Of a stretch of DNA of 64,000 bases, positions 1-64,000 are shown piece by piece (within the stretch, counting starts at the first letter, position 1; each line of letters opens with the position of its first letter). Both the position numbers and the translations under genes were made by a program. The stretch is from Clostridia bacterium (GTDB lineage Bacteria > Bacillota_A > Clostridia > Christensenellales > Aristaeellaceae), in NCBI GenBank assembly GCA_017938645.1, contig JAGBBE010000075.1, forward strand, positions 41,688 through 105,687, given 5' to 3'. The notes under the pieces were generated by a model that was given only the letters and a program-made list of their open reading frames with translations, made no database searches and was not told where the DNA came from.

Positions 1-1011
1 TACGGCGTGAAACCGGAAAATTTCATCATCGTCAGCGTCCACACGCACACCGGCCCCTCGGTCAAGTATCACGAAGGCTGCGGCTATCCCGACCCGGACT
101 ATGTGTCCACCGTGGCCGGACGCATCTGCAGCGCCGTCGACGAAGCCTATGCCGATCTTGCGGAGGTCACGAACCTTTCGCATGTCTCCCTTCCGCTGGA
201 GGGCGATTACATCTACAACCGCGCCAATCCCGACGGCCCGGTCGACCGCACCGTGCGCGGACTGATCTTTGACCGCGCCGGCAAAAAGCCCATCGCCGCC
301 GTCAGCGCCGCCTGCCACTGCGTCTTCCGCCGCATTTCCACCGCCATCAGCGCAGACCTTGCCGGCGAAGTGAACGCCTTCATGGCTGAAAAGGGCTATG
401 AAAGCCTGTTCTTAAACGGCCTGTGCGGCGACATTGACCCGTGGAAGCCCACGCCGGAGCGCACCACCGAATGCGCGAAGCTCATCACCGATACCTTCAT
501 GGCCGGTCAGACCGCTTTGCCGCTGACACTCAAAACCGGCGCAATCCCCTTTACCCTGCGCCTGACCCCCGTAACGGCGGACGACATCCGCTCCGCCGCG
601 CTGGTCGCCGTGGAAAACGCCGGAGGCGAGGATCAGCCTGCGGCAAAGGTGGCGCTGATCTGGAAAGAGGAAATGCTGGAAAAGCTCGACCGTCTTTCCT
701 GCGAAGAACGCATTTCCGTGAAATACGCCGTCATCGGCGGCCTGCCCGTGATCGCGCTGCCCTTTGAGGGCTTCACCGTGATCGGCATGGAGATCCGCGA
801 CATTCTGGGCCGCCAGGACGCGCTGACCCTCGGCTGCGCCGAAGAACTGCTCGGCTATCTGCCCACGCGCGACGATATCAAACGCGGCGCGTACGCTGCG
901 CTCGAATCCACCTTCCTGTACAAACGCCTCCCCGTCGTTCCCGGCGAGGCCGAACGGCTGGGCGAGGAAATGGGAAAGGAGCTGAAAAAGATCCTTGATG
1001 AAAACCATTGA
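1..1011 (+). CDS. Neutral/alkaline ceramidase-like hydrolase, 5' truncated
   Basis: The reading frame is already open at base 1, so the start lies outside the window; the first in-window start-like codon is GTG at 7. Motifs fit the N-terminal domain of neutral/alkaline non-lysosomal ceramidases: an early HTHTGP (the family's metal-binding HTHSGP), then PVD.TV, an ACHCV segment with ISADLAGE, and LCGDIDPW near residue 140. In the family these surround a zinc-dependent amidase site. At 334 visible residues it is much shorter than full ceramidases and shows no C-terminal Ig-like domain, so the true substrate is unknown. No membrane segment is visible. Its stop codon overlaps the start of the ROK regulator by 14 bases, implying co-transcription. 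Confidence 0.6.
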   Translation, partial: YGVKPENFIIVSVHTHTGPSVKYHEGCGYPDPDYVSTVAGRICSAVDEAYADLAEVTNLSHVSLPLEGDYIYNRANPDGPVDRTVRGLIFDRAGKKPIAAVSAACHCVFRRISTAISADLAGEVNAFMAEKGYESLFLNGLCGDIDPWKPTPERTTECAKLITDTFMAGQTALPLTLKTGAIPFTLRLTPVTADDIRSAALVAVENAGGEDQPAAKVALIWKEEMLEKLDRLSCEERISVKYAVIGGLPVIALPFEGFTVIGMEIRDILGRQDALTLGCAEELLGYLPTRDDIKRGAYAALESTFLYKRLPVVPGEAERLGEEMGKELKKILDENH

Positions 1012-2143
1012 TCAGTCCTCCATCCGCAAGCAGAACGTGCGGCGCATTCTGGACCTGCTGTCCAACACGCCGGAGATGACGCGCAACGCGCTGGCCGAAC
1101 AGACCGGCCTGAGCCTGATGACGGTATCCAATCTGGTGGAACTGCTCAAGAGCCATGAAGTGCTCTCCTTCGCCACGGTTGCGCGCACCGAGCCCCGCGC
1201 CTCCGGCCGCAAGGCGGAGATCATCACGCTCTCCAGCGAGAAGCATGCATGGCTGGTGCTGGAAATCAACAATTACAATTTCCGCTACACCCTGCTGGGC
1301 TTCAACCAGCAGACTCTTGGCAGGGGCTGCGCCTGCGTAAACGGCAGCCCGGATGATTTCGTCGACCAGCTCACCGCCTTTGCCCGGGAAATCCGCGAGC
1401 GTATCACCGCCTCGCTCGGCGGACGCAATCTGCTGGGCGTGGCCATCATCACCCCGGACTCCTACAACAAGGACAGCGATACGCTGCTGACCTATCATCT
1501 GCCCAAAAAGCTGAGCTTTACGGCGCTCAAGCAGCTTTTGCGCGAAAACCTCGGCGACTATCACTACATCGCCGACAAAAACGTCAAGTATGCCGTGCGC
1601 GCCTTCCCGGTGCTTCTGGAGCATGCCAACTATCCGCTGTTCTATTTCCTGTGCGTGGGCGAGGTGCTGGGCGGAGCCGTAATGCACAACGACTCTCTGA
1701 TCTACGGCCGCAACCATTCCTTCGGCGACGCAGGGCTCTACAGCGATCCCACCGGCGTGTCTTACGACAGTCAGCTGGCGCTGGGCGCGTTTGCCCGGGA
1801 ACTCGGACTGGCCGATATCAGCTACGACGCCTTCCGCACCGCCGCCGAAAGCAACCCCGACCGCTACTGGGAGGTGCTCAGCCGCTTTGCCGACAAAACC
1901 GCTGAGCTCATGGCCGAGCTGGTGCGTCACTTCGATCCCGACCACGCCGTGATCGACTGCCGCTATGCCCATCCCTTTGCCGCGCGTTATCTGGATGCGC
2001 TGCGCGAAGGCCTTGCACGCCGGATGTCCGGCACAGGCCGCGTGCTGCCGGATTTCTCGCTGGTGCCCGTCAGCCCCAGCATCGTCCTCTCCGGCGCAGT
2101 TCACGCGCTGCAGCTGGAATGGATCGAACAGATCATCAACTGA
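998..2143 (+). CDS. ROK-family transcriptional regulator (NagC/XylR type)
   Basis: 381 residues. The N-terminus (about residues 13-60) is a winged helix-turn-helix with NALAEQTGLSLMTVSNLVE as recognition segment; the rest is a ROK/sugar-kinase-like fold. The ROK zinc cluster (CxCGxxGC) is not visible, so ligand binding without kinase activity is likely. Known relatives are sugar-responsive repressors. The start is the ATG at 998; a TTG directly before it would also be in frame. It overlaps the ceramidase-like gene and ends just before a terminator hairpin. Regulation of the upstream hydrolase gene(s) is inferred from position only. Confidence 0.8.
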   Translation: MKTIDQSSIRKQNVRRILDLLSNTPEMTRNALAEQTGLSLMTVSNLVELLKSHEVLSFATVARTEPRASGRKAEIITLSSEKHAWLVLEINNYNFRYTLLGFNQQTLGRGCACVNGSPDDFVDQLTAFAREIRERITASLGGRNLLGVAIITPDSYNKDSDTLLTYHLPKKLSFTALKQLLRENLGDYHYIADKNVKYAVRAFPVLLEHANYPLFYFLCVGEVLGGAVMHNDSLIYGRNHSFGDAGLYSDPTGVSYDSQLALGAFARELGLADISYDAFRTAAESNPDRYWEVLSRFADKTAELMAELVRHFDPDHAVIDCRYAHPFAARYLDALREGLARRMSGTGRVLPDFSLVPVSPSIVLSGAVHALQLEWIEQIIN

Positions 2144-2148
2144 CATAA

Positions 2149-2176
2149 AAGCATCCCCTTCAAAAAGGGGATGCTT
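2149..2176 (+). terminator. Terminator hairpin after ROK regulator
   Basis: AAGCATCCCC and GGGGATGCTT form a 10-bp stem with an A-rich loop six bases after the regulator stop codon. The same 24-base hairpin recurs at 2349-2372, on the other side of a repeat element. Confidence 0.65.
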
Positions 2177-2348
2177 CAGACTGTCGATAAACCCTTTGGG
2201 GTGGTATTGGAGGGGCCGCGGCCCCTCTGATTTTCAATCGTATCGACCGGCTTTGCCGGTCGGGCGGGGCTTTTTCGTGCTTGCACGAAAACATTCCACC
2301 AGTATTTGGCGGAAAAGATCGCCATAGGCGAGCTTTTTCGACACGCTG
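2177..2348 (+). repeat. Family A interspersed repeat, copy 1 (172 bp)
   Basis: Non-coding element whose ends are imperfect inverted repeats: CAGACTGTCGATAAA at the left and, on the other strand, CAGCGTGTCGAAAAA from the right. It contains three hairpins: GAGGGGCC/GGCCCCTC, GACCGGC-TTT-GCCGGTC and TTTTCGTGC/GCACGAAAA. A reverse-oriented copy of exactly the same length lies at 29058-29229 and a partial copy near 60016. Identical terminator hairpins abut both ends. No transposase is visible, so it resembles a MITE or REP-like element. Confidence 0.8.
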
Positions 2349-2376
2349 GCATCCCCTTCAAAAAGGGGATGCTTTT
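2349..2376 (-). terminator. Terminator hairpin shared with lysine methylase gene
   Basis: GCATCCCC/GGGGATGC stem, identical to the hairpin at 2151-2174 and lying seven bases past the stop of the minus-strand methylase gene. The T-run (2373-2377) is on the plus side, so it may act in both directions. Confidence 0.6.
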
Positions 2377-2382
2377 TCAGAT

Positions 2383-3552
2383 TCACAGGCTGATCAGATC
2401 ATGGATTTTTTCCCAATCGTCGCAGCCCAGACGCTTGAGCATGTGCGCCGCATACCGGTCAAACGCCGTATGGTCGATCAGGCGGAAGGCTGCGGCAGCT
2501 ACGTCCACAAAGTCAGACGTTTCCGTTTTGTCCCACAGCCAGCCGATGCCCAGAAAACGCAAAAGCGCATACACCGCGCACAGGGCAACAAATTCGTCGC
2601 GCAGGCTTTCAGGACGATCCTGGAAAGGAAACTGCACAAAAAACATATGGTTGACCAGCATGTGCTCAAACCAGATATCCCACTTGGGATAGGCGGTCTC
2701 AAAATGGGCGCGCGCCCGGGCATAGCGCTGGAAGGAACCTTCATCCTCTCCAAAATACGCAAGCGCCGCCTCGCCGTATTCGCGGATGCTCACGCTGCGT
2801 TCATCCAGCAGCGCCAGCATTCCTCTGGCCACCTCGAGGCCAAAGTTCAGCTGCCCCTGCGCCAGCTCCTGCGGCTGCAAAGGACGGATGCGCCTCTGTC
2901 CCAGCAGAAGCCGCTGCACCTGATGCTCGTCCCGTTCGGCCAGCGCCTCGTCCAAAGCCCACAGTGCGTGACCCATGGCCATCAGCCGCTGCGGAAGCGG
3001 AAGCGCCTGCTGCTGCATCTGACGGATCAGCCACAGCCGGATCTCCTGCGCGCGTCCGAGGGTTTCAAAGTGCACCTCGCGTTCAGACGAATCCGGCAGC
3101 TTCAGCGTCAGCATCCGTTTTTCAAAGGCAATCGGCTCGTCACGGGAAAACAGAAGCTCCAGCACGCCTTCGCAGCTGTTGGCGCAGGAACACTCGCTCG
3201 CGCCGTCCAGACGCGCGCCGCGCGGGTACAGCCTGCATACGCTGGAGAGCACCTCCTCACCCATCTCCGCATGCAGCCAGCAGCGGCCGTCGTCCATGCG
3301 CAGCGGACAGTTGCCATCAAAGCGCGGAGAGATCTCCGCATACGATTCCGGCGTGGGATGCAGCTTGATGTGCATCGCACCATCCAGCCTGCGCCGCAAG
3401 TCCGGGCTGCATTCCATGCCCAGCAGGCGGTAATAGTCCTTCAGCGAAAACGAGATGGGCCACCCTACGCAGCACGCCGCGCGGCATGATCCCATCTTGC
3501 AGGTAAAGTGCTCAAAATAATCAGGCACCAGATATTCCCGTTCCTCTTTCAC
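2383..3552 (-). CDS. FliB-like (flagellin) lysine-N-methylase family protein
   Basis: 389 residues. The cysteine-rich N-terminus fits the FliB family: FTCKMGSCRAACCVGWPI, then CPLRMDDGRCWLHAEMG and LSSVCRLYPRGA, a pattern suggesting a metal or Fe-S site. FliB relatives methylate lysines of surface flagellin; no flagellar gene is visible here, so the substrate is open. The start is taken as GTG at 3552, preceded by AAAGGAAGGG. An upstream in-frame ATG at 3582 would sit at or before the predicted transcription start (promoter at 3585-3614), so it is less likely. Transcribed alone. Confidence 0.65.
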   Translation of the reverse strand: MKEEREYLVPDYFEHFTCKMGSCRAACCVGWPISFSLKDYYRLLGMECSPDLRRRLDGAMHIKLHPTPESYAEISPRFDGNCPLRMDDGRCWLHAEMGEEVLSSVCRLYPRGARLDGASECSCANSCEGVLELLFSRDEPIAFEKRMLTLKLPDSSEREVHFETLGRAQEIRLWLIRQMQQQALPLPQRLMAMGHALWALDEALAERDEHQVQRLLLGQRRIRPLQPQELAQGQLNFGLEVARGMLALLDERSVSIREYGEAALAYFGEDEGSFQRYARARAHFETAYPKWDIWFEHMLVNHMFFVQFPFQDRPESLRDEFVALCAVYALLRFLGIGWLWDKTETSDFVDVAAAAFRLIDHTAFDRYAAHMLKRLGCDDWEKIHDLISL

Positions 3553-3584
3553 CCAGGTCCCTTCCTTTGGTTGAATTCGCACGC

Positions 3585-3614
3585 ATTATACACCCTTAAT
3601 AGCGTAATTTTCAA
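3585..3614 (-). promoter_or_regulatory. Promoter of the lysine methylase gene
   Basis: On the minus strand TTGAAA (3614-3609), 18-base spacer, TATAAT (3590-3585). The predicted transcript starts near 3578, which supports the GTG start at 3552. Confidence 0.7.
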
Positions 3615-3627
3615 TCCTTTTGACAAA

Positions 3628-3672
3628 AAAATCCTTTTTCGTCCCACCCCGGAACGAAAAAGGATTTTCGAA
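3628..3672 (-). terminator. Terminator after the ICMT-family gene
   Basis: AATCCTTTTTCGT and ACGAAAAAGGATT form a 13-bp stem; on the minus strand it is followed by a T-run. It ends the symporter-methyltransferase transcript and sits next to the methylase promoter. Confidence 0.7.
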
Positions 3673-3676
3673 TGTT

Positions 3677-4342
3677 TTACCAGACAAACGGAATCATCCG
3701 CCAGCGCACCCTGCGCCGATAGTCCTCGTAGCCGTCCAATTCGCTGACAAGCAGCTTTTCTTCCTCGAAGATGCGCCATGCCATCGCCAGAGGAAACAGA
3801 ACCATCACCGCAAAGCCGATCCACGAGCCCAGCACCAGCGGCATCGCAAGGAACATCGCCGAAGCCGCCATGTACATGGGATGACGAACCACGCCGTACA
3901 GACCCGTGTCCACAAGCTTCTGCCCCTGCTGCACCTTGACCGTGCGCGATACCCATGCATTCTCGCGCATGACCTCGCCGTACAGGCCGTAGCCCGCAAG
4001 CTGCACCACAGCCGCGGCGGCCATCAGCCATCCCGGCACGTCCGTCCAGCCGAATCGGAAATCCACAGCGCTCAGAATGAACGATGCAAAAATCACCAGC
4101 GCCGCCAGTCCCATCACACCCTGCTGGGATTTCTGCTTTTCGCGCCCGTTCAGCCGCTCGCGCAGAAGTCCGGGCGAACGGATCAGCAGCACCGCGCCCA
4201 GAATCAGCATCGGAATGAACAATAGCGCCAGAAACAGCCATGCACCCGGATAATTCACCGTGCCCGCAGGCAGGAACAGAAGCGCCGCGCACATCGCAAA
4301 TCCGCAAACGAACGCCAGCAAAGCCCTGATAAACAGCTTCAT
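3677..4342 (-). CDS. Isoprenylcysteine carboxyl methyltransferase-family membrane protein
   Basis: 221 residues with about five hydrophobic segments. The C-terminal half carries the ICMT/PEMT signature: GLYGVVRHPMYMA around residue 150, then EEEKLLVSELDGYEDYRRRVRWRMIP, with the acidic-aromatic pattern typical of the SAM pocket. Bacterial members are integral-membrane methyltransferases of unknown or lipid substrate. The start is the ATG at 4342, three bases after the symporter stop, so the two genes are one operon. The link between symporter and methyltransferase is positional only. Confidence 0.75.
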   Translation of the reverse strand: MKLFIRALLAFVCGFAMCAALLFLPAGTVNYPGAWLFLALLFIPMLILGAVLLIRSPGLLRERLNGREKQKSQQGVMGLAALVIFASFILSAVDFRFGWTDVPGWLMAAAAVVQLAGYGLYGEVMRENAWVSRTVKVQQGQKLVDTGLYGVVRHPMYMAASAMFLAMPLVLGSWIGFAVMVLFPLAMAWRIFEEEKLLVSELDGYEDYRRRVRWRMIPFVW

Positions 4343-4345
4343 TGA

Positions 4346-5899
4346 TTATGCCTCCTGATCGCCGATGGAGTCCTTTACCGTGACCAGCACCTTGCGCTCG
4401 TAGCAGCTGAACACCTGCTCCACCAGCGCGCGGTCAGGTCTGGGCGTGAGGATGCTCACAACCGGCACAATGATGAGTCCGGCGATCATGCAGAACGCGC
4501 CCGCGTTGATGGGACTCTGAAGAACAGCCGGGAACAGGCCCTTGGCCACGACATTGGCAAGCATCACCACGGTGGAAAAGACAAAGCTCGCCCAGACGCC
4601 CGCCCTGGTGGTGCGCTTCCAGTAGAGGCCGAAGAGGAAGGGCGCCAGGAATGCGCCAGCCAGAGCGCCCCAGCTTACGCCCATGAGCTGGGCGATGAAG
4701 GTGACGCTGGATTTGTACTGAACAATGGCCAGCACCACAGAAATCGCAATGAACACCACAATCAGCGCGCGCATAATCAGAAGCTGTTTCTTTTCGTCCA
4801 GCTCCTTGACGACGGTTCCCTTGATGAAATCAAGCGTCAGCGTCGAGGCGGATGCCAGCACCAGCGAAGACAGCGTGGACATGGAGGCCGACAGCACCAG
4901 AATGACCACGATGGCAATCAGGAAGGTGGAAAGTCCCGAGAGCATGGTGGGAATCACGCTGTCAAAGCCATTGGCGGCGATGTCGATCTGCGCGGAGAAG
5001 AGCCGTCCGAAGCCTCCCAGGAAGTAACAGCCTCCGGCCACGATCAGCGCAAACACGGTGGAAATGATCATGCCCTTGTTGATGGCCTGTTCAGACTTGA
5101 TGGCGTAGAACTTCTGCACCATCTGCGGCAGACCCCAGGTGCCAAGCGAGGTGAGAATTACCACACCCAGCAGGTTGACCGGGTCAGGCCCGAAGAAGGA
5201 CGCGAACACGCCGGGCGTGGAGGACACCGCCGGGTCGGATACCTGACCCAGTTTGTTCAGCGCCTCGAGGAAGCCGCCCTGTCCCTTGAGCACGGCGCCG
5301 ATGACGGCAATGATGCCCACAATCATGATAATGCCCTGAATGAAGTCGTTGATAGCGGTGGCCATGTATCCGCCGGCGATGACGTAGACGCCGGTCAGAA
5401 CCGCCATAACAATGACGCAGATGGAGTAGTCGATGTCAAACGCCATGCCGAACAGGCGGCTGAGGCCGTTGTACAAAGATGCGGTGTAGGGAATGAGGAA
5501 GATGAAGATGATCGCCGAAGCCGCCAGCTTGAGCGCCTTGGAATCGAAGCGCTTTTCGAAGAACTGAGGCATGGTGGCGCTGTCGAGATGCTGGGTCATC
5601 ACGCGGGTGCGGCGTCCAAGCACCGCCCACGCCAGAAGCGAGCCCAGAAGCGCATTGCCAATGCCCGCCCACGTAGCGGCAATGCCGTACTTCCAGCCGA
5701 ACTGACCGGCATAACCCACAAACACAACCGCAGAGAAATACGAGGTGCCGTACGCAAAGGCCGTAAGCCACGGGCCGACGCTGCGTCCGCCCAGCACAAA
5801 GCCATTCACATCCGTCGCATGGCGGCGGCAATACAGGCCGATCCCAATCATAACGCCAAAGAATACCACAAGCATTGACAATTTGATAAACAGATCCAT
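4346..5899 (-). CDS. Sodium:solute symporter (SSS family, PutP-like)
   Basis: 517 residues, strongly hydrophobic with about 13 membrane segments, matching the length and layout of PutP/PanF-type symporters. Segments include FVLGGRSVGPWLTAFAYGTSYFSA in the first two helices and IAGGYMATAINDFIQGIIM near residue 185, the region that contributes sodium and substrate contacts in the family. Substrate cannot be read from sequence; proline or a related small organic solute is plausible. First gene of an operon with the methyltransferase. The start ATG is at 5899 behind GAGGC. Its upstream region runs into a family B repeat. Confidence 0.85.
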   Translation of the reverse strand: MDLFIKLSMLVVFFGVMIGIGLYCRRHATDVNGFVLGGRSVGPWLTAFAYGTSYFSAVVFVGYAGQFGWKYGIAATWAGIGNALLGSLLAWAVLGRRTRVMTQHLDSATMPQFFEKRFDSKALKLAASAIIFIFLIPYTASLYNGLSRLFGMAFDIDYSICVIVMAVLTGVYVIAGGYMATAINDFIQGIIMIVGIIAVIGAVLKGQGGFLEALNKLGQVSDPAVSSTPGVFASFFGPDPVNLLGVVILTSLGTWGLPQMVQKFYAIKSEQAINKGMIISTVFALIVAGGCYFLGGFGRLFSAQIDIAANGFDSVIPTMLSGLSTFLIAIVVILVLSASMSTLSSLVLASASTLTLDFIKGTVVKELDEKKQLLIMRALIVVFIAISVVLAIVQYKSSVTFIAQLMGVSWGALAGAFLAPFLFGLYWKRTTRAGVWASFVFSTVVMLANVVAKGLFPAVLQSPINAGAFCMIAGLIIVPVVSILTPRPDRALVEQVFSCYERKVLVTVKDSIGDQEA

Positions 5900-5940
5900 C
5901 GTAGTGCCTCGCTTTCTCTAATAATTCCTGATTCAACCCG

Positions 5941-6104
5941 TCATCCCGATCACACAAGCGAGCCGGGAGGCCCTCCGGTGCATTCGCTCACCGCAGGTGC
6001 GGCGGTCTTATGTACAAAACCAAACTCTATCGCCCACCCCCGCGAAGCGGTCCGGGGTCCAGGGGCTCAGCCCCTGGTCAGCCCCTGGTCAGCCCCTGGT
6101 TTGG
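5941..6104 (-). repeat. Family B interspersed repeat, longest copy
   Basis: On the minus strand the order is CAGGGGCTGAGCCCCTG, ACCCCGGACCGCTTCGCGGG, a GGTTTTG...AAGACCGCCG segment, and GGCTCGCTTGTGTGATC. The same modules in the same order recur at 36953-37075, with shortened versions at 51393 and 56860. The end nearest the ligase gene has three tandem 11-bp units TCAGCCCCTGG at 6067-6099. Hairpins dominate; no ORF is credible. Confidence 0.75.
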
Positions 6105-7723
6105 GCTTCGACCAGACGGCCTTTGCAGTACTTTTCGCGAAGGACGGGCTTTTCGATCTTGCCGGTGGGATTGCGCGGGACCTTGTCAAAGATCAGCCTG
6201 CGCGGACGCTTGTAGCGCGGAAGCGCTTTGCAGAAGTCGTTGATCTCGTCCTCGGTGCAGTCAAGGCCTTCCTTGATCTCGATGATCGCGGCGGCAATCT
6301 CGCCCAGACGCGCGTCCGGCAGACCGATGACGGCGACGTCCTTGATCTTCTCAAAGCCGCGCAGGAAGTCCTCGATCTGAACGGGATAGAGGTTCTCGCC
6401 GCCGGAGATGACGACGTCCTTCTTGCGGTCAACAAGGTAGATGAAGCCGTCTTCGTCCTGCCTGGCCATATCGCCGGTGTAGAGCCAGCCGTCCCGGAGC
6501 ACTTCGGCGGAAGCCTCGGGATTTTTGTAGTAACACAGCATCACGCCGGGGCCGCGGACGATCAGTTCACCCACATCGCCCTGCGCAACCTCCTGCCCGC
6601 GCTCGTCGACGATTTTCGTCTCCCACAGAGACCCGGGAACGCCGATGGCGCCGACCTTGTGCACGTTTTCCACGCCCAGATGCACGCAGCCGGGGCCGAT
6701 GGATTCGGACAGGCCGTAGTTGGTGTCGTACTGGTGGTTGGGGAAGAGCTTGAGCCAGCGGTTGATGAGGCTGGGCGGCACGGGCTGCGCGCCGATATGC
6801 ATCAGCCGCCACTGATCGAGCATGTAATCGCCGATGCTCACCTTGCCCGCGTCAACAGCGTCAAGCAGATCCTGCGCCCACGGCACGAGCAGCCATACGA
6901 TGGTGCACTTTTCCTCGGATACGGCGCGGAGAATCCACTCAGGCTTCACGCCGCGCAGGAGCACCGCCTTGGAACCAGCCAGCAGGCTTCCGAACCAGTG
7001 CATCTTGGCGCCGGTGTGGTACAGCGGCGGAATGCAGAGGAACACGTCGTCGCGGCTCTGGGAGTGGTGCTTCTGCTCGGTGAGGCAGGAGGACACCAGC
7101 GCACGGTGATTGTGCAGGATGGCCTTGGGAAAGCCCGTGGTGCCGGAAGAAAAATAGATGGCGGCGTAATCGTCGTCGGTGAGGGCAACGGGCGGCGCGG
7201 AGGTGGAGCAGAACTCCACCAGCCGCAGGTAATCCTCGGTGTAATCCGGGCCGTTCTTGCCGACGAAGAACATGGTGCGCAGATGCACTTTGGAAGCGAT
7301 GGCGTCCATGCGGCTGACGAACTCGGGGCCGAAGACCAGAATGTCCACGTCCGCCAGATCGAGACAGTACTCGATTTCATCGGAGGAATAGCGGAAGTTC
7401 ATGGGCACCGCGATGCAGCCCGCCTTGAGAATGCCGAAATACACCGGCAGCCACTCCAGACAGTTCATCATCAGGATGGCCACCTTGGCTCCGCGCGGCG
7501 TTGCGCGGCTTAGGAGAAGGTTGGCGAACTTGTTGGCCTTGCGGTCAAACTCGTTCCACGTCATCTCGCGGCGGTACGGGGTATCGGGGCTGGCGGATGC
7601 AATCAGGTTGAGTTCGCGCCAGGTCACGGCGTTGTCGCGTTCCTCGGAGGGGTTGATCTCCACCAGCGCGGTTTCCGCGCCGTAGAGCCGTGCGTTTCGC
7701 TCCAGAAAATCGATAATAGGCAT
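6089..7723 (-). CDS. Acyl-CoA synthetase (AMP-forming), class I adenylate-forming ligase
   Basis: 544 residues. Family motifs in order: P-loop AIYFSSGTTGFPKA near residue 190, the YGLSE segment (A4), YTGDMARQDEDGFIYLVDR (A7/A8) with KDVVISGGENLYP, and the C-terminal lysine segment NPTGKIEKPV that completes adenylation. Such enzymes activate a carboxylic acid with ATP and load it on CoA; chain length is not readable. The start is the ATG at 7723 behind AAAAGGAGGC. The leader upstream is a T-box, which is unusual for this family. The stop codon (6089-6091) lies inside the first of three 11-bp tandem units of a family B repeat, so the extreme C-terminus is repeat-derived. Confidence 0.85.
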   Translation of the reverse strand: MPIIDFLERNARLYGAETALVEINPSEERDNAVTWRELNLIASASPDTPYRREMTWNEFDRKANKFANLLLSRATPRGAKVAILMMNCLEWLPVYFGILKAGCIAVPMNFRYSSDEIEYCLDLADVDILVFGPEFVSRMDAIASKVHLRTMFFVGKNGPDYTEDYLRLVEFCSTSAPPVALTDDDYAAIYFSSGTTGFPKAILHNHRALVSSCLTEQKHHSQSRDDVFLCIPPLYHTGAKMHWFGSLLAGSKAVLLRGVKPEWILRAVSEEKCTIVWLLVPWAQDLLDAVDAGKVSIGDYMLDQWRLMHIGAQPVPPSLINRWLKLFPNHQYDTNYGLSESIGPGCVHLGVENVHKVGAIGVPGSLWETKIVDERGQEVAQGDVGELIVRGPGVMLCYYKNPEASAEVLRDGWLYTGDMARQDEDGFIYLVDRKKDVVISGGENLYPVQIEDFLRGFEKIKDVAVIGLPDARLGEIAAAIIEIKEGLDCTEDEINDFCKALPRYKRPRRLIFDKVPRNPTGKIEKPVLREKYCKGRLVEAQTRG

Positions 7724-7750
7724 GTGATGCGCCTCCTTTTTCTTCTTCCA

Positions 7751-8023
7751 AAAAAATAACGCCCTCTGCCAAATACAGCAGAGGACGGGATTCATTCCGT
7801 GGTACCACCTCATGTTTACCGCAATATGCGGCCTCGCAGGGCCTATCAGCCCCTGGCGCTGTATCGGGCGCGCCCGTCGCGGTCTACTGGCATAAGCGTT
7901 TGACCCCGCCGCTCAGAAAGGTATTTCCATATCGGCTTCCCGCTGCCTTGCACCACCCGGCAGCTCTCTGAAGGGACAGACCCCGACATGTACTTGGATT
8001 TCGTCATCGCGTTTGGATTTATG
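7751..8023 (-). promoter_or_regulatory. T-box riboswitch leader controlling the acyl-CoA ligase
   Basis: Minus strand. The T-box antiterminator core AGGTGGTACCACGG is at 7810-7797, followed by a terminator hairpin CCTCTGC/GCAGAGG (7784-7763) and a T-run ending at 7751, about 28 bases before the start codon. Stem I is visible: CATGTCGG (7990-7983) pairs with CCGATATG (7935-7928), capped by the AGAGAG bulge and GCTGCC/GGCAGC distal arm with GGTGGTG loop. The AGTA and GAA sides of the specifier loop are present. The specifier lies within GAAATAC (7927-7921); I cannot decide between ATA, TAC and AAT, so the sensed tRNA is unresolved. Confidence 0.9.
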
Positions 8024-8029
8024 GTTGGA

Positions 8030-8058
8030 ACTTTACCACACGCGACAGGGATTGTCAA
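8030..8058 (-). promoter_or_regulatory. Promoter of the T-box transcript
   Basis: Minus strand TTGACA (8058-8053), 17-base spacer, TAAAGT (8035-8030). Predicted start near 8023, giving a leader of about 300 bases. Confidence 0.8.
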
Positions 8059-8095
8059 CAGCCGGAGTGGAAAAAACATTTTCTGTACACATTCA

Positions 8096-8124
8096 TTGCG
8101 CACGGGCCGCTTTTGAAGTATACT
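8096..8124 (+). promoter_or_regulatory. Promoter of the sugar-phosphate cluster
   Basis: TTGCGC (8096-8101), 17-base spacer, TATACT (8119-8124), divergent from the T-box promoter. The -35 match is partial. Confidence 0.6.
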
Positions 8125-8167
8125 GTAACCAACAGGCAACAATTTCAAAAGACGCGAGGTGCAGTTT

Positions 8168-8977
8168 ATGGAGCGTATCCATCAGGGGCATACCGGCGGT
8201 TTCCAATACGCAGTGCTGGATTTTGACGGCACCGTCTCGCTTGTGCGCGAGGGCTGGCAGGGCATCATGGTGCCCTATTTCATCGACGAGATGGGCAAAG
8301 CGCCCGGCGCAAAGGAATTTTCCGAGGCGGAAATCAGCTACAAGGTACGCGACTTCGTCACCGTGCTCACCGGCAAGCAGACGATCTACCAGTGCATCCG
8401 GCTGGCTGAGGAAATCACGGCGCTGGGCGGCACGCCGGAGGATCCGCAGGTGTACAAGGACGAGTATCAGTCGCGGCTCTTAAAGCACATCGACGACCGC
8501 CTCACCGGCCTTGAAAACGGCTCGATTGATCCGGAAACGCTCACGGTGCCGGGCTCCTACGAGATGCTTGACATGCTCCTGCGCCACAATGTCACGCCCT
8601 ATCTGGCCAGCGGCACCGACGAGGTGTTCGTCCGGCGCGAGGCAAAGCTTCTGGGCGTGGACAAATATTTCGGCGAACACATCTACGGCGCGCAGCGCGA
8701 GTACAAGACCTTCTCCAAAAAGATGGTCATCGAGCGCATTCTGCGCGAAAATCAGCTGTCGGGTGAGAAGCTGCTGGGCTTCGGCGACGGCTATGTGGAA
8801 ATCGAGAACGTGCGCGAGGTGGGCGGCTATGCCGTGGGCGTGGCCAGCAACGAAAGCGAGCGCAAGGGCATCGACGAATGGAAGCGCGAACGCTTAATCC
8901 GCGCCGGAGCCAACATCATCATCCCTGATTACCGCGATATCGGCGAACTCGAACGCGAACTGTTCGGCACGAAGTAA
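8168..8977 (+). CDS. HAD-superfamily phosphatase
   Basis: 269 residues. HAD motif I is AVLDFDGTVSL near residue 16 (nucleophile Asp and acid/base Asp), motif II is PYLASGTD near residue 145, and motif IV is LLGFGDGYVE near residue 205. A helical cap domain lies between motifs I and II, as in phosphoglycolate-phosphatase-like enzymes; it does not look like the cap-less GmhB of heptose synthesis. The ATG at 8168 is chosen because GAGGTG lies six bases before it; the in-frame GTG at 8159 is part of that site. First gene of a cluster of sugar-phosphate enzymes, so a sugar phosphate is the likely substrate. Confidence 0.8.
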   Translation: MERIHQGHTGGFQYAVLDFDGTVSLVREGWQGIMVPYFIDEMGKAPGAKEFSEAEISYKVRDFVTVLTGKQTIYQCIRLAEEITALGGTPEDPQVYKDEYQSRLLKHIDDRLTGLENGSIDPETLTVPGSYEMLDMLLRHNVTPYLASGTDEVFVRREAKLLGVDKYFGEHIYGAQREYKTFSKKMVIERILRENQLSGEKLLGFGDGYVEIENVREVGGYAVGVASNESERKGIDEWKRERLIRAGANIIIPDYRDIGELERELFGTK

Positions 8978-8990
8978 GGAGGAACACAGC

Positions 8991-9959
8991 ATGCCTTTTC
9001 CCATGTTTGACCGCTCCCGCATCATCCTCAAGCCCATTTCCGAGCGCATCCACGACCTTGACCTGAGCGTGATGAAGCCCGCCGTAAGCGACAACGGCTA
9101 CCGTCATCCCACCATCGACATTCTGGCTGACCGCATCCGCGCCGCCAAAGAAAAGAATGCCAACGTCACCATGATGCTGGGCGGACATGTGATCCGTTCC
9201 GGCGTTGCGCCCTCCATGATCGCCATGATGGAGGCCGGTTACATCACCCACTTCGCCATGAACGGCGCGGCGGCCATCCACGACTTTGAGTTTGCCCTCA
9301 TCGGCGCGACCACCGAAAGCGTGGCCAAGTACATTTCCGAAGGCCAGTTCGGATTGTGGAACGAGGACGGGCTGTACAATCAGGCCATCAACGAGGGCGT
9401 GCGGGACGGCCTCGGTTTCGGCGAAGCGCTGGGACGCTTCATCGAGGAGCACGAATTCCCCTACCGCCAGTACAGCCTGCTCGCCGCTGGATACCGCAAT
9501 CAGGTGCCGGTCACGGTGCATGTGGGCGTTGGCTGCGACATTGTGCACGAGCAGCCCAATGCAGACGGCGCAGCCATCGGCGAGGCCAGCTACCGTGACT
9601 TCCTCATCTATACCCACTGCATCGAAAACCTCGAAAACGGCGTCTTCCTCGACTTTGGCTCCGCTGTGATCGGCCCGGAGGTCTATCTCAAGGCGCTGAG
9701 CATGAGCCGCAACGTCGCCCATCAGGAAGGCAGACAGATCGCGCACTTCACCACAGCGGTATTCGACCTGCTCGACCTTGAAGGCAAGGACGTTCAGGAA
9801 ACGCCGCCCAAGAGCGATCCGCGCTACTACTTCCGCCCGTGGAAGACCATCATGTCGCGCACGGTTTCCGACGGCGGCGAGGGCTATTATGTGCAGGGCG
9901 TCCACAAGGACACCGTTCCCGCCCTGTGCTGGAATCTGCTTGGAGGCGAAGGCAAATGA
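8991..9959 (+). CDS. Conserved protein of unknown function in the sugar-phosphate cluster
   Basis: 322 residues, soluble, no signal peptide. I do not recognise a named family with confidence. Notable segments are MMLGGHVIRSGV near residue 60, MNGAAAIHDFEFALIGATTE near 90, VTVHVGVGCDIVHEQPN near 180, FGSAVIGPEVYLKALSMSRN near 220, and RYYFRPWKTIMSRTV near 275. Their glycine-rich, strongly patterned look suggests an enzyme with a Rossmann-like nucleotide or sugar-nucleotide site. The start ATG follows GGAGGAAC, 13 bases after the phosphatase stop, and the stop overlaps the next start (ATGA). This tight coupling puts it in the same pathway as the kinases and isomerase. Confidence 0.7.
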   Translation: MPFPMFDRSRIILKPISERIHDLDLSVMKPAVSDNGYRHPTIDILADRIRAAKEKNANVTMMLGGHVIRSGVAPSMIAMMEAGYITHFAMNGAAAIHDFEFALIGATTESVAKYISEGQFGLWNEDGLYNQAINEGVRDGLGFGEALGRFIEEHEFPYRQYSLLAAGYRNQVPVTVHVGVGCDIVHEQPNADGAAIGEASYRDFLIYTHCIENLENGVFLDFGSAVIGPEVYLKALSMSRNVAHQEGRQIAHFTTAVFDLLDLEGKDVQETPPKSDPRYYFRPWKTIMSRTVSDGGEGYYVQGVHKDTVPALCWNLLGGEGK

Positions 9960-10966
9960 CGCTTGAAAGGCTCAACGAGCTGTTTTCCCGCTTTTCCTCG
10001 CTTCATCTGACGGTGGCCGGCGATCTGTTTTTAGACCGCTGGTATGAAATCGACACCGCGCTCAACGAACCCAGCGTGGAAACCGGGATTACGGCCTTTC
10101 AGGTGGTGAAAAAGCGCTCCGCCGCCGGAGCTGCCGGAACCGTGCTCAATAACCTGAGCGCCATGGGCATCGGCACGCTCGAATGCATCTCCCTCGTGGG
10201 CGACGACGGCGACGGCTGGGAAATGCAAAAGCTGCTCCGTCAGCGCGGCGTGGACACCTCCGGCGTGATTGTCTCCTCCCAGGTCGTTACGCCCTCCTAT
10301 ATCAAGCCTCTCTTTCCCGAGGAGGGCAACCGCCTCGATATCAAAAATTTTTCACCAACGCCTGAAGATCTGCAGGATGAAATCATCCGCCGCATGGAGG
10401 AAGCCCTTAAGCGCTCCGACGCGCTTGTGCTTCTGGATCAGGTGTGCGAAAAGGACACCGGCGTTCTGACCTCGCGCGTGCGTCAGGCCGTATCCGACAT
10501 AGCCCGGCGCCATCCCGGCAAGCTCATCTACGCCGACTCGCGCGCCTTCATCCACCTCTACCGGGACATGGTGATCAAATGCAACGAGCTGGAAGCCGCG
10601 CGCATGACAGGACGTGCCGAAGCGGATTTTGATCCCGAAACCGTGTTTGCGTGCATGGATGATCTGCGCCGTCTCACCGGGCATCCGGTGGTCGTCACCT
10701 GCGGAAAGCACGGCGTGGCCGTGGAGGAAAACGGCGAAAAACAGATCGTTCCCGCCGTATCCCAGCCCGGGCCCATCGACGTGTGCGGCGCGGGCGATGC
10801 GTGCTCTGCGGGCCTTGTCAGTGCGCTTTGCGCAGGCGCATCCTACGCCGAGGCAGCCGAAATCGGCAACCTTTCCTCCGGCGTCACGGTGCGCAAGCTC
10901 GGCCAGACCGGCACGGCCAGCCAACTGGAAATGCTCGCTCTCTACATTGAACAGCAGAAGGGATGA
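9956..10966 (+). CDS. PfkB-family carbohydrate kinase, HldE N-terminal-like
   Basis: 336 residues. The glycine-rich GAAGTVLNNLSAMG near residue 60 and the catalytic DVCGAGDACSAG near residue 275 are the two PfkB signatures; the Asp of GAGD is the catalytic base. The N-terminal VAGDLFLDRWYE resembles heptose-7-phosphate kinases of the HldE/RfaE type. There is no fused nucleotidyltransferase domain, unlike HldE of Gram-negatives. The start ATG (9956) overlaps the preceding stop by four bases; GGAGG lies nine bases upstream. With the GmhA-like isomerase three genes on, a heptose or related sugar phosphate is the likely substrate, but this is inference. Confidence 0.8.
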   Translation: MTLERLNELFSRFSSLHLTVAGDLFLDRWYEIDTALNEPSVETGITAFQVVKKRSAAGAAGTVLNNLSAMGIGTLECISLVGDDGDGWEMQKLLRQRGVDTSGVIVSSQVVTPSYIKPLFPEEGNRLDIKNFSPTPEDLQDEIIRRMEEALKRSDALVLLDQVCEKDTGVLTSRVRQAVSDIARRHPGKLIYADSRAFIHLYRDMVIKCNELEAARMTGRAEADFDPETVFACMDDLRRLTGHPVVVTCGKHGVAVEENGEKQIVPAVSQPGPIDVCGAGDACSAGLVSALCAGASYAEAAEIGNLSSGVTVRKLGQTGTASQLEMLALYIEQQKG

Positions 10967-10972
10967 AGGCTC

Positions 10973-11893
10973 TTGGAAAGCTATCTTTGTCTGGACATCG
11001 GCGGCTCGAAGTATGTAGCGGGCATCATCCGCCGCGACGGAACCATCGTTGCCAAGCGCTCAGGGCGCTGGAAAAACCTGACCGCCGACCATGTCATGAG
11101 CACGCTCATCGCTGAAGCCCGGCTGCTTATGCTGGAATGCGGCGAAACGCCTGTGGCCATCGGCGCAACCATTCCAGGACTGACGGATGCCGAGCGCGGC
11201 ATGTGGGTGGAAGCCAGCTTTTCGGGCATCCGCGACCTTCCCGTGTGCGCGATGCTCACCGAGGCGCTCGGCCTTCCGGCGTACTGCGAAAACGACGGCT
11301 CGGCCTACGCGCTGGCCGAGATGATCTTCGGCTGCTGTCAGGACGTATCGGACTTCGTGTTCATGAACGTGTCCAACGGTATCGGAGGCGCGATTGTCAC
11401 CAATCGAAAGCTTTTGCGCGGACACCGCGGCAGCGCGGGCGAATTCGGCCACTGCCGCATCGTCGACGGCGGCAGAACCTGCAAATGCGGCCAGCAGGGC
11501 TGTCTGGAGGCCTATGCCGCAGGTCCGGCCATCACCCGCAACTATATCGAGCTGGGCGGCGACCCGGCGGACGCCAAAATGATTGCCCAGCGCGCCCGCG
11601 CAGGCGACAGCCCATTTGCGCAGGCTGTTTACGACATGGAGGGCGAATACCTTGGGCGTGTGCTGGCCATCGCCATCAACCTGTTAAATCCCGAACGTGT
11701 GGTCATCGGCGGCGGCGTATCGCTGGCCTTTGACGTGTTTGAGGAGACGCTTCGCTCCACCATTGCCGAGCAAACCTACACCAGCGCCAATCCTGATGTG
11801 GACATCCGTCCCACGCCGCTGGGCTACGACGCCGGGCTCTACAGCGGCGCAGCCATTGCCATCAGCCAGCGCGAGCATCTTTTCGGATATTAA
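10973..11893 (+). CDS. ROK-family sugar kinase
   Basis: 306 residues. ATP motif CLDIGGSKYVAG at the N-terminus, the catalytic-loop equivalent CENDGSAYALAE near residue 103, GIGGAIV near 138, and the ROK zinc site GEFGHCRIVDGGRTCKCGQQ followed by GCLE. All zinc and catalytic positions are intact, so it should be an active sugar or amino-sugar kinase rather than a repressor; no HTH is present. The start is TTG at 10973, six bases after the PfkB stop, with GAAGG upstream. Two kinases from different families in one operon suggest two successive or alternative phosphorylations. Confidence 0.85.
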   Translation: MESYLCLDIGGSKYVAGIIRRDGTIVAKRSGRWKNLTADHVMSTLIAEARLLMLECGETPVAIGATIPGLTDAERGMWVEASFSGIRDLPVCAMLTEALGLPAYCENDGSAYALAEMIFGCCQDVSDFVFMNVSNGIGGAIVTNRKLLRGHRGSAGEFGHCRIVDGGRTCKCGQQGCLEAYAAGPAITRNYIELGGDPADAKMIAQRARAGDSPFAQAVYDMEGEYLGRVLAIAINLLNPERVVIGGGVSLAFDVFEETLRSTIAEQTYTSANPDVDIRPTPLGYDAGLYSGAAIAISQREHLFGY

Positions 11894-11905
11894 GGAGGTA
11901 CAGAG

Positions 11906-12463
11906 ATGAAAGCCATGATGGAAGCCTACTGCACTGAGCTGTGCGCAGAGCTTCACAAGCTGGACGCAGCCGAGTTTGAAAAAGCCATCAATCTGCTCAA
12001 AGCCGCCTACGAAGGCGACAGGCAGGTCTTCATTGCCGGCAACGGCGGCAGCGCCGCCACGGCCAATCATTTTGTATGCGATTTCGGCAAAAACGCCATT
12101 CGGGGCGACCGCCGCCGCTTCCGTATTCTCTCGGTGTGCGACAACATCGAAAAAGTCACCGCACTCTCCAACGATATCGCTTTTGACGAATGCTTCCGCT
12201 TCCAGCTGGGCAACCTGATGCGTCCCGGCGACGTACTCATCGTCATCAGCGCCAGCGGCAACTCGCCGGATCTCGTCAACGCCTGTGCCTACGCCAAACA
12301 GCTCGGCTGCCCCATCATCGCCCTCAGCGGCTTCGGCGGCGGCAAGATCTGCGACGGCGCCTCCGCCGTGCTCAAAACCGACATGCGCAGCTACGAGCGC
12401 ATCGAGGATTTGCACTCATCCATCCTCCACATGTTTGTCTGCTGGTTCAAGGAAAACTACTGA
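11906..12463 (+). CDS. SIS-domain sugar-phosphate isomerase, GmhA-like
   Basis: 185 residues, one SIS domain covering nearly the whole chain. GNGGSAATANHFVCDFGK near residue 45 and SASGNSPDLVNACAYAK near 115 bind the sugar phosphate; RIEDLHSSILHM near the C-terminus corresponds to the D(V/L)H active-site segment of phosphoheptose isomerases. GmhA converts sedoheptulose 7-phosphate to heptose 7-phosphate. The start ATG follows AAGGAGGT, 12 bases after the ROK kinase stop. Last gene before a terminator. Other sugar-phosphate isomerase roles remain possible. Confidence 0.8.
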   Translation: MKAMMEAYCTELCAELHKLDAAEFEKAINLLKAAYEGDRQVFIAGNGGSAATANHFVCDFGKNAIRGDRRRFRILSVCDNIEKVTALSNDIAFDECFRFQLGNLMRPGDVLIVISASGNSPDLVNACAYAKQLGCPIIALSGFGGGKICDGASAVLKTDMRSYERIEDLHSSILHMFVCWFKENY

Positions 12464-12472
12464 CCGGCGCAT

Positions 12473-12507
12473 ACAGCGTTCTTCCTGCAGGGGGAACGCT
12501 GTTTTTC
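12473..12507 (+). terminator. Terminator of the sugar-phosphate cluster
   Basis: ACAGCGTTC (12473-12481) pairs with GAACGCTGT (12494-12502), followed by five T. It separates the cluster from the GH2 gene. Confidence 0.75.
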
Positions 12508-12536
12508 CAATACTGCAGCTTTTCGGAGGGACTCAT

Positions 12537-15269
12537 GTGAAGAGGATTGCTTTTCATCAGGGATGGGAGTTCGCGCTGGAAAACGATCTGGACGCCTTCA
12601 ACGGCTTCGGCTTTGACAAGTATTCCGACGCACTCGGCGCGCCGGCTCATTATTACGATTACAGCTGCTGGGAAAGGGTGGATCTGCCGCATGACTGGGC
12701 GGTTTCGCTGCTGGTTGATCTGCGCGCCAATACCTTTGCAGGCGCGCGTGCCAACACGCATTCCCACCGTTTCATGACCGAACGCCGCTCCGAAGCAGAG
12801 CCGGTGTGCCACGTCGGCTGGTACCGCAGGCAGTTTGTGCCGGAGGACGGCTGGGCAGGCAAGCGGGTGTTCATCGAATTCGAGGGTGTTTTCCGCGACG
12901 CTGCGGTCTGGGTCAACGGCGTGTATCTCGACCGTCACCTGAGCGGCTACACGTCCTTCATCCTTGAAATCACCGACCATCTGATTTTCGGCGAAGTCAA
13001 TTCCATTGCCGTGCGCGTCGACAGCGACCAGTACGAGGGCTGGTGGTACGAAGGCGCGGGCATCTACCGCAATGTCTTTTTGCATATTGCCGAGCCAATT
13101 TATGTGAAGCCGTGGAAGACCGCTGTCCGCACTGAGCCGGACGGTTCTGTGTCGGCGGAGTGCATCGTGGTCAACGACGCCTCCGAGCCTTTTATGGGCG
13201 AAGCAGTGTTTGAGATTGCAGGCGAAAACCCTGTGCGTGTCCCCGTGGAGATCGCGCCCTACGGCGAAGCGCCTGTTCATGCCGCGCTCCAAATATCTCA
13301 TCCGATATACTGGCATGTGGATCATCCGCATCTGTACACGCTGACCATCCGCATCGGACGCGAGGAACATGCAGAGCGATTCGGCGTGCGCACGGTTGGT
13401 TTTGATGCAGACCGCGGCTTCCTGCTCAATGGCGAGCCCTTCAAAATTCGCGGTGCATGCGTGCATCAGGATTTCGGCGGCGTGGGCGTGGCGCTCACGG
13501 ACAATCTGCAGTTTTACAAGATCCGCCGCCTCAAGGAAATGGGTGCAAACGCCTACCGCTGCGCGCACCACGCGCCGTCTCCGGCTCTTCTGCGCGCCTG
13601 CGACGAGCTGGGCATGCTGGTGATGGACGAAACGCGCCTGTTCGGCACCTCGCCCGAGGCCATCCGTCAATTGACAGACGTCATCGAGCGCGACCGCAAT
13701 CACCCCTGCGTTTTCATCTGGTCGCTGGGCAACGAGGAATTCTCCGTGCAGGACAAACCCCACAGCTTCCGCCTGATGGAAAAGATGACCCGCATCGCCA
13801 AGCGGCTCGATCCCACCCGGCCGGTAACGTACAGCGGCAACAACGGCCCTGATTTTACCGGAGCCAACGCAGCCGCCGAAGTGCGCGGCGTCAATTACAT
13901 CCGCAACGACGGAAACCAGGGCGGACGGTGGCTGGACGGGTATCACGCCGACCATCCCAAGCAGCCGCTTATCGGTACTGAGGAAGGCAGCTATGTCCTC
14001 AGCCGTCTGGGCGCGAAAAACGACCTGGGCAGCGGTCAATTGGATTCCTCCGGGCTTGTGACCATGCCGTGGGGCTCCACGCCCAAGGGCTGGGTGAAGT
14101 ACTTCGAAGAGCGCGATTACCTTGCAGGCAGCTTCCTGTGGACAGGCTTCGATTACCGCGGCGAGCCCAACCCATTCATCACGGCTTTTATTGCGTCGTC
14201 CTTCGGCGCCATCGACCTGTGCGGCATGGAAAAACCGCCGTTCTACTACTATCAGGCATGGTGGACGGATCAGCCGGTGCTCTTCCTTGCGCCGCACTGG
14301 AATCACAAACCCGGCGACGTGATCGACGTCTGCGTGTTCACCAACTGCGAGGAGGTCACGCTGTTCCTCAACGGCCGCAGGCTCGAAACCCGCGCAGTGA
14401 AACGCTTTGACGCGCCGGTGTTCCGCGTGCCCTACGAGCCGGGCGTATTGAGCGCCGAGGGAATCTGTCGCGGCAGCATGCTGCATGCCGGGCTGCGCAC
14501 GGCAGGACAGATTGCGGATCTCAGGATCACCGAGGTGCTCAGAGCCGGAAGCGCCGACGACACCGCCATCTATCAGATAGAGGCCGTGGATGAAAACGGC
14601 GTTTTCTGTCCCACTGCTGAAAACCTGACGGAAGTGTGTCTTGACGGCGGCGTGATCGCAGGCGTTGGAAACGGCAATCCGGCCTGCTTTGATCCCGAAA
14701 AGCTGCTGCCCGGTGAAGAAGCCATCGTCCTTCGTACCTTCCAGACGGAGGACGGGCTCTATACCATACCGCCTAAAGCGCCGAATCATCTGCGCTGCCG
14801 CCACGACTGGCTGGAAACCGAGCCCGCCGGAAACGGTTTCGAGGACGATCTGCGCGTGGTGGCGTACTATGCCGAGAGCACCGTTCCCGACCGCACGATC
14901 TCCCTTTCGACGCGCATCAGCCATGTGGAAGACTGCGAATACATCGAATTCGAGCGTCTGGGCGGCGACGCGCGCATCTTCCTCAACGGCGAGGAAATCG
15001 GCAATAACATCGAACGCAGCGGGCGGCTGTCCATCAGCCATGCGCGTCCTTATCGCTTTCCCTGCCGTTTCCGCGAGGGTGAAAACGAAATCACCGTCCT
15101 TTCCATCCAGAAGGAATTCTCCGACCCGCCCATTTCCGGGCAGGTCAAAATCGGCCGGATGATTCCCGTCACCTCTCAGAAAGTACGATTGCACTTTGGC
15201 CGCGCCCGCGTCTTCGTCCGATCCCAGACCCCGGATCAGGTTCGTCTCACCGCACGCATTCTTCCATAA
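12537..15269 (+). CDS. Glycoside hydrolase family 2 (beta-galactosidase/glucuronidase type)
   Basis: 910 residues. Order: sugar-binding jelly-roll domain with CHVGWYRRQF and WVNGVYLDRHLSGYTSF, immunoglobulin-like domain, TIM barrel from GACVHQDFGG, then C-terminal beta domains. The acid/base is the second Glu of WSLGNEE near residue 400; the nucleophile is probably Glu in PLIGTEEGS near 480. No signal peptide, so cytoplasmic. The start is GTG at 12537, seven bases after CGGAGGG; the frame extends further upstream through a terminator, which cannot be coding. Likely supplies sugars to the cluster upstream, though it follows a terminator. Exact glycoside specificity is not readable. Confidence 0.85.
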   Translation: MKRIAFHQGWEFALENDLDAFNGFGFDKYSDALGAPAHYYDYSCWERVDLPHDWAVSLLVDLRANTFAGARANTHSHRFMTERRSEAEPVCHVGWYRRQFVPEDGWAGKRVFIEFEGVFRDAAVWVNGVYLDRHLSGYTSFILEITDHLIFGEVNSIAVRVDSDQYEGWWYEGAGIYRNVFLHIAEPIYVKPWKTAVRTEPDGSVSAECIVVNDASEPFMGEAVFEIAGENPVRVPVEIAPYGEAPVHAALQISHPIYWHVDHPHLYTLTIRIGREEHAERFGVRTVGFDADRGFLLNGEPFKIRGACVHQDFGGVGVALTDNLQFYKIRRLKEMGANAYRCAHHAPSPALLRACDELGMLVMDETRLFGTSPEAIRQLTDVIERDRNHPCVFIWSLGNEEFSVQDKPHSFRLMEKMTRIAKRLDPTRPVTYSGNNGPDFTGANAAAEVRGVNYIRNDGNQGGRWLDGYHADHPKQPLIGTEEGSYVLSRLGAKNDLGSGQLDSSGLVTMPWGSTPKGWVKYFEERDYLAGSFLWTGFDYRGEPNPFITAFIASSFGAIDLCGMEKPPFYYYQAWWTDQPVLFLAPHWNHKPGDVIDVCVFTNCEEVTLFLNGRRLETRAVKRFDAPVFRVPYEPGVLSAEGICRGSMLHAGLRTAGQIADLRITEVLRAGSADDTAIYQIEAVDENGVFCPTAENLTEVCLDGGVIAGVGNGNPACFDPEKLLPGEEAIVLRTFQTEDGLYTIPPKAPNHLRCRHDWLETEPAGNGFEDDLRVVAYYAESTVPDRTISLSTRISHVEDCEYIEFERLGGDARIFLNGEEIGNNIERSGRLSISHARPYRFPCRFREGENEITVLSIQKEFSDPPISGQVKIGRMIPVTSQKVRLHFGRARVFVRSQTPDQVRLTARILP

Positions 15270-15276
15270 AGCAAAG

Positions 15277-15310
15277 AAACAGGATCTGCCTCAAAAAGCA
15301 GATCCTGTTT
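15277..15310. terminator. Bidirectional terminator
   Basis: AAACAGGATCTGC / GCAGATCCTGTTT, a 13-bp stem with an A-rich loop between the convergent GH2 and GDPD genes; T-rich on both strands. Confidence 0.8.
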
Positions 15311-15345
15311 TTGGTATGCAAGGCCAGATTCCCGCAAAGCGGTCA

Positions 15346-16068
15346 TCATTCCAGAATGTTGGAGGTGATGTAGTCCACGCCGTACTCGGCCATGCGCTGT
15401 CCGTCTTCGGGATTATCGACGGTCCAGACGTTGACCTTGACGCCGGCCTCGTGCAGCTTCTGGACGTATTCGGCGGTAAGGGCGCTGAAGCGGATGTCGA
15501 GGTCGAGCTTGTTCTTGACCAGCTCATCCAGCAGCCAGTCGGTGATCTCGGAGATGAGATACTGGGCGGGCTGCTCGGGCAGCAGGCTGCGGATGCAGAT
15601 CATGTTGGGCAGGTCAAAGGAGATGAAGGTGGTGCGCTCCAGCCAGCCGCACTCACGGATAATTGCCACGATCTCCTGAATATGCTCGGGCTTGAAATGA
15701 TTCTTGAGCTCGAGAACGGCGGTCTTGTCGTACTTCTTGCAGATGTTGATGTACTCGGCAAGAGAGGGCATGATCAGGTCCTTGCGGCCCTTCTGGCCGT
15801 CCTTGTCCACCAGACGGATGGAACGCAGGGTTTCATAGGTGGTCTTTTCCACGATCATCTCATCCCCGCCCACACGCTTGGTGTTGTCGTCGTGGAAGCA
15901 GATGTACTTGCCGTCGATGGTGCGGTGCACGTCGGTTTCGATGCCCCAGTAGGAGCGGTTGCCGGCGGCCACAAACGCGGACGCGGTGTTTTCCAGTTCA
16001 ATGCCGCTCAGACCGCGGTGAGCCACCATGAGCACATTGGGAGCGTTGAGACGGATGGTATTGTTCAT
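15346..16068 (-). CDS. Glycerophosphodiester phosphodiesterase
   Basis: 240 residues, no signal peptide. The GDPD signature is clear: MVAHRGLSGIELENTASAF at residue 14 (catalytic His, metal Glu), GIETDVHRTIDGKYICFHDD near 40 (Glu, Asp and second catalytic His), LELKN near 117, and the C-terminal VNVWTVDN. These cytoplasmic UgpQ-type enzymes hydrolyse glycerophosphodiesters to glycerol 3-phosphate and an alcohol. It lies 20 bases downstream of the esterase gene and is co-transcribed with it, suggesting lipid-ester or glycerolipid breakdown by the pair. Confidence 0.9.
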   Translation of the reverse strand: MNNTIRLNAPNVLMVAHRGLSGIELENTASAFVAAGNRSYWGIETDVHRTIDGKYICFHDDNTKRVGGDEMIVEKTTYETLRSIRLVDKDGQKGRKDLIMPSLAEYINICKKYDKTAVLELKNHFKPEHIQEIVAIIRECGWLERTTFISFDLPNMICIRSLLPEQPAQYLISEITDWLLDELVKNKLDLDIRFSALTAEYVQKLHEAGVKVNVWTVDNPEDGQRMAEYGVDYITSNILE

Positions 16069-16088
16069 TGGTATCTCCTCCGTATGGT

Positions 16089-16931
16089 TTATTTCTTCTG
16101 CTGTACGTTTTCGCTGCTGACGCCCTTCACAGCCTCGCCAAGGGGCAGCCAGTTGATGAGCTTTTCAATGGCCTCATCCCAGAACTTCCAGTTGTGGTCG
16201 CCTTCCCACTCTTCATAGGTCATGTTGTAGCCAAGCTCGCTGAGCAGCTCGCGGAACTGGTGGTTCACGGGAAGCAGGCTGTCCTCCGTGCCGCAGCACA
16301 GGTAGATATCGGGCTTCTTTTTGCGCCTGGCGGCCTTGCGGGCAAGCATGTCGTAATCATGCTCGCTGCCTTCGAAGTCCTTGACGTCGTCGAGGCCGAA
16401 CATCGTCATGTACTCCGTGCGGGTGAACAGATCGCGTCCGGGCTCATCCACAGAGTTGAGGATGCGCTTTTTGAGGAACGCCGACGACATTGCGCCGATT
16501 GCGCCGAAGGTTTCCGGATGGCGCAGGCCGTTGACCACCGCGCCGTAGCCGCCCATGGACAGACCCGCGATGAAACGGTCCTCGCGCTTTTTACTCACCG
16601 GGAAGGTGGACTCGATAAAATTCACCAGATCCTCGGAGACGAAGGTGCCATAGCGGTCGCCGGAGGTTTTGGAATCGGCATAGAACTTGTTTTCACCGCT
16701 GGGCATGACCACGCAGAGGTTGGCGTTCTGCGCCAGAGGACGCATGCGGGTGCCGCTGAGCCAGTCCAGGCAGGAGCCGAAAGCGCCGTGCAGCAGGTAG
16801 AGGGTCTTGTAGGGTGCAGCCTGCTGATAACCGGGCTGTCCGGGCAGCTGCTTGTCGGTGGGGATGACAACGGTAAGCGGCACGGTGCGCCGCAGGGTGG
16901 GCGAAAAGAACGATACATTCATCAGAGCCAT
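16089..16931 (-). CDS. Esterase of the EstA/tributyrin esterase type (alpha/beta hydrolase)
   Basis: 280 residues. LLHGAFGS near residue 50 is the oxyanion region, IAGLSMGGYG near 120 the nucleophile elbow (Ser), GTEDSL near 215 the probable Asp, and WEGDHNWKFW near 250 the catalytic His. The layout matches the EstA / S-formylglutathione hydrolase-like serine esterases that cleave short acyl or acetyl esters. The ATG at 16931 is chosen because AAAGGGTG precedes it by six bases; an ATG three codons later is possible. First gene of a pair with GDPD. Confidence 0.8.
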   Translation of the reverse strand: MALMNVSFFSPTLRRTVPLTVVIPTDKQLPGQPGYQQAAPYKTLYLLHGAFGSCLDWLSGTRMRPLAQNANLCVVMPSGENKFYADSKTSGDRYGTFVSEDLVNFIESTFPVSKKREDRFIAGLSMGGYGAVVNGLRHPETFGAIGAMSSAFLKKRILNSVDEPGRDLFTRTEYMTMFGLDDVKDFEGSEHDYDMLARKAARRKKKPDIYLCCGTEDSLLPVNHQFRELLSELGYNMTYEEWEGDHNWKFWDEAIEKLINWLPLGEAVKGVSSENVQQKK

Positions 16932-17015
16932 GGGGATCACCCTTTCGTGTATTCAAAAAATCGCTATGGTAAGGGTTCACCAAAAACATCGCTGACTCCT
17001 GCCGTCGGGCGCAAA

Positions 17016-18032
17016 TCATTCCGTCCAGGCCACGGTTTCAGCCTCCGGATATCCCTCGCGGAAGCGCAGCGCCTGCCACTGTGCGTCCGTCAGGAAGGCA
17101 CGGGACGCTTCGCAGCCGAACAAAAGCGCGTCGGAGTGAAGCGACTGCAGTTTGCCAACAAGCGCAAGAATATGCTCCTCCTGCCCTTCAAGCGCGGTTC
17201 CGCGTTTGATTTTCACCTGCAGCTGAAGATGATTTCCCGAAATCGCCACGCGGCGCTCGGCCTCGTTCAGAACGCGCACGGCAAGCTGTGTTTCGCGTCC
17301 GTCAAGCATGCCGCAGACGCGCCCGTCGCTCACAGCCGCAGAGCCGATGTATTCCACCGGATTAGGCCCGGTGCGCGAGAGCAGACCGGCGATTTCGTTT
17401 TCCGGCAGGAGCTGGTCGCTCCACGGCTCGCCCACCGAAAAGGCGGGCTGCGCAGAGGGCTTGGGCTTCAAGGCATCATGGACGGCGCACAGCCCCAACA
17501 GCAGATCGCTTCGTCCGTCGCCCAGTTCGCGCACACAGTAGGAAAGGCTGCCGTCGGGCAGGGTCTGTTCGCGTTCGAGGCGTTCAAAAAGAATCGTCAG
17601 ATGCGTGGAAAGCCGCTGGCCGAAATCCGGCTTCTGCGCCTTCATCACTTCCTGTGCCTTTCCCTGCGCAATCATCACCTGTGCGTTGGGGCGCATGCCG
17701 GGAAGCTCGAACAGGGTTCGCAGAAGCGGCCTGAGCGGCGTAACAGCGGCGAGATCATAGGCGATCAGGCAGAGGCGAATCTGACTGAAGTTGAGCGGGT
17801 ACGGCGTGGAGGCGGCCAGCACGCGCAGGGCGTCCTGCGGGCTTTCTCCCGTGCCGGAGAGGATGTCGTAGGCGGCGTTTTCGCTGCTCTTGGGCGACTG
17901 CAGGGAAAGCTCGTACAAGCCTTCTTCGTTCATGTCCACACTCAGGCAGATCGGGTAGATCTGACGCTCCAGATAGGTGTGGCTGCAGCCGGTGAGCGAC
18001 AAAAGGCACACAAGCAGGCAGAGCCTTTTCAT
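17016..18032 (-). CDS. Spore germination lipoprotein, GerC family
   Basis: 338 residues. Signal peptide with lipobox LSLTGC, so a membrane-anchored lipoprotein after cleavage. GerC-like features include SVDMNEEGLYELSLQSP near residue 30 and a C-terminal domain with LQVKIKRGTALEGQEE. Somewhat shorter than typical GerC proteins. The C subunit of a nutrient germinant receptor sits on the outer face of the spore inner membrane with A and B subunits. The start ATG (18032) overlaps the B gene stop by four bases, with AAGGAGGGG upstream. Third gene of the operon. Confidence 0.8.
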   Translation of the reverse strand: MKRLCLLVCLLSLTGCSHTYLERQIYPICLSVDMNEEGLYELSLQSPKSSENAAYDILSGTGESPQDALRVLAASTPYPLNFSQIRLCLIAYDLAAVTPLRPLLRTLFELPGMRPNAQVMIAQGKAQEVMKAQKPDFGQRLSTHLTILFERLEREQTLPDGSLSYCVRELGDGRSDLLLGLCAVHDALKPKPSAQPAFSVGEPWSDQLLPENEIAGLLSRTGPNPVEYIGSAAVSDGRVCGMLDGRETQLAVRVLNEAERRVAISGNHLQLQVKIKRGTALEGQEEHILALVGKLQSLHSDALLFGCEASRAFLTDAQWQALRFREGYPEAETVAWTE

Positions 18033-19108
18033 TTCAACCCCTCCTTTCGGGCGGCAGCGCACAGCGCCAAACCGGCTGTCAGGCTCAGGACGCTCCGCCA
18101 CGGAAGGAGCTTTGTAAACCACTCCGGCAGCCACGGCGTAAGAAGAATCACCACAAGCAGGCAGGGCAAAAGGATCACAGCGGAGGCAGCTGCGCGCGGA
18201 CATTTCGGCACAGCGCGGCGGATGATCCTTTCCGCGCACAGCGCATTTGCGCACAAGGCCGCCGGCCCTCCGGCCAGCCACATCAATCCGGCCAGCTGAT
18301 AGTTGATCACACCCGACGCATGCCGCGCCAGTCCCAGCACACGTTCGCCTGCCGAGAGCGCATCTCCGGGCTCCCACGGTCGCAGGAAGCCGTGCCACAG
18401 CGCCCAGATTGCACCCAGAACCCACGGAATTACCGCCCAGACGGAGGATTTCGCGTCCTTTTCCGTTTTTCCCGGAAGCACGAACAGCAGCGCCGCTCCC
18501 CATACCGCGCCCGTGCCTCCCAGCGCGGTGCGGAGCATATTCCCGACGCCCTGACCCAGCAGCGGCCAGAGGCGGTCGGCACGGCGGGAGGAGTGCAGCA
18601 GCACCGTGCTGAGCAAAAAGAACAGCAAAAGCGCGTATTTCAGCGCCGAAATGCCGTAGCCCACGCCGTTTTCCCTTGCCATCAGCAGCGTGATCCAGCA
18701 CACCGCCGCAACCGAAACTGCTCCTGCGGCAAAGGGATACTCCGGAATCAGCGAGTCGATCAGCCCGGTGAGCGCATACAAAAGCAGCGCCGCATCGCCC
18801 AGAAGGCAGGGAAGCAGCAACAGCGGCAGATACCTGCCCCATGCCGTTTCCAACCCCGAAGCCCCTCTCTTCCACACCAGCCATAAAAGCGCCAGCGGAA
18901 CAAACAGCACAAGCGCCGGCTGCCACACCGTCTGCACGGCGCGGTCGTAGCCGCCAAACGTCACCCACAAAAACAGCTGCATGCTGATTTGCACTGCCGC
19001 AGCCGTCCTCATTGCCGATGCATGTCCGCGCTCACGCTCCTGTTTTTCTTCGGACGCCGAATGCACCTTCGTGCGCGTTCGGGTGATTTTTTCCATCCAC
19101 TGCATCAT
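18029..19108 (-). CDS. Spore germination permease-like protein, GerB family
   Basis: 359 residues, about ten hydrophobic segments after a charged N-terminal stretch of some 30 residues. Gene order (A-B-C), size and hydropathy identify it as the B subunit, an APC-superfamily transporter-like protein that binds the germinant. Sequence motifs are weakly conserved, so the call leans on context. The start ATG overlaps the A gene stop by four bases and the stop overlaps the C gene start by four, so translation is probably coupled. Confidence 0.7.
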   Translation of the reverse strand: MMQWMEKITRTRTKVHSASEEKQERERGHASAMRTAAAVQISMQLFLWVTFGGYDRAVQTVWQPALVLFVPLALLWLVWKRGASGLETAWGRYLPLLLLPCLLGDAALLLYALTGLIDSLIPEYPFAAGAVSVAAVCWITLLMARENGVGYGISALKYALLLFFLLSTVLLHSSRRADRLWPLLGQGVGNMLRTALGGTGAVWGAALLFVLPGKTEKDAKSSVWAVIPWVLGAIWALWHGFLRPWEPGDALSAGERVLGLARHASGVINYQLAGLMWLAGGPAALCANALCAERIIRRAVPKCPRAAASAVILLPCLLVVILLTPWLPEWFTKLLPWRSVLSLTAGLALCAAARKEGLK

Positions 19109-20595
19109 TTTCTTCCTCCAAAGCGGCGCATGCGGCCCCTGGCGCGCAGCATTTCCTCAGGCTGTGCCAGCCACGCGCGCAGCCGCTGACGGTAGACAGG
19201 CGCGCGCAGGATGAGATCCGGATTGTGCGTGCGCCTGGGTGAGCGCGGCGCAAGATAGGGCTGACCAAGGCTTTCCATGCCTGCTACGCGGAAGAGCAGC
19301 AATATGCCCATCAGGCAAATACCCGGAAGCCCCAGAAGCCCGCCCGCGATGAGCAGAAGCATCTGCCCCATGCGGAAGGCAAAGCTCAGCGAGTAATCCG
19401 GCAGCGCATAGCTGCCAAGGCCGCTGAGCGCTACGACAATCAGCAAAAGCGGGCTCACCAGCCCTGCATCCACCGCCGCCGTACCCAGAATCAGCGCGCT
19501 CACCAGCCCGAAGGACGAACCCAACAGCCCCGGAATGCGCGTTCCGGCCTCGTTGATCAGGTCAAACACGGCAAGCATCAGAAGCGCCTCGCTCAAAAGG
19601 CTGATGCTCACCACCGACCGGCTCTGGATGATGTTGGTCAGAAGCGACATCGGCAGCCACATCGGATGAAAGATCACAATGCTCACAAACAGCGCCGGAA
19701 GCAGCAGCGCAAGCCCAGCGCCAATCAGCCTCACCAGCCGCATGAAGGTGCCGTACTGCCAGCGCATATAGCTGTCGTCCGGCGCATGGAACAAGTGCCA
19801 CAGGGTCATCGGCATGGCGATGGCGCGCGGGCTTCCGTCGATGAGCACCACCGCCTGACCCTCCAGAAGAAAGCTCACCGCACGGTCGGGCCGTTCGGTG
19901 GATACCGTCTGCGGCAGCGGCGCGAGCGGATCGTCCTCGATGAGCTGGTTGAGCACGCCTACGGTGAGCACATCATCCAGATTGGCGGATGTGATGCGGC
20001 GTTCCAGCTCCGCAAGCGTCTCCTCCCGGCAAGCTCCCTTCAGGCTCACGATGGCCACGCTGGTCTTTACCCGCGTGCCCACGGTGATTCGCCTGCAGAT
20101 CAGATCCGGCGTGGGCATCATGCGATGCAGAAGCGTCAGGTTGTCGCGCAGCGGCTCCGAAAACGCCTCGTGCGGGCCGATAACCACCGTTTCGGTCTGC
20201 GGCGTGGAGATGGAACGCTTCACGTAGAAGCGCACGTCGATCAACACCGCCTCGTCCGCCGTGTCCACAAGCAGCATGCACAGGCCGTTCATCATCGTTT
20301 CCACGGCCTCCTGAGGCTTGCTTATGCGTTTGACCTCCGGCGCTTCGATCAGCCTCAGGCAGGCCGCATCCAGCGCGCTCTGACCCGAGTGTACTTCGGC
20401 GCAGCGCAAAAGCGGCCGGATCACAAAATCCGCCGCCAGTTGCGCGCCCACCATGCCGTCTACATAGTACAGCGCGCACTTCTGCCCCATGGCCACGAGC
20501 TTTCGCACAACAATATCGCTGTTTTCACCGATATGAAGCAGTTCCTCCATCAGGCGCATATTGCGCCGCAAATCCCGAAAAAAAACCGGCTGCAT
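19105..20595 (-). CDS. Spore germination protein, GerA family
   Basis: 496 residues. N-terminal soluble half with VDGMVGAQLAADFVIRPLL and the GPHEAFSEPLRDNLTLLHRM segment characteristic of GerA/GerK A subunits, then RITSANLDDV, FLLEGQAVVLIDGSPRAIAMP, and four to five membrane segments with RIPGLLGSSFGLVSALILG. The tail is basic and cytoplasmic. A subunits form the ring-shaped germinant-gated ion channel in B. subtilis. The start is the second ATG (20595), five bases after GGAGG; the ATG at 20607 would remove that site's function. First gene of the ger operon. Confidence 0.9.
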   Translation of the reverse strand: MQPVFFRDLRRNMRLMEELLHIGENSDIVVRKLVAMGQKCALYYVDGMVGAQLAADFVIRPLLRCAEVHSGQSALDAACLRLIEAPEVKRISKPQEAVETMMNGLCMLLVDTADEAVLIDVRFYVKRSISTPQTETVVIGPHEAFSEPLRDNLTLLHRMMPTPDLICRRITVGTRVKTSVAIVSLKGACREETLAELERRITSANLDDVLTVGVLNQLIEDDPLAPLPQTVSTERPDRAVSFLLEGQAVVLIDGSPRAIAMPMTLWHLFHAPDDSYMRWQYGTFMRLVRLIGAGLALLLPALFVSIVIFHPMWLPMSLLTNIIQSRSVVSISLLSEALLMLAVFDLINEAGTRIPGLLGSSFGLVSALILGTAAVDAGLVSPLLLIVVALSGLGSYALPDYSLSFAFRMGQMLLLIAGGLLGLPGICLMGILLLFRVAGMESLGQPYLAPRSPRRTHNPDLILRAPVYRQRLRAWLAQPEEMLRARGRMRRFGGRK

Positions 20596-20617
20596 TGCTT
20601 CCTCCATCCGTGCAGGA

Positions 20618-20624
20618 TTGGAGA
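20618..20624 (-). promoter_or_regulatory. Possible sporulation (sigma F/G) -10 element
   Basis: On the minus strand CATACTA lies about 25 bases before the gerA-type start, in the short gap after the serine hydrolase gene. It matches the forespore sigma factor -10 consensus. The best upstream -35-like sequence is TGAATC at an 18-base distance, longer than the usual 15, so the promoter is tentative. Confidence 0.4.
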
Positions 20625-20652
20625 TAGTATGCAGCCGATTGCCTGAATTGAT

Positions 20653-21843
20653 TCACTCCACCGCGAAGGGATTCTCCGTTTCGTGGGTAGGATTGACGAT
20701 GCGGTTGTAGCAGATGCGCATGATGACGCGGCCAAGCATGCCTACGCCGTTGTGCATGCTGTCGTCCTCGCAGCCGTTGGTAAGCAGCACCACGCCGGTG
20801 CGGTCAGCAGGATCGAAATATGCGGCGCAGAGCATGCCGTAGGCCTTGCCGCCGTGGCCGTACATCGTCCGGCCTTCGACCTGATCGTCGGTGATGATGT
20901 TCATAAACAGCCCGTGGCCGCTATCGCAGGCGACAGAGCCGATGTTGTTCTGACGGGTGGTCATTTCCTTGACGGCGGACTCGGAAAGGATGCGCGTGTT
21001 TTCATACACGCCGCCGTCGCACAGGGCGATGAGAAGCTTGCACAGATCCGGCGCGGAGATGATGAGCTTGCCCGCCGTCAGGAAGTAATGCGTCTGCGCG
21101 TCAGGCTCGGTGATGCAGGAATCGTCGTCGCGAAGCCGCTTGCCCAGCGTCTTTTCCGGCATGTGGTAGATGTCGGCCAGCTGCCTGTCCTGCGGGATCA
21201 GGCTTGCCTGATACGCCGCCGTGATGCCAAGCGGCTCAAACACGTTTTCACGCATGTACCCGTCCACCGTCTGACCGCTGAGCTTCTCAATCAGCGCGCC
21301 GATGAGACCGCCGCCGAAGTTGGAGTACTGACGCTTCGTGCCCGGCTTCACGCTTCCGGTGAACGCGTACTCGCCCTTTTTCGAAAACACGTCGGAAAGC
21401 GGCTCGCCGTTATGCCCCAGCGCCTCCTGATAGAAGCCGCCGTCGCGTAAGGCTGCGGTGTGGGTCATGAGCTGACGGAGCGTCACCGGCACCTGCGGAT
21501 ACCCGGGATGTGCAATTTCAAATCCGAAAAGCTCGCCAAGCGGCGTATCCAGCGGAAGATTCTTTTCCGTGATCAGCTGCATCAGGCCGATGTTGGCGAC
21601 CATCTTGGAAATGCTGCCCGATTGAAAAAGCGTGTCGGCGGTCACGTTTTCGCCGCCCAGCTTTGTTTTGCCGTATGTGTGGGTGAAGGTGACTTCGCCG
21701 TTCTGGATGACCGCAACCACCGCGCCCAGCGTATCGTACATGGCGAAATAGCGGTTCAATTCCTCCTCCACCGTTGCCTCCGACGCCAGCGCCGATGAAA
21801 ACAGGCACAGGAATGCCATGAAAAACGCGGCTGCCCTTTTCAT
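20653..21843 (-). CDS. Secreted serine hydrolase, class C beta-lactamase/PBP fold
   Basis: 396 residues. An N-terminal signal peptide ends near ALASEA. Catalytic motifs: SGSISKM (SxxK) near residue 75, YSNFGGG (YxN) near 170, and YGHGGKA (HxG in place of KTG) near 330. This set is shared by class C beta-lactamases, D-aminopeptidases and esterases; the actual substrate is unknown. The start ATG at 21843 follows AAGGAGGTG. A promoter with TTGCGG (21894-21889) and TATAAT (21871-21866) lies upstream, partly inside the ABC gene's end. The gene precedes the ger operon on the same strand. Confidence 0.8.
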   Translation of the reverse strand: MKRAAAFFMAFLCLFSSALASEATVEEELNRYFAMYDTLGAVVAVIQNGEVTFTHTYGKTKLGGENVTADTLFQSGSISKMVANIGLMQLITEKNLPLDTPLGELFGFEIAHPGYPQVPVTLRQLMTHTAALRDGGFYQEALGHNGEPLSDVFSKKGEYAFTGSVKPGTKRQYSNFGGGLIGALIEKLSGQTVDGYMRENVFEPLGITAAYQASLIPQDRQLADIYHMPEKTLGKRLRDDDSCITEPDAQTHYFLTAGKLIISAPDLCKLLIALCDGGVYENTRILSESAVKEMTTRQNNIGSVACDSGHGLFMNIITDDQVEGRTMYGHGGKAYGMLCAAYFDPADRTGVVLLTNGCEDDSMHNGVGMLGRVIMRICYNRIVNPTHETENPFAVE

Positions 21844-21865
21844 CCATCCCACCTCCTTTGCGCCT

Positions 21866-21894
21866 ATTATACCGGATTCAGCCCTCCGCCGCAA
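21866..21894 (-). promoter_or_regulatory. Promoter of the serine hydrolase gene
   Basis: Minus strand TTGCGG, 17-base spacer, TATAAT. The -35 box lies within the last codons of the ABC ATPase gene. Confidence 0.6.
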
Positions 21895-22552
21895 GCACGC
21901 TGCCGCCTTCCACGCGGTAGCGCTCCTTCGCGCGCGAGGCTACATAGCCGTCATGGGTGATGAGCACGATGGTGTGCCCCTCACGGCTGAGATCGTCCAG
22001 CATATCGAGGATGCCGTCGCGGCTGGCTTCATCCAGAGCGCCGGTGGGCTCGTCGCACAGAAGCAGCCTTGGCTTTACGCACAGCGCCCTCGCCAGCGCC
22101 ACCCGCTGCTGCTGACCGCCGGAAAGCTCGCGCGGCAGATGCTTTTCCCGTCCCTCAAGCCCCATGCGGAAAAGTTCTTCCCGGGCAATCGCCAGCCGCT
22201 CCTTTTCAGCCATGCCGCGCAGCATCAGCGGAAAGGCCACGTTTTCCTCGGCGGTGAGACGGTTCATCAGCTGATAGCCCTGAAAGACGAACCCGATTTT
22301 TTCCTTGCGCACGGCGCACATCTCCGGCGGCGTCATGTGGCTCACGTTTTCGCCATCCAGCAGATACTCGCCCTGCGTGGGCAGATCGAGGCAGCCCAGA
22401 ATGTTCATCAGCGTCGACTTTCCCGAGCCCGACGGCCCCACAAACGCCGTATAGGCGCCCTTTGGAATGTGCAGGTTCACCGAATGCAGCACCTCGAGCT
22501 TCTCTCCGCGCCGCGCCTGATAGGATTTGGTCACATTGTTCATGCGGATCAT
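21878..22552 (-). CDS. ABC transporter ATP-binding protein, MacB/LolD type
   Basis: 224 residues, one nucleotide-binding domain. Walker A GPSGSGKST near residue 40, Q-loop FVFQGYQL, signature ELSGGQQQRVALARAL near 140, Walker B RLLLCDEPTGALD, and the H-loop LITHD. The ILGCLDLPTQGEY segment is typical of MacB/LolD-class ATPases that pair with FtsX-like permeases. No permease gene is adjacent on either side, so this is an orphan subunit here. ATG start at 22552 behind GGGAGGG. Its upstream region is shared with the divergent tRNA promoter. Confidence 0.85.
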   Translation of the reverse strand: MIRMNNVTKSYQARRGEKLEVLHSVNLHIPKGAYTAFVGPSGSGKSTLMNILGCLDLPTQGEYLLDGENVSHMTPPEMCAVRKEKIGFVFQGYQLMNRLTAEENVAFPLMLRGMAEKERLAIAREELFRMGLEGREKHLPRELSGGQQQRVALARALCVKPRLLLCDEPTGALDEASRDGILDMLDDLSREGHTIVLITHDGYVASRAKERYRVEGGSVLAAEG

Positions 22553-22622
22553 CCAATCCCTCCCTTTTTTTCATAGCATTTCCGGGAGCAAGAAAAAAAT
22601 CAGATTTTTTTCAAATTGGGTA

Positions 22623-22651
22623 TTGACTTTCCCCCTAAACTGTCATATAAT
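22623..22651 (+). promoter_or_regulatory. Promoter of the tRNA-Gln/tRNA-Glu unit
   Basis: TTGACT (22623-22628), 17-base spacer, TATAAT (22646-22651); transcription should start about 15 bases before tRNA-Gln. Confidence 0.85.
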
Positions 22652-22671
22652 CATTCTCGCACCAAACGCGA

Positions 22672-22745
22672 TGGGGAATTGTGTAACGGCAGCACCTACG
22701 ACTCTGACTCGTATTGTCTAGGTTCGAATCCTAGTTCCCCAGCCA
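22672..22745 (+). tRNA. tRNA-Gln (CTG anticodon)
   Basis: Acceptor arms TGGGGAA/TTCCCCA, D arm, anticodon stem TACGA/TCGTA with loop CTCTGAC giving anticodon CTG, and T arm TAGG-TTCGAAT-CCTA. The CCA end is encoded (22743-22745). Confidence 0.93.
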
Positions 22746-22746
22746 A

Positions 22747-22821
22747 GGCTCCATGGTCAAGCGGTTAAGACGTCGCCCTCTCAAGGCGAAATCAGGGGTT
22801 CGATTCCCCTTGGAGCTGCCA
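22747..22821 (+). tRNA. tRNA-Glu (CTC anticodon)
   Basis: Acceptor arms GGCTCCA/TGGAGCT (first pair G-U), anticodon stem TCGCC/GGCGA with loop CTCTCAA giving anticodon CTC, T arm GGGG-TTCGATT-CCCC, encoded CCA. One base separates it from tRNA-Gln. Confidence 0.93.
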
Positions 22822-22825
22822 GATG

Positions 22826-22855
22826 CAACCGTCGCTTTCAAGCGGCGGTTTTTGT
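22826..22855 (+). terminator. Terminator after the tRNA pair
   Basis: AACCGTCGCT / AGCGGCGGTT stem with a TTCA loop, followed by a T-rich tract, just before the cutC ribosome binding site. Confidence 0.75.
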
Positions 22856-22888
22856 TTTACCTGCATTTTCATTTAAGGAGGATTCGCC

Positions 22889-23632
22889 ATGTCCAATGTG
22901 CTTGTGGAAGTATGCTGCGGCTCTGCCGACGATGTCATCGAGGCGTGGAAGGCCGGTGCGAACCGTGTGGAACTCAACTCCAACCTGTTTCAGGGCGGAC
23001 TCACGCCCACGGCCGGCTGTCTGGAAGTGGTCAAGGAGGTCGTGGACATCCCGGTGATGACCATGCTGCGCCCGCGCGGCGGCGGATTCTGCTATACTGA
23101 CGCGGAGTTCAAAACCATCCTCAGGGATGCGAAGATTCTGCTCAATCACGGCTCTGACGGTCTGGTGTTCGGCTTCCTGCACGAAGACGGCACCGTAGAC
23201 GTGGAGCGCACCCGCATTGCCGTGGAAGCCGCCGAAGGCAAGCCCACGGTGTTCCACCGCGCGCTGGACGTAACGCCGGACTGGAAGCGCGCGCTGGAGG
23301 AGCTCATCAAGCTGGGCGTCACGCGCGTTTTGACCAGCGGACAGGCCTCTGACGTGTTCTTTGCGCTGGAAACCATCCGCGAGATGATTCAGTTCGCCGG
23401 CGACGCCATCGAAATTCTGCCGGGAGCCGGCATCACGCTGGAAAACGTGAGCCGCGTAGTGGAAATCACCGGCACGAAGCAGATCCACCTTGCGCGCCAC
23501 AAGAGCATGCCCGATCCCTCCGTCAACAACAACCGCTCCATCTATTTCGGCGGCGCGCTCTATCCGCCGGAGGACCGTTATGACGTGACCGACCGCGGCT
23601 ACATCGCCCAGGTGTGCGGAAAGGTGCGCTGA
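22889..23632 (+). CDS. cutC: CutC family protein
   Basis: 247 residues. The TIM-barrel CutC family is recognised by VEVCCGSADDVIEAWKAGA at the N-terminus, RVELNSNLFQGGLTPTAGCL, MLRPRGGGFCYTDAEF near residue 60, HRALDVTPDW near 125 and RVLTSGQ near 150. CutC has been linked to copper homeostasis, but a direct role is debated; the fold suggests an enzyme. A strong AAGGAGG precedes the ATG by seven bases. Two bases separate its stop from the start of the asparaginase-family gene, so the two are co-translated. Confidence 0.9.
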   Translation: MSNVLVEVCCGSADDVIEAWKAGANRVELNSNLFQGGLTPTAGCLEVVKEVVDIPVMTMLRPRGGGFCYTDAEFKTILRDAKILLNHGSDGLVFGFLHEDGTVDVERTRIAVEAAEGKPTVFHRALDVTPDWKRALEELIKLGVTRVLTSGQASDVFFALETIREMIQFAGDAIEILPGAGITLENVSRVVEITGTKQIHLARHKSMPDPSVNNNRSIYFGGALYPPEDRYDVTDRGYIAQVCGKVR

Positions 23633-23634
23633 AC

Positions 23635-24549
23635 ATGCCTGCAATGATCGGCACATGGAAAATGTGCATGGAAGGCCTCAAAGACGGCTGGGCGCTGATG
23701 CAAAGCGGCGCAGGCGCTCAGGACGCCGTGGAGCGCGCCATCATGGCCGTGGAGGACAACGCCGCCTACCAGTCCGTGGGTTTCGGCGGCCTGCCTGCGC
23801 GCGACGGGCAGGTCTATCTCGACGCGGCATGGATGGACGGCAATACGCTTCGCATGGGCGGCATTATGTCGGCCCGAAACCTGCGCAACCCCATCCGCGC
23901 CGCCCGCGCGCTGTGCGGACGGGAAACCAACTGCCTTCTGGCCGGTGAAGGCGCGGAGCAGTTCGCCATTTCCCACGGGCTTGCCCTGCGCGATATGCGC
24001 ACGGAGGAAAGCCTGCGTCTGTGGCGCGAGGAAGTGAAGAATTCCAGCCACATCTACGACGCCTACCGCGAGCACGACACCGTGTGCGTCATCGGTCTGG
24101 ATGAGCGCGGAAGCATGATCGCGGGCACGTCCACCTCGGGGCTTTTCATGAAGGACCCCGGCCGCGTGGGCGATTCCCCCATCATCGGCTCCGGCTTCTA
24201 CTGCGATGCGCGCCATGGCGCAGCAGCGGCCACCGGCCTCGGCGAGGACATCATGCGCGGCTGCCTGTCGTATGAAATCGTGTCGCTGATGAAGCGCGGC
24301 GCATCGCCCGATGAGGCCTGCTTCGAGGCGGTGAAGGAACTGAGCGGCCGCAAGCTCGCGCTTGGCGAGGACGAGGGCAGCATCAGCGTGATCGCCATGA
24401 ACGCGCAGGGCGACTATGGCGCGGCCACGACGCTTTCCGTGTTCCCGTTTGCTGCGGCGAAGGATTCCGCCGTGGAGCTGTTTGCATCCCGCAAGGACGT
24501 CTGCGGACACAAAGCGGTTTCCCTCAGCGATGTGGAAAACGAACCGTAA
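23635..24549 (+). CDS. Glycosylasparaginase / isoaspartyl peptidase family (Ntn hydrolase)
   Basis: 304 residues. The Ntn-hydrolase self-cleavage site is HDTVCVIGLDERG near residue 148: cleavage before the Thr would expose it as nucleophile. TSTSGLFMKDPGRVGDSPIIGSGFY and AAAATGLGEDIMR follow as in glycosylasparaginases. N-terminal DAVERAIMAVEDN matches the alpha subunit. No signal peptide, so cytoplasmic. Members hydrolyse N-linked GlcNAc-Asn or isoaspartyl peptides. ATG at 23635; the more upstream GTG at 23614 would lie inside cutC. The pair with cutC may take part in host-glycan or peptide breakdown (inference). Confidence 0.85.
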   Translation: MPAMIGTWKMCMEGLKDGWALMQSGAGAQDAVERAIMAVEDNAAYQSVGFGGLPARDGQVYLDAAWMDGNTLRMGGIMSARNLRNPIRAARALCGRETNCLLAGEGAEQFAISHGLALRDMRTEESLRLWREEVKNSSHIYDAYREHDTVCVIGLDERGSMIAGTSTSGLFMKDPGRVGDSPIIGSGFYCDARHGAAAATGLGEDIMRGCLSYEIVSLMKRGASPDEACFEAVKELSGRKLALGEDEGSISVIAMNAQGDYGAATTLSVFPFAAAKDSAVELFASRKDVCGHKAVSLSDVENEP

Positions 24550-24571
24550 TGCACCAGAGAGGAAGTTTTGC

Positions 24572-24757
24572 ATGAAGGAATACAAGCTGGTCTACCTCAA
24601 CAAGGGCTTCAAGCTCACGGTGGAAAAGGATCTGGAGCAGGCCGAGGAAATCATCAACCAGTATGCTTCCGAAGGCTGGGAGCTTCAGCAGATCGTTTCT
24701 CCCGATAACGGATTCGGCTCCATGGTTGGTGTGTTTTACAAAGAAAAGAAGCTGTGA
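24572..24757 (+). CDS. Small DUF4177 protein
   Basis: 61 residues. The KEYKLVYL start and EEIINQYASEGWELQQIV core with a following FYKEKK strand are the DUF4177 pattern, a small alpha/beta protein widespread in Firmicutes and of unknown function. ATG behind AGAGGAAG, 22 bases after the asparaginase-family stop, so probably the last gene of the cutC transcript. Confidence 0.75.
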   Translation: MKEYKLVYLNKGFKLTVEKDLEQAEEIINQYASEGWELQQIVSPDNGFGSMVGVFYKEKKL

Positions 24758-24763
24758 TGCAAA

Positions 24764-24790
24764 AACCCCACGCTTGATGAGCGTGGGGTT
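24764..24790. terminator. Convergent terminator
   Basis: AACCCCACGC / GCGTGGGGTT, 10-bp stem with a 7-base loop between the convergent DUF4177 and flavoprotein genes; the T-run is on the minus strand. Confidence 0.75.
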
Positions 24791-24795
24791 CTGCA

Positions 24796-25284
24796 TTACT
24801 TTCTGCTCTGCATCAGTTCCAGCGATTCCTTGCCGGTCATGTGTTCGATGTCCAGCGCGATCATGCACAGCTTGTCCCATTCGTCACGGATTTCCTGTTC
24901 GCCGCGCTCCATGTGCTGCATGCCGTAGCGCTTCGCCAGCGCCATGATGGCTTCCCTCTTTTCCGCTGCGTCCTTCACCTCGCGCACGCGGCCAAAGGCA
25001 ATCACGCTGCGGTAATGCGTGGTAAACCGGGCGGGAATCACATCATCAGAAGCGATCACGCAGAAGGACGCCTTGCTGTGCCTGCGCACCGCGTCGGCCT
25101 TGTGGCCGTCCATCGCGCCGTGGAAATAGATTTTGCCATCGTGGTACACATAGCTCAGCGGCACTGCGTAGGGATAGTCCTCATCGCCCAGAAGCGCCAG
25201 TACGCCGGAGGTGCCTGAAAGCAGGATCTGCTCGGTTTCCTCCATGGGAAGCTCCTGACGGGAACGTCTCATCTTGCGGAACAT
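24796..25284 (-). CDS. Pyridoxamine 5'-phosphate oxidase-like flavoprotein (Nim family)
   Basis: 162 residues. MRRSRQEL start, LALLGDEDYPYAVPLSYVY near residue 33, IYFHGAMDGHKADAVRR near 60 and VIAFGRVREV near 100 are the split-barrel FMN-binding pattern of NimA/PPOX-like proteins. Relatives reduce nitroimidazoles or bind heme or flavin; the natural role is unclear. Two adjacent ATG codons (25287 and 25284) follow GAGGAGGA; the second has the better spacing. Monocistronic, divergent from pnuC. Confidence 0.8.
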   Translation of the reverse strand: MFRKMRRSRQELPMEETEQILLSGTSGVLALLGDEDYPYAVPLSYVYHDGKIYFHGAMDGHKADAVRRHSKASFCVIASDDVIPARFTTHYRSVIAFGRVREVKDAAEKREAIMALAKRYGMQHMERGEQEIRDEWDKLCMIALDIEHMTGKESLELMQSRK

Positions 25285-25325
25285 CATTCGTCCTCCTCTT
25301 TGGTTTTGCCCACAGTATAGCACAC

Positions 25326-25354
25326 TTGACTGCCGATGCCAAACATGCTATACT
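25326..25354 (+). promoter_or_regulatory. Promoter of pnuC
   Basis: TTGACT (25326-25331), 17-base spacer, TATACT (25349-25354). The transcript should start near 25361, leaving a leader of about 115 bases. Confidence 0.8.
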
Positions 25355-25373
25355 CCAGCGGAAGTGAAAATCA

Positions 25374-25455
25374 TCGCTGCCACCGGGTAGCGGAGTGCGT
25401 AGGCATTCGTTTTGTGCATCATTAGGTCTTTGAAGATGCGCAGGACGGATGCCTT
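25374..25455 (+). promoter_or_regulatory. Structured 5' leader of pnuC, candidate riboswitch
   Basis: Two hairpins fill the leader. The first is CGCTGCC/GGTAGCG (25375-25392). The second has a 9-bp outer stem AGGCATTCG/CGGATGCCT (25401-25454) and a 7-bp inner stem GTGCATC/GATGCGC (25414-25441) separated by an internal loop. The GGGAGGAAG ribosome binding site follows nine bases later. No Rho-independent terminator is seen, so control would be at translation. I cannot match it to a named class. Confidence 0.5.
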
Positions 25456-25475
25456 TGTTTATGGGAGGAAGAACG

Positions 25476-26156
25476 ATGCTGAAAGCTTTCAGGGATCTCA
25501 ACCGGTTTGAACGCGGACTGTGGCTCTTTTCCATTGCGGTGGTTGCCGCCGCATTTCTTTTGACAAACTCGCCGGACGTGCTTACGCTGGCTGCGTCGCT
25601 CATCGGCGTAACGGCGCTGGTGTTCGTGGCCAAGGGCTATGTGCTCGGACAGGTGCTCACAGTGGTGTTTGCGCTGTTTTACGGGGTGATCTCGTACTTT
25701 CAGCGCTATTACGGAGAGATGATCACCTATCTGGGCATGACGTCCCCCATCGCGCTGATGGCGGCGCTGGAATGGCTGCGCAATCCCTACGCCGGCACGC
25801 GCGAGGTGCGGGTGAGGACGCTCAGCCTGAAGCAGGCGGCGCTGATGTGGGGGCTTACCGCCGTCGTGACGTTTGTATTTCATTTCATCCTGCGACAGCT
25901 TGGCAACGCCAGCCTGTTTTTCAGCACGGTTTCGATTGCAACGAGCTTCCTGGCGTCCTATCTGACGCTGATGCGCAGTCCGTCCTACGCGCTTGCATAC
26001 GCCGCAAACGATGTAATTCTGATCATTCTGTGGGTCGTCGCATCCATCGATTCTCCCGGCTGCGCGCCGATGATCGTGTGCTTTGTGATGTTCCTCATCA
26101 ATGACAGCTACGGCTTCATCAACTGGCGGCGCATGATGAAGCGTCAGGCGCAATGA
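25476..26156 (+). CDS. pnuC: Nicotinamide riboside transporter PnuC
   Basis: 226 residues, about seven membrane segments. Diagnostic segments are VFALFYGVISYFQRYYGEM near residue 65, WLRNPYAG near 105, and the C-terminal half YALAYAANDVILIILWVVAS with FLINDSYGFINWRRM, which carries the riboside-binding aromatic and Asn residues known from PnuC structures. It takes up nicotinamide riboside for NAD synthesis by facilitated diffusion. ATG at 25476 after GGGAGGAAG. Preceded by its own promoter and a structured leader, which suggests feedback control by an NAD-pathway metabolite (inference). Confidence 0.9.
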   Translation: MLKAFRDLNRFERGLWLFSIAVVAAAFLLTNSPDVLTLAASLIGVTALVFVAKGYVLGQVLTVVFALFYGVISYFQRYYGEMITYLGMTSPIALMAALEWLRNPYAGTREVRVRTLSLKQAALMWGLTAVVTFVFHFILRQLGNASLFFSTVSIATSFLASYLTLMRSPSYALAYAANDVILIILWVVASIDSPGCAPMIVCFVMFLINDSYGFINWRRMMKRQAQ

Positions 26157-26852
26157 TCACGCCTGCGCCTGACGAGCGTCCTCCAGCGCCATTTTGAGCA
26201 GATCCACCTCGACCTTGAGCCGGTCTGCCTCGCGCCGCGCATCCGCCCAGCGCTGATACGGTACGCTGTCCACAGGCTGCGGACGCTCCAGAAGCGATAC
26301 AAGCGCCTCCACCATGTCCCGCACCGCCGGATCGCTCATGCGGCTGCGGAGCGCGCCGAGCGTTTCATCGCCGGGTGCGGCACGCTCGTAGCGGCGGCAG
26401 GCGGCTGCGTTTTCCGGACAGGGCAGCCCTTCGGCGCGAAGCTCCTGCGCCACCTCCATGAGCATCTCGGGATGATTTTTGAGAATCGAGCGGTACTTGT
26501 TCTGATAGCGCAGCATTCCGGCGCGGTCGCCGTCGGCCAGACGGGTCACGCAGGCGCGGACGCTCTCGCCCTGACCGCGTCCGATGAGAACGTTACGGAG
26601 AAGCTGGTGAACCTCGTCCGGCGTGAAGGAGCGAAACGGCGTGCGCCGGGCCGACAGTTCCGGCGTTTCCCGCACACGCGCATAGTAAAAATTCCGGATG
26701 GAATTGGGTCTGCGGCTGAGCTTCTCGCCCACCTCGGAAAAAACATCCCTGAGCGGCTTTCCGCTTTCCTCCGCGTCTCTGACGGCGGAAAAGAGCAGAT
26801 CAACCTCCTCCTGCTGCCAGCCGCCTCTGGGGTGGGTCATGGTCTGTGTCAT
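26157..26852 (-). CDS. RsfA-like Myb/SANT-type DNA-binding protein
   Basis: 231 residues. The N-terminal 70 residues hold a SANT/Myb-like fold with spaced Trp/Phe: GGWQQEEVDLLFSAVRDAEE and LSRRPNSIRNFYYARV, the latter the recognition-helix pattern of RsfA prespore regulators. A second similar segment, SFTPDEVHQLLRNVLIGR, follows. The C-terminus is a predicted coiled coil (ADARREADRLKVEVDLLKMA). B. subtilis RsfA fine-tunes sigma F genes; function here is inferred from the domain. The ger operon elsewhere in the window is consistent with sporulation. Convergent with pnuC, one base apart. Confidence 0.65.
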   Translation of the reverse strand: MTQTMTHPRGGWQQEEVDLLFSAVRDAEESGKPLRDVFSEVGEKLSRRPNSIRNFYYARVRETPELSARRTPFRSFTPDEVHQLLRNVLIGRGQGESVRACVTRLADGDRAGMLRYQNKYRSILKNHPEMLMEVAQELRAEGLPCPENAAACRRYERAAPGDETLGALRSRMSDPAVRDMVEALVSLLERPQPVDSVPYQRWADARREADRLKVEVDLLKMALEDARQAQA

Positions 26853-26918
26853 GCTGATCGCCTCCGACGGATAATGTTGACATGGCTTAGTATGGAAAAC
26901 CGGCGCGGATTTATGCGT

Positions 26919-27872
26919 TCATCTCAGGCGCAGCAGCGTCAGCGCCGGGTCGTCAGAGCGTGAAAAGCCGTCCAGACAGAGCTGCCGGATTTCCTCCGCT
27001 GTGCTGGCAAAGGCATTGGGCAGGATGACGGATGCATCCGCGCGCCGGAAATCAGCCGTATCTGCATTCACAAGCATTTCCAGAAAGACGCGCGCGTCCT
27101 CGCCGTCGCGGCAGAGCGCCGCATAGCGCACGCAGCTGCTGGTTTCCGGCGTGAGCGCAATGGCCATCTCATCCTCTGCAGGCTTTGCGGCGATATGCGC
27201 CTGCCCTGCGTCTGTCGGCGCGGGTGTGGGCGTCCTTCCGCGCTTCGGGGGCACGGAATCCCTTGCAGGCTGCGGCACAGGCGTCGGCTGAATGCGTCCC
27301 AGCGCCGCGTCGATCATCATCTGACGCTGGGCTTGCGGGCAGGTGAGCATCAGCCGCTGCAGCGCCGTGCCGGAGGGCAGCTTCAGCATACCCGGACGCG
27401 CGAGCATCGTCCACGGATCATCGCCCCACGCCTTCGGATAGCACAGAAGCTCCGGCGCATACCACAGCGGCACGGCATACGTTACAGCGGCGTACTGTGC
27501 GCTGGGATGCGGATGTTCGGCGGCAAGCGGCCTCAGCACCTCCTCCGGGCGGCTGATCTCCCCTGTGGCAAACAGCACCACATCCGGCAGCACGCCGTCC
27601 TGCGCGTAGAGTTCATCCGCCGTCACGCGCCTCAAAAATACCCTCGCGCCCTTGTGCTGCTTTTCAAACGCGGCGCAGATTTCGCCAAGGAGCTTTCGGT
27701 CCTCCGGGCCGTCCGGCAGCAGCCATACCGTGAGCGTGCGCAGCCTCGCCGGACGCAGGCTCTCCGCCATGCGGTTATGATCGCCCTCCTGCTTCATAAG
27801 CCCCGGCATCGCCAGAAACAGCGCCGCCGTGATGAGCAGCGCCGCAATGGTACCCGTGTGTCGGCTGGGCAT
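26919..27872 (-). CDS. Membrane-anchored extracellular solute-binding-like protein
   Basis: 317 residues. One N-terminal membrane anchor (TGTIAALLITAALFLAMPGL), then a segment like family 1 binding proteins: VWLLPDGPEDRKLLGEICAA, then DVVLFATGE and AVPLWYAPELLCYPKAWGDD. A proline-rich linker (TPVPQPARDSVPPKRGRTPT) and a smaller C-terminal part follow. It lacks transporter genes nearby and a lipobox, so a role in transport is doubtful. ATG at 27872 is preferred, nine bases after GGGGG; the upstream ATG at 27881 touches that site. Not recognised as a named family. Confidence 0.5.
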   Translation of the reverse strand: MPSRHTGTIAALLITAALFLAMPGLMKQEGDHNRMAESLRPARLRTLTVWLLPDGPEDRKLLGEICAAFEKQHKGARVFLRRVTADELYAQDGVLPDVVLFATGEISRPEEVLRPLAAEHPHPSAQYAAVTYAVPLWYAPELLCYPKAWGDDPWTMLARPGMLKLPSGTALQRLMLTCPQAQRQMMIDAALGRIQPTPVPQPARDSVPPKRGRTPTPAPTDAGQAHIAAKPAEDEMAIALTPETSSCVRYAALCRDGEDARVFLEMLVNADTADFRRADASVILPNAFASTAEEIRQLCLDGFSRSDDPALTLLRLR

Positions 27873-27962
27873 GCCGGTCATCCCCCCTTTTGCTGGCTGA
27901 GGAAGGATATGCACTTTTTTCATCGAAAAGAATATACACAGGAACCGAAAGGAGACATCACC

Positions 27963-28847
27963 ATGCGTAAAATCGGCGCTCTGGAGGCTGGCGGAACCAA
28001 GATGGTGCTGGCTGTATATGACGAAAACGGGCAGGAGCTGGAGCGGATGACCATCCCCACAGAAACGCCCGAAAAAACCATGCCCGCGATGATCGATTTT
28101 TTCCGCACGCGCGAGGTGGACGCGCTGGGCGTGGGCAGCTTCGGCCCGCTGGATCTCGATCCCGCCTCTCCCACCTATGGAAACATCACCTCCACGCCCA
28201 AGCTTGCGTGGAAGGACTATCCGCTGCTCAAAAATCTGCTGGACGGACGCGAACTTCCCGCCGGCATTGATACCGACGTCAACGCCGCCATCATCGCCGA
28301 GGTCGAAATGGGTGCGGCGCGCGGATGCGAAAGCGCGGTGTACATCACCGTAGGCACCGGCATCGGCGGCGGCGTGTACGTAAACGGAAAAACCGCGCAC
28401 GGCCTGCTGCATCCCGAGGTCGGCCACATGCTTCTTCGCCCCCTGCCGGACGATCCCATCCCCCACGGCGTGTGTCCCTATCACGACGGCTGTCTGGAAG
28501 GTCTGGCGGCCGGTCCTGCCATCGGCGCGAGAATCGGCGGCGACGCCAAAAACCTGCCCGACGATCATCCCGTGTTCCAGATGGAGGCGCATTATCTGGC
28601 GCAGATGTGCGTCAACCTCATCACCACCCTCAGCCCGCAGCGCATCGTGCTCGGCGGCGGCGTAATGCAGCGCGAAAACATCCTGCCCATGGTACGCAAA
28701 GAGACCGTACGTCTCCTTGGCGGATACGTACAGTCTCCCATGATCACCGAAAAGATCGATGAGTATATCGTCGCTCCCGAACTGTTCCCCGTGAGCGGTC
28801 TGGTGGGCAGCTTCCTCATCGGCCTGCGCGCGCTTCGCGAAGCCTAA
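27963..28847 (+). CDS. ROK-family fructokinase
   Basis: 294 residues. ALEAGGTKMVLAV at residue 6 is the phosphate-binding loop; DTDVNAAIIAE near 102 holds the catalytic Asp region; VGTGIGGGVY near 125 and the zinc site EVGHM...CPYHDGCLEGLAAGP near 150-185 have the His and Cys residues of the fructokinase/mannokinase branch (GmuE, ScrK). It should phosphorylate fructose to fructose 6-phosphate. ATG behind AAAGGAGA. Transcribed divergently from the solute-binding-like gene. Confidence 0.85.
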   Translation: MRKIGALEAGGTKMVLAVYDENGQELERMTIPTETPEKTMPAMIDFFRTREVDALGVGSFGPLDLDPASPTYGNITSTPKLAWKDYPLLKNLLDGRELPAGIDTDVNAAIIAEVEMGAARGCESAVYITVGTGIGGGVYVNGKTAHGLLHPEVGHMLLRPLPDDPIPHGVCPYHDGCLEGLAAGPAIGARIGGDAKNLPDDHPVFQMEAHYLAQMCVNLITTLSPQRIVLGGGVMQRENILPMVRKETVRLLGGYVQSPMITEKIDEYIVAPELFPVSGLVGSFLIGLRALREA

Positions 28848-28987
28848 AGATCATCCGCGTCCTGCACAGGCCTTTCGCCGTTTTCGCCCGTGCCGGTGTA
28901 GCTTCCCAGCACGTCGGAATGCGGCTCTTCATCGGCCATGGTTCTGAGCGGGCAAACACTTTGGGGATTGACTTTGGTCTTTTTCAT
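28844..28987 (-). CDS. 47-residue conserved small protein
   Basis: MKKTKVNPQSVCPLRTMADE begins a 47-residue acidic chain ending in PVQDADDL, with SDVLGSYTG in the middle. A strong AAGGAGGG seven bases before the ATG supports translation. I recall the SDVLGSYTG..P.QDADDL pattern from small unannotated Clostridia proteins, but it has no function I can name. It overlaps the 3' end of the fructokinase gene by four bases on the other strand. Confidence 0.65.
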   Translation of the reverse strand: MKKTKVNPQSVCPLRTMADEEPHSDVLGSYTGTGENGERPVQDADDL

Positions 28988-29024
28988 CAGAAATCCCTCC
29001 TTTATCAGGAGGATAGAATGTACA

Positions 29025-29057
29025 AAACCGCCCTCTGTCATGCGCAGAGGGCGGTTT
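29025..29057 (+). terminator. Hairpin flanking family A copy 2
   Basis: AAACCGCCCTCTG / CAGAGGGCGGTTT, 13-bp stem with a 7-base loop, abutting the left end of the repeat. Confidence 0.6.
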
Positions 29058-29229
29058 CAGCGTGTCGAAAAAGCTCGCCTGTGGCGATCTTTTCCGCCAA
29101 ACACTGGTGGAATGTTTTCGTGCAGGCACGAAAACTCCCCGCCCGACCGGCAAAGCCGGTCGATACGAATGAAAATCGGAGGGATTACGATCCCTCCGAT
29201 ACCACCCTTCAGGGTTTATTGACAATCTA
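29058..29229 (-). repeat. Family A interspersed repeat, copy 2 (172 bp)
   Basis: Reverse-oriented copy of the element at 2177-2348, exactly the same length and alike over its full length without visible gaps. The first hairpin has changed on both sides of the stem (CGGAGGGAT/ATCCCTCCG instead of GAGGGGCC/GGCCCCTC), keeping pairing; the GACCGGC and TTTTCGTGC hairpins are unchanged or nearly so. Like copy 1 it is bracketed by hairpin terminators, here with different sequences. Confidence 0.8.
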
Positions 29230-29262
29230 AAACAGGCCGCTGTTATGCACAGAGGCCTGTTT
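29230..29262 (-). terminator. Terminator of the peptidoglycan-binding lipoprotein gene
   Basis: AAACAGGCC / GGCCTGTTT with an inner TGT/ACA pairing, 10 bases past the stop codon and abutting the family A repeat. Confidence 0.65.
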
Positions 29263-29271
29263 GCTTTTTCA

Positions 29272-30987
29272 TCAGATGTCGCAGGGTTTGGCGTTGGAGC
29301 TAAACAGCCTGCGCTGCGTGTCCTGACCGGCCACGCCGTCGATGTAGAGGCCGTTGACCTCCTGGAAGACCATAACCGCGTTTTCCGTGGCGGAGTCATA
29401 GGTGCCGGTGATGTTGCCATCGTAGTACTTCAGCTCGTACAGCGCATACTGCAGGCGCTTGACGGAGCTGCCGCTGGAACCCAGCTGCAGCTTGGAATAG
29501 CTGCCGGATTCACTGGTGCCGCCGTAGAGCAGACGCTGGGTGCTGGGGCCGGCCATGCCGGTCACGCGCAGGCCCTTGGCGCGCTGGTACTTCTTGACCG
29601 CATCCTCGGTGCCGGCGCCGTACACGCCGTCGCTGTTTCCGGAATAGTAGCCGGTGGCGTTGAGGGCAGCCTGCAGGGCCGTGACTTCGCTCTTGGTGCT
29701 GGAGCTGGAGGCAAGGGTCTTATAGCCGTTGGAGGAGGCCGTCTTGCCGTAGTTTTCGGGGCTGTCCTTGCCGCCGGAGGACGATCCGGAGGAGCCGGAC
29801 AGGCCGCCGTTGAGCGCGCTTTCGATGGCGTTGAGGGTACCCTTGCCTGCAACGCCGTCCGCCGTGAGGCCGAACGCCGTCTGGAAGGACTTGACCGCAG
29901 CGGTGGTTCCCTCGCCGTAGTCGCCGTCAACGCTGCCGGAGTAGTAGCCGAGGGTCTTGAGGTTCTTCTGCAGGGTGCGCACGGCGCTGCCGTTCATGCC
30001 CTGCTTGAGGGAACCCAGATGTGCGACCACGCCGGAGGCCTTTCTGGCAGAGGAGGAATAGAGCTTGGCAAGCGTGGTGGGGCCTGCGATGCCGTCGGCA
30101 TAGATGTCGTTGCGCTTCTGGAAGGCCTTGACCGCAGCGGTGGTGGTTTCGCCGTAGTTGCCGTCGGCGGTGCCGGTCAGGTAGCCCAGCACGATCAGAC
30201 GGTTCTGCAGGATCTTGACCTGGCTGGCATTGCTGCTGCCCTGCTCAAGATAGATATCGGTTTTGCCGTTGGTGTACATGGTGGCGGTGTTCTGGCTGGA
30301 GGAGGAGCTGGAAGAAGAGGACGAGGAAGCGGCAGGCTTCGCGGTCACGGTCGCAGCGGTCTTCCTCTTGGCGCTGCCGGAATAGAGCTTCTCCTGCGTG
30401 TTGCGTCCGGCCTTGCCGTCCACCGTCAGGCCATGGGCGGCCTGGAAGTCGCGCACAGCCTGCTCCGTACCCTGACCGAACTTGCCGTCGACGCTGCCTG
30501 TGTAGTAGCCAAGATTCTTCAGCTGCTGCTGGAGGCGCTTGACGTCGGAGCCCTCGGAGCCAACCTTCAGAGACGAGGAAGCGCTGCTGGAGGCGCTGCT
30601 GGAGGTGGAGGTGGTGGGACGCGGGGTGGCCGTCGCGGTGGTGCCAACGGTGGCGCTCACGATATCAGGCACCCGGGTGGGCACGCTGATGGCGCCGGTG
30701 GTGGGAGACACCACGCTGCTGGGCGGATTGGTGGCCGTTTCCGCGCCGAAGTCCCAGGAGGACCAGTCCACCTCATTGCTGGTGGGCGCAGGGGTGGGGG
30801 TAACGGTCACAGTGGGCGTGGGCGTGATGACCGTGGTAAAGCCCTGCTGGTCATCCACATTCAGGCCGTTCTGATTGTCCACCACGCGGTCGGGCTCCAT
30901 ATAGCAGGAGCTGAGCACAATGCAGCTCACAAGCAGCATGACAGCCAGCACAACGCGCTTAAAGGTGGATGTTTTGATCTGCTTCAT
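29272..30987 (-). CDS. Lipoprotein with five peptidoglycan-binding (PGB_1) domains
   Basis: 571 residues. Signal peptide with lipobox VLSSC, then a Thr/Pro-rich tether with TPTPTVTVTPTPAPT. Five PG_binding_1 repeats follow at about residues 143-205, 247-312, 325-390, 426-489 and 500-563; each has the LQ..L..LGYYtG..DG.yG..T..AV..FQ...gl..DG..G..T pattern. Poly-Ser linkers, one of ten or more Ser, separate them. There is no hydrolase, amidase or other catalytic domain, so the protein looks like a wall-binding scaffold on the cell or spore surface. ATG at 30987 with a weak GGAG upstream. Monocistronic. Confidence 0.85.
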   Translation of the reverse strand: MKQIKTSTFKRVVLAVMLLVSCIVLSSCYMEPDRVVDNQNGLNVDDQQGFTTVITPTPTVTVTPTPAPTSNEVDWSSWDFGAETATNPPSSVVSPTTGAISVPTRVPDIVSATVGTTATATPRPTTSTSSSASSSASSSLKVGSEGSDVKRLQQQLKNLGYYTGSVDGKFGQGTEQAVRDFQAAHGLTVDGKAGRNTQEKLYSGSAKRKTAATVTAKPAASSSSSSSSSSSQNTATMYTNGKTDIYLEQGSSNASQVKILQNRLIVLGYLTGTADGNYGETTTAAVKAFQKRNDIYADGIAGPTTLAKLYSSSARKASGVVAHLGSLKQGMNGSAVRTLQKNLKTLGYYSGSVDGDYGEGTTAAVKSFQTAFGLTADGVAGKGTLNAIESALNGGLSGSSGSSSGGKDSPENYGKTASSNGYKTLASSSSTKSEVTALQAALNATGYYSGNSDGVYGAGTEDAVKKYQRAKGLRVTGMAGPSTQRLLYGGTSESGSYSKLQLGSSGSSVKRLQYALYELKYYDGNITGTYDSATENAVMVFQEVNGLYIDGVAGQDTQRRLFSSNAKPCDI

Positions 30988-31071
30988 ATACAACACTCCA
31001 TTCGCAAAAAGAGATGAAGGGGAAATTGTTACAAAGTTGTGATACATACACAAGTATGCGTCAACAAGCTT

Positions 31072-31100
31072 ATTGTACAGGGAAAACGTTGGAAAATCAA
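31072..31100 (-). promoter_or_regulatory. Promoter of the five-domain lipoprotein gene
   Basis: Minus strand TTGATT (31100-31095), 17-base spacer, TACAAT (31077-31072). It leaves a leader of about 80 bases with a small GCATAC/GTATGT hairpin. Between it and the acyltransferase end I see only that gene's terminator. Confidence 0.6.
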
Positions 31101-31199
31101 TACCTAATATTCATCTTCCCATCAAATTAACGAATCAGAAACCGATTTTGTTCCCGATTTTCCGACATATTTTCGTCATAAATTTGTTTCAAAACAAAA

Positions 31200-31232
31200 A
31201 ACGCCCTTCTTTTCAGAAAGGCGCTAAAAAGA
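31200..31232 (-). terminator. Terminator of the acyltransferase gene
   Basis: On the minus strand CGCCTTTCT / AGAAGGGCG (one G-U pair) followed by six T, ten bases past the stop. Confidence 0.75.
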
Positions 31233-31241
31233 ATGGTTCCA

Positions 31242-32270
31242 TCAGACCTGCGCGCATTTTCCCGCGAGCCATCTGCCCGGACGCAGGATCGTTTTCTTCG
31301 CCAGCCACTGCCAGAGAACGGCCAGAAGCGCCGTGATCGCATAGACCGCGGCAAACTGGATCACATAGCCCCATACCGGCGGGCGCGTCCATCCCAGATC
31401 GACCAGCAGATTCTCCGCCAGATAATACACCGGCGTGTGCAGCAGGAACATCTCGAAGCAGTGCCGTCCGAGGAACTCAAAGACGCGGTTTCCAATCACC
31501 CGCTGAAGCAGAGGCAGCTGGGTGAGAATATACAGCGCAAACGCGCTGGCCACGCCGTCGAGGAGGAAAGTTTCGCTGCACTCGTCGCGGCGGATCAGCC
31601 ACGGAATCGAAATCAGCATCGCAATCATCAAAGCTGCCAGAATTGCCTTGTTCGGAATCCGGATCTCCAGCACCAGCCGAAGCATCCAGCCCATGATGCA
31701 GATGGCAATCCACGTCTCGCCCATGTACAGCGCACCGGCGAGCAGCACCGCGCACACGGCAAAACGCACCGCAAAAGGACGATCCTGCACGGCCTTGTGC
31801 GCAAGCATAATCAGCATGCTGCCCTTCACGAATTCTGCCACGCACCAGTAGGTCGGAATCACATTCCACTGAAGCTGCACAGCATCCCGGAAAATGACCT
31901 GAAACACCGGCCACGTTTCCTGACAGAGCACCGGAAACTCCTCGGAGAGATAATTCTGATCCGGCACAAAATAAAACGCCAGATAAAACAGGGATTCAAT
32001 GATCAGAATCTGCAGCGCGAAAAACAGATACCTCTCCAGCACATATCCTGCAAACGGCTTCCCGGAAGGCTTGGACGCAAAATATCCCAGCAGCACGCAG
32101 AAGCACGCCACCGCCATCTTACCGGTAATTCCGTAGAGCACGTACCCCAGAATTCCTTCAAACTGCACTTCCACATTCGGCGTAAAAATCATGACAAAAT
32201 GCCCGAACAGAATCCACGCCATCGCCAGAAAGCGCACGCCGTCCACCCACGCAATCCTCTTGTTCGTCAT
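31242..32270 (-). CDS. Acyltransferase family 3 membrane protein
   Basis: 342 residues, about ten membrane segments. The N-terminal RIAWVDGVRFLAMAWILFGH is the acyltransferase-3 signature, with the catalytic-region His at its end; the FLLHTPVYYLAENLLVDLGW segment near residue 290 is the usual C-terminal helix pair. Members O-acylate surface polysaccharides, peptidoglycan or lipids using acyl-CoA or a related donor. The start is the ATG at 32270 after GAGGACGA. It lies downstream of the split transketolase genes beyond a 20-bp palindrome, so it may share or have its own promoter. Confidence 0.8.
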   Translation of the reverse strand: MTNKRIAWVDGVRFLAMAWILFGHFVMIFTPNVEVQFEGILGYVLYGITGKMAVACFCVLLGYFASKPSGKPFAGYVLERYLFFALQILIIESLFYLAFYFVPDQNYLSEEFPVLCQETWPVFQVIFRDAVQLQWNVIPTYWCVAEFVKGSMLIMLAHKAVQDRPFAVRFAVCAVLLAGALYMGETWIAICIMGWMLRLVLEIRIPNKAILAALMIAMLISIPWLIRRDECSETFLLDGVASAFALYILTQLPLLQRVIGNRVFEFLGRHCFEMFLLHTPVYYLAENLLVDLGWTRPPVWGYVIQFAAVYAITALLAVLWQWLAKKTILRPGRWLAGKCAQV

Positions 32271-32308
32271 ACCGTCGTCCTCCCAAACCGGTTTTCTTCG
32301 GGGAGAGC

Positions 32309-32352
32309 GCGAGAGGGGCGCTTCTTTTTCCCAAAAGAAGCGCCCCTCTCGC
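32309..32352. terminator. Perfect 20-bp palindrome after the transketolase pair
   Basis: Arms 32309-32328 and 32333-32352 pair without mismatch around a TCCC loop; the arm begins GCGAGAGGGGCGCTTC. There is no T-run after it on the minus strand, so it may act as a 3'-end stabiliser or REP-like element rather than a classic terminator. Confidence 0.55.
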
Positions 32353-32358
32353 AACCCC

Positions 32359-33276
32359 TCACATCTCCTCCATCACGCGCTTCGCCACGCCCTCGGCATC
32401 GAGGCCGAAGTGGTGCTCGAGGTACTGCTGATTGCCCACAATCGCGCTGTAGGTATCGTTGAGGCCGATGCGCACCACGCGGGGGCGGCGGCCCTTTTTG
32501 CCGGATACGTACTCGCACACAGCGCCGCCGAAACCGCCGAGGATGGTGTGCTCCTCAAGCGTAAAGATGGTGTCGACCTTTTCGCACACATGGTCAAGGT
32601 ATTTTTCGTCCAGCGGCTTCACGGTGGGGAAGCTCGCCACGCCCACGGAGAGGTTCTTTTCCTTCAGCAGCTGCGCCGCTTCCACAGCGCTGCCGAGGAT
32701 GCCGCCTGCGGTGAGGATGTACGCGTCATTTCCGGAGAACTGCTCCAGTGCCTGACCGCAGCGGTAGTCTTCGATGGATTCATGATAATGCTTTTCGCCG
32801 CCGCGGCCGATGCGCAGGTAGGCAACGCCGGGTTCGGAGAGGAACGGGCCCATCACAGCCTCGGTTTCGACGCCGTCGGCAGGCGCATAGACCTTTACGC
32901 CGGGAAGCAGGCGCAGTGCGCTCATGTCCTCGGTGGCGTGATGGGTCATGCCAAGGGTGCCGTAGACAAAGCCTGCGCCGACGCAGACGATTTTGACGTT
33001 GAGGTCGTGATAGGCGCAGCAGTTGCGGATCTGCTCAAGGCAGCGCAGGGTGGGAAAGTTGCCGATGGAATAGACCACCACGGTTTTTCCTTCCAGCGCA
33101 AGACCTGCCGCCATGCTCATCATGGCCTGCTCAGCGATGCCGGCGTTGATGAAGCGGTCGGGGAATTTCTTCATATAGGGAAACAGCACGCCGAAGCCCA
33201 GGTCGCCGGTCACCAGCACAAGCTCGGGATGGTTTTCGGCGTAGGCCTCCAGGCAGCGGGTAAAGGTATCTCTCAT
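32359..33276 (-). CDS. Transketolase, C-terminal subunit
   Basis: 305 residues. Pyrimidine-binding and C-terminal domains: LVTGDLGFGVLFPYMKKFPD, then FINAGIAEQAMMSMAAGLAL near residue 45 (the Glu activates TPP), YGTLGMTHHATEDMSALRLL near 110 and the C-terminal GGFGGAVCEYVS. With the adjacent N-terminal subunit it makes one split transketolase, as in many Clostridia and archaea. ATG at 33276; it overlaps the N-subunit stop by four bases. Function: two-carbon ketol transfer in the non-oxidative pentose phosphate pathway, which also yields sedoheptulose 7-phosphate, the usual GmhA substrate. Confidence 0.9.
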   Translation of the reverse strand: MRDTFTRCLEAYAENHPELVLVTGDLGFGVLFPYMKKFPDRFINAGIAEQAMMSMAAGLALEGKTVVVYSIGNFPTLRCLEQIRNCCAYHDLNVKIVCVGAGFVYGTLGMTHHATEDMSALRLLPGVKVYAPADGVETEAVMGPFLSEPGVAYLRIGRGGEKHYHESIEDYRCGQALEQFSGNDAYILTAGGILGSAVEAAQLLKEKNLSVGVASFPTVKPLDEKYLDHVCEKVDTIFTLEEHTILGGFGGAVCEYVSGKKGRRPRVVRIGLNDTYSAIVGNQQYLEHHFGLDAEGVAKRVMEEM

Positions 33277-34100
33277 GGCTTGTGCGCCTCCAGTTCCTTC
33301 AAAGCGGCGTCGTATTCCTCGCCGCGCGCGGTGCGGTAGTGCCAAAGCACGGTGTTTTCCATAAAGCTTACGCCCTTGCCCTTGACGGTGTCGGCAATAA
33401 CGACAACGGGCTTGCCCTTGCCCATCTGGGCCCTGGCTTCGTCGTAGGCCAGATGCAGGGCTTCGTGGTCGTGGCCGTCGACGCGGATGACGTGCCAGCC
33501 AAACGACGCCCACTTCTGATCCAGCGGCTCCAGGCGGATGGTTTCATCCACGGGCGCGAGGGACTGGAACTTGTTGAAGTCGATGGTAACGATGAAGTTG
33601 TCCAGCTTGTACTGGGCGGCGATGAGCGCGGATTCCCACACAGCGCCCTCGTCACACTCGCCGTCGCCCACGATGCAGAACACGCGGTGGGTTTTGCCGT
33701 CGAGCTTGGCCGCCATCGCCATGCCCATGGCCATGGGCATGCCCTGACCCAGAGAGCCGGTGGACGCTTCCACGCCCGGAACGCCCTTGTGGGACACATG
33801 ACCGCAGAGATGGCTTCCGTTCTGGCAGTGATTGAGCAGCTCCTCCACCGGGAAAAAGCCGCTTTCGGCCAGCGCCGCATAGATGCCCGCGCCCGCATGA
33901 CCCTTGCTCAAAAGCACTCGGTCGCGCTCAGGGAGCTTCGGGTTTTTCGGATCATAATGAAGCACGTCGGCGTACAGCACGGCCACAAGATCAGCCATGG
34001 AAAAAATGCTGCCGATGTGCGATGTGCCGCCGCGGTTGGTCATTTCCAGCGCATGCAGACGGATCTTGTGCGCCAGCTGGAGGCTCTTTTCACAGTTCAT
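33273..34100 (-). CDS. Transketolase, N-terminal (TPP-binding) subunit
   Basis: 275 residues. The TPP/Mg site is GDGECDEGAVWESALIAAQY near residue 145, followed by LDNFIVTIDFN; the active-site His residues appear in GGTSHIGSIFS, LLSKGHAGAGIY and HVSHKGVPGVEASTGSLGQG. Together with the C-terminal subunit it forms a heterodimeric half-site pair. ATG at 34100 behind AAGGAG with a promoter at 34164-34192. It is divergent from polA. Confidence 0.92.
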   Translation of the reverse strand: MNCEKSLQLAHKIRLHALEMTNRGGTSHIGSIFSMADLVAVLYADVLHYDPKNPKLPERDRVLLSKGHAGAGIYAALAESGFFPVEELLNHCQNGSHLCGHVSHKGVPGVEASTGSLGQGMPMAMGMAMAAKLDGKTHRVFCIVGDGECDEGAVWESALIAAQYKLDNFIVTIDFNKFQSLAPVDETIRLEPLDQKWASFGWHVIRVDGHDHEALHLAYDEARAQMGKGKPVVVIADTVKGKGVSFMENTVLWHYRTARGEEYDAALKELEAHKP

Positions 34101-34163
34101 TAGGAAGGACTCCTTACTTCAGGATGGATCGGCATGGAAAACAAAGCCACGCCGCTACCTTTA

Positions 34164-34192
34164 ATCGTATCACATAAGACAACATAAGTCAA
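34164..34192 (-). promoter_or_regulatory. Promoter of the transketolase operon
   Basis: Minus strand TTGACT (34192-34187), 17-base spacer, TACGAT (34169-34164). Confidence 0.7.
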
Positions 34193-34220
34193 ATCATCGC
34201 TGTTTCTTTCGCGCGCAGGC

Positions 34221-34231
34221 TGTGGTATAAT
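34221..34231 (+). promoter_or_regulatory. Extended -10 promoter of polA
   Basis: TGG immediately before TATAAT (34226-34231) gives an extended -10; the -35 region (TTTCTT) is weak. Confidence 0.55.
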
Positions 34232-34265
34232 AGGGACAAACCAATCCGAGCGATGGAGGAATTTC

Positions 34266-36956
34266 ATGTCCGAATTACGCAAGCCCACCGTCCTGCTCGT
34301 GGACGGCTACAGCCTGATTTTCCGCGGCTTCCACGCGCTTCCGATCCTGACCAATTCCGAAGGCGTATACACCAACGCCGTGCACGGTTTTTTCAGCATG
34401 CTCATCAAGGCGCTGGGCGAGTACCATCCCGACGCGCTGTGCGTGATGCTCGACGTGCACGCTCCCACCTTCCGCCACACGCTGTACGAAGCCTACAAGG
34501 GCACCCGCAAGCCCATGCCGGAGGAGCTGCGCCCGCAGCTGCCGCTTGTGCGCGAGCTGCTGTCCTCCATGCACATCCGCATGTGTGAAATCGAGGGCTA
34601 CGAGGCCGACGACCTGCTGGGCACCGCCTCGCGCCTGGCCAATGAGCGCGGATGGCGCGCGCTGGTTCTGACCGGCGACCGCGACAGCCTGCAGCTGGCG
34701 GGCGGCGACACGCAGGTGATCCTCACCCGCAAGGGCATCACCGAAAGCCTGCTTCTGGACGCGGACGGCGTGCTGGCCGAATACGGCTTCACGCCTGCGC
34801 AGGTGCCGGACATGAAGGGATTGATGGGCGATTCATCGGACAACATCCCCGGCATTGCGGGCATCGGCGAAAAGACCGCGCTCAAGCTCATCACGCAGTA
34901 CGGAACGCTGGACGAGGTGCTTGCGCACGCGGACGAGGTCAAGGGCAAGCTTGGCGAAAAGCTGCGCGCAGGCAAGGAGACTGCGCTCCTCAGCCGCGAT
35001 CTGGGCACCATCCGCCGCACGGCTCCCTTGGAAATTGACTTTGCCGAATGCAGCTGGCAGCAGATGGCCTCCGGCATTCCCGCGCTTGAAAAATACGAGC
35101 TCAAGGCGCTCATCCGCAGCATTTCCGCTCTGCTTGGCGAAAGCACGCCCGCTCCCGAACCTCCTCAGAAGCGTTCCACCTCCGCCGCCAGACGCGCCGG
35201 AGGCAAAAAGGACAGCGCCGCTGCCGCCGTAATGGCCGTCGAAAGCGAAAAGAGCCTGCCCAAGGCTGCGCCCGCGGCGACGGAAATCACGCTTTCCGAC
35301 GAAGCCTCCATCCGCGCTGCCGCTGCCGATCTCGCCTCCGCGCCGTGGGCCGCGCTGCATCTTACAGAGGAAGAAATCACCCTGCTTTCGCCCGACATGA
35401 CCCTGCGCCGCATGCCCATCCTGCGCGATCTGATGGGGCTGGGCCTGTACGAGGATCAGATCCTCGCGGCGCTGTCGGAGGTGCTTTCGTCCGTTCCGCT
35501 CATCGTACACGGCGCAAAGACGCTGTTCCACCTGCTCAGCCGCTTCCGTCTGCCCATTCCGGCCATTCACCGCGACACCATGATCGCGGCCTATCTGCTC
35601 AACACCGCGCAGAAGGATTACGATCTTCTTCAGTCCATGCAGTCCGACGGCATGAAGCCCGGAGACGTGCTCACTGCATGGGACGTTTACGCCCTGTCCC
35701 TGCGTCAGGAATACCGCATCTCCGCACGCGGCCTCGACCAGCTTTTCTCTGGCATCGAGCAGCCGCTCACGCGGGTTCTCTTCGAGATGGAGCGCGAGGG
35801 CTTTCTGGTGGACGCAGACGTGCTCGAGGATCTGGGCGAATGGTTCTCAAGCGAAGTCAGCGCCTGCCGCGAGGCGGTCTATTCGCTCACCGGCGAGCGC
35901 GATTTCAACCTGAATTCTCCGCGCCAGCTGGGCGAGGTGCTCTTTGACAAGCTCAAGCTGCCGCCGCCCGCCAAGAAAGGCGCGACCGGCTATTCCACCT
36001 CCGCCGAGGTTCTGGAAAACCTGATTCCCTATCATCCCGCCATCGAGCCGCTTCTGCGCTACCGCAAGATGGCCAAGCTCCAGTCCACCTACATCGACGG
36101 GCTGAAAAAGCTGCGCGGCGCGGACGGGCGCGTCCACACCACCTTTGACCAGACCGCCACCGTGACCGGGCGCATTTCCAGCCTCGAGCCCAACCTGCAG
36201 AACATTCCCATCCGCACCGAGGAGGGCCGCGAAATCCGCCGCGCCTTCGTCGCCGGAGAGGGCAATATTCTCCTCGACGCCGACTACAGCCAGATCGAGC
36301 TGCGCGTGCTGGCGCACATGTCGGGCGACCCGGCCATGTGCGACGCCTTCCTCAAAGGACAGGACATCCACACCCGCACCGCCGCCGAGATCCACGGCGT
36401 GCCCATGGAGGAGGTCACCCCCGACATGCGCCGCTCCGCCAAGGCTGTGAACTTCGGCATCGTCTACGGCATTTCCGGCTTCGGCCTTGCGCGCAACGCG
36501 CACATCAGCCGCAAGGAAGCCGACTATTTCATTCAGATGTACTTTGAGCGCTATCCGCTCGTACGCGCCTTCATGGACGACTGCATTGCCAAGGGGCGCG
36601 AAACCGGCTATGCCCAAACCCTCTTCGGCCGCAGACGCGAGCTGACCGAGCTGTCCAGTTCGAACCGCAACGTCCGTTCCTTCGGCGAGCGCGCCGCCAT
36701 GAACACGCCTGTACAGGGCACCGCCGCCGACATCATCAAGCTGGCCATGGTACGCGTGAGCGAAAAGCTGCGTGAAGGCGGCTACCGCGCCCGTCTGATC
36801 CTGCAGGTTCACGACGAGCTGGTTGTCGAATGTCCCCTATCCGAAGCCGACGCCGTGGAGCGTCTCCTTCAGGAAACCATGGAAAGCGCCGCCTCCCTCA
36901 AAGTCCCGCTTGTCGCCGAAGTCTCCCGCGGCAAAGACTGGGACCAGGCCCATTAG
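34266..36956 (+). CDS. polA: DNA polymerase I
   Basis: 896 residues. An N-terminal 5'-3' exonuclease domain (to about residue 290) with LLVDGYSLIFRGFHAL, DVHAPTFRHTLYEAYKG, EGYEADDLLGT and DSSDNIPGIAGIGEKTA. The middle 3'-5' exonuclease domain has lost the DxE and other metal residues, as in Bacillus enzymes, so proofreading is probably absent. The polymerase domain has motif A LLDADYSQIELRVLAHMSGD, motif B RRSAKAVNFGIVYGISGFG and motif C LQVHDELVVE. It fills gaps and removes primers in replication and repair. ATG behind ATGGAGGAA. An Ala/Pro/Lys-rich linker near residues 295-335 is longer than usual. Confidence 0.97.
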   Translation: MSELRKPTVLLVDGYSLIFRGFHALPILTNSEGVYTNAVHGFFSMLIKALGEYHPDALCVMLDVHAPTFRHTLYEAYKGTRKPMPEELRPQLPLVRELLSSMHIRMCEIEGYEADDLLGTASRLANERGWRALVLTGDRDSLQLAGGDTQVILTRKGITESLLLDADGVLAEYGFTPAQVPDMKGLMGDSSDNIPGIAGIGEKTALKLITQYGTLDEVLAHADEVKGKLGEKLRAGKETALLSRDLGTIRRTAPLEIDFAECSWQQMASGIPALEKYELKALIRSISALLGESTPAPEPPQKRSTSAARRAGGKKDSAAAAVMAVESEKSLPKAAPAATEITLSDEASIRAAAADLASAPWAALHLTEEEITLLSPDMTLRRMPILRDLMGLGLYEDQILAALSEVLSSVPLIVHGAKTLFHLLSRFRLPIPAIHRDTMIAAYLLNTAQKDYDLLQSMQSDGMKPGDVLTAWDVYALSLRQEYRISARGLDQLFSGIEQPLTRVLFEMEREGFLVDADVLEDLGEWFSSEVSACREAVYSLTGERDFNLNSPRQLGEVLFDKLKLPPPAKKGATGYSTSAEVLENLIPYHPAIEPLLRYRKMAKLQSTYIDGLKKLRGADGRVHTTFDQTATVTGRISSLEPNLQNIPIRTEEGREIRRAFVAGEGNILLDADYSQIELRVLAHMSGDPAMCDAFLKGQDIHTRTAAEIHGVPMEEVTPDMRRSAKAVNFGIVYGISGFGLARNAHISRKEADYFIQMYFERYPLVRAFMDDCIAKGRETGYAQTLFGRRRELTELSSSNRNVRSFGERAAMNTPVQGTAADIIKLAMVRVSEKLREGGYRARLILQVHDELVVECPLSEADAVERLLQETMESAASLKVPLVAEVSRGKDWDQAH

Positions 36957-37075
36957 CAGGGGCAGTGCCCCTGCACCCCGGACCGCTTCGCGGGAGGGTG
37001 GCGGACGGTGGGTGGTTTCGCATGTTCAGACCGCCCCTCCACGGAGGGTGTCGGGGCTCGCTTGTGTGATCGGAT
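36953..37075 (+). repeat. Family B interspersed repeat, copy 2
   Basis: Begins at the polA stop codon. Order: CAGGGGCAGTGCCCCTG hairpin, ACCCCGGACCGCTTCGCGGG, GGTGGTTT, TTCAGACCGCC, a CCTCCACGGAGG hairpin and GGCTCGCTTGTGTGATCGG. The same modules appear in reverse orientation at 5941-6104. Confidence 0.75.
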
Positions 37076-37098
37076 TGATTTGGAAAGGAGCGTTTTTT

Positions 37099-37737
37099 AT
37101 GCGTGAAGAAGAGAAGATTTTTGCCGGTACTTTGTTTGCACCCGGACATCCGGATCTGCGCGCCATCAAGCTGCGCACGCACAATCTGAACAACGACTAC
37201 AATGCCACGTATGAGCATGAAACGGAGAAGCGCGCGGAAATTCTTACTCAGATGCTGGGCGGCATGGGTGAAGGCAGCTTCATTCAGGGGCCGATTCACT
37301 TCCATTACGGCGTGCACACCGTGATCGGCAAGCGGTTCTTTGGCAACTTCAATCTGACGGTGCAGGACGACGCGAAGGTCACCATCGGCGACGACTGCAA
37401 CTTCGGGCCGAACGTTACCATTGTAACGCCCATTCATCCCATGCTTCCTGACGAGCGCCGCACCATGCTTGACAAGGACGGCAACCCCTGTCATCTGTGC
37501 TATGCAAAGCCCGTCAATGTCGGCAGCAACTGCTGGCTGGGCGCAAACGTCGTTATCTGCCCGGGCGTGACCATCGGCGACAACTGCGTCATCGGCGCCG
37601 GCAGCGTGGTGACGCGCGACATTCCGGCCAATTCCTTTGCCGCCGGCGTGCCGTGCAAAGTGATCCGCGAGATCACCGACGCTGACAGCATGAAGTACAA
37701 GCCGGAGATTCTCGCGGATTATCAGGTTATTGAGTAA
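37099..37737 (+). CDS. Sugar O-acetyltransferase (LacA/Maa/NodL family)
   Basis: 212 residues. A left-handed beta-helix with hexapeptide repeats covers most of the chain: VTIGDDCNFGPNVTIVTPIH near residue 95 holds the active-site His, and WLGANVVICPGVTIGDNCVI near 150 the acetyl-CoA side. The Maa N-terminal domain (Mac) is only partly recognisable. Such enzymes acetylate maltose, galactosides or other sugars with acetyl-CoA. ATG at 37099 after AAAGGAG, downstream of a family B repeat and separated from polA, so likely its own unit. Confidence 0.88.
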   Translation: MREEEKIFAGTLFAPGHPDLRAIKLRTHNLNNDYNATYEHETEKRAEILTQMLGGMGEGSFIQGPIHFHYGVHTVIGKRFFGNFNLTVQDDAKVTIGDDCNFGPNVTIVTPIHPMLPDERRTMLDKDGNPCHLCYAKPVNVGSNCWLGANVVICPGVTIGDNCVIGAGSVVTRDIPANSFAAGVPCKVIREITDADSMKYKPEILADYQVIE

Positions 37738-37751
37738 ACCGGCAGCTGCGC

Positions 37752-37797
37752 CGCGCGTGAATGAAGTGTAAATTCGTTTGTGCGCGGCTTTTCTTTA
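37752..37797 (+). terminator. Terminator of the acetyltransferase gene
   Basis: GCCGCGC / GCGCGGC with a long AT-rich loop, followed by TTTTCTTT. A TATACT -10-like box with TGG before it (about 37811-37816) follows and probably starts the radA transcript. Confidence 0.6.
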
Positions 37798-37946
37798 CGC
37801 TTTTTTGTGGTATACTGCACTTGTCGAATGCTGGAAAACGATTTTTCTTCCGCTCGACAGAAAAACCCACAAGCCGTCATGGCGGAATGTGCTTTCCTGC
37901 GTTATGCTAAGGACAAGCCGCCTTTGCGGCGGAACAGGAGATCCCC

Positions 37947-39320
37947 TTGGCCAAGGAAAAAACCTGTTATGTCTGCTCGTCGTGCGGATACGAAACCGCG
38001 CGCTGGCTGGGCTGCTGCCCGGACTGCGGCGAGTGGAATACCTTTGAAGAAAAAGCAATGGCCCCTGCGGCTGTGAGCAAAACCGCCGAAAAGGCGGCAA
38101 AATACCAGACCACCCGCAAAGCGGATATCCGTCCGCTCTCCGAGGTGGAACAGCAAAACGAGCCCCGCTCCACCACCGGCAATCCCGAACTGGACCGCGT
38201 TCTGGGCGGCGGACTGGTTCCCGGCAGCGCCATCCTCATCGGCGGCGACCCGGGCATCGGCAAATCCACGCTGCTTTTGCAGGTGGCCTCCAGCCTGTCC
38301 GAACGGATGAAGGTACTCTACGTCTCCGGCGAGGAAAGCGCCCGGCAGATCAAGATGCGCGCCGTGCGCATCGGCGTTAAGCAGGAACAGCTCTACGTAC
38401 TTCCGGAAAACGACGTCGAATCGGTGCTGGAAAAGTGCGAAGCCATGCAGCCCGACGTGCTCATCATCGACTCCATTCAGACCATGGTTTCCGAGGACAG
38501 CGGCAGCGCTCCCGGAAGCGTCAGTCAGGTGCGCCAGAGCGCGGGCGCCATCGTGCGCTACGCCAAGGAAAGCGGCACCAGCGTCTTTATCGTCGGTCAC
38601 GTTACCAAGGAAGGCAGTCTCGCCGGCCCGAGGATCCTCGAGCACATGGTGGACGCCGTACTGTACTTCGAGGGCGACCGCCAGCACGAATACCGTCTGC
38701 TTCGTGCCGTCAAAAACCGCTTTGGCTCGGTCAACGAGCTGGGCGTGTTCGAGATGCGCTCCGAAGGCATGGTGCCGGTGGCCAATCCCAGCGAATCCCT
38801 GCTCAGCCAGCGTGCGCGCGGCGCCAGCGGCAGCGTGGTCTTCTGCACCCTGCAGGGCTCCAGGCCGATTCTGTGCGACCTGCAGGCGCTGGCGGCCAAG
38901 TCGTTTTACTCCGTGCCCAAGCGCACCGTGGGCGGCATGGATTCCAGCCGTGTGGCGCTGCTTCTGGCCGTGATGGAAAAGCGAGCGGGCAAGAAATTGT
39001 TTGACCAGGACGTATACATCAACGTGGCCGGAGGACTGGCCCTGAGCGATCCCGCCGCCGACCTTGCGGTATGCGTGGCGGTGGCCTCCAGCCTGATGGG
39101 CTTCACCCTTTCGGGCAGCCTCAGCGTGATGGGCGAGGTAGGTCTGTGCGGCGAGGTGCGCCCGGTATCGCAGGCCGAAAGGCGCGTGGCCGAATGCGTG
39201 CGTCTGGGCTTTACCGAAATTGTGCTGCCCAGGCAGAACTTAAAGCGCATCAAGCCCATCGAGGGCGTGACGCTCACCGGCGTCGACACGCTCATGCAGG
39301 CGCTGGCCGTGATTTCCTGA
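37947..39320 (+). CDS. radA: DNA repair protein RadA
   Basis: 457 residues. An N-terminal C4 zinc finger (CYVCSSCGYETARWLGCCPDCG), a RecA-like ATPase with Walker A GGDPGIGKST near residue 97, Walker B VLIIDSIQTM, the RadA-specific KNRFG near 252, and a C-terminal Lon-like domain (INVAGGLALSDPAADLAV). RadA is a hexameric branch-migration helicase in recombination. The start is TTG at 37947, six bases after AGGAG; no nearer ATG fits the zinc finger. Followed after 30 bases by the PIN/TRAM gene, as in many Firmicutes, but with no disA gene in between. Confidence 0.95.
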   Translation: MAKEKTCYVCSSCGYETARWLGCCPDCGEWNTFEEKAMAPAAVSKTAEKAAKYQTTRKADIRPLSEVEQQNEPRSTTGNPELDRVLGGGLVPGSAILIGGDPGIGKSTLLLQVASSLSERMKVLYVSGEESARQIKMRAVRIGVKQEQLYVLPENDVESVLEKCEAMQPDVLIIDSIQTMVSEDSGSAPGSVSQVRQSAGAIVRYAKESGTSVFIVGHVTKEGSLAGPRILEHMVDAVLYFEGDRQHEYRLLRAVKNRFGSVNELGVFEMRSEGMVPVANPSESLLSQRARGASGSVVFCTLQGSRPILCDLQALAAKSFYSVPKRTVGGMDSSRVALLLAVMEKRAGKKLFDQDVYINVAGGLALSDPAADLAVCVAVASSLMGFTLSGSLSVMGEVGLCGEVRPVSQAERRVAECVRLGFTEIVLPRQNLKRIKPIEGVTLTGVDTLMQALAVIS

Positions 39321-39350
39321 CATCCTATATTTTCGCAGAAAGGTTCAGAT

Positions 39351-40448
39351 ATGATCAAAAACAAAACGCTTGAGAAGCTGATGCGATGGCTGATTACGCT
39401 TCTGGGCGCAGGCGCAGGCGCGGCGCTGTGCGCGCTGTTCGTGCCTCTGTTCATGCGCTGGAGGCCGGACACATCCCTCGTTTCGGTTATCGTCTCCTAT
39501 GCGGTGGTATGCGCGGTCTTTGCCGCCGTGTTCTACCTCTGCTCGAGTTTCATCATCCGTCATACCATGCATCTGATCGCCGCCCTTGAGCGCGGGTGGG
39601 AGAACATGTCCACCCAGCAGATTCTCTTCACCGCCTGCGGACTGGTGCTGGGTCTGGCCGTGGCAGCGCTGGTCAACCAGCTGATTCTCTCCGCCGGACC
39701 CAGCCTGTTTACGCTGAGCTTCAGCGCTCTGACATATCTTTTGCTCGGCACCATCGGCGCGCGCGTGGGCTTCCGCAGAGGCGGCAAGGGCTTTGGCCGT
39801 CTGCGCCCTGTATCCGAGGATACGGAAGACACCGTTTTGCTTCCGCGCAAGCTTCTGGACACCTCCGTCATCATCGACGGGCGCATCCTCGACATTGTGA
39901 AGACCGGCTTTCTGGAGGGCGAAATCATCGTGCCGCAGTTCGTGCTGGCCGAGCTTCGCCACATCGCCGACAGCGGCGACAGCATGCGCCGCGCGCGCGG
40001 CAGACGGGGTCTGGACGTGCTCTCGCGCCTTCAGAAGGAAGCGCACATCACAGTTGTGGACAACGATTATCCCGACGCCGCCGAGGTGGACGTCAAGCTC
40101 CTGCGCCTCTGCCGCGATCTGGAGGGCACGGTTGTCACCAACGACTACAACTTAAACAAGGTCGCAGGCGTTACCGGCATCCGCGTGCTCAATATCAACG
40201 ATCTTTCCAACGCCGTCAAGCCCATGCTCATGGCTGGCGAGGAGCTCACCGTGCAGATTGTGCGCGAGGGCAAGGAGCCCGGTCAGGGCGTGGCGTATCT
40301 GGACGACGGCACCATGATCGTGGTGGAAAACGGCCGCCGTCACGTGGGAGAAACGGTTGCTGCCGTTGTGACCACGGTGCTTCAGACCAGCGCCGGACGC
40401 ATGATTTTTACAAAGCTCAAATCCATGGATGAAAAAGTGGGCGCATAA
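39351..40448 (+). CDS. PIN/TRAM-domain membrane protein, YacL-like
   Basis: 365 residues. Four N-terminal membrane segments, then a PIN nuclease domain from about residue 165: KLLDTSVIIDGRILDIV, FVLAELRHIADSGD, RGRRGLDVLSRLQ and VVTNDYNLNKVA hold the acidic metal residues. A C-terminal TRAM domain (GEELTVQIVREGKEPGQGVA) would bind RNA. The layout matches B. subtilis YacL, a putative membrane-tethered ribonuclease of unknown target. The RBS AGAAAGG precedes the ATG. Co-transcribed with radA. Confidence 0.9.
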   Translation: MIKNKTLEKLMRWLITLLGAGAGAALCALFVPLFMRWRPDTSLVSVIVSYAVVCAVFAAVFYLCSSFIIRHTMHLIAALERGWENMSTQQILFTACGLVLGLAVAALVNQLILSAGPSLFTLSFSALTYLLLGTIGARVGFRRGGKGFGRLRPVSEDTEDTVLLPRKLLDTSVIIDGRILDIVKTGFLEGEIIVPQFVLAELRHIADSGDSMRRARGRRGLDVLSRLQKEAHITVVDNDYPDAAEVDVKLLRLCRDLEGTVVTNDYNLNKVAGVTGIRVLNINDLSNAVKPMLMAGEELTVQIVREGKEPGQGVAYLDDGTMIVVENGRRHVGETVAAVVTTVLQTSAGRMIFTKLKSMDEKVGA

Positions 40449-40453
40449 CCCCC

Positions 40454-40496
40454 AAACCGCAGCTTTGCCGCACCGGCGGCACAGCTGCGGTTTATT
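40454..40496 (+). terminator. Terminator after the PIN/TRAM gene
   Basis: AAACCGCAGCT / AGCTGCGGTTT with an inner GCCG/CGGC pairing; the T-run is short. Confidence 0.65.
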
Positions 40497-40523
40497 GCAT
40501 TTCCGGCTTTTCTCTGCTATACT
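40495..40523 (+). promoter_or_regulatory. Promoter of the thrE-led operon
   Basis: TTGCAT (40495-40500), 17-base spacer, TATACT (40518-40523), directly after the preceding terminator. Confidence 0.7.
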
Positions 40524-40563
40524 TTCAGGATGAGATGGTATACAAACGGAGGCGTTTCAACAT

Positions 40564-41808
40564 ATGAATGCAGCGGGCTGCATCAAAGCACTTTGCCTTG
40601 CGGGACGCATCATCCTGGAAAACGGCGGCGAAACCTATCGCGCGGAGGACACGGTTTTGCATATGGCTCAGGCGCTCCATCTGAGTGAGGCGGACGTGTT
40701 TGCCGTACCCAGCGGCCTTTTCATCTCCTTCACAGACGACAGCGGCGAGCGCAAAACGTCCGTCAGCCGTGTTTTTCTCAAGGGCACGCATCTTTCGCGG
40801 GTGGATCGGGTCAACCAGATCAGCCGCCTGCTTTCCTCAGGCGAGCTTTCGCCGGACGAGCTGATTGATGAGCTCAAAAAAGCCGAGCACATCGGTGCTG
40901 ACATGGCGTGGTGGTATGCGCCGCTGACGGCCTTCTTAAGCGCTGCGGGCTTTGCGGTGATGTTCGGCGGCGGCCCGGTAGACATGCTGGTGGGCGGCTT
41001 CTGCGCGGCGCTGACGCAGCTGGTTCCCTATCTGTTTCGCGGACGAGACGCGGCGGGCATGGTCGGCACGCTGGCCGGAGGCATCCTGTGCGCGCTGATT
41101 CCTTTGTGGCTTCATGCCGCCACAGGGCTGGGCTCGCCGGAGTCGATGATCGCCGCCGCCATCATGCCGCTGGTGCCGGGTCTGAGCATGACCAACGCGG
41201 TTCAGGATATCATCCGGGGCGACATGGTTTCCGGCGTTGCGCACTGCGCGCGCGCCATCATGATTGCGGTCATGGTCGCGGGCGGCGCGCTGATGGGAAC
41301 GCATCTGTACGGCATGCTGCAACTGACCGCGCCCGAGGTGCAGGCGCTTTCCGAATCCTCTTTCTTCTGGCAGCTGATGGTGATGTTTTTGAGCAGCACA
41401 TTGGCCGGAGCGGGCTTCGGCGCGCTGCTCTATGCGCCAAGGAAGGCCATTCTCTGGGGCGGCCTTCTGGGCGGCGTGGGCTTTGCCGCCTACTGGCTGG
41501 TGATGCGCGCAGGCGCAGGTGAAACCACCGCCATGTTTGTCGGCGCGCTGATTGCATCCATCGGCGCGCAGGCGAGTGCAAGAAGGCTGAAGATGATCGC
41601 CACCGTATTTGTTACGATCGCCATCCTTCCGCTGGTGCCCGGCCTTGGCCTCTACCGCGCCATGAGCGCCTTTGCACAGGGGCAGACCGCGCTGGGCGCG
41701 TCTACGCTGGCGCACGCAATGGCGCTGGTGGTGATGATTGCGCTGGGCATCGGCTTCGGCGCTGCGCTGCGCAAGCCTTCCCGAAAGGAGAGCGGCGGAC
41801 GTGTCTGA
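40564..41808 (+). CDS. Threonine/serine exporter, ThrE family (both domains fused)
   Basis: 414 residues. The soluble N-terminal part LAGRIILENGGETYRAEDTV and FAVPSGLFISF is the YjjP/ThrE start. About ten membrane segments follow, with IMPLVPGLSMTNAVQDIIRG near residue 200 (first half) and a second copy-like LPLVPGLGLYRAMSAFAQG near 360 (the YjjB/ThrE_2 half). In many Firmicutes the halves are separate genes. Relatives export threonine and serine or, in mammals' bacterial homologues, other small acids. ATG behind CGGAGG. First gene of a five-gene operon. Confidence 0.85.
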   Translation: MNAAGCIKALCLAGRIILENGGETYRAEDTVLHMAQALHLSEADVFAVPSGLFISFTDDSGERKTSVSRVFLKGTHLSRVDRVNQISRLLSSGELSPDELIDELKKAEHIGADMAWWYAPLTAFLSAAGFAVMFGGGPVDMLVGGFCAALTQLVPYLFRGRDAAGMVGTLAGGILCALIPLWLHAATGLGSPESMIAAAIMPLVPGLSMTNAVQDIIRGDMVSGVAHCARAIMIAVMVAGGALMGTHLYGMLQLTAPEVQALSESSFFWQLMVMFLSSTLAGAGFGALLYAPRKAILWGGLLGGVGFAAYWLVMRAGAGETTAMFVGALIASIGAQASARRLKMIATVFVTIAILPLVPGLGLYRAMSAFAQGQTALGASTLAHAMALVVMIALGIGFGAALRKPSRKESGGRV

Positions 41809-43066
41809 AAAATGCCAAACCCTCAGCGCCCGTATGTGCGGCGCATCGATGGCTCTTTACCTGATCTGGCTCCTTCTGCCTGCGGTGCAGACCACCGGAC
41901 GCGCCATGACCGGCGCGGCGTGCGTGGCATTGTTTGCCGTGGGCGCGGTGCTGGACTGGACCTATTTCAAGGCGAATTTCATCGACCTTTTTCTGCGCGC
42001 GGCGTGTGCTGTGCTGCTGCCGCTGGGTCTGCGCGTTTTCATGAACCGCGGCGGCACGAACTTTGCCGGCTTCTATGTGCAGCAGGTGATGTTCTGGTTT
42101 CCGCTGATCTTTGCCGGGTACGCGCGCAGACGCGGCGACCGCAGGCTGTGGAAGCCGCTTCGATGGATTCTTCTGCTGACCGTGGCGGTTACGGTATGCA
42201 CCACCATCGGCTGGCTCATTCAGGGCATGCTGCGCGGCGGACGGATTTACGCCTATTCGCGCTCGCTTGGCTACGCAGGCGAGGGCCGCGAAGCCTATCT
42301 CAAGGAACTGATGCTTCGCAACATCGGCGGCTACGACTTCGTATACGCCATGGTGGCGGCGCTGCCGCTGACATGCATCCTCATCCAGCAGCACAAGGGT
42401 GCAAGGCGCGGCGCGTTCATCCTGCTGGCTGCGCTGGAAACGGTGATGATCCTCCTTTCCCAGTATACCTACGCCATGCTCTACGCTGCGGCCATTCTGG
42501 CAGTCGAGGTGCTGGCGCTGATTCTGCGCAGGGTTTCGAAGGGCAAAATCGGTCTGGGCGCGTCGCTTCTGTGGTCGCTGACGCCGTTTATTCTAATGTT
42601 CCTTCTGCGTCAGCCGCTGGCGGCGCTTGCGGCGGATGTGTGCCGAAGCCTCGGCATGAGCAATGTGGCCTTCAGCATGGAGCAATTGCTTCTGGCGCTT
42701 CAGGGGCAAGCGACCAGTGCCGACAGCCGTTTGAGCTATTACCTGATTGCTGTTGAAGGTTTTCTGCGTTCGCCGGTCTTTGGCAGCATGTTCTCCTCTG
42801 AGAAGCTTCTCAGCCTTCACAGCGACGTGCTCGACCTTCTCTCCGGCACGGGTGTCCTCGGCGCGCTGACCGCCGCCGGCATGATCTATCTCATGGGACG
42901 CGGAAGCCTCTCGGGTGCAAGGCATCATCCCCAGCGCGCGCAGCTGATCGTTTGCGCCTGCGCCGTAGTTGTCACCGCACTGCTCGGCACGGTGGTCTAC
43001 AGCCGTGACATCATGGCCGTCACCATGATCGGAACCATGCTGATTCTGGAAGGAGAATCCCTATGA
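41801..43066 (+). CDS. O-antigen ligase/polymerase-like membrane protein
   Basis: 421 residues, about eleven membrane segments with a large periplasmic-like loop (RIYAYSRSLGYAGEGREAYL to MLRNIGGYDFVYAM). Hydropathy and the late segment DSRLSYYLIAVEGFLRSPVF with FGSMFSSEK, including the Arg and acidic positions, resemble Wzy/WaaL-type O-antigen ligases. The overall identity to any family is not readable by eye. The start is GTG at 41801, ten bases after AAAGGAG, overlapping thrE by eight bases; the track's upstream start lies deep inside thrE. Could polymerise or attach a surface glycan. Confidence 0.6.
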   Translation: MSEKCQTLSARMCGASMALYLIWLLLPAVQTTGRAMTGAACVALFAVGAVLDWTYFKANFIDLFLRAACAVLLPLGLRVFMNRGGTNFAGFYVQQVMFWFPLIFAGYARRRGDRRLWKPLRWILLLTVAVTVCTTIGWLIQGMLRGGRIYAYSRSLGYAGEGREAYLKELMLRNIGGYDFVYAMVAALPLTCILIQQHKGARRGAFILLAALETVMILLSQYTYAMLYAAAILAVEVLALILRRVSKGKIGLGASLLWSLTPFILMFLLRQPLAALAADVCRSLGMSNVAFSMEQLLLALQGQATSADSRLSYYLIAVEGFLRSPVFGSMFSSEKLLSLHSDVLDLLSGTGVLGALTAAGMIYLMGRGSLSGARHHPQRAQLIVCACAVVVTALLGTVVYSRDIMAVTMIGTMLILEGESL

Positions 43067-43506
43067 GCGACGCCTATGTGAAAACCTACAAGCCCCTTGC
43101 CCTCTGGCTGGCCGTCTTCCTTGCCTCGCTTGCGGCCGTTCCGCTGTCGCTGGTCTGGTTCATCCCGGAAAGCATCCTCACCCCGGCGATGCTGTGCTGC
43201 ATCTATCTGGGCATTCTGGCGTTGTTCATCCTGATTCATCGCGGCGGTTATGTGTACTGGATCAACGGCGGTCCTTCCTTTGAGGAGGCGCGCGACGCGG
43301 ACGAATCCCTCCGCCGCGCCTATGCCTGGGCGCATCTGAAGCGCTTTCTGGCTGCCGGAGCGGCGCTGGTGCCGTATCTGGTTTTGAGCTCCGTATTCAA
43401 CTGGCCCACGTGGCTGGATATCATCATCTTCGGCGCGGCGGTGATCGCGGCGGCTCTGTCCACCGTAAACATCCGCTTTGCGCCCCGGCAGGAGGAAACC
43501 AAATGA
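43063..43506 (+). CDS. Small four-helix membrane protein of unknown function
   Basis: 147 residues with four hydrophobic segments (two near residues 12-30 and 40-60, two near 95-115 and 120-138) and a soluble middle loop NGGPSFEEARDADESLRRAY. I recognise no family. It overlaps the upstream stop and the downstream start by four bases each (ATGA), so it is translated together with its neighbours. It may assist the ligase-like protein. Confidence 0.7.
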   Translation: MSDAYVKTYKPLALWLAVFLASLAAVPLSLVWFIPESILTPAMLCCIYLGILALFILIHRGGYVYWINGGPSFEEARDADESLRRAYAWAHLKRFLAAGAALVPYLVLSSVFNWPTWLDIIIFGAAVIAAALSTVNIRFAPRQEETK

Positions 43507-44612
43507 AAATTTCCAAAAAAGCCGCGCTTGAGTGGTTTACGTTCTTTTCCGAGCTTCCCGAGGACGAGGAGCTGATGCCGTTTCAGCAGGAGATCGTGCT
43601 GGATGTATTAAGCCAGATTGAGGCGGCGGTGGACCATCATCACCGCGAGCTCATGGCGAAGATTCCCGGCCTGAAGAGCCTGTGCGGACGCACCTGCTTC
43701 GTGGGCGATGAGAGCAAATTCTCCGCCGGATGCCGCTCCTGCCTGACCGGCACGGGTCTTTCGGCCATCCGCAAAACCAACAAGTGCAACCTCAACTGCA
43801 AGTTCTGCTACGACTTCGGCCAGATGGACTGTCAGCCGCCCATCGGCGAGGGCATGTGGGAAATCGGCGGCACGAAGTTCCGCGAGGAGGATGTGGAGCT
43901 GCTGCTGTCCATCCACAAAAAGCCCACGGGCATCTCGTATGTCTATCTCGAGCCCTTCATGGAAATCGAGAAGTATTACGGCATCATCCGCAAGTTCCAC
44001 GAGGCCGGCATCCATCAGCACATGTACACCAACGGCACGCTGGCCACGGAGGAAAACCTCAAGGCGCTGGCCGAAAGCGGTCTGGATGAGCTCAGGTTCA
44101 ACCTCGGCGCGTCCAACTGCGCCGACAGGGTGATCGAGGCCATTGGCATTGCGAAGAAGTATTTCCGATTCGTGGGAATCGAAACGCCCATGACCCCGGA
44201 GTTCTTCAAGGCGTTCTTCGAAAAGAAGGACAAAATTCTCGCAACCGGCGTGGACTTCATCAACTGCGCCGAGCTGCACTTAAACCCCAACAACATCGAA
44301 AACTACTGGGGCGAAAACTTCTACGTCTGCCGCAGCGGCTATCTGTCGCCCATTTTCAGCCGCAACCTGACGCTGGAGTTCATGCGCATTGCCGACGAAG
44401 AAAAATGGCCCATGCTCGTGCATGATTGCTCCAATCACACCAAGTTCGCCCGCGACCTCAACCTGCGCGCCAAGGAGGGCGGCTGGTTCGGTTCCAGCGC
44501 CTACGGCAGCGAGTTCCCCTCTGTGCTCTTCGAGGCCTTCCTGCCGGTATTGCAGGATGAATCCTTCACCTTCGTGGAGGAGGAGGACGGACAGTACGAC
44601 ATGGGTTTCTAA
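43503..44612 (+). CDS. Radical SAM protein of unknown function
   Basis: 369 residues. The 4Fe-4S motif CNLNCKFC (CxxxCxxC) near residue 97, with an upstream Cys-rich segment CGRTCFVG and AGCRSCLTGTGLS that may bind another cluster. YVYLEPFMEIEKYYGIIRKF and HMYTNGTLATEENLKAL follow the SAM-barrel pattern seen in enzymes like MoaA. No SPASM-like C-terminal cysteine set is obvious; single Cys residues occur at FYVCRSG and VHDCSN. Function unknown. ATG overlaps the preceding stop. Its position behind membrane and export genes suggests modification of a small exported or envelope molecule (inference). Confidence 0.8.
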   Translation: MKISKKAALEWFTFFSELPEDEELMPFQQEIVLDVLSQIEAAVDHHHRELMAKIPGLKSLCGRTCFVGDESKFSAGCRSCLTGTGLSAIRKTNKCNLNCKFCYDFGQMDCQPPIGEGMWEIGGTKFREEDVELLLSIHKKPTGISYVYLEPFMEIEKYYGIIRKFHEAGIHQHMYTNGTLATEENLKALAESGLDELRFNLGASNCADRVIEAIGIAKKYFRFVGIETPMTPEFFKAFFEKKDKILATGVDFINCAELHLNPNNIENYWGENFYVCRSGYLSPIFSRNLTLEFMRIADEEKWPMLVHDCSNHTKFARDLNLRAKEGGWFGSSAYGSEFPSVLFEAFLPVLQDESFTFVEEEDGQYDMGF

Positions 44613-44623
44613 AGGAGGCAGGT

Positions 44624-45004
44624 ATGCTCAGCGCCATTCATCACATCGCCATCATCGCGTCCGATTACGAGCGCGCCGTGGACTTCTACGTGCGCAGACT
44701 CGGTTTTGAAGTCCTGCGCGAAAACGCCCGCCCCGAACGCGGCGACATCAAGATCGACCTGCGTCTGGGCGATGAAACCGAAATCGAACTGTTCATCGTG
44801 CCCTCTGCGCCTGCGCGCGTAACCCGGCCGGAGGCGCGGGGACTTCGCCATCTGGCCTTCCGCGTGGACGATCTGGAACAGGCCGTACAATGGCTGCGGG
44901 AGCGCGGCATCGAATGCGAGCCCATCCGCGACGACGTATACACCTCCCGCCGGTGCACGTTCTTTTTTGACCCCGACGGCCTGCCGCTGGAGCTTCACGA
45001 CTGA
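44624..45004 (+). CDS. VOC/glyoxalase-family protein, YaeR-like
   Basis: 126 residues. HHIAIIASDYERAVDFYVRR at the N-terminus, EIELFIVP near 50, RPEARGLRHLAFRVDDLEQA near 70 and FFFDPDGLPLELHD at the C-terminus give the metal positions His, Glu, His, Glu of vicinal-oxygen-chelate enzymes. The set closely resembles E. coli YaeR and the GloA2 group, whose substrate is uncertain. ATG behind AAAGGAGG, 11 bases after the radical SAM stop. Last gene of the operon. Confidence 0.88.
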   Translation: MLSAIHHIAIIASDYERAVDFYVRRLGFEVLRENARPERGDIKIDLRLGDETEIELFIVPSAPARVTRPEARGLRHLAFRVDDLEQAVQWLRERGIECEPIRDDVYTSRRCTFFFDPDGLPLELHD

Positions 45005-45066
45005 TCTTCTCCGATTCTTCCCGCATTGGTCATACTTTGGCCACATTCCTCTGGTATCCTGAGGGT

Positions 45067-45292
45067 GTCAAAAGACAAAATGCGCCAGGAAGCGGCGCAC
45101 AGGGATGCTCTTACGTAAGATGAACGGTTTTTTCTCCCTTTCGAACCGGCGGAAATGACTGCACGGCGATTATTTGCTCTGTTTCCGCGCACCCTGCGCT
45201 TCCTGAGCGCGACAAACAACTACGCAGATCCATCTCTGCGCATCCATATAGAAAAAGGCAAGAGAGCGCATGCACGTTCTTCTGCCTTTTTC
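45067..45292 (+). ncRNA. Probable structured non-coding RNA, class unknown
   Basis: The 374 bases between the VOC gene and arsR hold no ORF but a dense fold. A long-range helix AGGAAGCG/CGCTTCCT (45087-45094 with 45197-45204) extended by CAGGG/CCCTG (45100-45104 with 45192-45196) encloses two hairpins, CGGTT/AACCG (45125-45148) and GCGGAAA/TTTCCGC (45149-45188). A CGCAGA/TCTGCG hairpin (45223-45240) and a terminator with AAAAAGGCA/TGCCTTTTT (45252-45291) follow. A local TGCGCC/GGCGCA hairpin (45081-45099) competes with the long-range helix. An extended -10 TGGTATCCT ends at 45060. arsR has its own promoter, so this looks like an independent transcript; the strand is not certain. Confidence 0.55.
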
Positions 45293-45321
45293 ATTTTATT
45301 TTCAGAAAAATTATTTTAGAA

Positions 45322-45350
45322 TTGACTTAATTAAATAAACATTATATAAT
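45322..45350 (+). promoter_or_regulatory. Promoter of the arsR-ABC exporter operon
   Basis: TTGACT (45322-45327), 17-base spacer, TATAAT (45345-45350). The surrounding AT-rich DNA could hold the ArsR operator, but I see no clear long inverted repeat. Confidence 0.85.
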
Positions 45351-45378
45351 ATGGTTCGTCAAAAAAGGAGGGAAAAAA

Positions 45379-45726
45379 ATGGAGGATCAGATGCTCAAGG
45401 CATTGGGCGATCCAACGAGATTCCAGCTGCTCAGGCTGGTCAGCGAACGCGGCTACTGCGTAAAGGCGCTGGCGCACAGCACGGGCCTGTCCGAATCGGC
45501 TGTTTCGCAGCATTTGAAAATCCTGCGCGAAGCCGGGCTGGTGTACGGCATGAAAAGAGGCTACTACACCCACTACTGCGTGGACAAGGACGCGCTCGGC
45601 GTGCTGATTGACGAGCTGGATCAGATGAGACACATGCAGCGCAAGGCTTGCGACGGCCCATTCTACGGCTGTCCGGAGGCGGAGAGCGTGCGCTGTAAAT
45701 CCTATGTACCGCCGGACAAAAGATAA
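45379..45726 (+). CDS. ArsR/SmtB-family regulator
   Basis: 115 residues. A winged helix with LKALGDPTRFQLLRLVSERG and the recognition helix GLSESAVSQHLKILREAGLV, typical of ArsR repressors, then a beta wing MKRGYYTHYCVDKD. The C-terminal tail has three cysteines (KACDGPFYGCPEAESVRCKS) plus those at GYC and HYC, which could sense metal or thiol stress. ATG behind AAAGGAGGG. It is followed after 19 bases by an ABC exporter, which it probably regulates. Confidence 0.88.
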   Translation: MEDQMLKALGDPTRFQLLRLVSERGYCVKALAHSTGLSESAVSQHLKILREAGLVYGMKRGYYTHYCVDKDALGVLIDELDQMRHMQRKACDGPFYGCPEAESVRCKSYVPPDKR

Positions 45727-45745
45727 AAAAGGAGCTGAGCCTGTT

Positions 45746-47479
45746 TTGCTGAAACGTTTTCTTCACTACTACAAGCCCCACAAAAAGATGCTTGGCCTCG
45801 ACCTTGGCGCGTCGCTTCTAATTTCCGTCATCGGCATGGTGTACCCGGTTGTCACCAACAGGATGCTTAACGAATATATTCCGCAAAAGATGTATTCCAC
45901 CATCGTCATCGCCGGTCTGGTCGTGCTGGTGCTGTATGCGCTGCGCATGATGCTGCGCTACTTCGTGCAGTATTACGGCCATCTCATCGGCGTACAGATG
46001 CAGTCCCAGATGAGGCAGGATCTCTTCGCCCATCTGGAAAAGCTGCCCTTCAGCTTCTACGACAACCACGAAACCGGCCGCATCATGACCCGCATGACCT
46101 CCGACCTGTTCGAGGTATGCGAGCTTGCGCACCACGGACCGGAAAACCTGCTGATCTCCTCTGTGATGATCCTCCTTTCCTTCGGATATCTTGCGTCGAT
46201 CGATCTGATCCTGACGCTGATCATCTTCGCCTGCGTGCCGATTCTGGTGGTAGTCACGCTGCACTTCCGCAAGGCCATGAGCCGCGCCTTTGACGACCGC
46301 CGCAAATCCAACGCCACCATCAACGCCGCCGTGGAAAGCAGCGTGACCGGCATCCGCGTTACCAAGGCCTACACCAATGCCGACCGCGAAGTCGAAAAGT
46401 TCTCCAAAGGCGACCATCAGTTTGTGGACGCCTCCCGCCGCGCCTATCACGCCATGGCGCAGTTCCACTCCTCCACGGCGTTTGTCACCGACGTGTTCAA
46501 CGTCTTCATCCTCATCGCCGGCGGCCTGTTCCTCTACGCCGGACGCATCTCCTTCGGCGATTATTCCACGTTCATCGTTTCCGTGAACCTCTTCATCAAC
46601 CCCGTCAACACCCTCATCGGCTTCATGGAGCAGTTCCAGAACGGCGTGAGCGGCTTCCGCCGCTTCCTCGAGATCATGGACGAGGAGCCCGAAAAGGACG
46701 CGCCCGACGCCAAGGAACTCAAGGACGTCAACGGCGTCATCGAGTTCAAAAACGTCACCTACGCCTACGATCCCACCAAGGAAGTTCTGCACGATGTGAA
46801 CCTGCGCCTTGAAAAGGGCCGCAAGCTCGCGCTCGTCGGCCCCTCCGGCGGCGGCAAGACCACTCTGTGCCATCTGCTTCCCAACTTCTACAAGCTCACC
46901 GAGGCGGAAGGCTCCATCCTCATCGACGGTCAGGACATCCGTTCCCTGACGCTGGAATCCGTGCGCCGCAACATCGGCATCGTGCAGCAGGATGTGTTCC
47001 TGTTTGTGGGCACCATCCGCGACAACATCCTCTACGGCCGTCCCGACGCCACCGACGAGGAGGTCTACGAGGCCGCCCGCCGCGCCAACATCCACGACTA
47101 CGTCATGACCCTCGAAAAGGGCTACGACACCGAGATCGGCGAGCGCGGCGTAAAGCTCTCCGGCGGACAGAAGCAGCGCCTCTCCATCACCCGCGTGTTC
47201 CTCAAGGATCCGGCCATCCTGATCCTCGACGAGGCCACCAGCGCCCTGGACAACACCACCGAGGTTCTCATCCAGCAGGCGCTGGACGAACTGTGCAAGG
47301 GCCGTACCACGCTGGTGGTTGCCCACCGTCTGTCCACCATCCGCAACGCCGACGAGATCGCCGTAGTCATGGACGGCCGCATCACCGAGCGCGGCACCCA
47401 CGAGGAACTCATGGCCGCCGACGGCACCTACAAGAACCTCTACGCCCTGCAGTTCCGCGACAACGATCTGTTTGAGTGA
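45746..47479 (+). CDS. ABC exporter with fused membrane and ATPase domains
   Basis: 577 residues. Six membrane segments to about residue 305, including the FYDNHETGRIMTRMTSDL coupling region, then the ATPase: Walker A GPSGGGKTT near 370, Q-loop IVQQDVFLFVGTIRDNI, signature KLSGGQKQRLSITRVFL, Walker B AILILDEATSALD and H-loop VAHRLST. This is the type IV exporter (MsbA/BmrA/CydC-like) half-transporter that acts as a homodimer. Substrate unknown; linkage to ArsR with many Cys hints at export of a toxic compound. The start is taken as TTG at 45746; GGAG lies 11 bases upstream, so an alternative nearby start is possible. Confidence 0.88.
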   Translation: MLKRFLHYYKPHKKMLGLDLGASLLISVIGMVYPVVTNRMLNEYIPQKMYSTIVIAGLVVLVLYALRMMLRYFVQYYGHLIGVQMQSQMRQDLFAHLEKLPFSFYDNHETGRIMTRMTSDLFEVCELAHHGPENLLISSVMILLSFGYLASIDLILTLIIFACVPILVVVTLHFRKAMSRAFDDRRKSNATINAAVESSVTGIRVTKAYTNADREVEKFSKGDHQFVDASRRAYHAMAQFHSSTAFVTDVFNVFILIAGGLFLYAGRISFGDYSTFIVSVNLFINPVNTLIGFMEQFQNGVSGFRRFLEIMDEEPEKDAPDAKELKDVNGVIEFKNVTYAYDPTKEVLHDVNLRLEKGRKLALVGPSGGGKTTLCHLLPNFYKLTEAEGSILIDGQDIRSLTLESVRRNIGIVQQDVFLFVGTIRDNILYGRPDATDEEVYEAARRANIHDYVMTLEKGYDTEIGERGVKLSGGQKQRLSITRVFLKDPAILILDEATSALDNTTEVLIQQALDELCKGRTTLVVAHRLSTIRNADEIAVVMDGRITERGTHEELMAADGTYKNLYALQFRDNDLFE

Positions 47480-47489
47480 GGAGCCGGCC

Positions 47490-47897
47490 ATGAACATTGA
47501 AGTTTCCTGCGGCGCCGTGGTCTTCACCCGCACGCCCGACGGAATCCGCTACGTCATCATCCGTTCCCTGGAAGGTTTCTACGGTTTTCCCAAAGGCCAC
47601 ATGGAACAGGGCGAAACCGAGCGCGAAACCGCCCTGCGCGAGATCCGCGAGGAGGTCGGACTTACGGTTCGCCTCCTCGGCGGCTTCCGCGAAGTCTACG
47701 AGTACCCGCTGCCCAAAAAGCCGGGTGTGACCAAGCGCGTCGTCTACTTCCTGGCGGAGTACGAAGGCCAGTCTCTCACGCCGCAGGCCGAGGAGCTTTC
47801 GCAGGCGGAATTGATGAGCTTTGACGAGGCCATGTCTGCGTTCCAGTTTGAGAATTTGAGGGAATTGCTTGTAAAAGCCGAAAGAGCAATTTCATAA
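47490..47897 (+). CDS. Nudix hydrolase
   Basis: 135 residues. The Nudix box is complete: GHMEQGETERETALREIREE followed by VGL, starting near residue 36 and preceded by FYGFPKGH. AVVFTRTPDGIRYVIIRS at the N-terminus and VYFLAEYEG later fit Ap4A hydrolase/8-oxo-dGTP-like members. The substrate is unknown. ATG at 47490, ten bases after the ABC gene stop with GAGGAGCC upstream, so it belongs to the arsR operon. Confidence 0.88.
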   Translation: MNIEVSCGAVVFTRTPDGIRYVIIRSLEGFYGFPKGHMEQGETERETALREIREEVGLTVRLLGGFREVYEYPLPKKPGVTKRVVYFLAEYEGQSLTPQAEELSQAELMSFDEAMSAFQFENLRELLVKAERAIS

Positions 47898-47906
47898 ATC
47901 CCATCC

Positions 47907-47946
47907 GCCGATTCTTCTCCAGAAGAAATACGGCGGTTTTTTATTC
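47907..47946 (+). terminator. Terminator of the arsR operon
   Basis: CCGCCG / CGGCGG with an inner TTCTT/AGAA pairing and six T after it. Confidence 0.75.
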
Positions 47947-48053
47947 AAATATTTGAAAAACACATAAAATTTGAGACCAAAATGGTTGAATCTGGAATTT
48001 CTTTCTGGTACGATGAAACAAGAACCGAATTGACTTCGAAAGGCGGCTTCCAA

Positions 48054-48815
48054 ATGAAAAAGAACGTATTGAAACTCGTTGCACTGGTTGTACTGGTATG
48101 CCTTCTGCCTGTATGCGCTTTGGCGCTTGAACCGGTGAAAATCACCTCTATGAATGACAATGGCGACGGTACTGTTACCATCACCTGGGACAACCCCAAC
48201 AACGGCGTGGTGACCGTCGGCAGTCTTGCCATGTCTGGTCTCGACGCAGGCAACGCCATCGTTCCCGACTTCGACATCACCGGCAACACCTACACTTTCA
48301 AAAACCTTGCTCCAGGTCTGGAGTACGGCCTTGTCGTTATGCCTGAAGTCGAGCTGGATTACGCCGACCTTCAGTTCATTGAAGTTGCTGACGTGCCCGA
48401 GTTTGACGATTTCCACTTTGTCGTCAAGGATGCTAACCTCACCCATTTCCTGCCCACTGAAAGCAGCTATTCCTACAACTACGCCAACGACCTTTCCAAC
48501 GAAAAGATCTATGACTTGCTGGACGAAAGACAGTTCTGGGTCAAGATTGATTTCTCCCATCTCAGCCACAGAAACTCCTTTACCGTTCCGGTGCTGACCG
48601 TCGTCACCTCTCCGACCGGATATGTGGAAACCGATGCTGATGAGATCGAGATTACCGCCAACTGTATCGGCTTCTGGCGTACCATGGTCTACATGAACGG
48701 CGCTCTGGAAGCGATGTATGAAACCAGCGGCGAAATCCCCACCGGCGAATACAACGTAAAAGTCTACCTGGATGGCGCTTTTGCCGGCGAATCCTCGTTT
48801 GTGGTTAAGGACTGA
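48054..48815 (+). CDS. Secreted protein with fibronectin-III-like N-terminus
   Basis: 253 residues. A signal peptide with KKNVLKLVALVVLVCLLPVC and a likely cleavage after ALA; there is a Cys in the hydrophobic part but no clear lipobox. Then VKITSMNDNGDGTVTITWDN resembles a fibronectin-III strand pair. The rest is rich in Asp, Tyr and beta-branched residues and has no family I recognise; FVVKD at the end resembles a beta-strand tail. ATG at 48054 behind AAAGGCGG. Monocistronic. Base composition starts to become AT-richer here. Confidence 0.65.
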   Translation: MKKNVLKLVALVVLVCLLPVCALALEPVKITSMNDNGDGTVTITWDNPNNGVVTVGSLAMSGLDAGNAIVPDFDITGNTYTFKNLAPGLEYGLVVMPEVELDYADLQFIEVADVPEFDDFHFVVKDANLTHFLPTESSYSYNYANDLSNEKIYDLLDERQFWVKIDFSHLSHRNSFTVPVLTVVTSPTGYVETDADEIEITANCIGFWRTMVYMNGALEAMYETSGEIPTGEYNVKVYLDGAFAGESSFVVKD

Positions 48816-48857
48816 TCAGAAGCAATATTTACTCAGAGGAAGAAGTAAGCATTACCT

Positions 48858-49583
48858 ATGGAATATAAACAGCTGTATCTGTGCAGAAAGTGTCAGTCCT
48901 GGTACGGAATGAATCCGGAAGAAAGTCTAAAAGGCTGTCCTGACTGCAAAGCCGAACTGGAGTATGTGCCGGTTGATTATGCAGCGTACACTTCCATGCC
49001 AGAGACGAATCAGAGAGCTTTCTGGTCAAAGTACTTGAGTGAGCCTCGAAAAGGAACAGATGTTTGTCGGGAGCTGACTGAGAGAAGATCTGGCATAGAG
49101 GCAAAGACTTCTGCGGATGGCACCTCTGAACGTGAAACCGATTCAGAAATGAATACGAGGAAAACAATAGGCGCAATCATTTTGCTTGCCTGTTGGCTTA
49201 CGTTTCAGTGGTTTGTTGGGGTTGGACAAGTTAATCAGGATTTTTTGCAGTTGGTACAAGAAACAGGAATCGATCAGCAACTGTCGACTGATGCTGTTAT
49301 TTATGAAGCAACGAGAATATCTACGCTGCTCGCTACGATCAGTGTGGGCCTTTCTACGCTTTTCATGATAACTATTCCCCTTATCTGCAGATTGGTTTGC
49401 AGAAGGAGAATTTCTTACAGCATTGGAAACCAGATTTGTCTGTGGAACAGTGTTGTCCTGCTCTTACTTCCCATCGTTTTTGAAAGGCAAATTATCAGTG
49501 GTATTGGTGCGCTCTGTTTTTATTTCATTAACAAATGGTTTTTCGTCGAAAATAAACCCGTCTATTCTTCATCTGATGAATGA
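48858..49583 (+). CDS. Zinc-ribbon membrane protein of unknown function
   Basis: 241 residues. An N-terminal zinc ribbon, YLCRKCQSWYG and KGCPDCKAE (two CxxC pairs), then a polar linker and four membrane segments: TIGAIILLACWLTFQWFV, ISTLLATISVGLSTLFMITI, ICLWNSVVLLLLPIVF and ISGIGALCFYFI. No family recognised; similar layouts occur in stress-type or regulatory membrane proteins. Codon use is visibly more AT-rich than in flanking genes, which suggests recent acquisition. ATG at 48858 with GAGGAAG upstream; 42 bases after the secreted protein gene. Confidence 0.65.
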   Translation: MEYKQLYLCRKCQSWYGMNPEESLKGCPDCKAELEYVPVDYAAYTSMPETNQRAFWSKYLSEPRKGTDVCRELTERRSGIEAKTSADGTSERETDSEMNTRKTIGAIILLACWLTFQWFVGVGQVNQDFLQLVQETGIDQQLSTDAVIYEATRISTLLATISVGLSTLFMITIPLICRLVCRRRISYSIGNQICLWNSVVLLLLPIVFERQIISGIGALCFYFINKWFFVENKPVYSSSDE

Positions 49584-49589
49584 GCCAAA

Positions 49590-49629
49590 CCACAAAGCCC
49601 GGCCAGCGTATGCTGGTCGGGCTTTGTGG
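49590..49629. terminator. Strong terminator hairpin
   Basis: An 18-bp stem around a GTAT loop, arms beginning CCACAAAGCCCGGCCAGC, directly after the zinc-ribbon gene. It may act in both directions. Confidence 0.7.
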
Positions 49630-49736
49630 TGAACTGACGATTAGTGTCCTTGGAGCGTGTTGGCGATACCCTCTATATCGTTAATCACACTCACACTAGG
49701 CATCGTCAAGTAACTGTATCAAATCAAGATTCTTCC

Positions 49737-49922
49737 TTACTGGCCCGGCTGTTCTTTTCCCTTCTTTTTGTCTACATTCTTAGTCAGCTTCAAAACCAGC
49801 CATGCTGTGCCACCATAAAGCAATCCCGTTGGAATTCCACCCAGAATAATTCCAGCACTTTCACAAAGCGTGGTAACCAGAACGATAAACAAAGCACCAC
49901 ATACCCAAATCAGAACCTTCAT
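49737..49922 (-). CDS. Possible 61-residue two-helix membrane protein
   Basis: Two hydrophobic segments (VLIWVCGALFIVLVTTLC and GGIPTGLLYGGTAWLVL) followed by a lysine-rich tail. The ATG has only a weak GGGGG upstream and there is no known family, so this is a tentative gene in an AT-rich gap. The rest of 49630-50090 shows nothing else I can support. Confidence 0.4.
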   Translation of the reverse strand: MKVLIWVCGALFIVLVTTLCESAGIILGGIPTGLLYGGTAWLVLKLTKNVDKKKGKEQPGQ

Positions 49923-50058
49923 TTTTTAGGCCCCCATATTTATGCATTACCACACAGAATTTGGAAACATTATATCATTACCTTGCTTCCAAATCAATAC
50001 GCTCTGTCTCAATGCTACCTTTCGCTTAGTTCGCACCTTCCCTCATTATCTCTCCTCC

Positions 50059-50087
50059 TTTACACCCCACTCAAAACATGGTATAAT
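50059..50087 (+). promoter_or_regulatory. Promoter of the ABC importer operon
   Basis: TTTACA (50059-50064), 17-base spacer, TATAAT (50082-50087). Start about 45 bases before the gene. Confidence 0.8.
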
Positions 50088-50139
50088 AACAAAACAATGA
50101 AGGGCGCGGCCCGTACAACAAAAAGGAGGATTTTCCGTC

Positions 50140-51345
50140 ATGAAAAAAGCGCTTGCTCTGGTTCTTGCGCTGGTGATGGTGCTGAGCGTATGCACCTTCG
50201 CTTCCGCTGAAAAGGACTACTCTGGCTACACCATCCGCATCTATTCCAACTCCAACTCCACCGAGCGTGCCACGTGGCTGAAGCAGGCTGCTGAGAAGGC
50301 CGGCTTCTCCATCTCCATGGACGACAACGCCGTTATCTCCGGCGACACCGCCGCCATCCAGGCTGCCAACGAAAACAAGGACGGCGACATCATCTTCGGT
50401 CTGAACGAAGTGCGCTGGTCCCAGCTCGTTAACGGCACCTATGAGAACCTGAAGATCGCCGACTGGACTCCCAGCTGGGCTGATCAGGTTGGTCAGTACA
50501 AGTACGACGGCAAGGCCTACGGCCTGGTCATCCAGAACATCCTCATGCTCTACCGCACCGACGATCTGGGCACCAAGGGCGAGAAGCTGTCCTTCGAGCA
50601 CTGGGCTGACATCGTCAACTGCGGCTACACCTGGTACCGTCAGGGCAAGGTGGGCGGTACCACCAACGGCAACATCAACAACTCCATGCTCTACGCCTTC
50701 ACCGATCCTGCCAGCCCCGCCGGCGGCATCTCCATCGATGGCTGGAAGACCCTGTGGAATTACTGCCAGAACGGCGTCTTCACCGGCGACAGCTACGGCT
50801 TCGATCCCCTCAACCGCGGCGAAGTGCAGGTTTCCACCTTCTACTCCTCCTCTCTCTACGGCAAGGTTGACGACGCCGCTTCCGGCTCCGACAATCCCCT
50901 CGTAGGCGCTCTTGAGCCCGAAAACTGGGCGCTGGTTGACATCGCCAACGGCACCTACTACATCGCCGAGTACCTGGGCGTGCTGGACCGTGAAGGCCGC
51001 ACCGAGGAAGAGACCGAGGCCGTGAAGGCTTTCGCTGAGTGGTTTGGCTCCGCCGAGACCCAGGCTGCCTGGGCTGACGAGTTCGACTCCTTCCCCTGCA
51101 ACGCCGGCGCTGTGGCTGAGATCTACGGCGAAGACATCCCCGAGATCTACACCCTGAAGAACTTCGCCCTCAACAAGGTGGAAGGCACCGACATGACCTA
51201 CGCCGAGTACGTGGGCGCTCACTCCAGCGAGTGGACCAACATCATGACCAACCTCGGCTTCTACTGGGCCGACAACTCTGCTGCTCCCGCCGAGCCCGAC
51301 TGGGATAACCTCGACTGGGCCGTGCTGACTCAGAAGGCGCAGTAA
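50140..51345 (+). CDS. ABC transporter extracellular substrate-binding protein
   Basis: 401 residues. Signal peptide (KKALALVLALVMVLSVCTF) with cleavage near ASA; a Cys is present but the sequence around it does not form a good lipobox. The mature chain starts YTIRIYSNSNSTERATWLKQ, the pattern of family 1 binding proteins for iron, polyamines or phosphonates (type 2 periplasmic fold), with AIQAANENKDGDIIFGLNEV and FAEWFGSAETQAAW near the end. ATG behind AAGGAGGA. First gene of a binding protein-ATPase-permease operon. The ligand is open; ferric iron is plausible because the permease is FbpB-like. Confidence 0.82.
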   Translation: MKKALALVLALVMVLSVCTFASAEKDYSGYTIRIYSNSNSTERATWLKQAAEKAGFSISMDDNAVISGDTAAIQAANENKDGDIIFGLNEVRWSQLVNGTYENLKIADWTPSWADQVGQYKYDGKAYGLVIQNILMLYRTDDLGTKGEKLSFEHWADIVNCGYTWYRQGKVGGTTNGNINNSMLYAFTDPASPAGGISIDGWKTLWNYCQNGVFTGDSYGFDPLNRGEVQVSTFYSSSLYGKVDDAASGSDNPLVGALEPENWALVDIANGTYYIAEYLGVLDREGRTEEETEAVKAFAEWFGSAETQAAWADEFDSFPCNAGAVAEIYGEDIPEIYTLKNFALNKVEGTDMTYAEYVGAHSSEWTNIMTNLGFYWADNSAAPAEPDWDNLDWAVLTQKAQ

Positions 51346-51362
51346 TCATCCAACCATCCACT

Positions 51363-51397
51363 GCGGCGGGCCTGATCTACTCGGGCCCGCCTTTTCA
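51363..51397 (+). terminator. Intercistronic terminator after the binding protein gene
   Basis: GGCGGGCC / GGGCCCGCC stem with four T after it, inside the ABC operon. It would leave more mRNA for the binding protein than for the ATPase and permease. Confidence 0.65.
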
Positions 51398-51462
51398 AGG
51401 GCTTCGCCCTTGACCCGTGCACAGCACCGGAGTCGGAGCTCGCTTGCATGATCAGATATTCA
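51393..51462 (+). repeat. Family B repeat, shortened copy 3
   Basis: AAGGGCTTCGCCCTT hairpin, then GACCCGTGCACAG and GAGCTCGCTTGCATGATCAG. The middle modules are missing. A second hairpin, GGCGCATCTGTGTG/CATACACAGATGCGCC (51478-51514), follows before the ATPase gene. Confidence 0.55.
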
Positions 51463-51559
51463 GATTGGCTTGTAGGGGCGCATCTGTGTGTGGCCTCGCA
51501 TACACAGATGCGCCTCTGCAAATGACAAAACCCATTCCTCACAGGAAGGAAAGATCCTC

Positions 51560-52561
51560 ATGATCGAACTGAAAAACATCGTCGTCAAATTCGGAGATTT
51601 TGAAGCCCTGCATGATATCAACGTGGACGTCAGGGAGGGCGAGTTCTTTACGTTCCTCGGGCCCTCCGGCTGCGGCAAGACCACGACGCTGCGTACCATT
51701 ACGGGTTTCATTGAGCCGGTTTCCGGCACGGTGAACGTCAACAACGTCGATATCACCCATGTGCCGATTGAGGAGCGCAACATCGGCATCGTGTTCCAAT
51801 CCTACGCGCTCTTCCCCACCATGACGGTGTATGACAACATCGCCTTCGGCCTCAAGGTCAAGAAGCTCAAAAAGAACGAGATCGATGAAAAGGTGCGCGC
51901 CATCGCAAAGAAGGTCGACCTTTCCGACGAGCAGCTCAAGAAGGCCGTCAGCCAGCTTTCCGGCGGACAGCAGCAGCGCGTGGCCATCGCCCGCGCACTC
52001 GTCACCGGCCCCGCCATCATCTGCATGGACGAGCCGCTTTCCAACCTCGACGCCAAACTGCGTGTGCAGCTGCGCAACGAGCTGAAGAAGATGCAGAAAG
52101 ACTTCGGCATCACCACCATCTACGTCACCCACGATCAGGAGGAGGCGCTGACCCTCTCCGACCGCATCGCGGTGTTCAACAAGGGCTTCATCGAGCAGAT
52201 CGGCACGCCCAACGAGGTGTACAACCACTCCAAAACCGAGTTTGTGTGCAACTTCATCGGCGATATCAACCGCATCGAAACCGATCTGGCCAAAAAGATG
52301 GAGCTGCCGGAAGGCGAAAACCACTTCGTGCGTCTGGAGCGCCTGCGCGTGAACCGTCCGGCTGAGGCGGATGAAGTCCAGACCGAAGGCGTCATCGAAA
52401 GCCGCGAATATTACGGCCTGTACATCAAGTACTACATCAATACCGGCGCCCAGATCCTCAAGGTGATCGAAAAGAACGACGGCATCAGCATCTACGAGCC
52501 GGGCGAAAAGGTAACTGTAGGCATCCACAAGGCCGACGTGATGAGCTATTCCAGGCAGTAA
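51560..52561 (+). CDS. ABC importer ATP-binding protein, PotA/FbpC type
   Basis: 333 residues. Walker A GPSGCGKTT near residue 36, Q-loop VFQSYALFPTMTVYDNI, signature QLSGGQQQRVAIARAL near 134, Walker B IICMDEPLSNLD, H-loop YVTHDQEEAL, and a C-terminal TOBE-like domain from about residue 240. Such ATPases drive uptake of spermidine/putrescine, ferric iron or sulfate. ATG at 51560 behind GGAAGGAAAG. The permease start follows 13 bases after the stop. Confidence 0.92.
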   Translation: MIELKNIVVKFGDFEALHDINVDVREGEFFTFLGPSGCGKTTTLRTITGFIEPVSGTVNVNNVDITHVPIEERNIGIVFQSYALFPTMTVYDNIAFGLKVKKLKKNEIDEKVRAIAKKVDLSDEQLKKAVSQLSGGQQQRVAIARALVTGPAIICMDEPLSNLDAKLRVQLRNELKKMQKDFGITTIYVTHDQEEALTLSDRIAVFNKGFIEQIGTPNEVYNHSKTEFVCNFIGDINRIETDLAKKMELPEGENHFVRLERLRVNRPAEADEVQTEGVIESREYYGLYIKYYINTGAQILKVIEKNDGISIYEPGEKVTVGIHKADVMSYSRQ

Positions 52562-52574
52562 GGAGGCGGGCTGA

Positions 52575-54485
52575 ATGAAAAAGGCTCCTGCATGGCTGAA
52601 ACCCTCCCTTTTGTGGAAGGTATTCGGCACGGCCTTCTTCGTGTATCTGTTCTTCGGATTCATGCTGCTGCCGTGTCTGAATACCCTTACGCAGATCTTT
52701 ACCGCCACCAACACCGCCGGCGAAGTGGATCCTCTGGCGGTGATCCGCTTCTTCTTTGCGGGCAACATGCCGCGCTTCGTGTGGAATTCGCTGAAGCTGG
52801 CGCTGTATCTGGTGGTCACGGTCAACGTGGTCGGCGTGAGCATCGTGCTTCTGACCGAATACTTCGAAATCAAGGGCGCGAAAATCCTCCGCCTCGGCTA
52901 CATGACCACGCTGGTTTACTCCGGCGTGGCGCTGGTTACGGGTTACCTGTTCCTGTATGATTCCGACGGCATCCTCACCAGCTGGCTTCTCAGCATCTTC
53001 CCCAATATGAACAAGAACTGGTTCACAGGCTTCAACGCGGTTCTGTTCACGATGACGTTTGCGTGTACGTCCAACCACATGCTGTTTTTGCGCAACGCCA
53101 TCCGCGGCATCGACTACAACACCGTCGAGGCCGCCCGCAATATGGGCGCAAAGCCCTTCAAGGTGCTTTTGAAGGTCGTTTTCCCGACCCTCATCCCCAC
53201 CATGTTCTCTCTCACCGTCATGACCTTCATCACCGGTCTGTGCGCTATGAGCGCTCCGACGCTTTTGGGCTATGACTCCATCAACCCCGAAATCGTTCGT
53301 CTGGCCGGATCGTCCATCGCGGACGAGGCCTTCCCGCAGGCGCGCGCAGCGCTTTTGTCGATCATTCTGGCGCTGTTCACCATCATCCTGCTCACGATCC
53401 TCAGCAACTACGAGCGCAAGGGTCACTACCTCAGCGTCAGCAAGACCAAGGCCAAGCTCGTTAAGCAGAAGATCGACAATCCCGTGGCCAATGTGCTGGC
53501 GCACATCTACGCCTACGTGCTCTTCATCGTGTACATGACCCCGGTTGTGATGATTGTGCTCTTCGCGTTCCAGAACTATCCTGCCATCCGCACCAAGACG
53601 TTCAGCCTCGACCAGTTCACGCTGATCAACTTCTTCGGCGCGCAGGACTATGAGTTCATGACCAACCGCGGTAAAATCCGCATCCGCGAGGATTCCATCT
53701 CCGGCCTGTTCGCCAACCCCGACACGGTGGGCGGCATCCGGTTGAGCTTCGTGCTTTCCGCCATCGCAGCGGCGCTGGCCTGCGTCATCGTGGTGGTCGC
53801 GGTCAACTACATCTTCAAAAACAAGGGCAAAAAGCGCGGCGTGGTGCTGGAGTACAGCCTCTTGTTCCCGTGGCTTCTGCCCACGATCCTCATCTGCTAC
53901 TCCTACCGCACGTTCTTCAACTCCAGCGACGTGTGGTACGTCTTCGGACAGAACCTGTACATGAGGGAAAACGTTCGCTTCCTCATTGTAATGGCCTACA
54001 CGGTGGTCAAGCTGCCCTTTGCCCTGCGCATGATCAAGGCCGCCTTCTACGCCATCGACGAGGAGCTGGAAGACGCAGCCCGCAACCTTGGCGCAAGCGG
54101 ATTCCTGACCTTTATAAAAGTCAAGCTCCCCATTATCCTGCCCAGCGTTCTGGCCGTATTCGCGCTGAACTTCAACGCCCTGTTCACCGAGTACGACATG
54201 TCGGCGACGTTCCATTCCAGCTACGGAAAGTCCTACGCCATGGTCATCCAGAACATGTGCGCCGAGGAAGGACGCGACGGCTACAACGTGAATGCCTCCG
54301 GCCGCCGCTGCGCATCGACCGTATTCATCATGATCGTTTCGGGCGTGATTCTCTACCTGGTCTACGGCGTAGGCGCGCGCGACCTTGGCGAACGTCTGGA
54401 GGCCAAAGAGCGCCGACGCCGGCGTCTGCAGAAACTCACCGCGCCATTCCGCAAAGAAAAACCGGACATTCCCCTATCCCCTTAA
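52575..54485 (+). CDS. ABC importer permease with two fused MetI-type domains
   Basis: 636 residues, about twelve membrane segments in two halves. EAA-type loops that contact the ATPase occur in both: VEAARNMGAKPFKVLLKVVF near residue 185 and LEDAARNLGASGFLTFIKVK near 500. The fusion of both permease halves into one chain is typical of FbpB/AfuB ferric-iron and related importers. Ends with a charged tail. ATG behind AAGGAGGC. With the binding protein and ATPase it completes the transporter. Confidence 0.9.
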   Translation: MKKAPAWLKPSLLWKVFGTAFFVYLFFGFMLLPCLNTLTQIFTATNTAGEVDPLAVIRFFFAGNMPRFVWNSLKLALYLVVTVNVVGVSIVLLTEYFEIKGAKILRLGYMTTLVYSGVALVTGYLFLYDSDGILTSWLLSIFPNMNKNWFTGFNAVLFTMTFACTSNHMLFLRNAIRGIDYNTVEAARNMGAKPFKVLLKVVFPTLIPTMFSLTVMTFITGLCAMSAPTLLGYDSINPEIVRLAGSSIADEAFPQARAALLSIILALFTIILLTILSNYERKGHYLSVSKTKAKLVKQKIDNPVANVLAHIYAYVLFIVYMTPVVMIVLFAFQNYPAIRTKTFSLDQFTLINFFGAQDYEFMTNRGKIRIREDSISGLFANPDTVGGIRLSFVLSAIAAALACVIVVVAVNYIFKNKGKKRGVVLEYSLLFPWLLPTILICYSYRTFFNSSDVWYVFGQNLYMRENVRFLIVMAYTVVKLPFALRMIKAAFYAIDEELEDAARNLGASGFLTFIKVKLPIILPSVLAVFALNFNALFTEYDMSATFHSSYGKSYAMVIQNMCAEEGRDGYNVNASGRRCASTVFIMIVSGVILYLVYGVGARDLGERLEAKERRRRRLQKLTAPFRKEKPDIPLSP

Positions 54486-54493
54486 CAGAAAGA

Positions 54494-54529
54494 AGCAGCG
54501 TTCCTTCAAACAAGGAACGCTGCTTTTTT
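54494..54529. terminator. Convergent terminator of the importer and purine genes
   Basis: AGCAGCGTTCCTT / AAGGAACGCTGCT, 13-bp stem with a CAAAC loop and six T on the plus strand, directly between the convergent operons. Confidence 0.85.
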
Positions 54530-54532
54530 CAA

Positions 54533-55957
<1,425 letters not shown>

Positions 55958-55988
55958 AGTTCGGTCCTCCTGTGGCGTATTTTGAAAA

Positions 55989-56010
55989 AGGCGGACCTTT
56001 GTCCGCCTTT
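55989..56010 (-). terminator. Terminator between purC and the purF-like gene
   Basis: Minus strand AAGGCGGAC / GTCCGCCTT with an AAAG loop, then five T, right after the purC stop. The purF-like gene would need read-through or an undetected promoter. Confidence 0.7.
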
Positions 56011-56015
56011 ATGGA

Positions 56016-56708
56016 TCACTTCTCAAAGAACAGCTTGGAAAGAGTCATCGGGTCGATGTACTCGCCGTCCTTGTACACGCGCATGTTGCCGGAGGCGATC
56101 TCGTCGATGAGCATCACGTTGCCCTCGGCGTCGTAGCCGTACTCGAACTTGATGTCGTAGAGGATCAGGCCCTTTTCCTTCAGGTCGTCGGCCACGATCT
56201 GAGTGATCTTCTGGGTCATGTCCTTGATGGTGTCGTACTGCTCCTCGGTCATCACGCCCAGCGCAGCCAGCGCGTCCTTGGTGACCAGCGGATCGCCCTT
56301 GGCGTCATCCTTGAAGGTCATTTCAACATAGGCAGGCAGATCGGCGCCGCTTTCGATGTAAGCGCCATAGCGGCGGATGAAGCTGCCCACAGCCTTATGG
56401 CGGCAGATGACCTCGAGGCCATGGCCGAAGGGCTTGGCGGCCAGCACTTCCATGGTGGTGTTGTTCAGGTCAGCGCTCACATAGTGGGTGCGGATGCCGG
56501 CAGCGTTGATTTTTTCAAAATAATAGATGGACATGCGCAGGTTCACGTCGCCCACGCCTTCGATGGTCAGTCCAACGGAATTCTCGCCGGGATCGAACAC
56601 GCCGTCCTTGCCGGTGCAGTCGTCCTTGAACTTGAGCAGGCAGTTGCCGTTATCCAGAGCATAAACGTTCTTGGTCTTGCCGGTATAGACGAGCTTGAGA
56701 TTCTCCAT
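56016..56708 (-). CDS. purC: Phosphoribosylaminoimidazole-succinocarboxamide synthase
   Basis: 230 residues. [13 protein letters not shown] at the N-terminus is the ATP-loop, [16 protein letters not shown] follows, and [16 protein letters not shown] near 110, [20 protein letters not shown] and [12 protein letters not shown] near 205 are PurC signatures. It joins CAIR with aspartate to make SAICAR in purine synthesis. ATG at 56708 with GAAGG upstream; a GTG 12 bases further up is an alternative. First gene of a unit with the PurF-like protein. The promoter at 56757-56785 shows no purine riboswitch, as its leader is only about 40 bases. Confidence 0.93.
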
Positions 56709-56756
56709 AAAAACCTTCACTCCGTTTCTGTTGCTTCAGGAAAATGAAACACACAC

Positions 56757-56785
56757 AGTATACCCTCTGCAGCCCACAATTGCAA
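56757..56785 (-). promoter_or_regulatory. Promoter of purC
   Basis: Minus strand TTGCAA (56785-56780), 17-base spacer, TATACT (56762-56757). No PurR-box-like repeat recognised. Confidence 0.75.
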
Positions 56786-56859
56786 TAAATTTCCGAATAT
56801 TTTTTCATTTTTTCTATATAACCTTCGGCTTTTGCAAAATCCGTCCAAAAATCCACCAG

Positions 56860-56957
56860 CAGGGGCAGTGCAAGGGCTTCGCCCTTGACCCATTCACCGC
56901 TTCGCGGGGCTTGGCGGACGGTGGTTGGTTTTGACTCTTCAGACCGCAGATGTGATC
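56860..56957 (+). repeat. Family B repeat, shortened copy 4
   Basis: CAGGGGCAGTGC, AAGGGCTTCGCCCTT, ACCGCTTCGCGGGG, GGCGGACGGTGGTTGG, CTTCAGACCGC and TGTGATCGG occur in the family B order, with the CTCGCTTG module missing. It lies between the purC promoter and the 3' end of the CCA transferase gene. Confidence 0.6.
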
Positions 56958-56989
56958 GGAAGATCAAAAACCCGCTGGCCGTGGATCGG

Positions 56990-58240
56990 TCAGCGGTTTT
57001 TGGCGGCTGCCAGGAGCGCGTCGCGTTTGTTTTCAAGACGGTTTTCGAGAACCTCCGTCCACAGGTGGTCAAGGAGCTGTCCCATTTCGCGCAGAGGACG
57101 GCCGGTTTGCTCAAACAGCGGCTTCAGGTCGTTGCCGGTAATGGCCAGTTCCCTGAGCGAGAGCGGCTTGCCTTCCAGCGATGAGATGGCGCGCATCACG
57201 GCGCACTGCATCGCATGGTCATTCAGCGCGCGGAACACGCCCAGCGCGCCCTGAAGCGCTTCCATGCCCAGTCCGGCCAGCACGCGCGGCGGTGCAGAGA
57301 GCTGCTGCATCGCGCCGATGCAGGCGGCGGTCTTTGCGGCGTCGCGCTGGGAAAAGCGCATGTCAAGCATCATTTTCCGCGCATCGTCGGGATCGCAGCT
57401 GCGCATCAAAAGCGCCATGCGCAGCGGAAGCTCTGCCGGAAAGCGGCTGAGCGCCCAGCCGTCGTTTTCATCCCACGGAACCTCATGGAGCAGATACGGC
57501 CACGCGCTGATTTCATCAATGGTACGCAGTCCGCTCAGCGTCGCCGGACGTTTTCTCGCCAGCTGCGGATAGCGCAGGTCGGCCATGAGCGTTTTGCCAA
57601 GTTCATCGCGCAATCGTTCGGGCGCGATGTCGCGCAGCAGATGCGCATAGCGGCGCAGGCTGTCCATCAGCGCCGGCGTCGGTTCCAGATCCAGCTCGGC
57701 CTGAAAGCGTGCGGCGCGCAGAATCCGCAGTCCGTCGTCCTTGAGCACCTGATCGGGATCGTCCGTGACCGTGTGCAGGATGCCCTGACGCAAATGCTCC
57801 AGTCCGCCCGTGGGATCGATGACATCCTCCACCCAGCCGTCATGCACCCGGCGGTAGAGCGCGTTTACGCTGAAGTCGCGCCGTCTGGCGTCCACGCGGA
57901 TATCGTCGGTGAACTTCACGCTTTCGGGCTTGTGGCCGCAGCGGTAGCTGTCCTCGCGCCATGTGGTGTACTCGGCCATGTGGCGGCCGGTTTCGTCGGC
58001 GATGTGCAGTTCAACCGTGCCGAAGTGCGCCGCGCGCAGATGCGCCTGCACCTGCGTACCCTCGCACAGGGCGCAGACCTCCTCAGGCTTCAGCGGGCCG
58101 CACACGTCCACGTCGGACAGAGGCAGCCCCATCAGCGGATTGCGAACGCCGCCGCCCACCACGTACAGTTCGCCTCCGGCCTGATCAAAAATGCGCGCCA
58201 TGGCCGAAAGCCACGGCGCGCCATGAAGAACGGATGCCAT
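56990..58240 (-). CDS. CCA tRNA nucleotidyltransferase / poly(A) polymerase family
   Basis: 416 residues. Class II nucleotidyltransferase: YVVGGGVRNPLMGLPLSDVD near residue 26 contains the DxD metal pair (DVDV), with GGxVRN in place of the more common GGxVRD. Then FTDDIRVDARRRDFSVNAL near 110 and the ERLRDEL segment (motif D/E) near 200, plus a helical C-terminus. It adds or repairs the CCA end of tRNAs. Since both tRNAs in this window already encode CCA, repair is the more likely role for them. ATG at 58240 overlaps the pepF stop by one base. Confidence 0.88.
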   Translation of the reverse strand: MASVLHGAPWLSAMARIFDQAGGELYVVGGGVRNPLMGLPLSDVDVCGPLKPEEVCALCEGTQVQAHLRAAHFGTVELHIADETGRHMAEYTTWREDSYRCGHKPESVKFTDDIRVDARRRDFSVNALYRRVHDGWVEDVIDPTGGLEHLRQGILHTVTDDPDQVLKDDGLRILRAARFQAELDLEPTPALMDSLRRYAHLLRDIAPERLRDELGKTLMADLRYPQLARKRPATLSGLRTIDEISAWPYLLHEVPWDENDGWALSRFPAELPLRMALLMRSCDPDDARKMMLDMRFSQRDAAKTAACIGAMQQLSAPPRVLAGLGMEALQGALGVFRALNDHAMQCAVMRAISSLEGKPLSLRELAITGNDLKPLFEQTGRPLREMGQLLDHLWTEVLENRLENKRDALLAAAKNR

Positions 58241-59991
58241 TACAGCATGTCCTCAGTGATGCGGATGAACTCATCCACCTCGGCGCGGAGCACCTCCAGC
58301 GCGCTGCGCCAGTAATCGGCGCTGCGTACGTCGATGCCTACGCTGGCACAGACGTTGGGAATGGTGTCGGAGCCGCAGGATGCGAGCAGGGCGTTGTACT
58401 TGGGCAGGAAGGAAGCGCCCTCCTCCTGATACTTCTTGAACACGCCCAGGCCGAACAGGTGGCCGAACGCATAGGGGAAGTTGTAGAAGTGACGGGAGTT
58501 ATAGTAGTAATGACCCTTGCACACCCACATGCCGGAGTTGCGCTTTTCGGGATCCAGGCCCTCGCCGTACGCGCCTTCCTGAGCGTCCAGCATCATCTGG
58601 TTGAGCTCGTCGGCGGTGGGAATATGGGTCTTGCGGGCCTCGAACAGGGCGCTTTCAAACAGGAAGCGGCTGTAGATGTCCACGATGGTCTGGGTGGCGT
58701 CCTGCAGAACGCTTTCCAGCAGGGTGAACCTGGTCTGCTCGTCGGCGTTCTTGCGCACGATGTGCATAAGCAAGGTTTCGTTGAAGATGGAGGCCGTCTC
58801 CGCCAGAGGCATCGGATAGTGGCACATCAGCTGGGGCTTGACCTGCAGGCAGCGGTTGTGCCAGGCATGGCCGAGCTCGTGAGCGAGGGTGCACACGTCG
58901 GAGAAGGAGCCCATGAAGTTGGTCAGCACGCGGCTGAGATTCTTCTCATAGTTGCCGGAGCAGAACGCGCCGCCCTGCTTGCCTTCGCGGGGATAAACGT
59001 CGATCCAGCGCTCGGCAAAGGCATTGTCGATGAAAGCGCCCATCTCGGGGTTGATCTCGTTGAAGGTCTTCACCAGCAGCTCGCGGGCTTCCTCAATGGT
59101 GTAGGTCTTGGAGCTTTCGCCCATGGGAGCGAAGAGATCGTAGAACGGCAGGCCGTTCTTGTGGCCGAGCAGCTCGGCCTTGCGGCGCATGTAGCGGCGG
59201 AAATGGGGCAGGTATTCGCGGATGGCGGTCCACATGGCGTCGAGGGTTTCGTGATCCATGCGGCTCTCGGCCAGCTGCTGGCTGAGGGGATCGGAATAAC
59301 CCTTGAGCTCGCAAAGCGTGATGCACTCGCCCTTGATGCAGCTGATGGCGTAGGCCATGGCATCCTGCACCTTCTTGTAGCTGTTGAGCTCGCTTTCGTA
59401 AGCGGCCTTGCGCACCTCGGGATCGGGATCATACGCCATGCCGCGCACAGCGGGCAGCGGATAGCTCTTTCCGTTGAGTTCGCAGGTGAGGGTTCCCATG
59501 AGGCGATCCTTCAGCTTGGCCCATGCGTCGCCGCCGTTGAGGCTCATCTTAAGCAGCGACTTTTCCATCTCGGCAGGCACCATGTGACGGGCGTGCTCGG
59601 CTTCCTCGCGCAGATAGAAGTCGTTCTTCTGAAGCACTTCGGAGGAGGCGATGACCTCTTCGAGGTTCTCAATGCTGCCCACATAGCGGCCAAAGCGGCT
59701 GGAGGCCAGCTTCACGTCCACCATCAGCATGCCCATTTCGTCCATCAGGCGCAGGGCTTCCTTGTTGGTGTTGTCGGCAGCCAGCGTCAGGTGGCCGAAC
59801 ATCATGATGCGGTTGAGGAGCGTGCCGCTCTTTTCTTCGAAGCGGATGATGGCTTCGAGCTTTTCCTTGGCGGATTCTTCCTTGCTCATCATCTCCTCCA
59901 CGCCTTCCAGCATGGACTTGATAACGTTGATGTCCTCACGGATCTGCGGGTCGTCAAAACCCTTGTAGAATACGGAAAGATCCCAGGTCAT
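58240..59991 (-). CDS. pepF: Oligoendopeptidase F (M3 metallopeptidase)
   Basis: 583 residues. The zinc site TLAHELGHAWHNR (HExxH) near residue 365, with AETASIFNETLL about 28 residues later giving the third ligand Glu. N-terminal helical EEMMSKEESAKEKL and IIRFEEKSGTLLNRIMMFGH match the M3B oligoendopeptidase group. No signal peptide, so a cytoplasmic enzyme that degrades short peptides. ATG at 59991 behind AAGAAGGTACC. First gene of a unit with the CCA transferase; upstream lies a partial family A repeat. Confidence 0.92.
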   Translation of the reverse strand: MTWDLSVFYKGFDDPQIREDINVIKSMLEGVEEMMSKEESAKEKLEAIIRFEEKSGTLLNRIMMFGHLTLAADNTNKEALRLMDEMGMLMVDVKLASSRFGRYVGSIENLEEVIASSEVLQKNDFYLREEAEHARHMVPAEMEKSLLKMSLNGGDAWAKLKDRLMGTLTCELNGKSYPLPAVRGMAYDPDPEVRKAAYESELNSYKKVQDAMAYAISCIKGECITLCELKGYSDPLSQQLAESRMDHETLDAMWTAIREYLPHFRRYMRRKAELLGHKNGLPFYDLFAPMGESSKTYTIEEARELLVKTFNEINPEMGAFIDNAFAERWIDVYPREGKQGGAFCSGNYEKNLSRVLTNFMGSFSDVCTLAHELGHAWHNRCLQVKPQLMCHYPMPLAETASIFNETLLMHIVRKNADEQTRFTLLESVLQDATQTIVDIYSRFLFESALFEARKTHIPTADELNQMMLDAQEGAYGEGLDPEKRNSGMWVCKGHYYYNSRHFYNFPYAFGHLFGLGVFKKYQEEGASFLPKYNALLASCGSDTIPNVCASVGIDVRSADYWRSALEVLRAEVDEFIRITEDML

Positions 59992-60012
59992 TGGCGGTAC
60001 CTTCTTTCTTTA

Positions 60013-60082
60013 AATGGGAGTTGTCAGAGGGGCCGCAGCCCCTCTGACTCTCATTCGTATCCGGCGGCTTTGCCGACGCACG
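60013..60082 (+). repeat. Family A repeat, partial copy 3
   Basis: The core hairpin AGAGGGGC/GCCCCTCT, then CTCATTCGTATC and a CGGCGGCTTTGCCG hairpin, in the family A order. The outer thirds and inverted ends are missing. The right end touches the stop of the GntR gene. Confidence 0.6.
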
Positions 60083-60084
60083 GC

Positions 60085-60774
60085 TCAGCCGTTGTAGCGC
60101 AGTTTGCTTTCTTCAAGCGCGCGCAGGCAGGTTTCCTTGCTGCGCTCGATGTGGCGGCGCATGAGCTCCTCGAACTTGGCAAGGTCGCGGGCTTCCACGT
60201 AGTCCACCAGGCGGTGATGCTCCTGATGCGCGGCGGCGCGGCGGTCCTCCTTGGCGATGGACAGGGCGGAGAAGCGGGTGATGTACTCGTCCTGACCCTC
60301 GATGGCGCGGATGATGCGCTTCTGGCCGGAAATGGCCGTGAGCGCGGTGTGGAAGGAGCGCGCACGGGGAGAGAGATTGGCGATGTCGCCGTTTTCGGTG
60401 AGCGGATCCATCTCGTCAAGCAGCGCGCGGAGGTTTTTGATGTCATTCTCCGTGGCGTTCTGAATGATGGCGGGCAGGGTCAGCATTTCCAGACAGTTGC
60501 GGATGGTGTAGATCTCCTCCACGTCGGAAATGGTAAAGGCGCGCACCACAACGCCGCGGCGGAGCATATACTCCACCAGACCGTCGCGCTCCAGCTTGCG
60601 CAGCGCTTCACGAAGCGGCGTGCGGCTGATGTGCATGCGCTCGGCATATTCGGTTTCTACAATGCGGGAGCCGGCAGGCAGCTCGCCGGTGATAATGGCG
60701 TGCTTGAGCGTTTCGTATGCAATTTCGCGGATTGGCTTGCTTTCCACCGCAGGACCAAGGGACATGACGCTCAT
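60085..60774 (-). CDS. GntR-family regulator, FadR/FCD subgroup
   Basis: 229 residues. Winged helix: IREIAYETLKHAIITGELPA and RIVETEYAERMHISRTPLRE with ALRKLERDGLVEY, the GntR DNA-binding pattern. The C-terminal FCD domain is all-helical with EEIYTIRNCLEMLTLPAI, FHTALTAISG and EHHRLVDYVEARD, whose His residues would bind a metal and a carboxylic acid ligand. Members control organic-acid and sugar-acid catabolism. The target is not evident from neighbours. ATG at 60774 behind AGGAGGCG. Confidence 0.9.
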   Translation of the reverse strand: MSVMSLGPAVESKPIREIAYETLKHAIITGELPAGSRIVETEYAERMHISRTPLREALRKLERDGLVEYMLRRGVVVRAFTISDVEEIYTIRNCLEMLTLPAIIQNATENDIKNLRALLDEMDPLTENGDIANLSPRARSFHTALTAISGQKRIIRAIEGQDEYITRFSALSIAKEDRRAAAHQEHHRLVDYVEARDLAKFEELMRRHIERSKETCLRALEESKLRYNG

Positions 60775-60807
60775 GATATCGCCTCCTGTATTTCTTTTGT
60801 CTTTTTT

Positions 60808-60836
60808 ATTTTAGTACGAGGATTTGCCGCTGTCAA
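60808..60836 (-). promoter_or_regulatory. Promoter of the GntR gene
   Basis: Minus strand TTGACA (60836-60831), 17-base spacer, TAAAAT (60813-60808). Confidence 0.8.
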
Positions 60837-60960
60837 GCGCGATGGATACTGGATACAAACCAATTTTTACAAAAATCTGCATCTGCGGACAGGAAAGCAC
60901 CGCTTTTGACATTTGCCAGCCAGCAGTCCCGTCCCGGGAAGAACCGCGGGCGGTCAAACG

Positions 60961-60989
60961 TTGTGTTTTGGGGCGAAATGTGATAGAAT
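60961..60989 (+). promoter_or_regulatory. Promoter of the rimO-recA gene string
   Basis: TTGTGT (60961-60966), 17-base spacer, TAGAAT (60984-60989) with TGA before it, a near extended -10. Confidence 0.65.
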
Positions 60990-61059
60990 GAAAGTTGGAC
61001 ACAAACGTATGTGCGTATTGTGAAACAGGATTTTTCTGATTAGGAGGAATGCTTCGTTG

Positions 61060-62382
61060 ATGACTGTCGGCGTCGTTTCGCTGGGATGCAGCAAAAACCG
61101 TGTGGACACGGAACTGATGCTGGGCATCCTGCGCAAGGCGGGCTACGAGATCGTGGCCGACGAGCGCGATGCGGAGATTCTCATTGTCAATACCTGCGGC
61201 TTTATTGACCCGGCCAAGCAGGAATCGATCGATACTCTTCTGTCTTTGGCAGAATACAAGGAAAACGGCCGCTGCAGGCTGCTGGTGGCCACCGGCTGTC
61301 TGGTGCAGCGCTATGAGGACGCCATCCTCAATGACATGCCCGAGGTGGATCTGCTGCTGGGCGTAAGCCAGTACGAAAAGCTGCCCGAGGCCATCGAAGA
61401 GGCGCTTGGGGGCAAGCGTCCCAGCTACTGCGCTCCCAACGCGAACATCCTCGTGGGCGACCGCGTGCTGACCACCGCGCCCTACACCGCCTATATCCGC
61501 ATTGCAGACGGCTGCGACAACCGCTGCACCTACTGCGCGATTCCGCTCATCCGCGGAGGCTTCCGCAGCCGCGATATCGAAGATGTATTGGAAGAAATCC
61601 GCACGCTGGCCGAACAGGGCGTGCGCGAGCACGTGCTGGTGGCGCAGGATACCTCGCGCTTTGGCATCGACCGCTGCGGCAAATCCCTGCTGCCGGAACT
61701 GATGGTGCGCGCCGCAGACATTCCGGGTGTGGAATGGCTGCGCGTTCTGTACTGCTATCCGGACGAGGTGGATCAGGAGCTGCTGGACGCCATGGCCTCG
61801 CGCCCCAACATCTGCAAGTACCTCGATCTGCCCCTTCAGCATGCCGACCCGGATCTTCTGCGCCGCATGAACCGCCGCGGCGATATGGAAAAGACCCGCG
61901 CGCTGCTCAAAAAAGCGCGCGAAATGGGTTTCACTCTGCGCACCACGTTCATCACCGGCTTCCCGGGAGAAACGCAGGAGCAGTTTGATACCCTCATGGA
62001 CTTCATCCGCGACATCGAGTTTGACCGTTTGGGCGCATTCGCCTATTCGGCTGAGGAGGACACGCCCGCAGCCGTCATGCCCGGCCAGATCGACGACGAA
62101 ATCAAGGATGCGCGTCTGGATGTTCTCATGCGCGCCCAGCAGGCCATTTCGCTCAAGCGCAACCAGCTGCGCCTGGGAACCATTGAAAAAGTGCTCATCG
62201 AGTCCGTGCAGTACGACGAGGAAACCGGCGAAATCGTCGGCATCGGCCGCAGCGCACAGGAGGCCCCGGACACTGACGGCGAAATCCGCGTTCTCGGTGC
62301 GGATGAAAACGACATCGGCGGCTTCATCGAGGTGCGCATCACCGAAGCCGATATCTACGACCTGACAGGAGAAAAGCTATGA
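61060..62382 (+). CDS. rimO: Ribosomal protein S12 methylthiotransferase
   Basis: 440 residues. UPF0004 domain with VSLGCSKNRVDTELM at the N-terminus and LIVNTCGFIDPAKQES near residue 45; radical SAM cluster CDNRCTYCAIP (CxxxCxxC) near 150; KYLDLPLQHADPDLLRRM near 250; a C-terminal TRAM domain. NTCGFI and SLGCSKN are diagnostic of RimO rather than MiaB. It methylthiolates Asp of ribosomal protein S12. ATG at 61060; the TTG at 61057 has better spacing to AGGAGG, so either is possible. The stop overlaps pgsA by four bases. Confidence 0.95.
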   Translation: MTVGVVSLGCSKNRVDTELMLGILRKAGYEIVADERDAEILIVNTCGFIDPAKQESIDTLLSLAEYKENGRCRLLVATGCLVQRYEDAILNDMPEVDLLLGVSQYEKLPEAIEEALGGKRPSYCAPNANILVGDRVLTTAPYTAYIRIADGCDNRCTYCAIPLIRGGFRSRDIEDVLEEIRTLAEQGVREHVLVAQDTSRFGIDRCGKSLLPELMVRAADIPGVEWLRVLYCYPDEVDQELLDAMASRPNICKYLDLPLQHADPDLLRRMNRRGDMEKTRALLKKAREMGFTLRTTFITGFPGETQEQFDTLMDFIRDIEFDRLGAFAYSAEEDTPAAVMPGQIDDEIKDARLDVLMRAQQAISLKRNQLRLGTIEKVLIESVQYDEETGEIVGIGRSAQEAPDTDGEIRVLGADENDIGGFIEVRITEADIYDLTGEKL

Positions 62383-62927
62383 ACTGGCCCAATCGTTTGT
62401 CTCTGATCCGCATCGCAAGCGTGCCGGTGATCACGCTGCTTCTGGCGCTGAACAACCTCGGCTGGACGATGTATGTCGCGCTGTTCCTGTTCATTTTTGC
62501 CTCCATCACCGATTTTGTGGACGGCCATATCGCCCGCAAATACAACCTCGTGACCAACTTCGGCAAGTTTATCGACCCCGTGGCCGACAAGCTGCTGGTG
62601 CTGTCCACCATGGCCATGATCTCCTGGCACGACATCCTGCCCGCGTGGATCGTGGTGGCCGTGCTCTTCCGCGAAATCGCGGTGGACGGCCTGCGTCTGG
62701 TGGCTGTGGAGCAGGGCAAAGTGATCGCCGCCGGCAAGCTCGGCAAGATCAAAACCGCCTGTCAGATGACGATGATCATCACCCATCTGGTCTATCTTGC
62801 GCAGTTCCCGCTTCTGCACTATCTGGCCTACTGGCTGCTGATTCCCACGCAGATCGCGGCGCTGGCGATGACCCTGTGGAGCGGCGCGGACTATCTGATC
62901 AAGAACAAAGAGGTTCTCCATGGCTGA
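62379..62927 (+). CDS. pgsA: CDP-diacylglycerol-glycerol-3-phosphate 3-phosphatidyltransferase
   Basis: 182 residues, about five membrane segments. The CDP-alcohol phosphotransferase motif is complete: TDFVDGHIARKYNLVTNFGK followed by FIDPVADK (DG-x2-AR-x8-G-x3-D-x3-D) near residue 45-70. It makes phosphatidylglycerol phosphate in the membrane. ATG overlaps the rimO stop; its stop overlaps the next gene by eight bases. The rimO-pgsA-cinA-recA order is common in Firmicutes. Confidence 0.94.
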   Translation: MNWPNRLSLIRIASVPVITLLLALNNLGWTMYVALFLFIFASITDFVDGHIARKYNLVTNFGKFIDPVADKLLVLSTMAMISWHDILPAWIVVAVLFREIAVDGLRLVAVEQGKVIAAGKLGKIKTACQMTMIITHLVYLAQFPLLHYLAYWLLIPTQIAALAMTLWSGADYLIKNKEVLHG

Positions 62928-63402
62928 TCGTGCCTCCGAAATCGTCCGCCTGTTTTCCCAGCGCGGACGGACCCTTGCCACAGCCGAAAGCCTGACCGCC
63001 GGGCTCATCGCCTCAGCCGTTGCCGACGTCAGCGGCGCAAGCGCGGTGCTCATGGGCGGGATCGTCTCCTACGACACGCGCATCAAGTGCGAGGTGCTGG
63101 GCGTTGATCCGCAAATCATCGACACCCACGGCGTCGTCAGCGCCGCATGCGCCTGCCAGATGGCCGAAGGCGCGCGAAAGCTCCTTGGCGCGGACATCGC
63201 CGTGAGCGCCACAGGCGTCGCGGGCCCCACGGGCGGCACGCCCGAAACCCCGGTTGGAACCGTCTTTATCGGCGTAAGCTGCGCGCAGGAAACGTGCGCG
63301 GAGGAATGCCATTTTACCGGCGACCGCCAGAGCGTACGCGAACAATCCGTCGCGCATGCGCTGGATATGGCGCTGGACTGTCTTATGAAACATCATCCAT
63401 AA
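62920..63402 (+). CDS. CinA C-terminal-domain protein (PncC-like nicotinamide-nucleotide amidase)
   Basis: 160 residues. TLATAESLTAGLIASAVADV at residue 18 and AVSATGVAGPTGGTPETPVG near 95 are the CinA-C signatures with the catalytic Ser and Lys-type surroundings. This is the short form without the N-terminal molybdopterin-binding-like domain. Known members deamidate nicotinamide mononucleotide, recycling NAD pieces. ATG overlaps pgsA by eight bases. Directly upstream of recA. Confidence 0.9.
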   Translation: MADRASEIVRLFSQRGRTLATAESLTAGLIASAVADVSGASAVLMGGIVSYDTRIKCEVLGVDPQIIDTHGVVSAACACQMAEGARKLLGADIAVSATGVAGPTGGTPETPVGTVFIGVSCAQETCAEECHFTGDRQSVREQSVAHALDMALDCLMKHHP

Positions 63403-63423
63403 ACGAAAGAGGTGCAATCCATC

Positions 63424-64000
63424 ATGGCCAAGAAGGAAGCCGTCAAAAAGGATATCGGCGCAAAGGCCGACGACGTTCGTGAAGCCAAAATGAAGGCGCT
63501 GGAAAGCGCGCTGAGCCAGCTGAACAAGACCTACGGCAAGGGAAGCGTAATGAAGTTCTCCGACGCCGTGGCCGACCAGAACCTGCAGGTCATTTCCACC
63601 GGCTGTCTGGATCTGGACATGGCGCTGGGCGTGGGCGGTCTGCCCCGCGGCCGCATCGTGGAGATCTACGGACCGGAATCCTCCGGCAAAACCACCGTTG
63701 CGCTGCACTGCGTGGCCGAGGCCCAGAAGCTGGGCGGCGTGGCTGCGTTCATCGACGCCGAGCATGCCCTCGATCCCGTCTATGCCAAGAAGCTGGGCGT
63801 GAACATCGATGAGCTCTACATCTCCCAGCCCGACACCGGCGAGCAGGCCCTCGAAATCTGCGAAGCTCTCGTGCGCTCCGGCGCGGTGGACATCGTGGTT
63901 ATCGACTCCGTGGCCGCGCTGGTTCCGCGCGCTGAAATCGAAGGCGAAATGGGCGATGGCTTTATTATAGCAAAGATATCCTGCTTTGCAAGAAAAAGCG
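63424..64000 (+). CDS. recA: Recombinase RecA, 3' truncated or interrupted
   Basis: The first 178 codons are clearly RecA: a Lys/Ala-rich N-terminus, [11 protein letters not shown], Walker [15 protein letters not shown] near residue 80, [10 protein letters not shown], Walker [16 protein letters not shown] near 165, then EIEGEMGD. RecA continues SHVGLQAR in relatives, but here the frame reads [14 protein letters not shown] to the window end without a stop. The change is abrupt at 63958 and the last 43 bases are AT-rich. ATG at 63424 behind AAAGAGGTG. An insertion, intervening sequence or assembly join is likely; the rest of the gene is outside the window. Confidence 0.85.

Follow-up and report, generated by a model that had tools for sequence, protein, structure and literature searches.

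A tyrosine T-box before a CoA ligase and a symporter gene in Clostridia, a likely switch for the recycling of aromatic acids

The described systems closest to the locus presented here are the tyrosine T-box leaders (RF00230) of tyrS genes, the amino acid transporters under T-box control, and the salvage of arylacetates through an indolepyruvate-type ferredoxin oxidoreductase (IOR) that passages of PMC13285125 propose for a methanogen and for Bacteroides. According to the same passages, IORs act on phenyl-, hydroxyphenyl- and indolepyruvate, and their reverse operation has been proposed in a methanogen. AMP-forming ligases are said there to typically favour acyl-CoA synthesis, and in Bacteroides an AMP-forming arylacetate-CoA ligase adjoins an IOR. 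A report cited in that source has the IOR of Bacteroides thetaiotaomicron forming phenylacetate from phenylalanine.

The leader studied here resembles those of tyrS in its match to the full model, its UAC specifier loop, its UGGU bulge and its transcriptional terminator. It differs from them in its target, a CoA ligase and a symporter instead of a synthetase, and in that some orthologous leaders carry UUC (Phe). As with the T-box amino acid transporters described in passages of PMC2494555, the specifier hints at the kind of substrate that a transporter takes; here, however, an SSF transporter goes together with a CoA ligase, which would make an acid precursor the likely cargo and not the amino acid itself. 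Like the salvage proposed in PMC13285125, the system has an AMP-forming ligase beside an IOR in relatives. Unlike it, it combines FadD-like and PaaK-like ligases, a symporter, an ACT protein and Tyr/Phe T-box control, and in the window ior is not adjacent.

The window, that is, the whole 64-kb stretch of Clostridia DNA that was analysed, contains the following features of the locus:

4346..5899, minus strand: Na+/solute symporter (SSF), 517 aa (PF00474, 194.6 bits)
6089..7723, minus strand: AMP-forming acyl-CoA ligase, 544 aa, ATG at 7723 (PF00501, 241.6 bits; PF13193, 39 bits)
7732..7737, minus strand: ribosome binding site AGGAGG, 8 nt ahead of the ATG (read by hand)
7760..7787, minus strand: intrinsic terminator, 12-bp stem followed by the T run TTATTTTTTT (terminator search and folding)
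7778..8016, minus strand: T-box leader RNA RF00230 (111 bits, cut-off 93, E 1.1e-23, model 1-219, full length)
7797..7810, minus strand: T-box core AGGTGGTACCACGG (Rfam alignment)
7807-7804, minus strand: UGGU for the tRNA acceptor end, inside the T-box core (predicted pairing)
7911..8013, minus strand: Stem I with specifier loop and distal AGAGA / GGTG arm (alignment of 25 leaders)
7921..7923, minus strand: specifier UAC (Tyr; TAC in DNA), from the specifier bulge position and tyrS leaders
8030..8058, minus strand: sigma-70-type promoter-like site TTGACA-17-TAAAGT with TG ahead of the second hexamer (10/12 consensus positions)

On its alignment to the family, the leader is a genuine, ordinary T-box of the transcriptional type. 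The match is full length, Stem I with its specifier loop and distal arm is found, and a UGGN antiterminator is mutually exclusive with the terminator, the stretch CGTCCTCT being common to the terminator 5' arm and the antiterminator 3' arm (Rfam alignment). It is the sole cis-regulatory RNA above the Rfam threshold in the window, where the other two matches are tRNAs. Compensatory changes affect 9 of the 10 predicted pairs of the distal helix of Stem I in the 25-leader alignment, and the window Stem I scores 89 bits against model R1 (see below), to whose training set it belongs. Folded in isolation, the terminator segment gives -20.0 kcal/mol, and the antiterminator segment gives a different, weak hairpin of -5.1 kcal/mol in which the Rfam antiterminator helix is not formed. 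The promoter-like site and the terminator were each found once, against shuffle means of 0.4 and 0.6; being near chance by consensus alone, they are supported by their place around the T-box. The sequence-only reading of this DNA had described a promoter, Stem I, antiterminator core and terminator directly before the ligase ribosome binding site, and had proposed comparison with the RF00230 covariance model. All of these elements are present on the minus strand, and that comparison recovers Stem I, the specifier loop and the antiterminator, with the terminator after them.

The specifier was read from its position in the bulge. According to the description in PMC7778990, a T-box database paper, the specifier occupies positions 2-4 counted from the bulge end; applied to the 3' side of our bulge, GAAAUACC in the Rfam alignment, this rule gives UAC and thus predicts Tyr. 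Leaders of synthetase genes agree: the tyrS loops read GAAATAC in Angelakisella massiliensis (L111) and in L228, and GAATTAC in L229, and other synthetase leaders carry UUC (pheS, L116), AAC (asnS, L108) and GUC (valS, L098). The six calibrating synthetases and the tyrS product of L012 match NCBIfam equivalog models above cut-off, the tyrS proteins used for calibration scoring 392 to 417 bits (cut-off 113.8). ATA, TAC and AAT had all been considered within GAAATAC from the letters alone; TAC stands, and ATA (Ile) and AAT (Asn) are ruled out by the bulge position together with the tyrS, pheS, asnS and valS leaders.

The ligase has both ANL domains, PF00501 and PF13193, above cut-off. It matches 108 NCBIfam models, none of the best 25 listed at its own cut-off, and solved structures yield general relatives alone, FadD5 and FadD13 among them (best 235 bits), so that no match in either collection fixes its substrate. 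The window symporter is 62% identical to the symporter in the conserved operon of a relative, L014. The ligase is a putative arylacetate-CoA ligase and the symporter a putative arylacetate importer, presumably co-transcribed. Neither ior nor paaK is found anywhere in the window; the part of the operon present here is ligase and symporter alone. A search of a plasmid collection gave one short, partial match. Other genes were recorded around the locus. A divergent run on the plus strand (8168-12463) encodes a HAD hydrolase, a GSU2086-family protein and a ROK kinase, plus a PfkB-like and a SIS-like protein identified by eye. Two genes 3' of the symporter lies a FliB-like flagellin lysine-N-methylase (2383-3582, minus strand; 141.9 bits, cut-off 85), and neighbouring tRNA-Gln (CTG) and tRNA-Glu (CTC) genes occupy 22672-22821 on the plus strand.

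One scan of genome contigs gave at least 596 ligase relatives, and conservation of the leader was followed in the best 80, which are 68-82% identical. A motif scan found GGTGGNACC leaders ahead of 24 of the 80 ligases. These and the window leader (alignment A1, n=25) served to train R1, a model of the Stem I region, which recovered all 25 training leaders and two extra ligase leaders (L062 and L073). The check for the same T-box before orthologous ligases, suggested by the earlier reading, thus gives presence in 26 of 80 relatives and absence in 54, with six of the 80 contigs holding less than 700 nt upstream of the ligase, and with L046 left out of the 26 since its T-box precedes another gene, upstream of the ligase. 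RF00230 places the ligase leader above cut-off in 8/8 of the leader genomes scanned whole (8 of the 26; 101 to 137 bits), and it is also above cut-off in 18/18 loci examined singly, namely L021 and 17 of 30 loci from the order-wide scan described below.

The specifier columns of A1 read T-x-C: UAC (Tyr) in 21 of the 25 leaders and UUC (Phe) in 4. In a second alignment of 57 matches, a set biased by the training of R1 on such leaders, UAC occurs 53 times and UUC 4 times. A quick ligase tree of 99 rows has 42 labelled ones, two of which carry the leader on a symporter gene immediately upstream. It calls for at least 4 changes of specifier, the sister pair L201/L208 being one that differs, and for at least 20 switches between having and lacking the leader, which has therefore been gained or lost often. 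The alternation between Tyr and Phe in the aligned specifiers points to an aromatic compound.

In L014 the annotated order is ligase, SSF symporter, iorA, iorB, PaaK-type ligase and ACT-pair protein. Its iorA product scores 695.5 bits with TIGR03336 (IOR_alpha; cut-off 650.9) and that of iorB 284.7 bits (cut-off 230); the PaaK-type (phenylacetate-CoA) ligase reaches 497 bits, under its cut-off of 646.3. Members of this operon were located in the loci of other relatives by tblastn. The regulon in relatives thus comprises symporter, iorAB, paaK and the ACT protein, and it is on these neighbourhoods that the relevance of the Tyr specifier to the ligase rests. Counting iorA as adjacent when on the same strand and up to 9 kb downstream or 6 kb upstream of the ligase, we found it near 34 ligases, downstream in 33 of the 34 (33/80 relatives), with partial matches at contig ends counted and with all 80 contigs retained, 12 of which have less than 4.5 kb of sequence beyond the ligase start. 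A T-box on the ligase and a nearby iorA showed no association: iorA is near 10 of the 26 ligases with a leader and near 24 of the 54 without, the upstream case being among the latter (p 0.64). In whole genomes, IorA was above cut-off in 21 of the 26 with a T-box ligase; three spirochaetes among the 26 have a shorter homologue (506 to 516 bits, under cut-off), and G011 and G015 gave no near-full-length IorA match, only short or distant ones. The isolate A. massiliensis combines the Tyr leader, the ligase and the symporter with an IorA that exceeds the cut-off.

By R1, one of 26 iorA loci from T-box-ligase genomes has a T-box of its own. In this locus, L041, a UAC leader precedes the ligase and a separate UUC leader lies immediately before iorA; the remaining iorA loci that are not behind a T-box ligase are mostly without a T-box by R1. 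The order-wide scan added two loci arranged as L041 is, L197 and L198, with a Tyr leader on the ligase and a Phe leader on iorA. As the three ligases form one clade, the arrangement probably arose once. It is what one would expect of a ligase under Tyr control and an iorAB-paaK block under Phe control, with the IOR shared. A gene for a PaaI-like hotdog thioesterase was also seen upstream of the ligase in 6 of the 80 relatives (L008, L010, L012, L015, L041 and L049).

Among the 26 leader genomes, prephenate dehydratase is found in 22 and chorismate synthase in 23. De novo synthesis is thus mostly kept, which rules out obligate auxotrophy as a general reason for salvage; recycling would spare synthesis, not replace it. 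G008, G020 and G024 have neither gene and G014 has no prephenate dehydratase, most of these being incomplete assemblies.

R1 was also run across 394 genomes of the order of A. massiliensis and gave matches in 357, although it finds other T-boxes too. The 44 best matches represent 42 loci, two of them already in our set. Behind the 40 new leaders the first gene is that of the ligase in 16, of an SSF symporter in 15 and tyrS in 7 (by eye, with an acetyltransferase-like gene in between in two cases and a short frame in one). The other two leaders precede genes for binding proteins, one of them PF04392 (ABC_sub_bind). Standing first in 15 of 40 loci, the symporter is a T-box target in its own right. 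Tyr-type T-boxes ahead of lipoprotein-like binding proteins were noted in L211 (PF04392, ABC_sub_bind), L213 and L046, where the binding-protein gene adjoins the ligase on its upstream side.

The 248 spirochaete genomes of the class of G013 gave a T-box match in 108 and two matches in 7. We inspected six of these seven (G012, G013, G487, G511, G522 and G533; G469, with 71 and 56 bits, was left out), and in 6/6 the ligase and the symporter each have one of the two T-boxes ahead of them, on separate contigs and all with UAC. Two of these genomes have long ligase contigs, L025 and L028, and there the 8 kb or so around the ligase hold no symporter. G014 has a single T-box, before the ligase, and G542 a single one, before the symporter. 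That separately placed genes carry the same tRNA specificity argues strongly for the symporter and the ligase acting as one unit. Many of the single spirochaete T-boxes inspected (L247-L267) precede a thrS-like gene, confirmed in L247, with ACC readable in several; the notion that spirochaetes otherwise have no T-boxes is ruled out by these.

Regulation of the ligase by tyrosine through the T-box is strongly supported by these comparisons. We think it likely that this T-box switches on the uptake and activation of arylacetates, to be carboxylated by IOR on the way to Tyr or Phe. When tyrosine is short, uncharged tRNA-Tyr in the cell would pair with the leader at two points, UAC in Stem I and the antiterminator UGGU. 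The antiterminator would thereby be stabilised at the expense of the terminator, and transcription would run on into the ligase and the symporter behind it. The symporter would import an aromatic acid, most likely 4-hydroxyphenylacetate and/or phenylacetate, and the ligase would convert it to the CoA thioester. IorAB, encoded in the same operon in many relatives and presumably elsewhere in the genome of the window, would reductively carboxylate the thioester to (4-hydroxy)phenylpyruvate, which a transaminase would turn into Tyr or Phe. We infer the acid and this direction of the IOR; AMP-forming partners and a switch opened by shortage favour biosynthesis over catabolism. Recycling of the acids is thus probably turned on when the amino acid is short. 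Several points weigh against this view: the lack of ior and paaK in the window, the 54 relatives that have no leader on the ligase, the frequent changes of the leader on the tree, the missing statistical link to iorA, the rarity of T-boxes on iorA itself, the genomes where IorA is short or has no near-full-length match, the retained de novo synthesis, a ligase substrate fixed by no match, and the phenylacetate formation reported for the IOR of B. thetaiotaomicron. The sequence-only reading had linked amino acid starvation to the activation of amino-acid-derived acids, and this suggestion gains support from the leader in 26 of 80 relatives, the UAC specifier and the Tyr/Phe regulon.

A different view, which we find unlikely, accepts the T-box as genuine and has the symporter and the ligase handle some other tyrosine-related compound, with IOR not the next step. 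The symporter could then carry the amino acid itself, and the ligase could act on an arylpropionate, a cinnamate or another acid. The ligase substrate, fixed by no match, is compatible with this, as are the window and the many relatives without an adjacent ior and the occurrence of T-box symporters with no ligase alongside. However, iorA lies on the same strand within 9 kb past the ligase in 33 of 80 relatives (contig-end partial matches counted), three loci have a Phe T-box on iorA beside a Tyr T-box ligase, and the L014 operon includes a PaaK-like phenylacetate-CoA ligase (under its model cut-off), all of which argue for arylacetates and IOR.

The same genes could also be read as a catabolic operon, in which IOR would oxidise arylpyruvates to arylacetyl-CoA and the ligase would run in reverse or clear products. 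IOR and related enzymes are described as oxidative in several anaerobes in passages of PMC13285125 and PMC13290082, and the thioesterase genes upstream of 6 of the 80 ligases would suit such a role. We nevertheless judge it very improbable, as a T-box opens its genes during amino acid shortage. Besides, the catabolic loci presented in those passages often have an ATP-yielding phosphotransacylase/kinase, whereas AMP-forming ligases are found here and the recurring operon clusters, going by their annotation, hold no kinase or transacylase. Even less credence is given to the idea that the leader is a recently captured tyrS T-box, physiologically unrelated to the ligase. R1, trained on ligase leaders, does pick up tyrS leaders as well, and the descent of another T-box from a tyrS T-box is described in a passage of PMC2494555; yet this ligase has the leader in both halves of the tree, the specifiers that were read being Tyr or Phe, and in spirochaetes the partner symporter has one too, at a site apart from the ligase.

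A branched-chain counterpart bears on the proposed recycling of aromatic acids. Five genomes (G001, G002, G003, G004 and G007) carry two tandem genes, each with its own T-box; read by eye, the specifier is AUC (Ile) on the first gene in 5/5 and GUC or GUA (Val) on the second in 5/5. AMP-binding and cupin domains are found in 10/10 of the encoded proteins and a helix-turn-helix match in 8/10 (loci L128, L129, L130, L131 and L133). VOR-type genes come after the tandem ligases in L129 (POR_N, PFOR_II, POR) and L131 (POR_N, PFOR_II, ferredoxin); L130 has none behind its ligases as far as it was read, and the L133 stretch is too short to show them. A. massiliensis has a Val T-box ahead of a lone AMP-forming ligase; another, for Ile, stands ahead of a small HTH-type gene and the ligase after it. 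Divergent from the tandem ligases is a LeuA-type gene with a T-box of its own, read by eye as CUG (Leu) (L128 11138, L129 10152, L131 13471; the L131 gene product has PF00682 and PF08502).

These loci suggest a general plan of one T-box per acid. We lean, by a little, towards the wider view that gut and rumen anaerobes have a tRNA-sensing recycling regulon, in which each ligase for a fermentation acid would carry a T-box for the one amino acid that can be rebuilt from it. Tyr/Phe T-boxes would then serve aromatic acids via IOR and Ile/Val T-boxes the cupin-ligase fusions, while composite operons would read two amino acids, Tyr at the ligase and Phe at iorA.

Full-text literature searches for T-box together with indolepyruvate ferredoxin oxidoreductase, phenylacetate-CoA ligase or acyl-CoA synthetase found no paper, and T-box with acyl-CoA and ferredoxin oxidoreductase found a Geobacter genome paper only. 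CoA and oxidoreductase, searched as word starts, are absent from the main text of the T-box surveys PMC2494555 and PMC3766115. The target is thus likely to be new, though this is not proven, the 2008/2009 surveys by Vitreschak and Gutierrez-Preciado lying outside our scope, and genes of this kind may stand unremarked in T-box databases.

The direction of IOR in the gut is disputed: phenylacetate production is reported for B. thetaiotaomicron, and passages of PMC13285125 suggest a biosynthetic role from ligase biochemistry. Control by uncharged tRNA-Tyr or tRNA-Phe would be a separate line of evidence that IOR works biosynthetically in these Clostridia, and a recycling regulon, if true, would be strong evidence for that direction in these oxidoreductases. 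Moreover, the T-box link predicts a function for a hitherto unassigned family of CoA ligases and for a family of SSF symporters. It suggests that cross-fed aromatic acids may be rebuilt into amino acids on demand.
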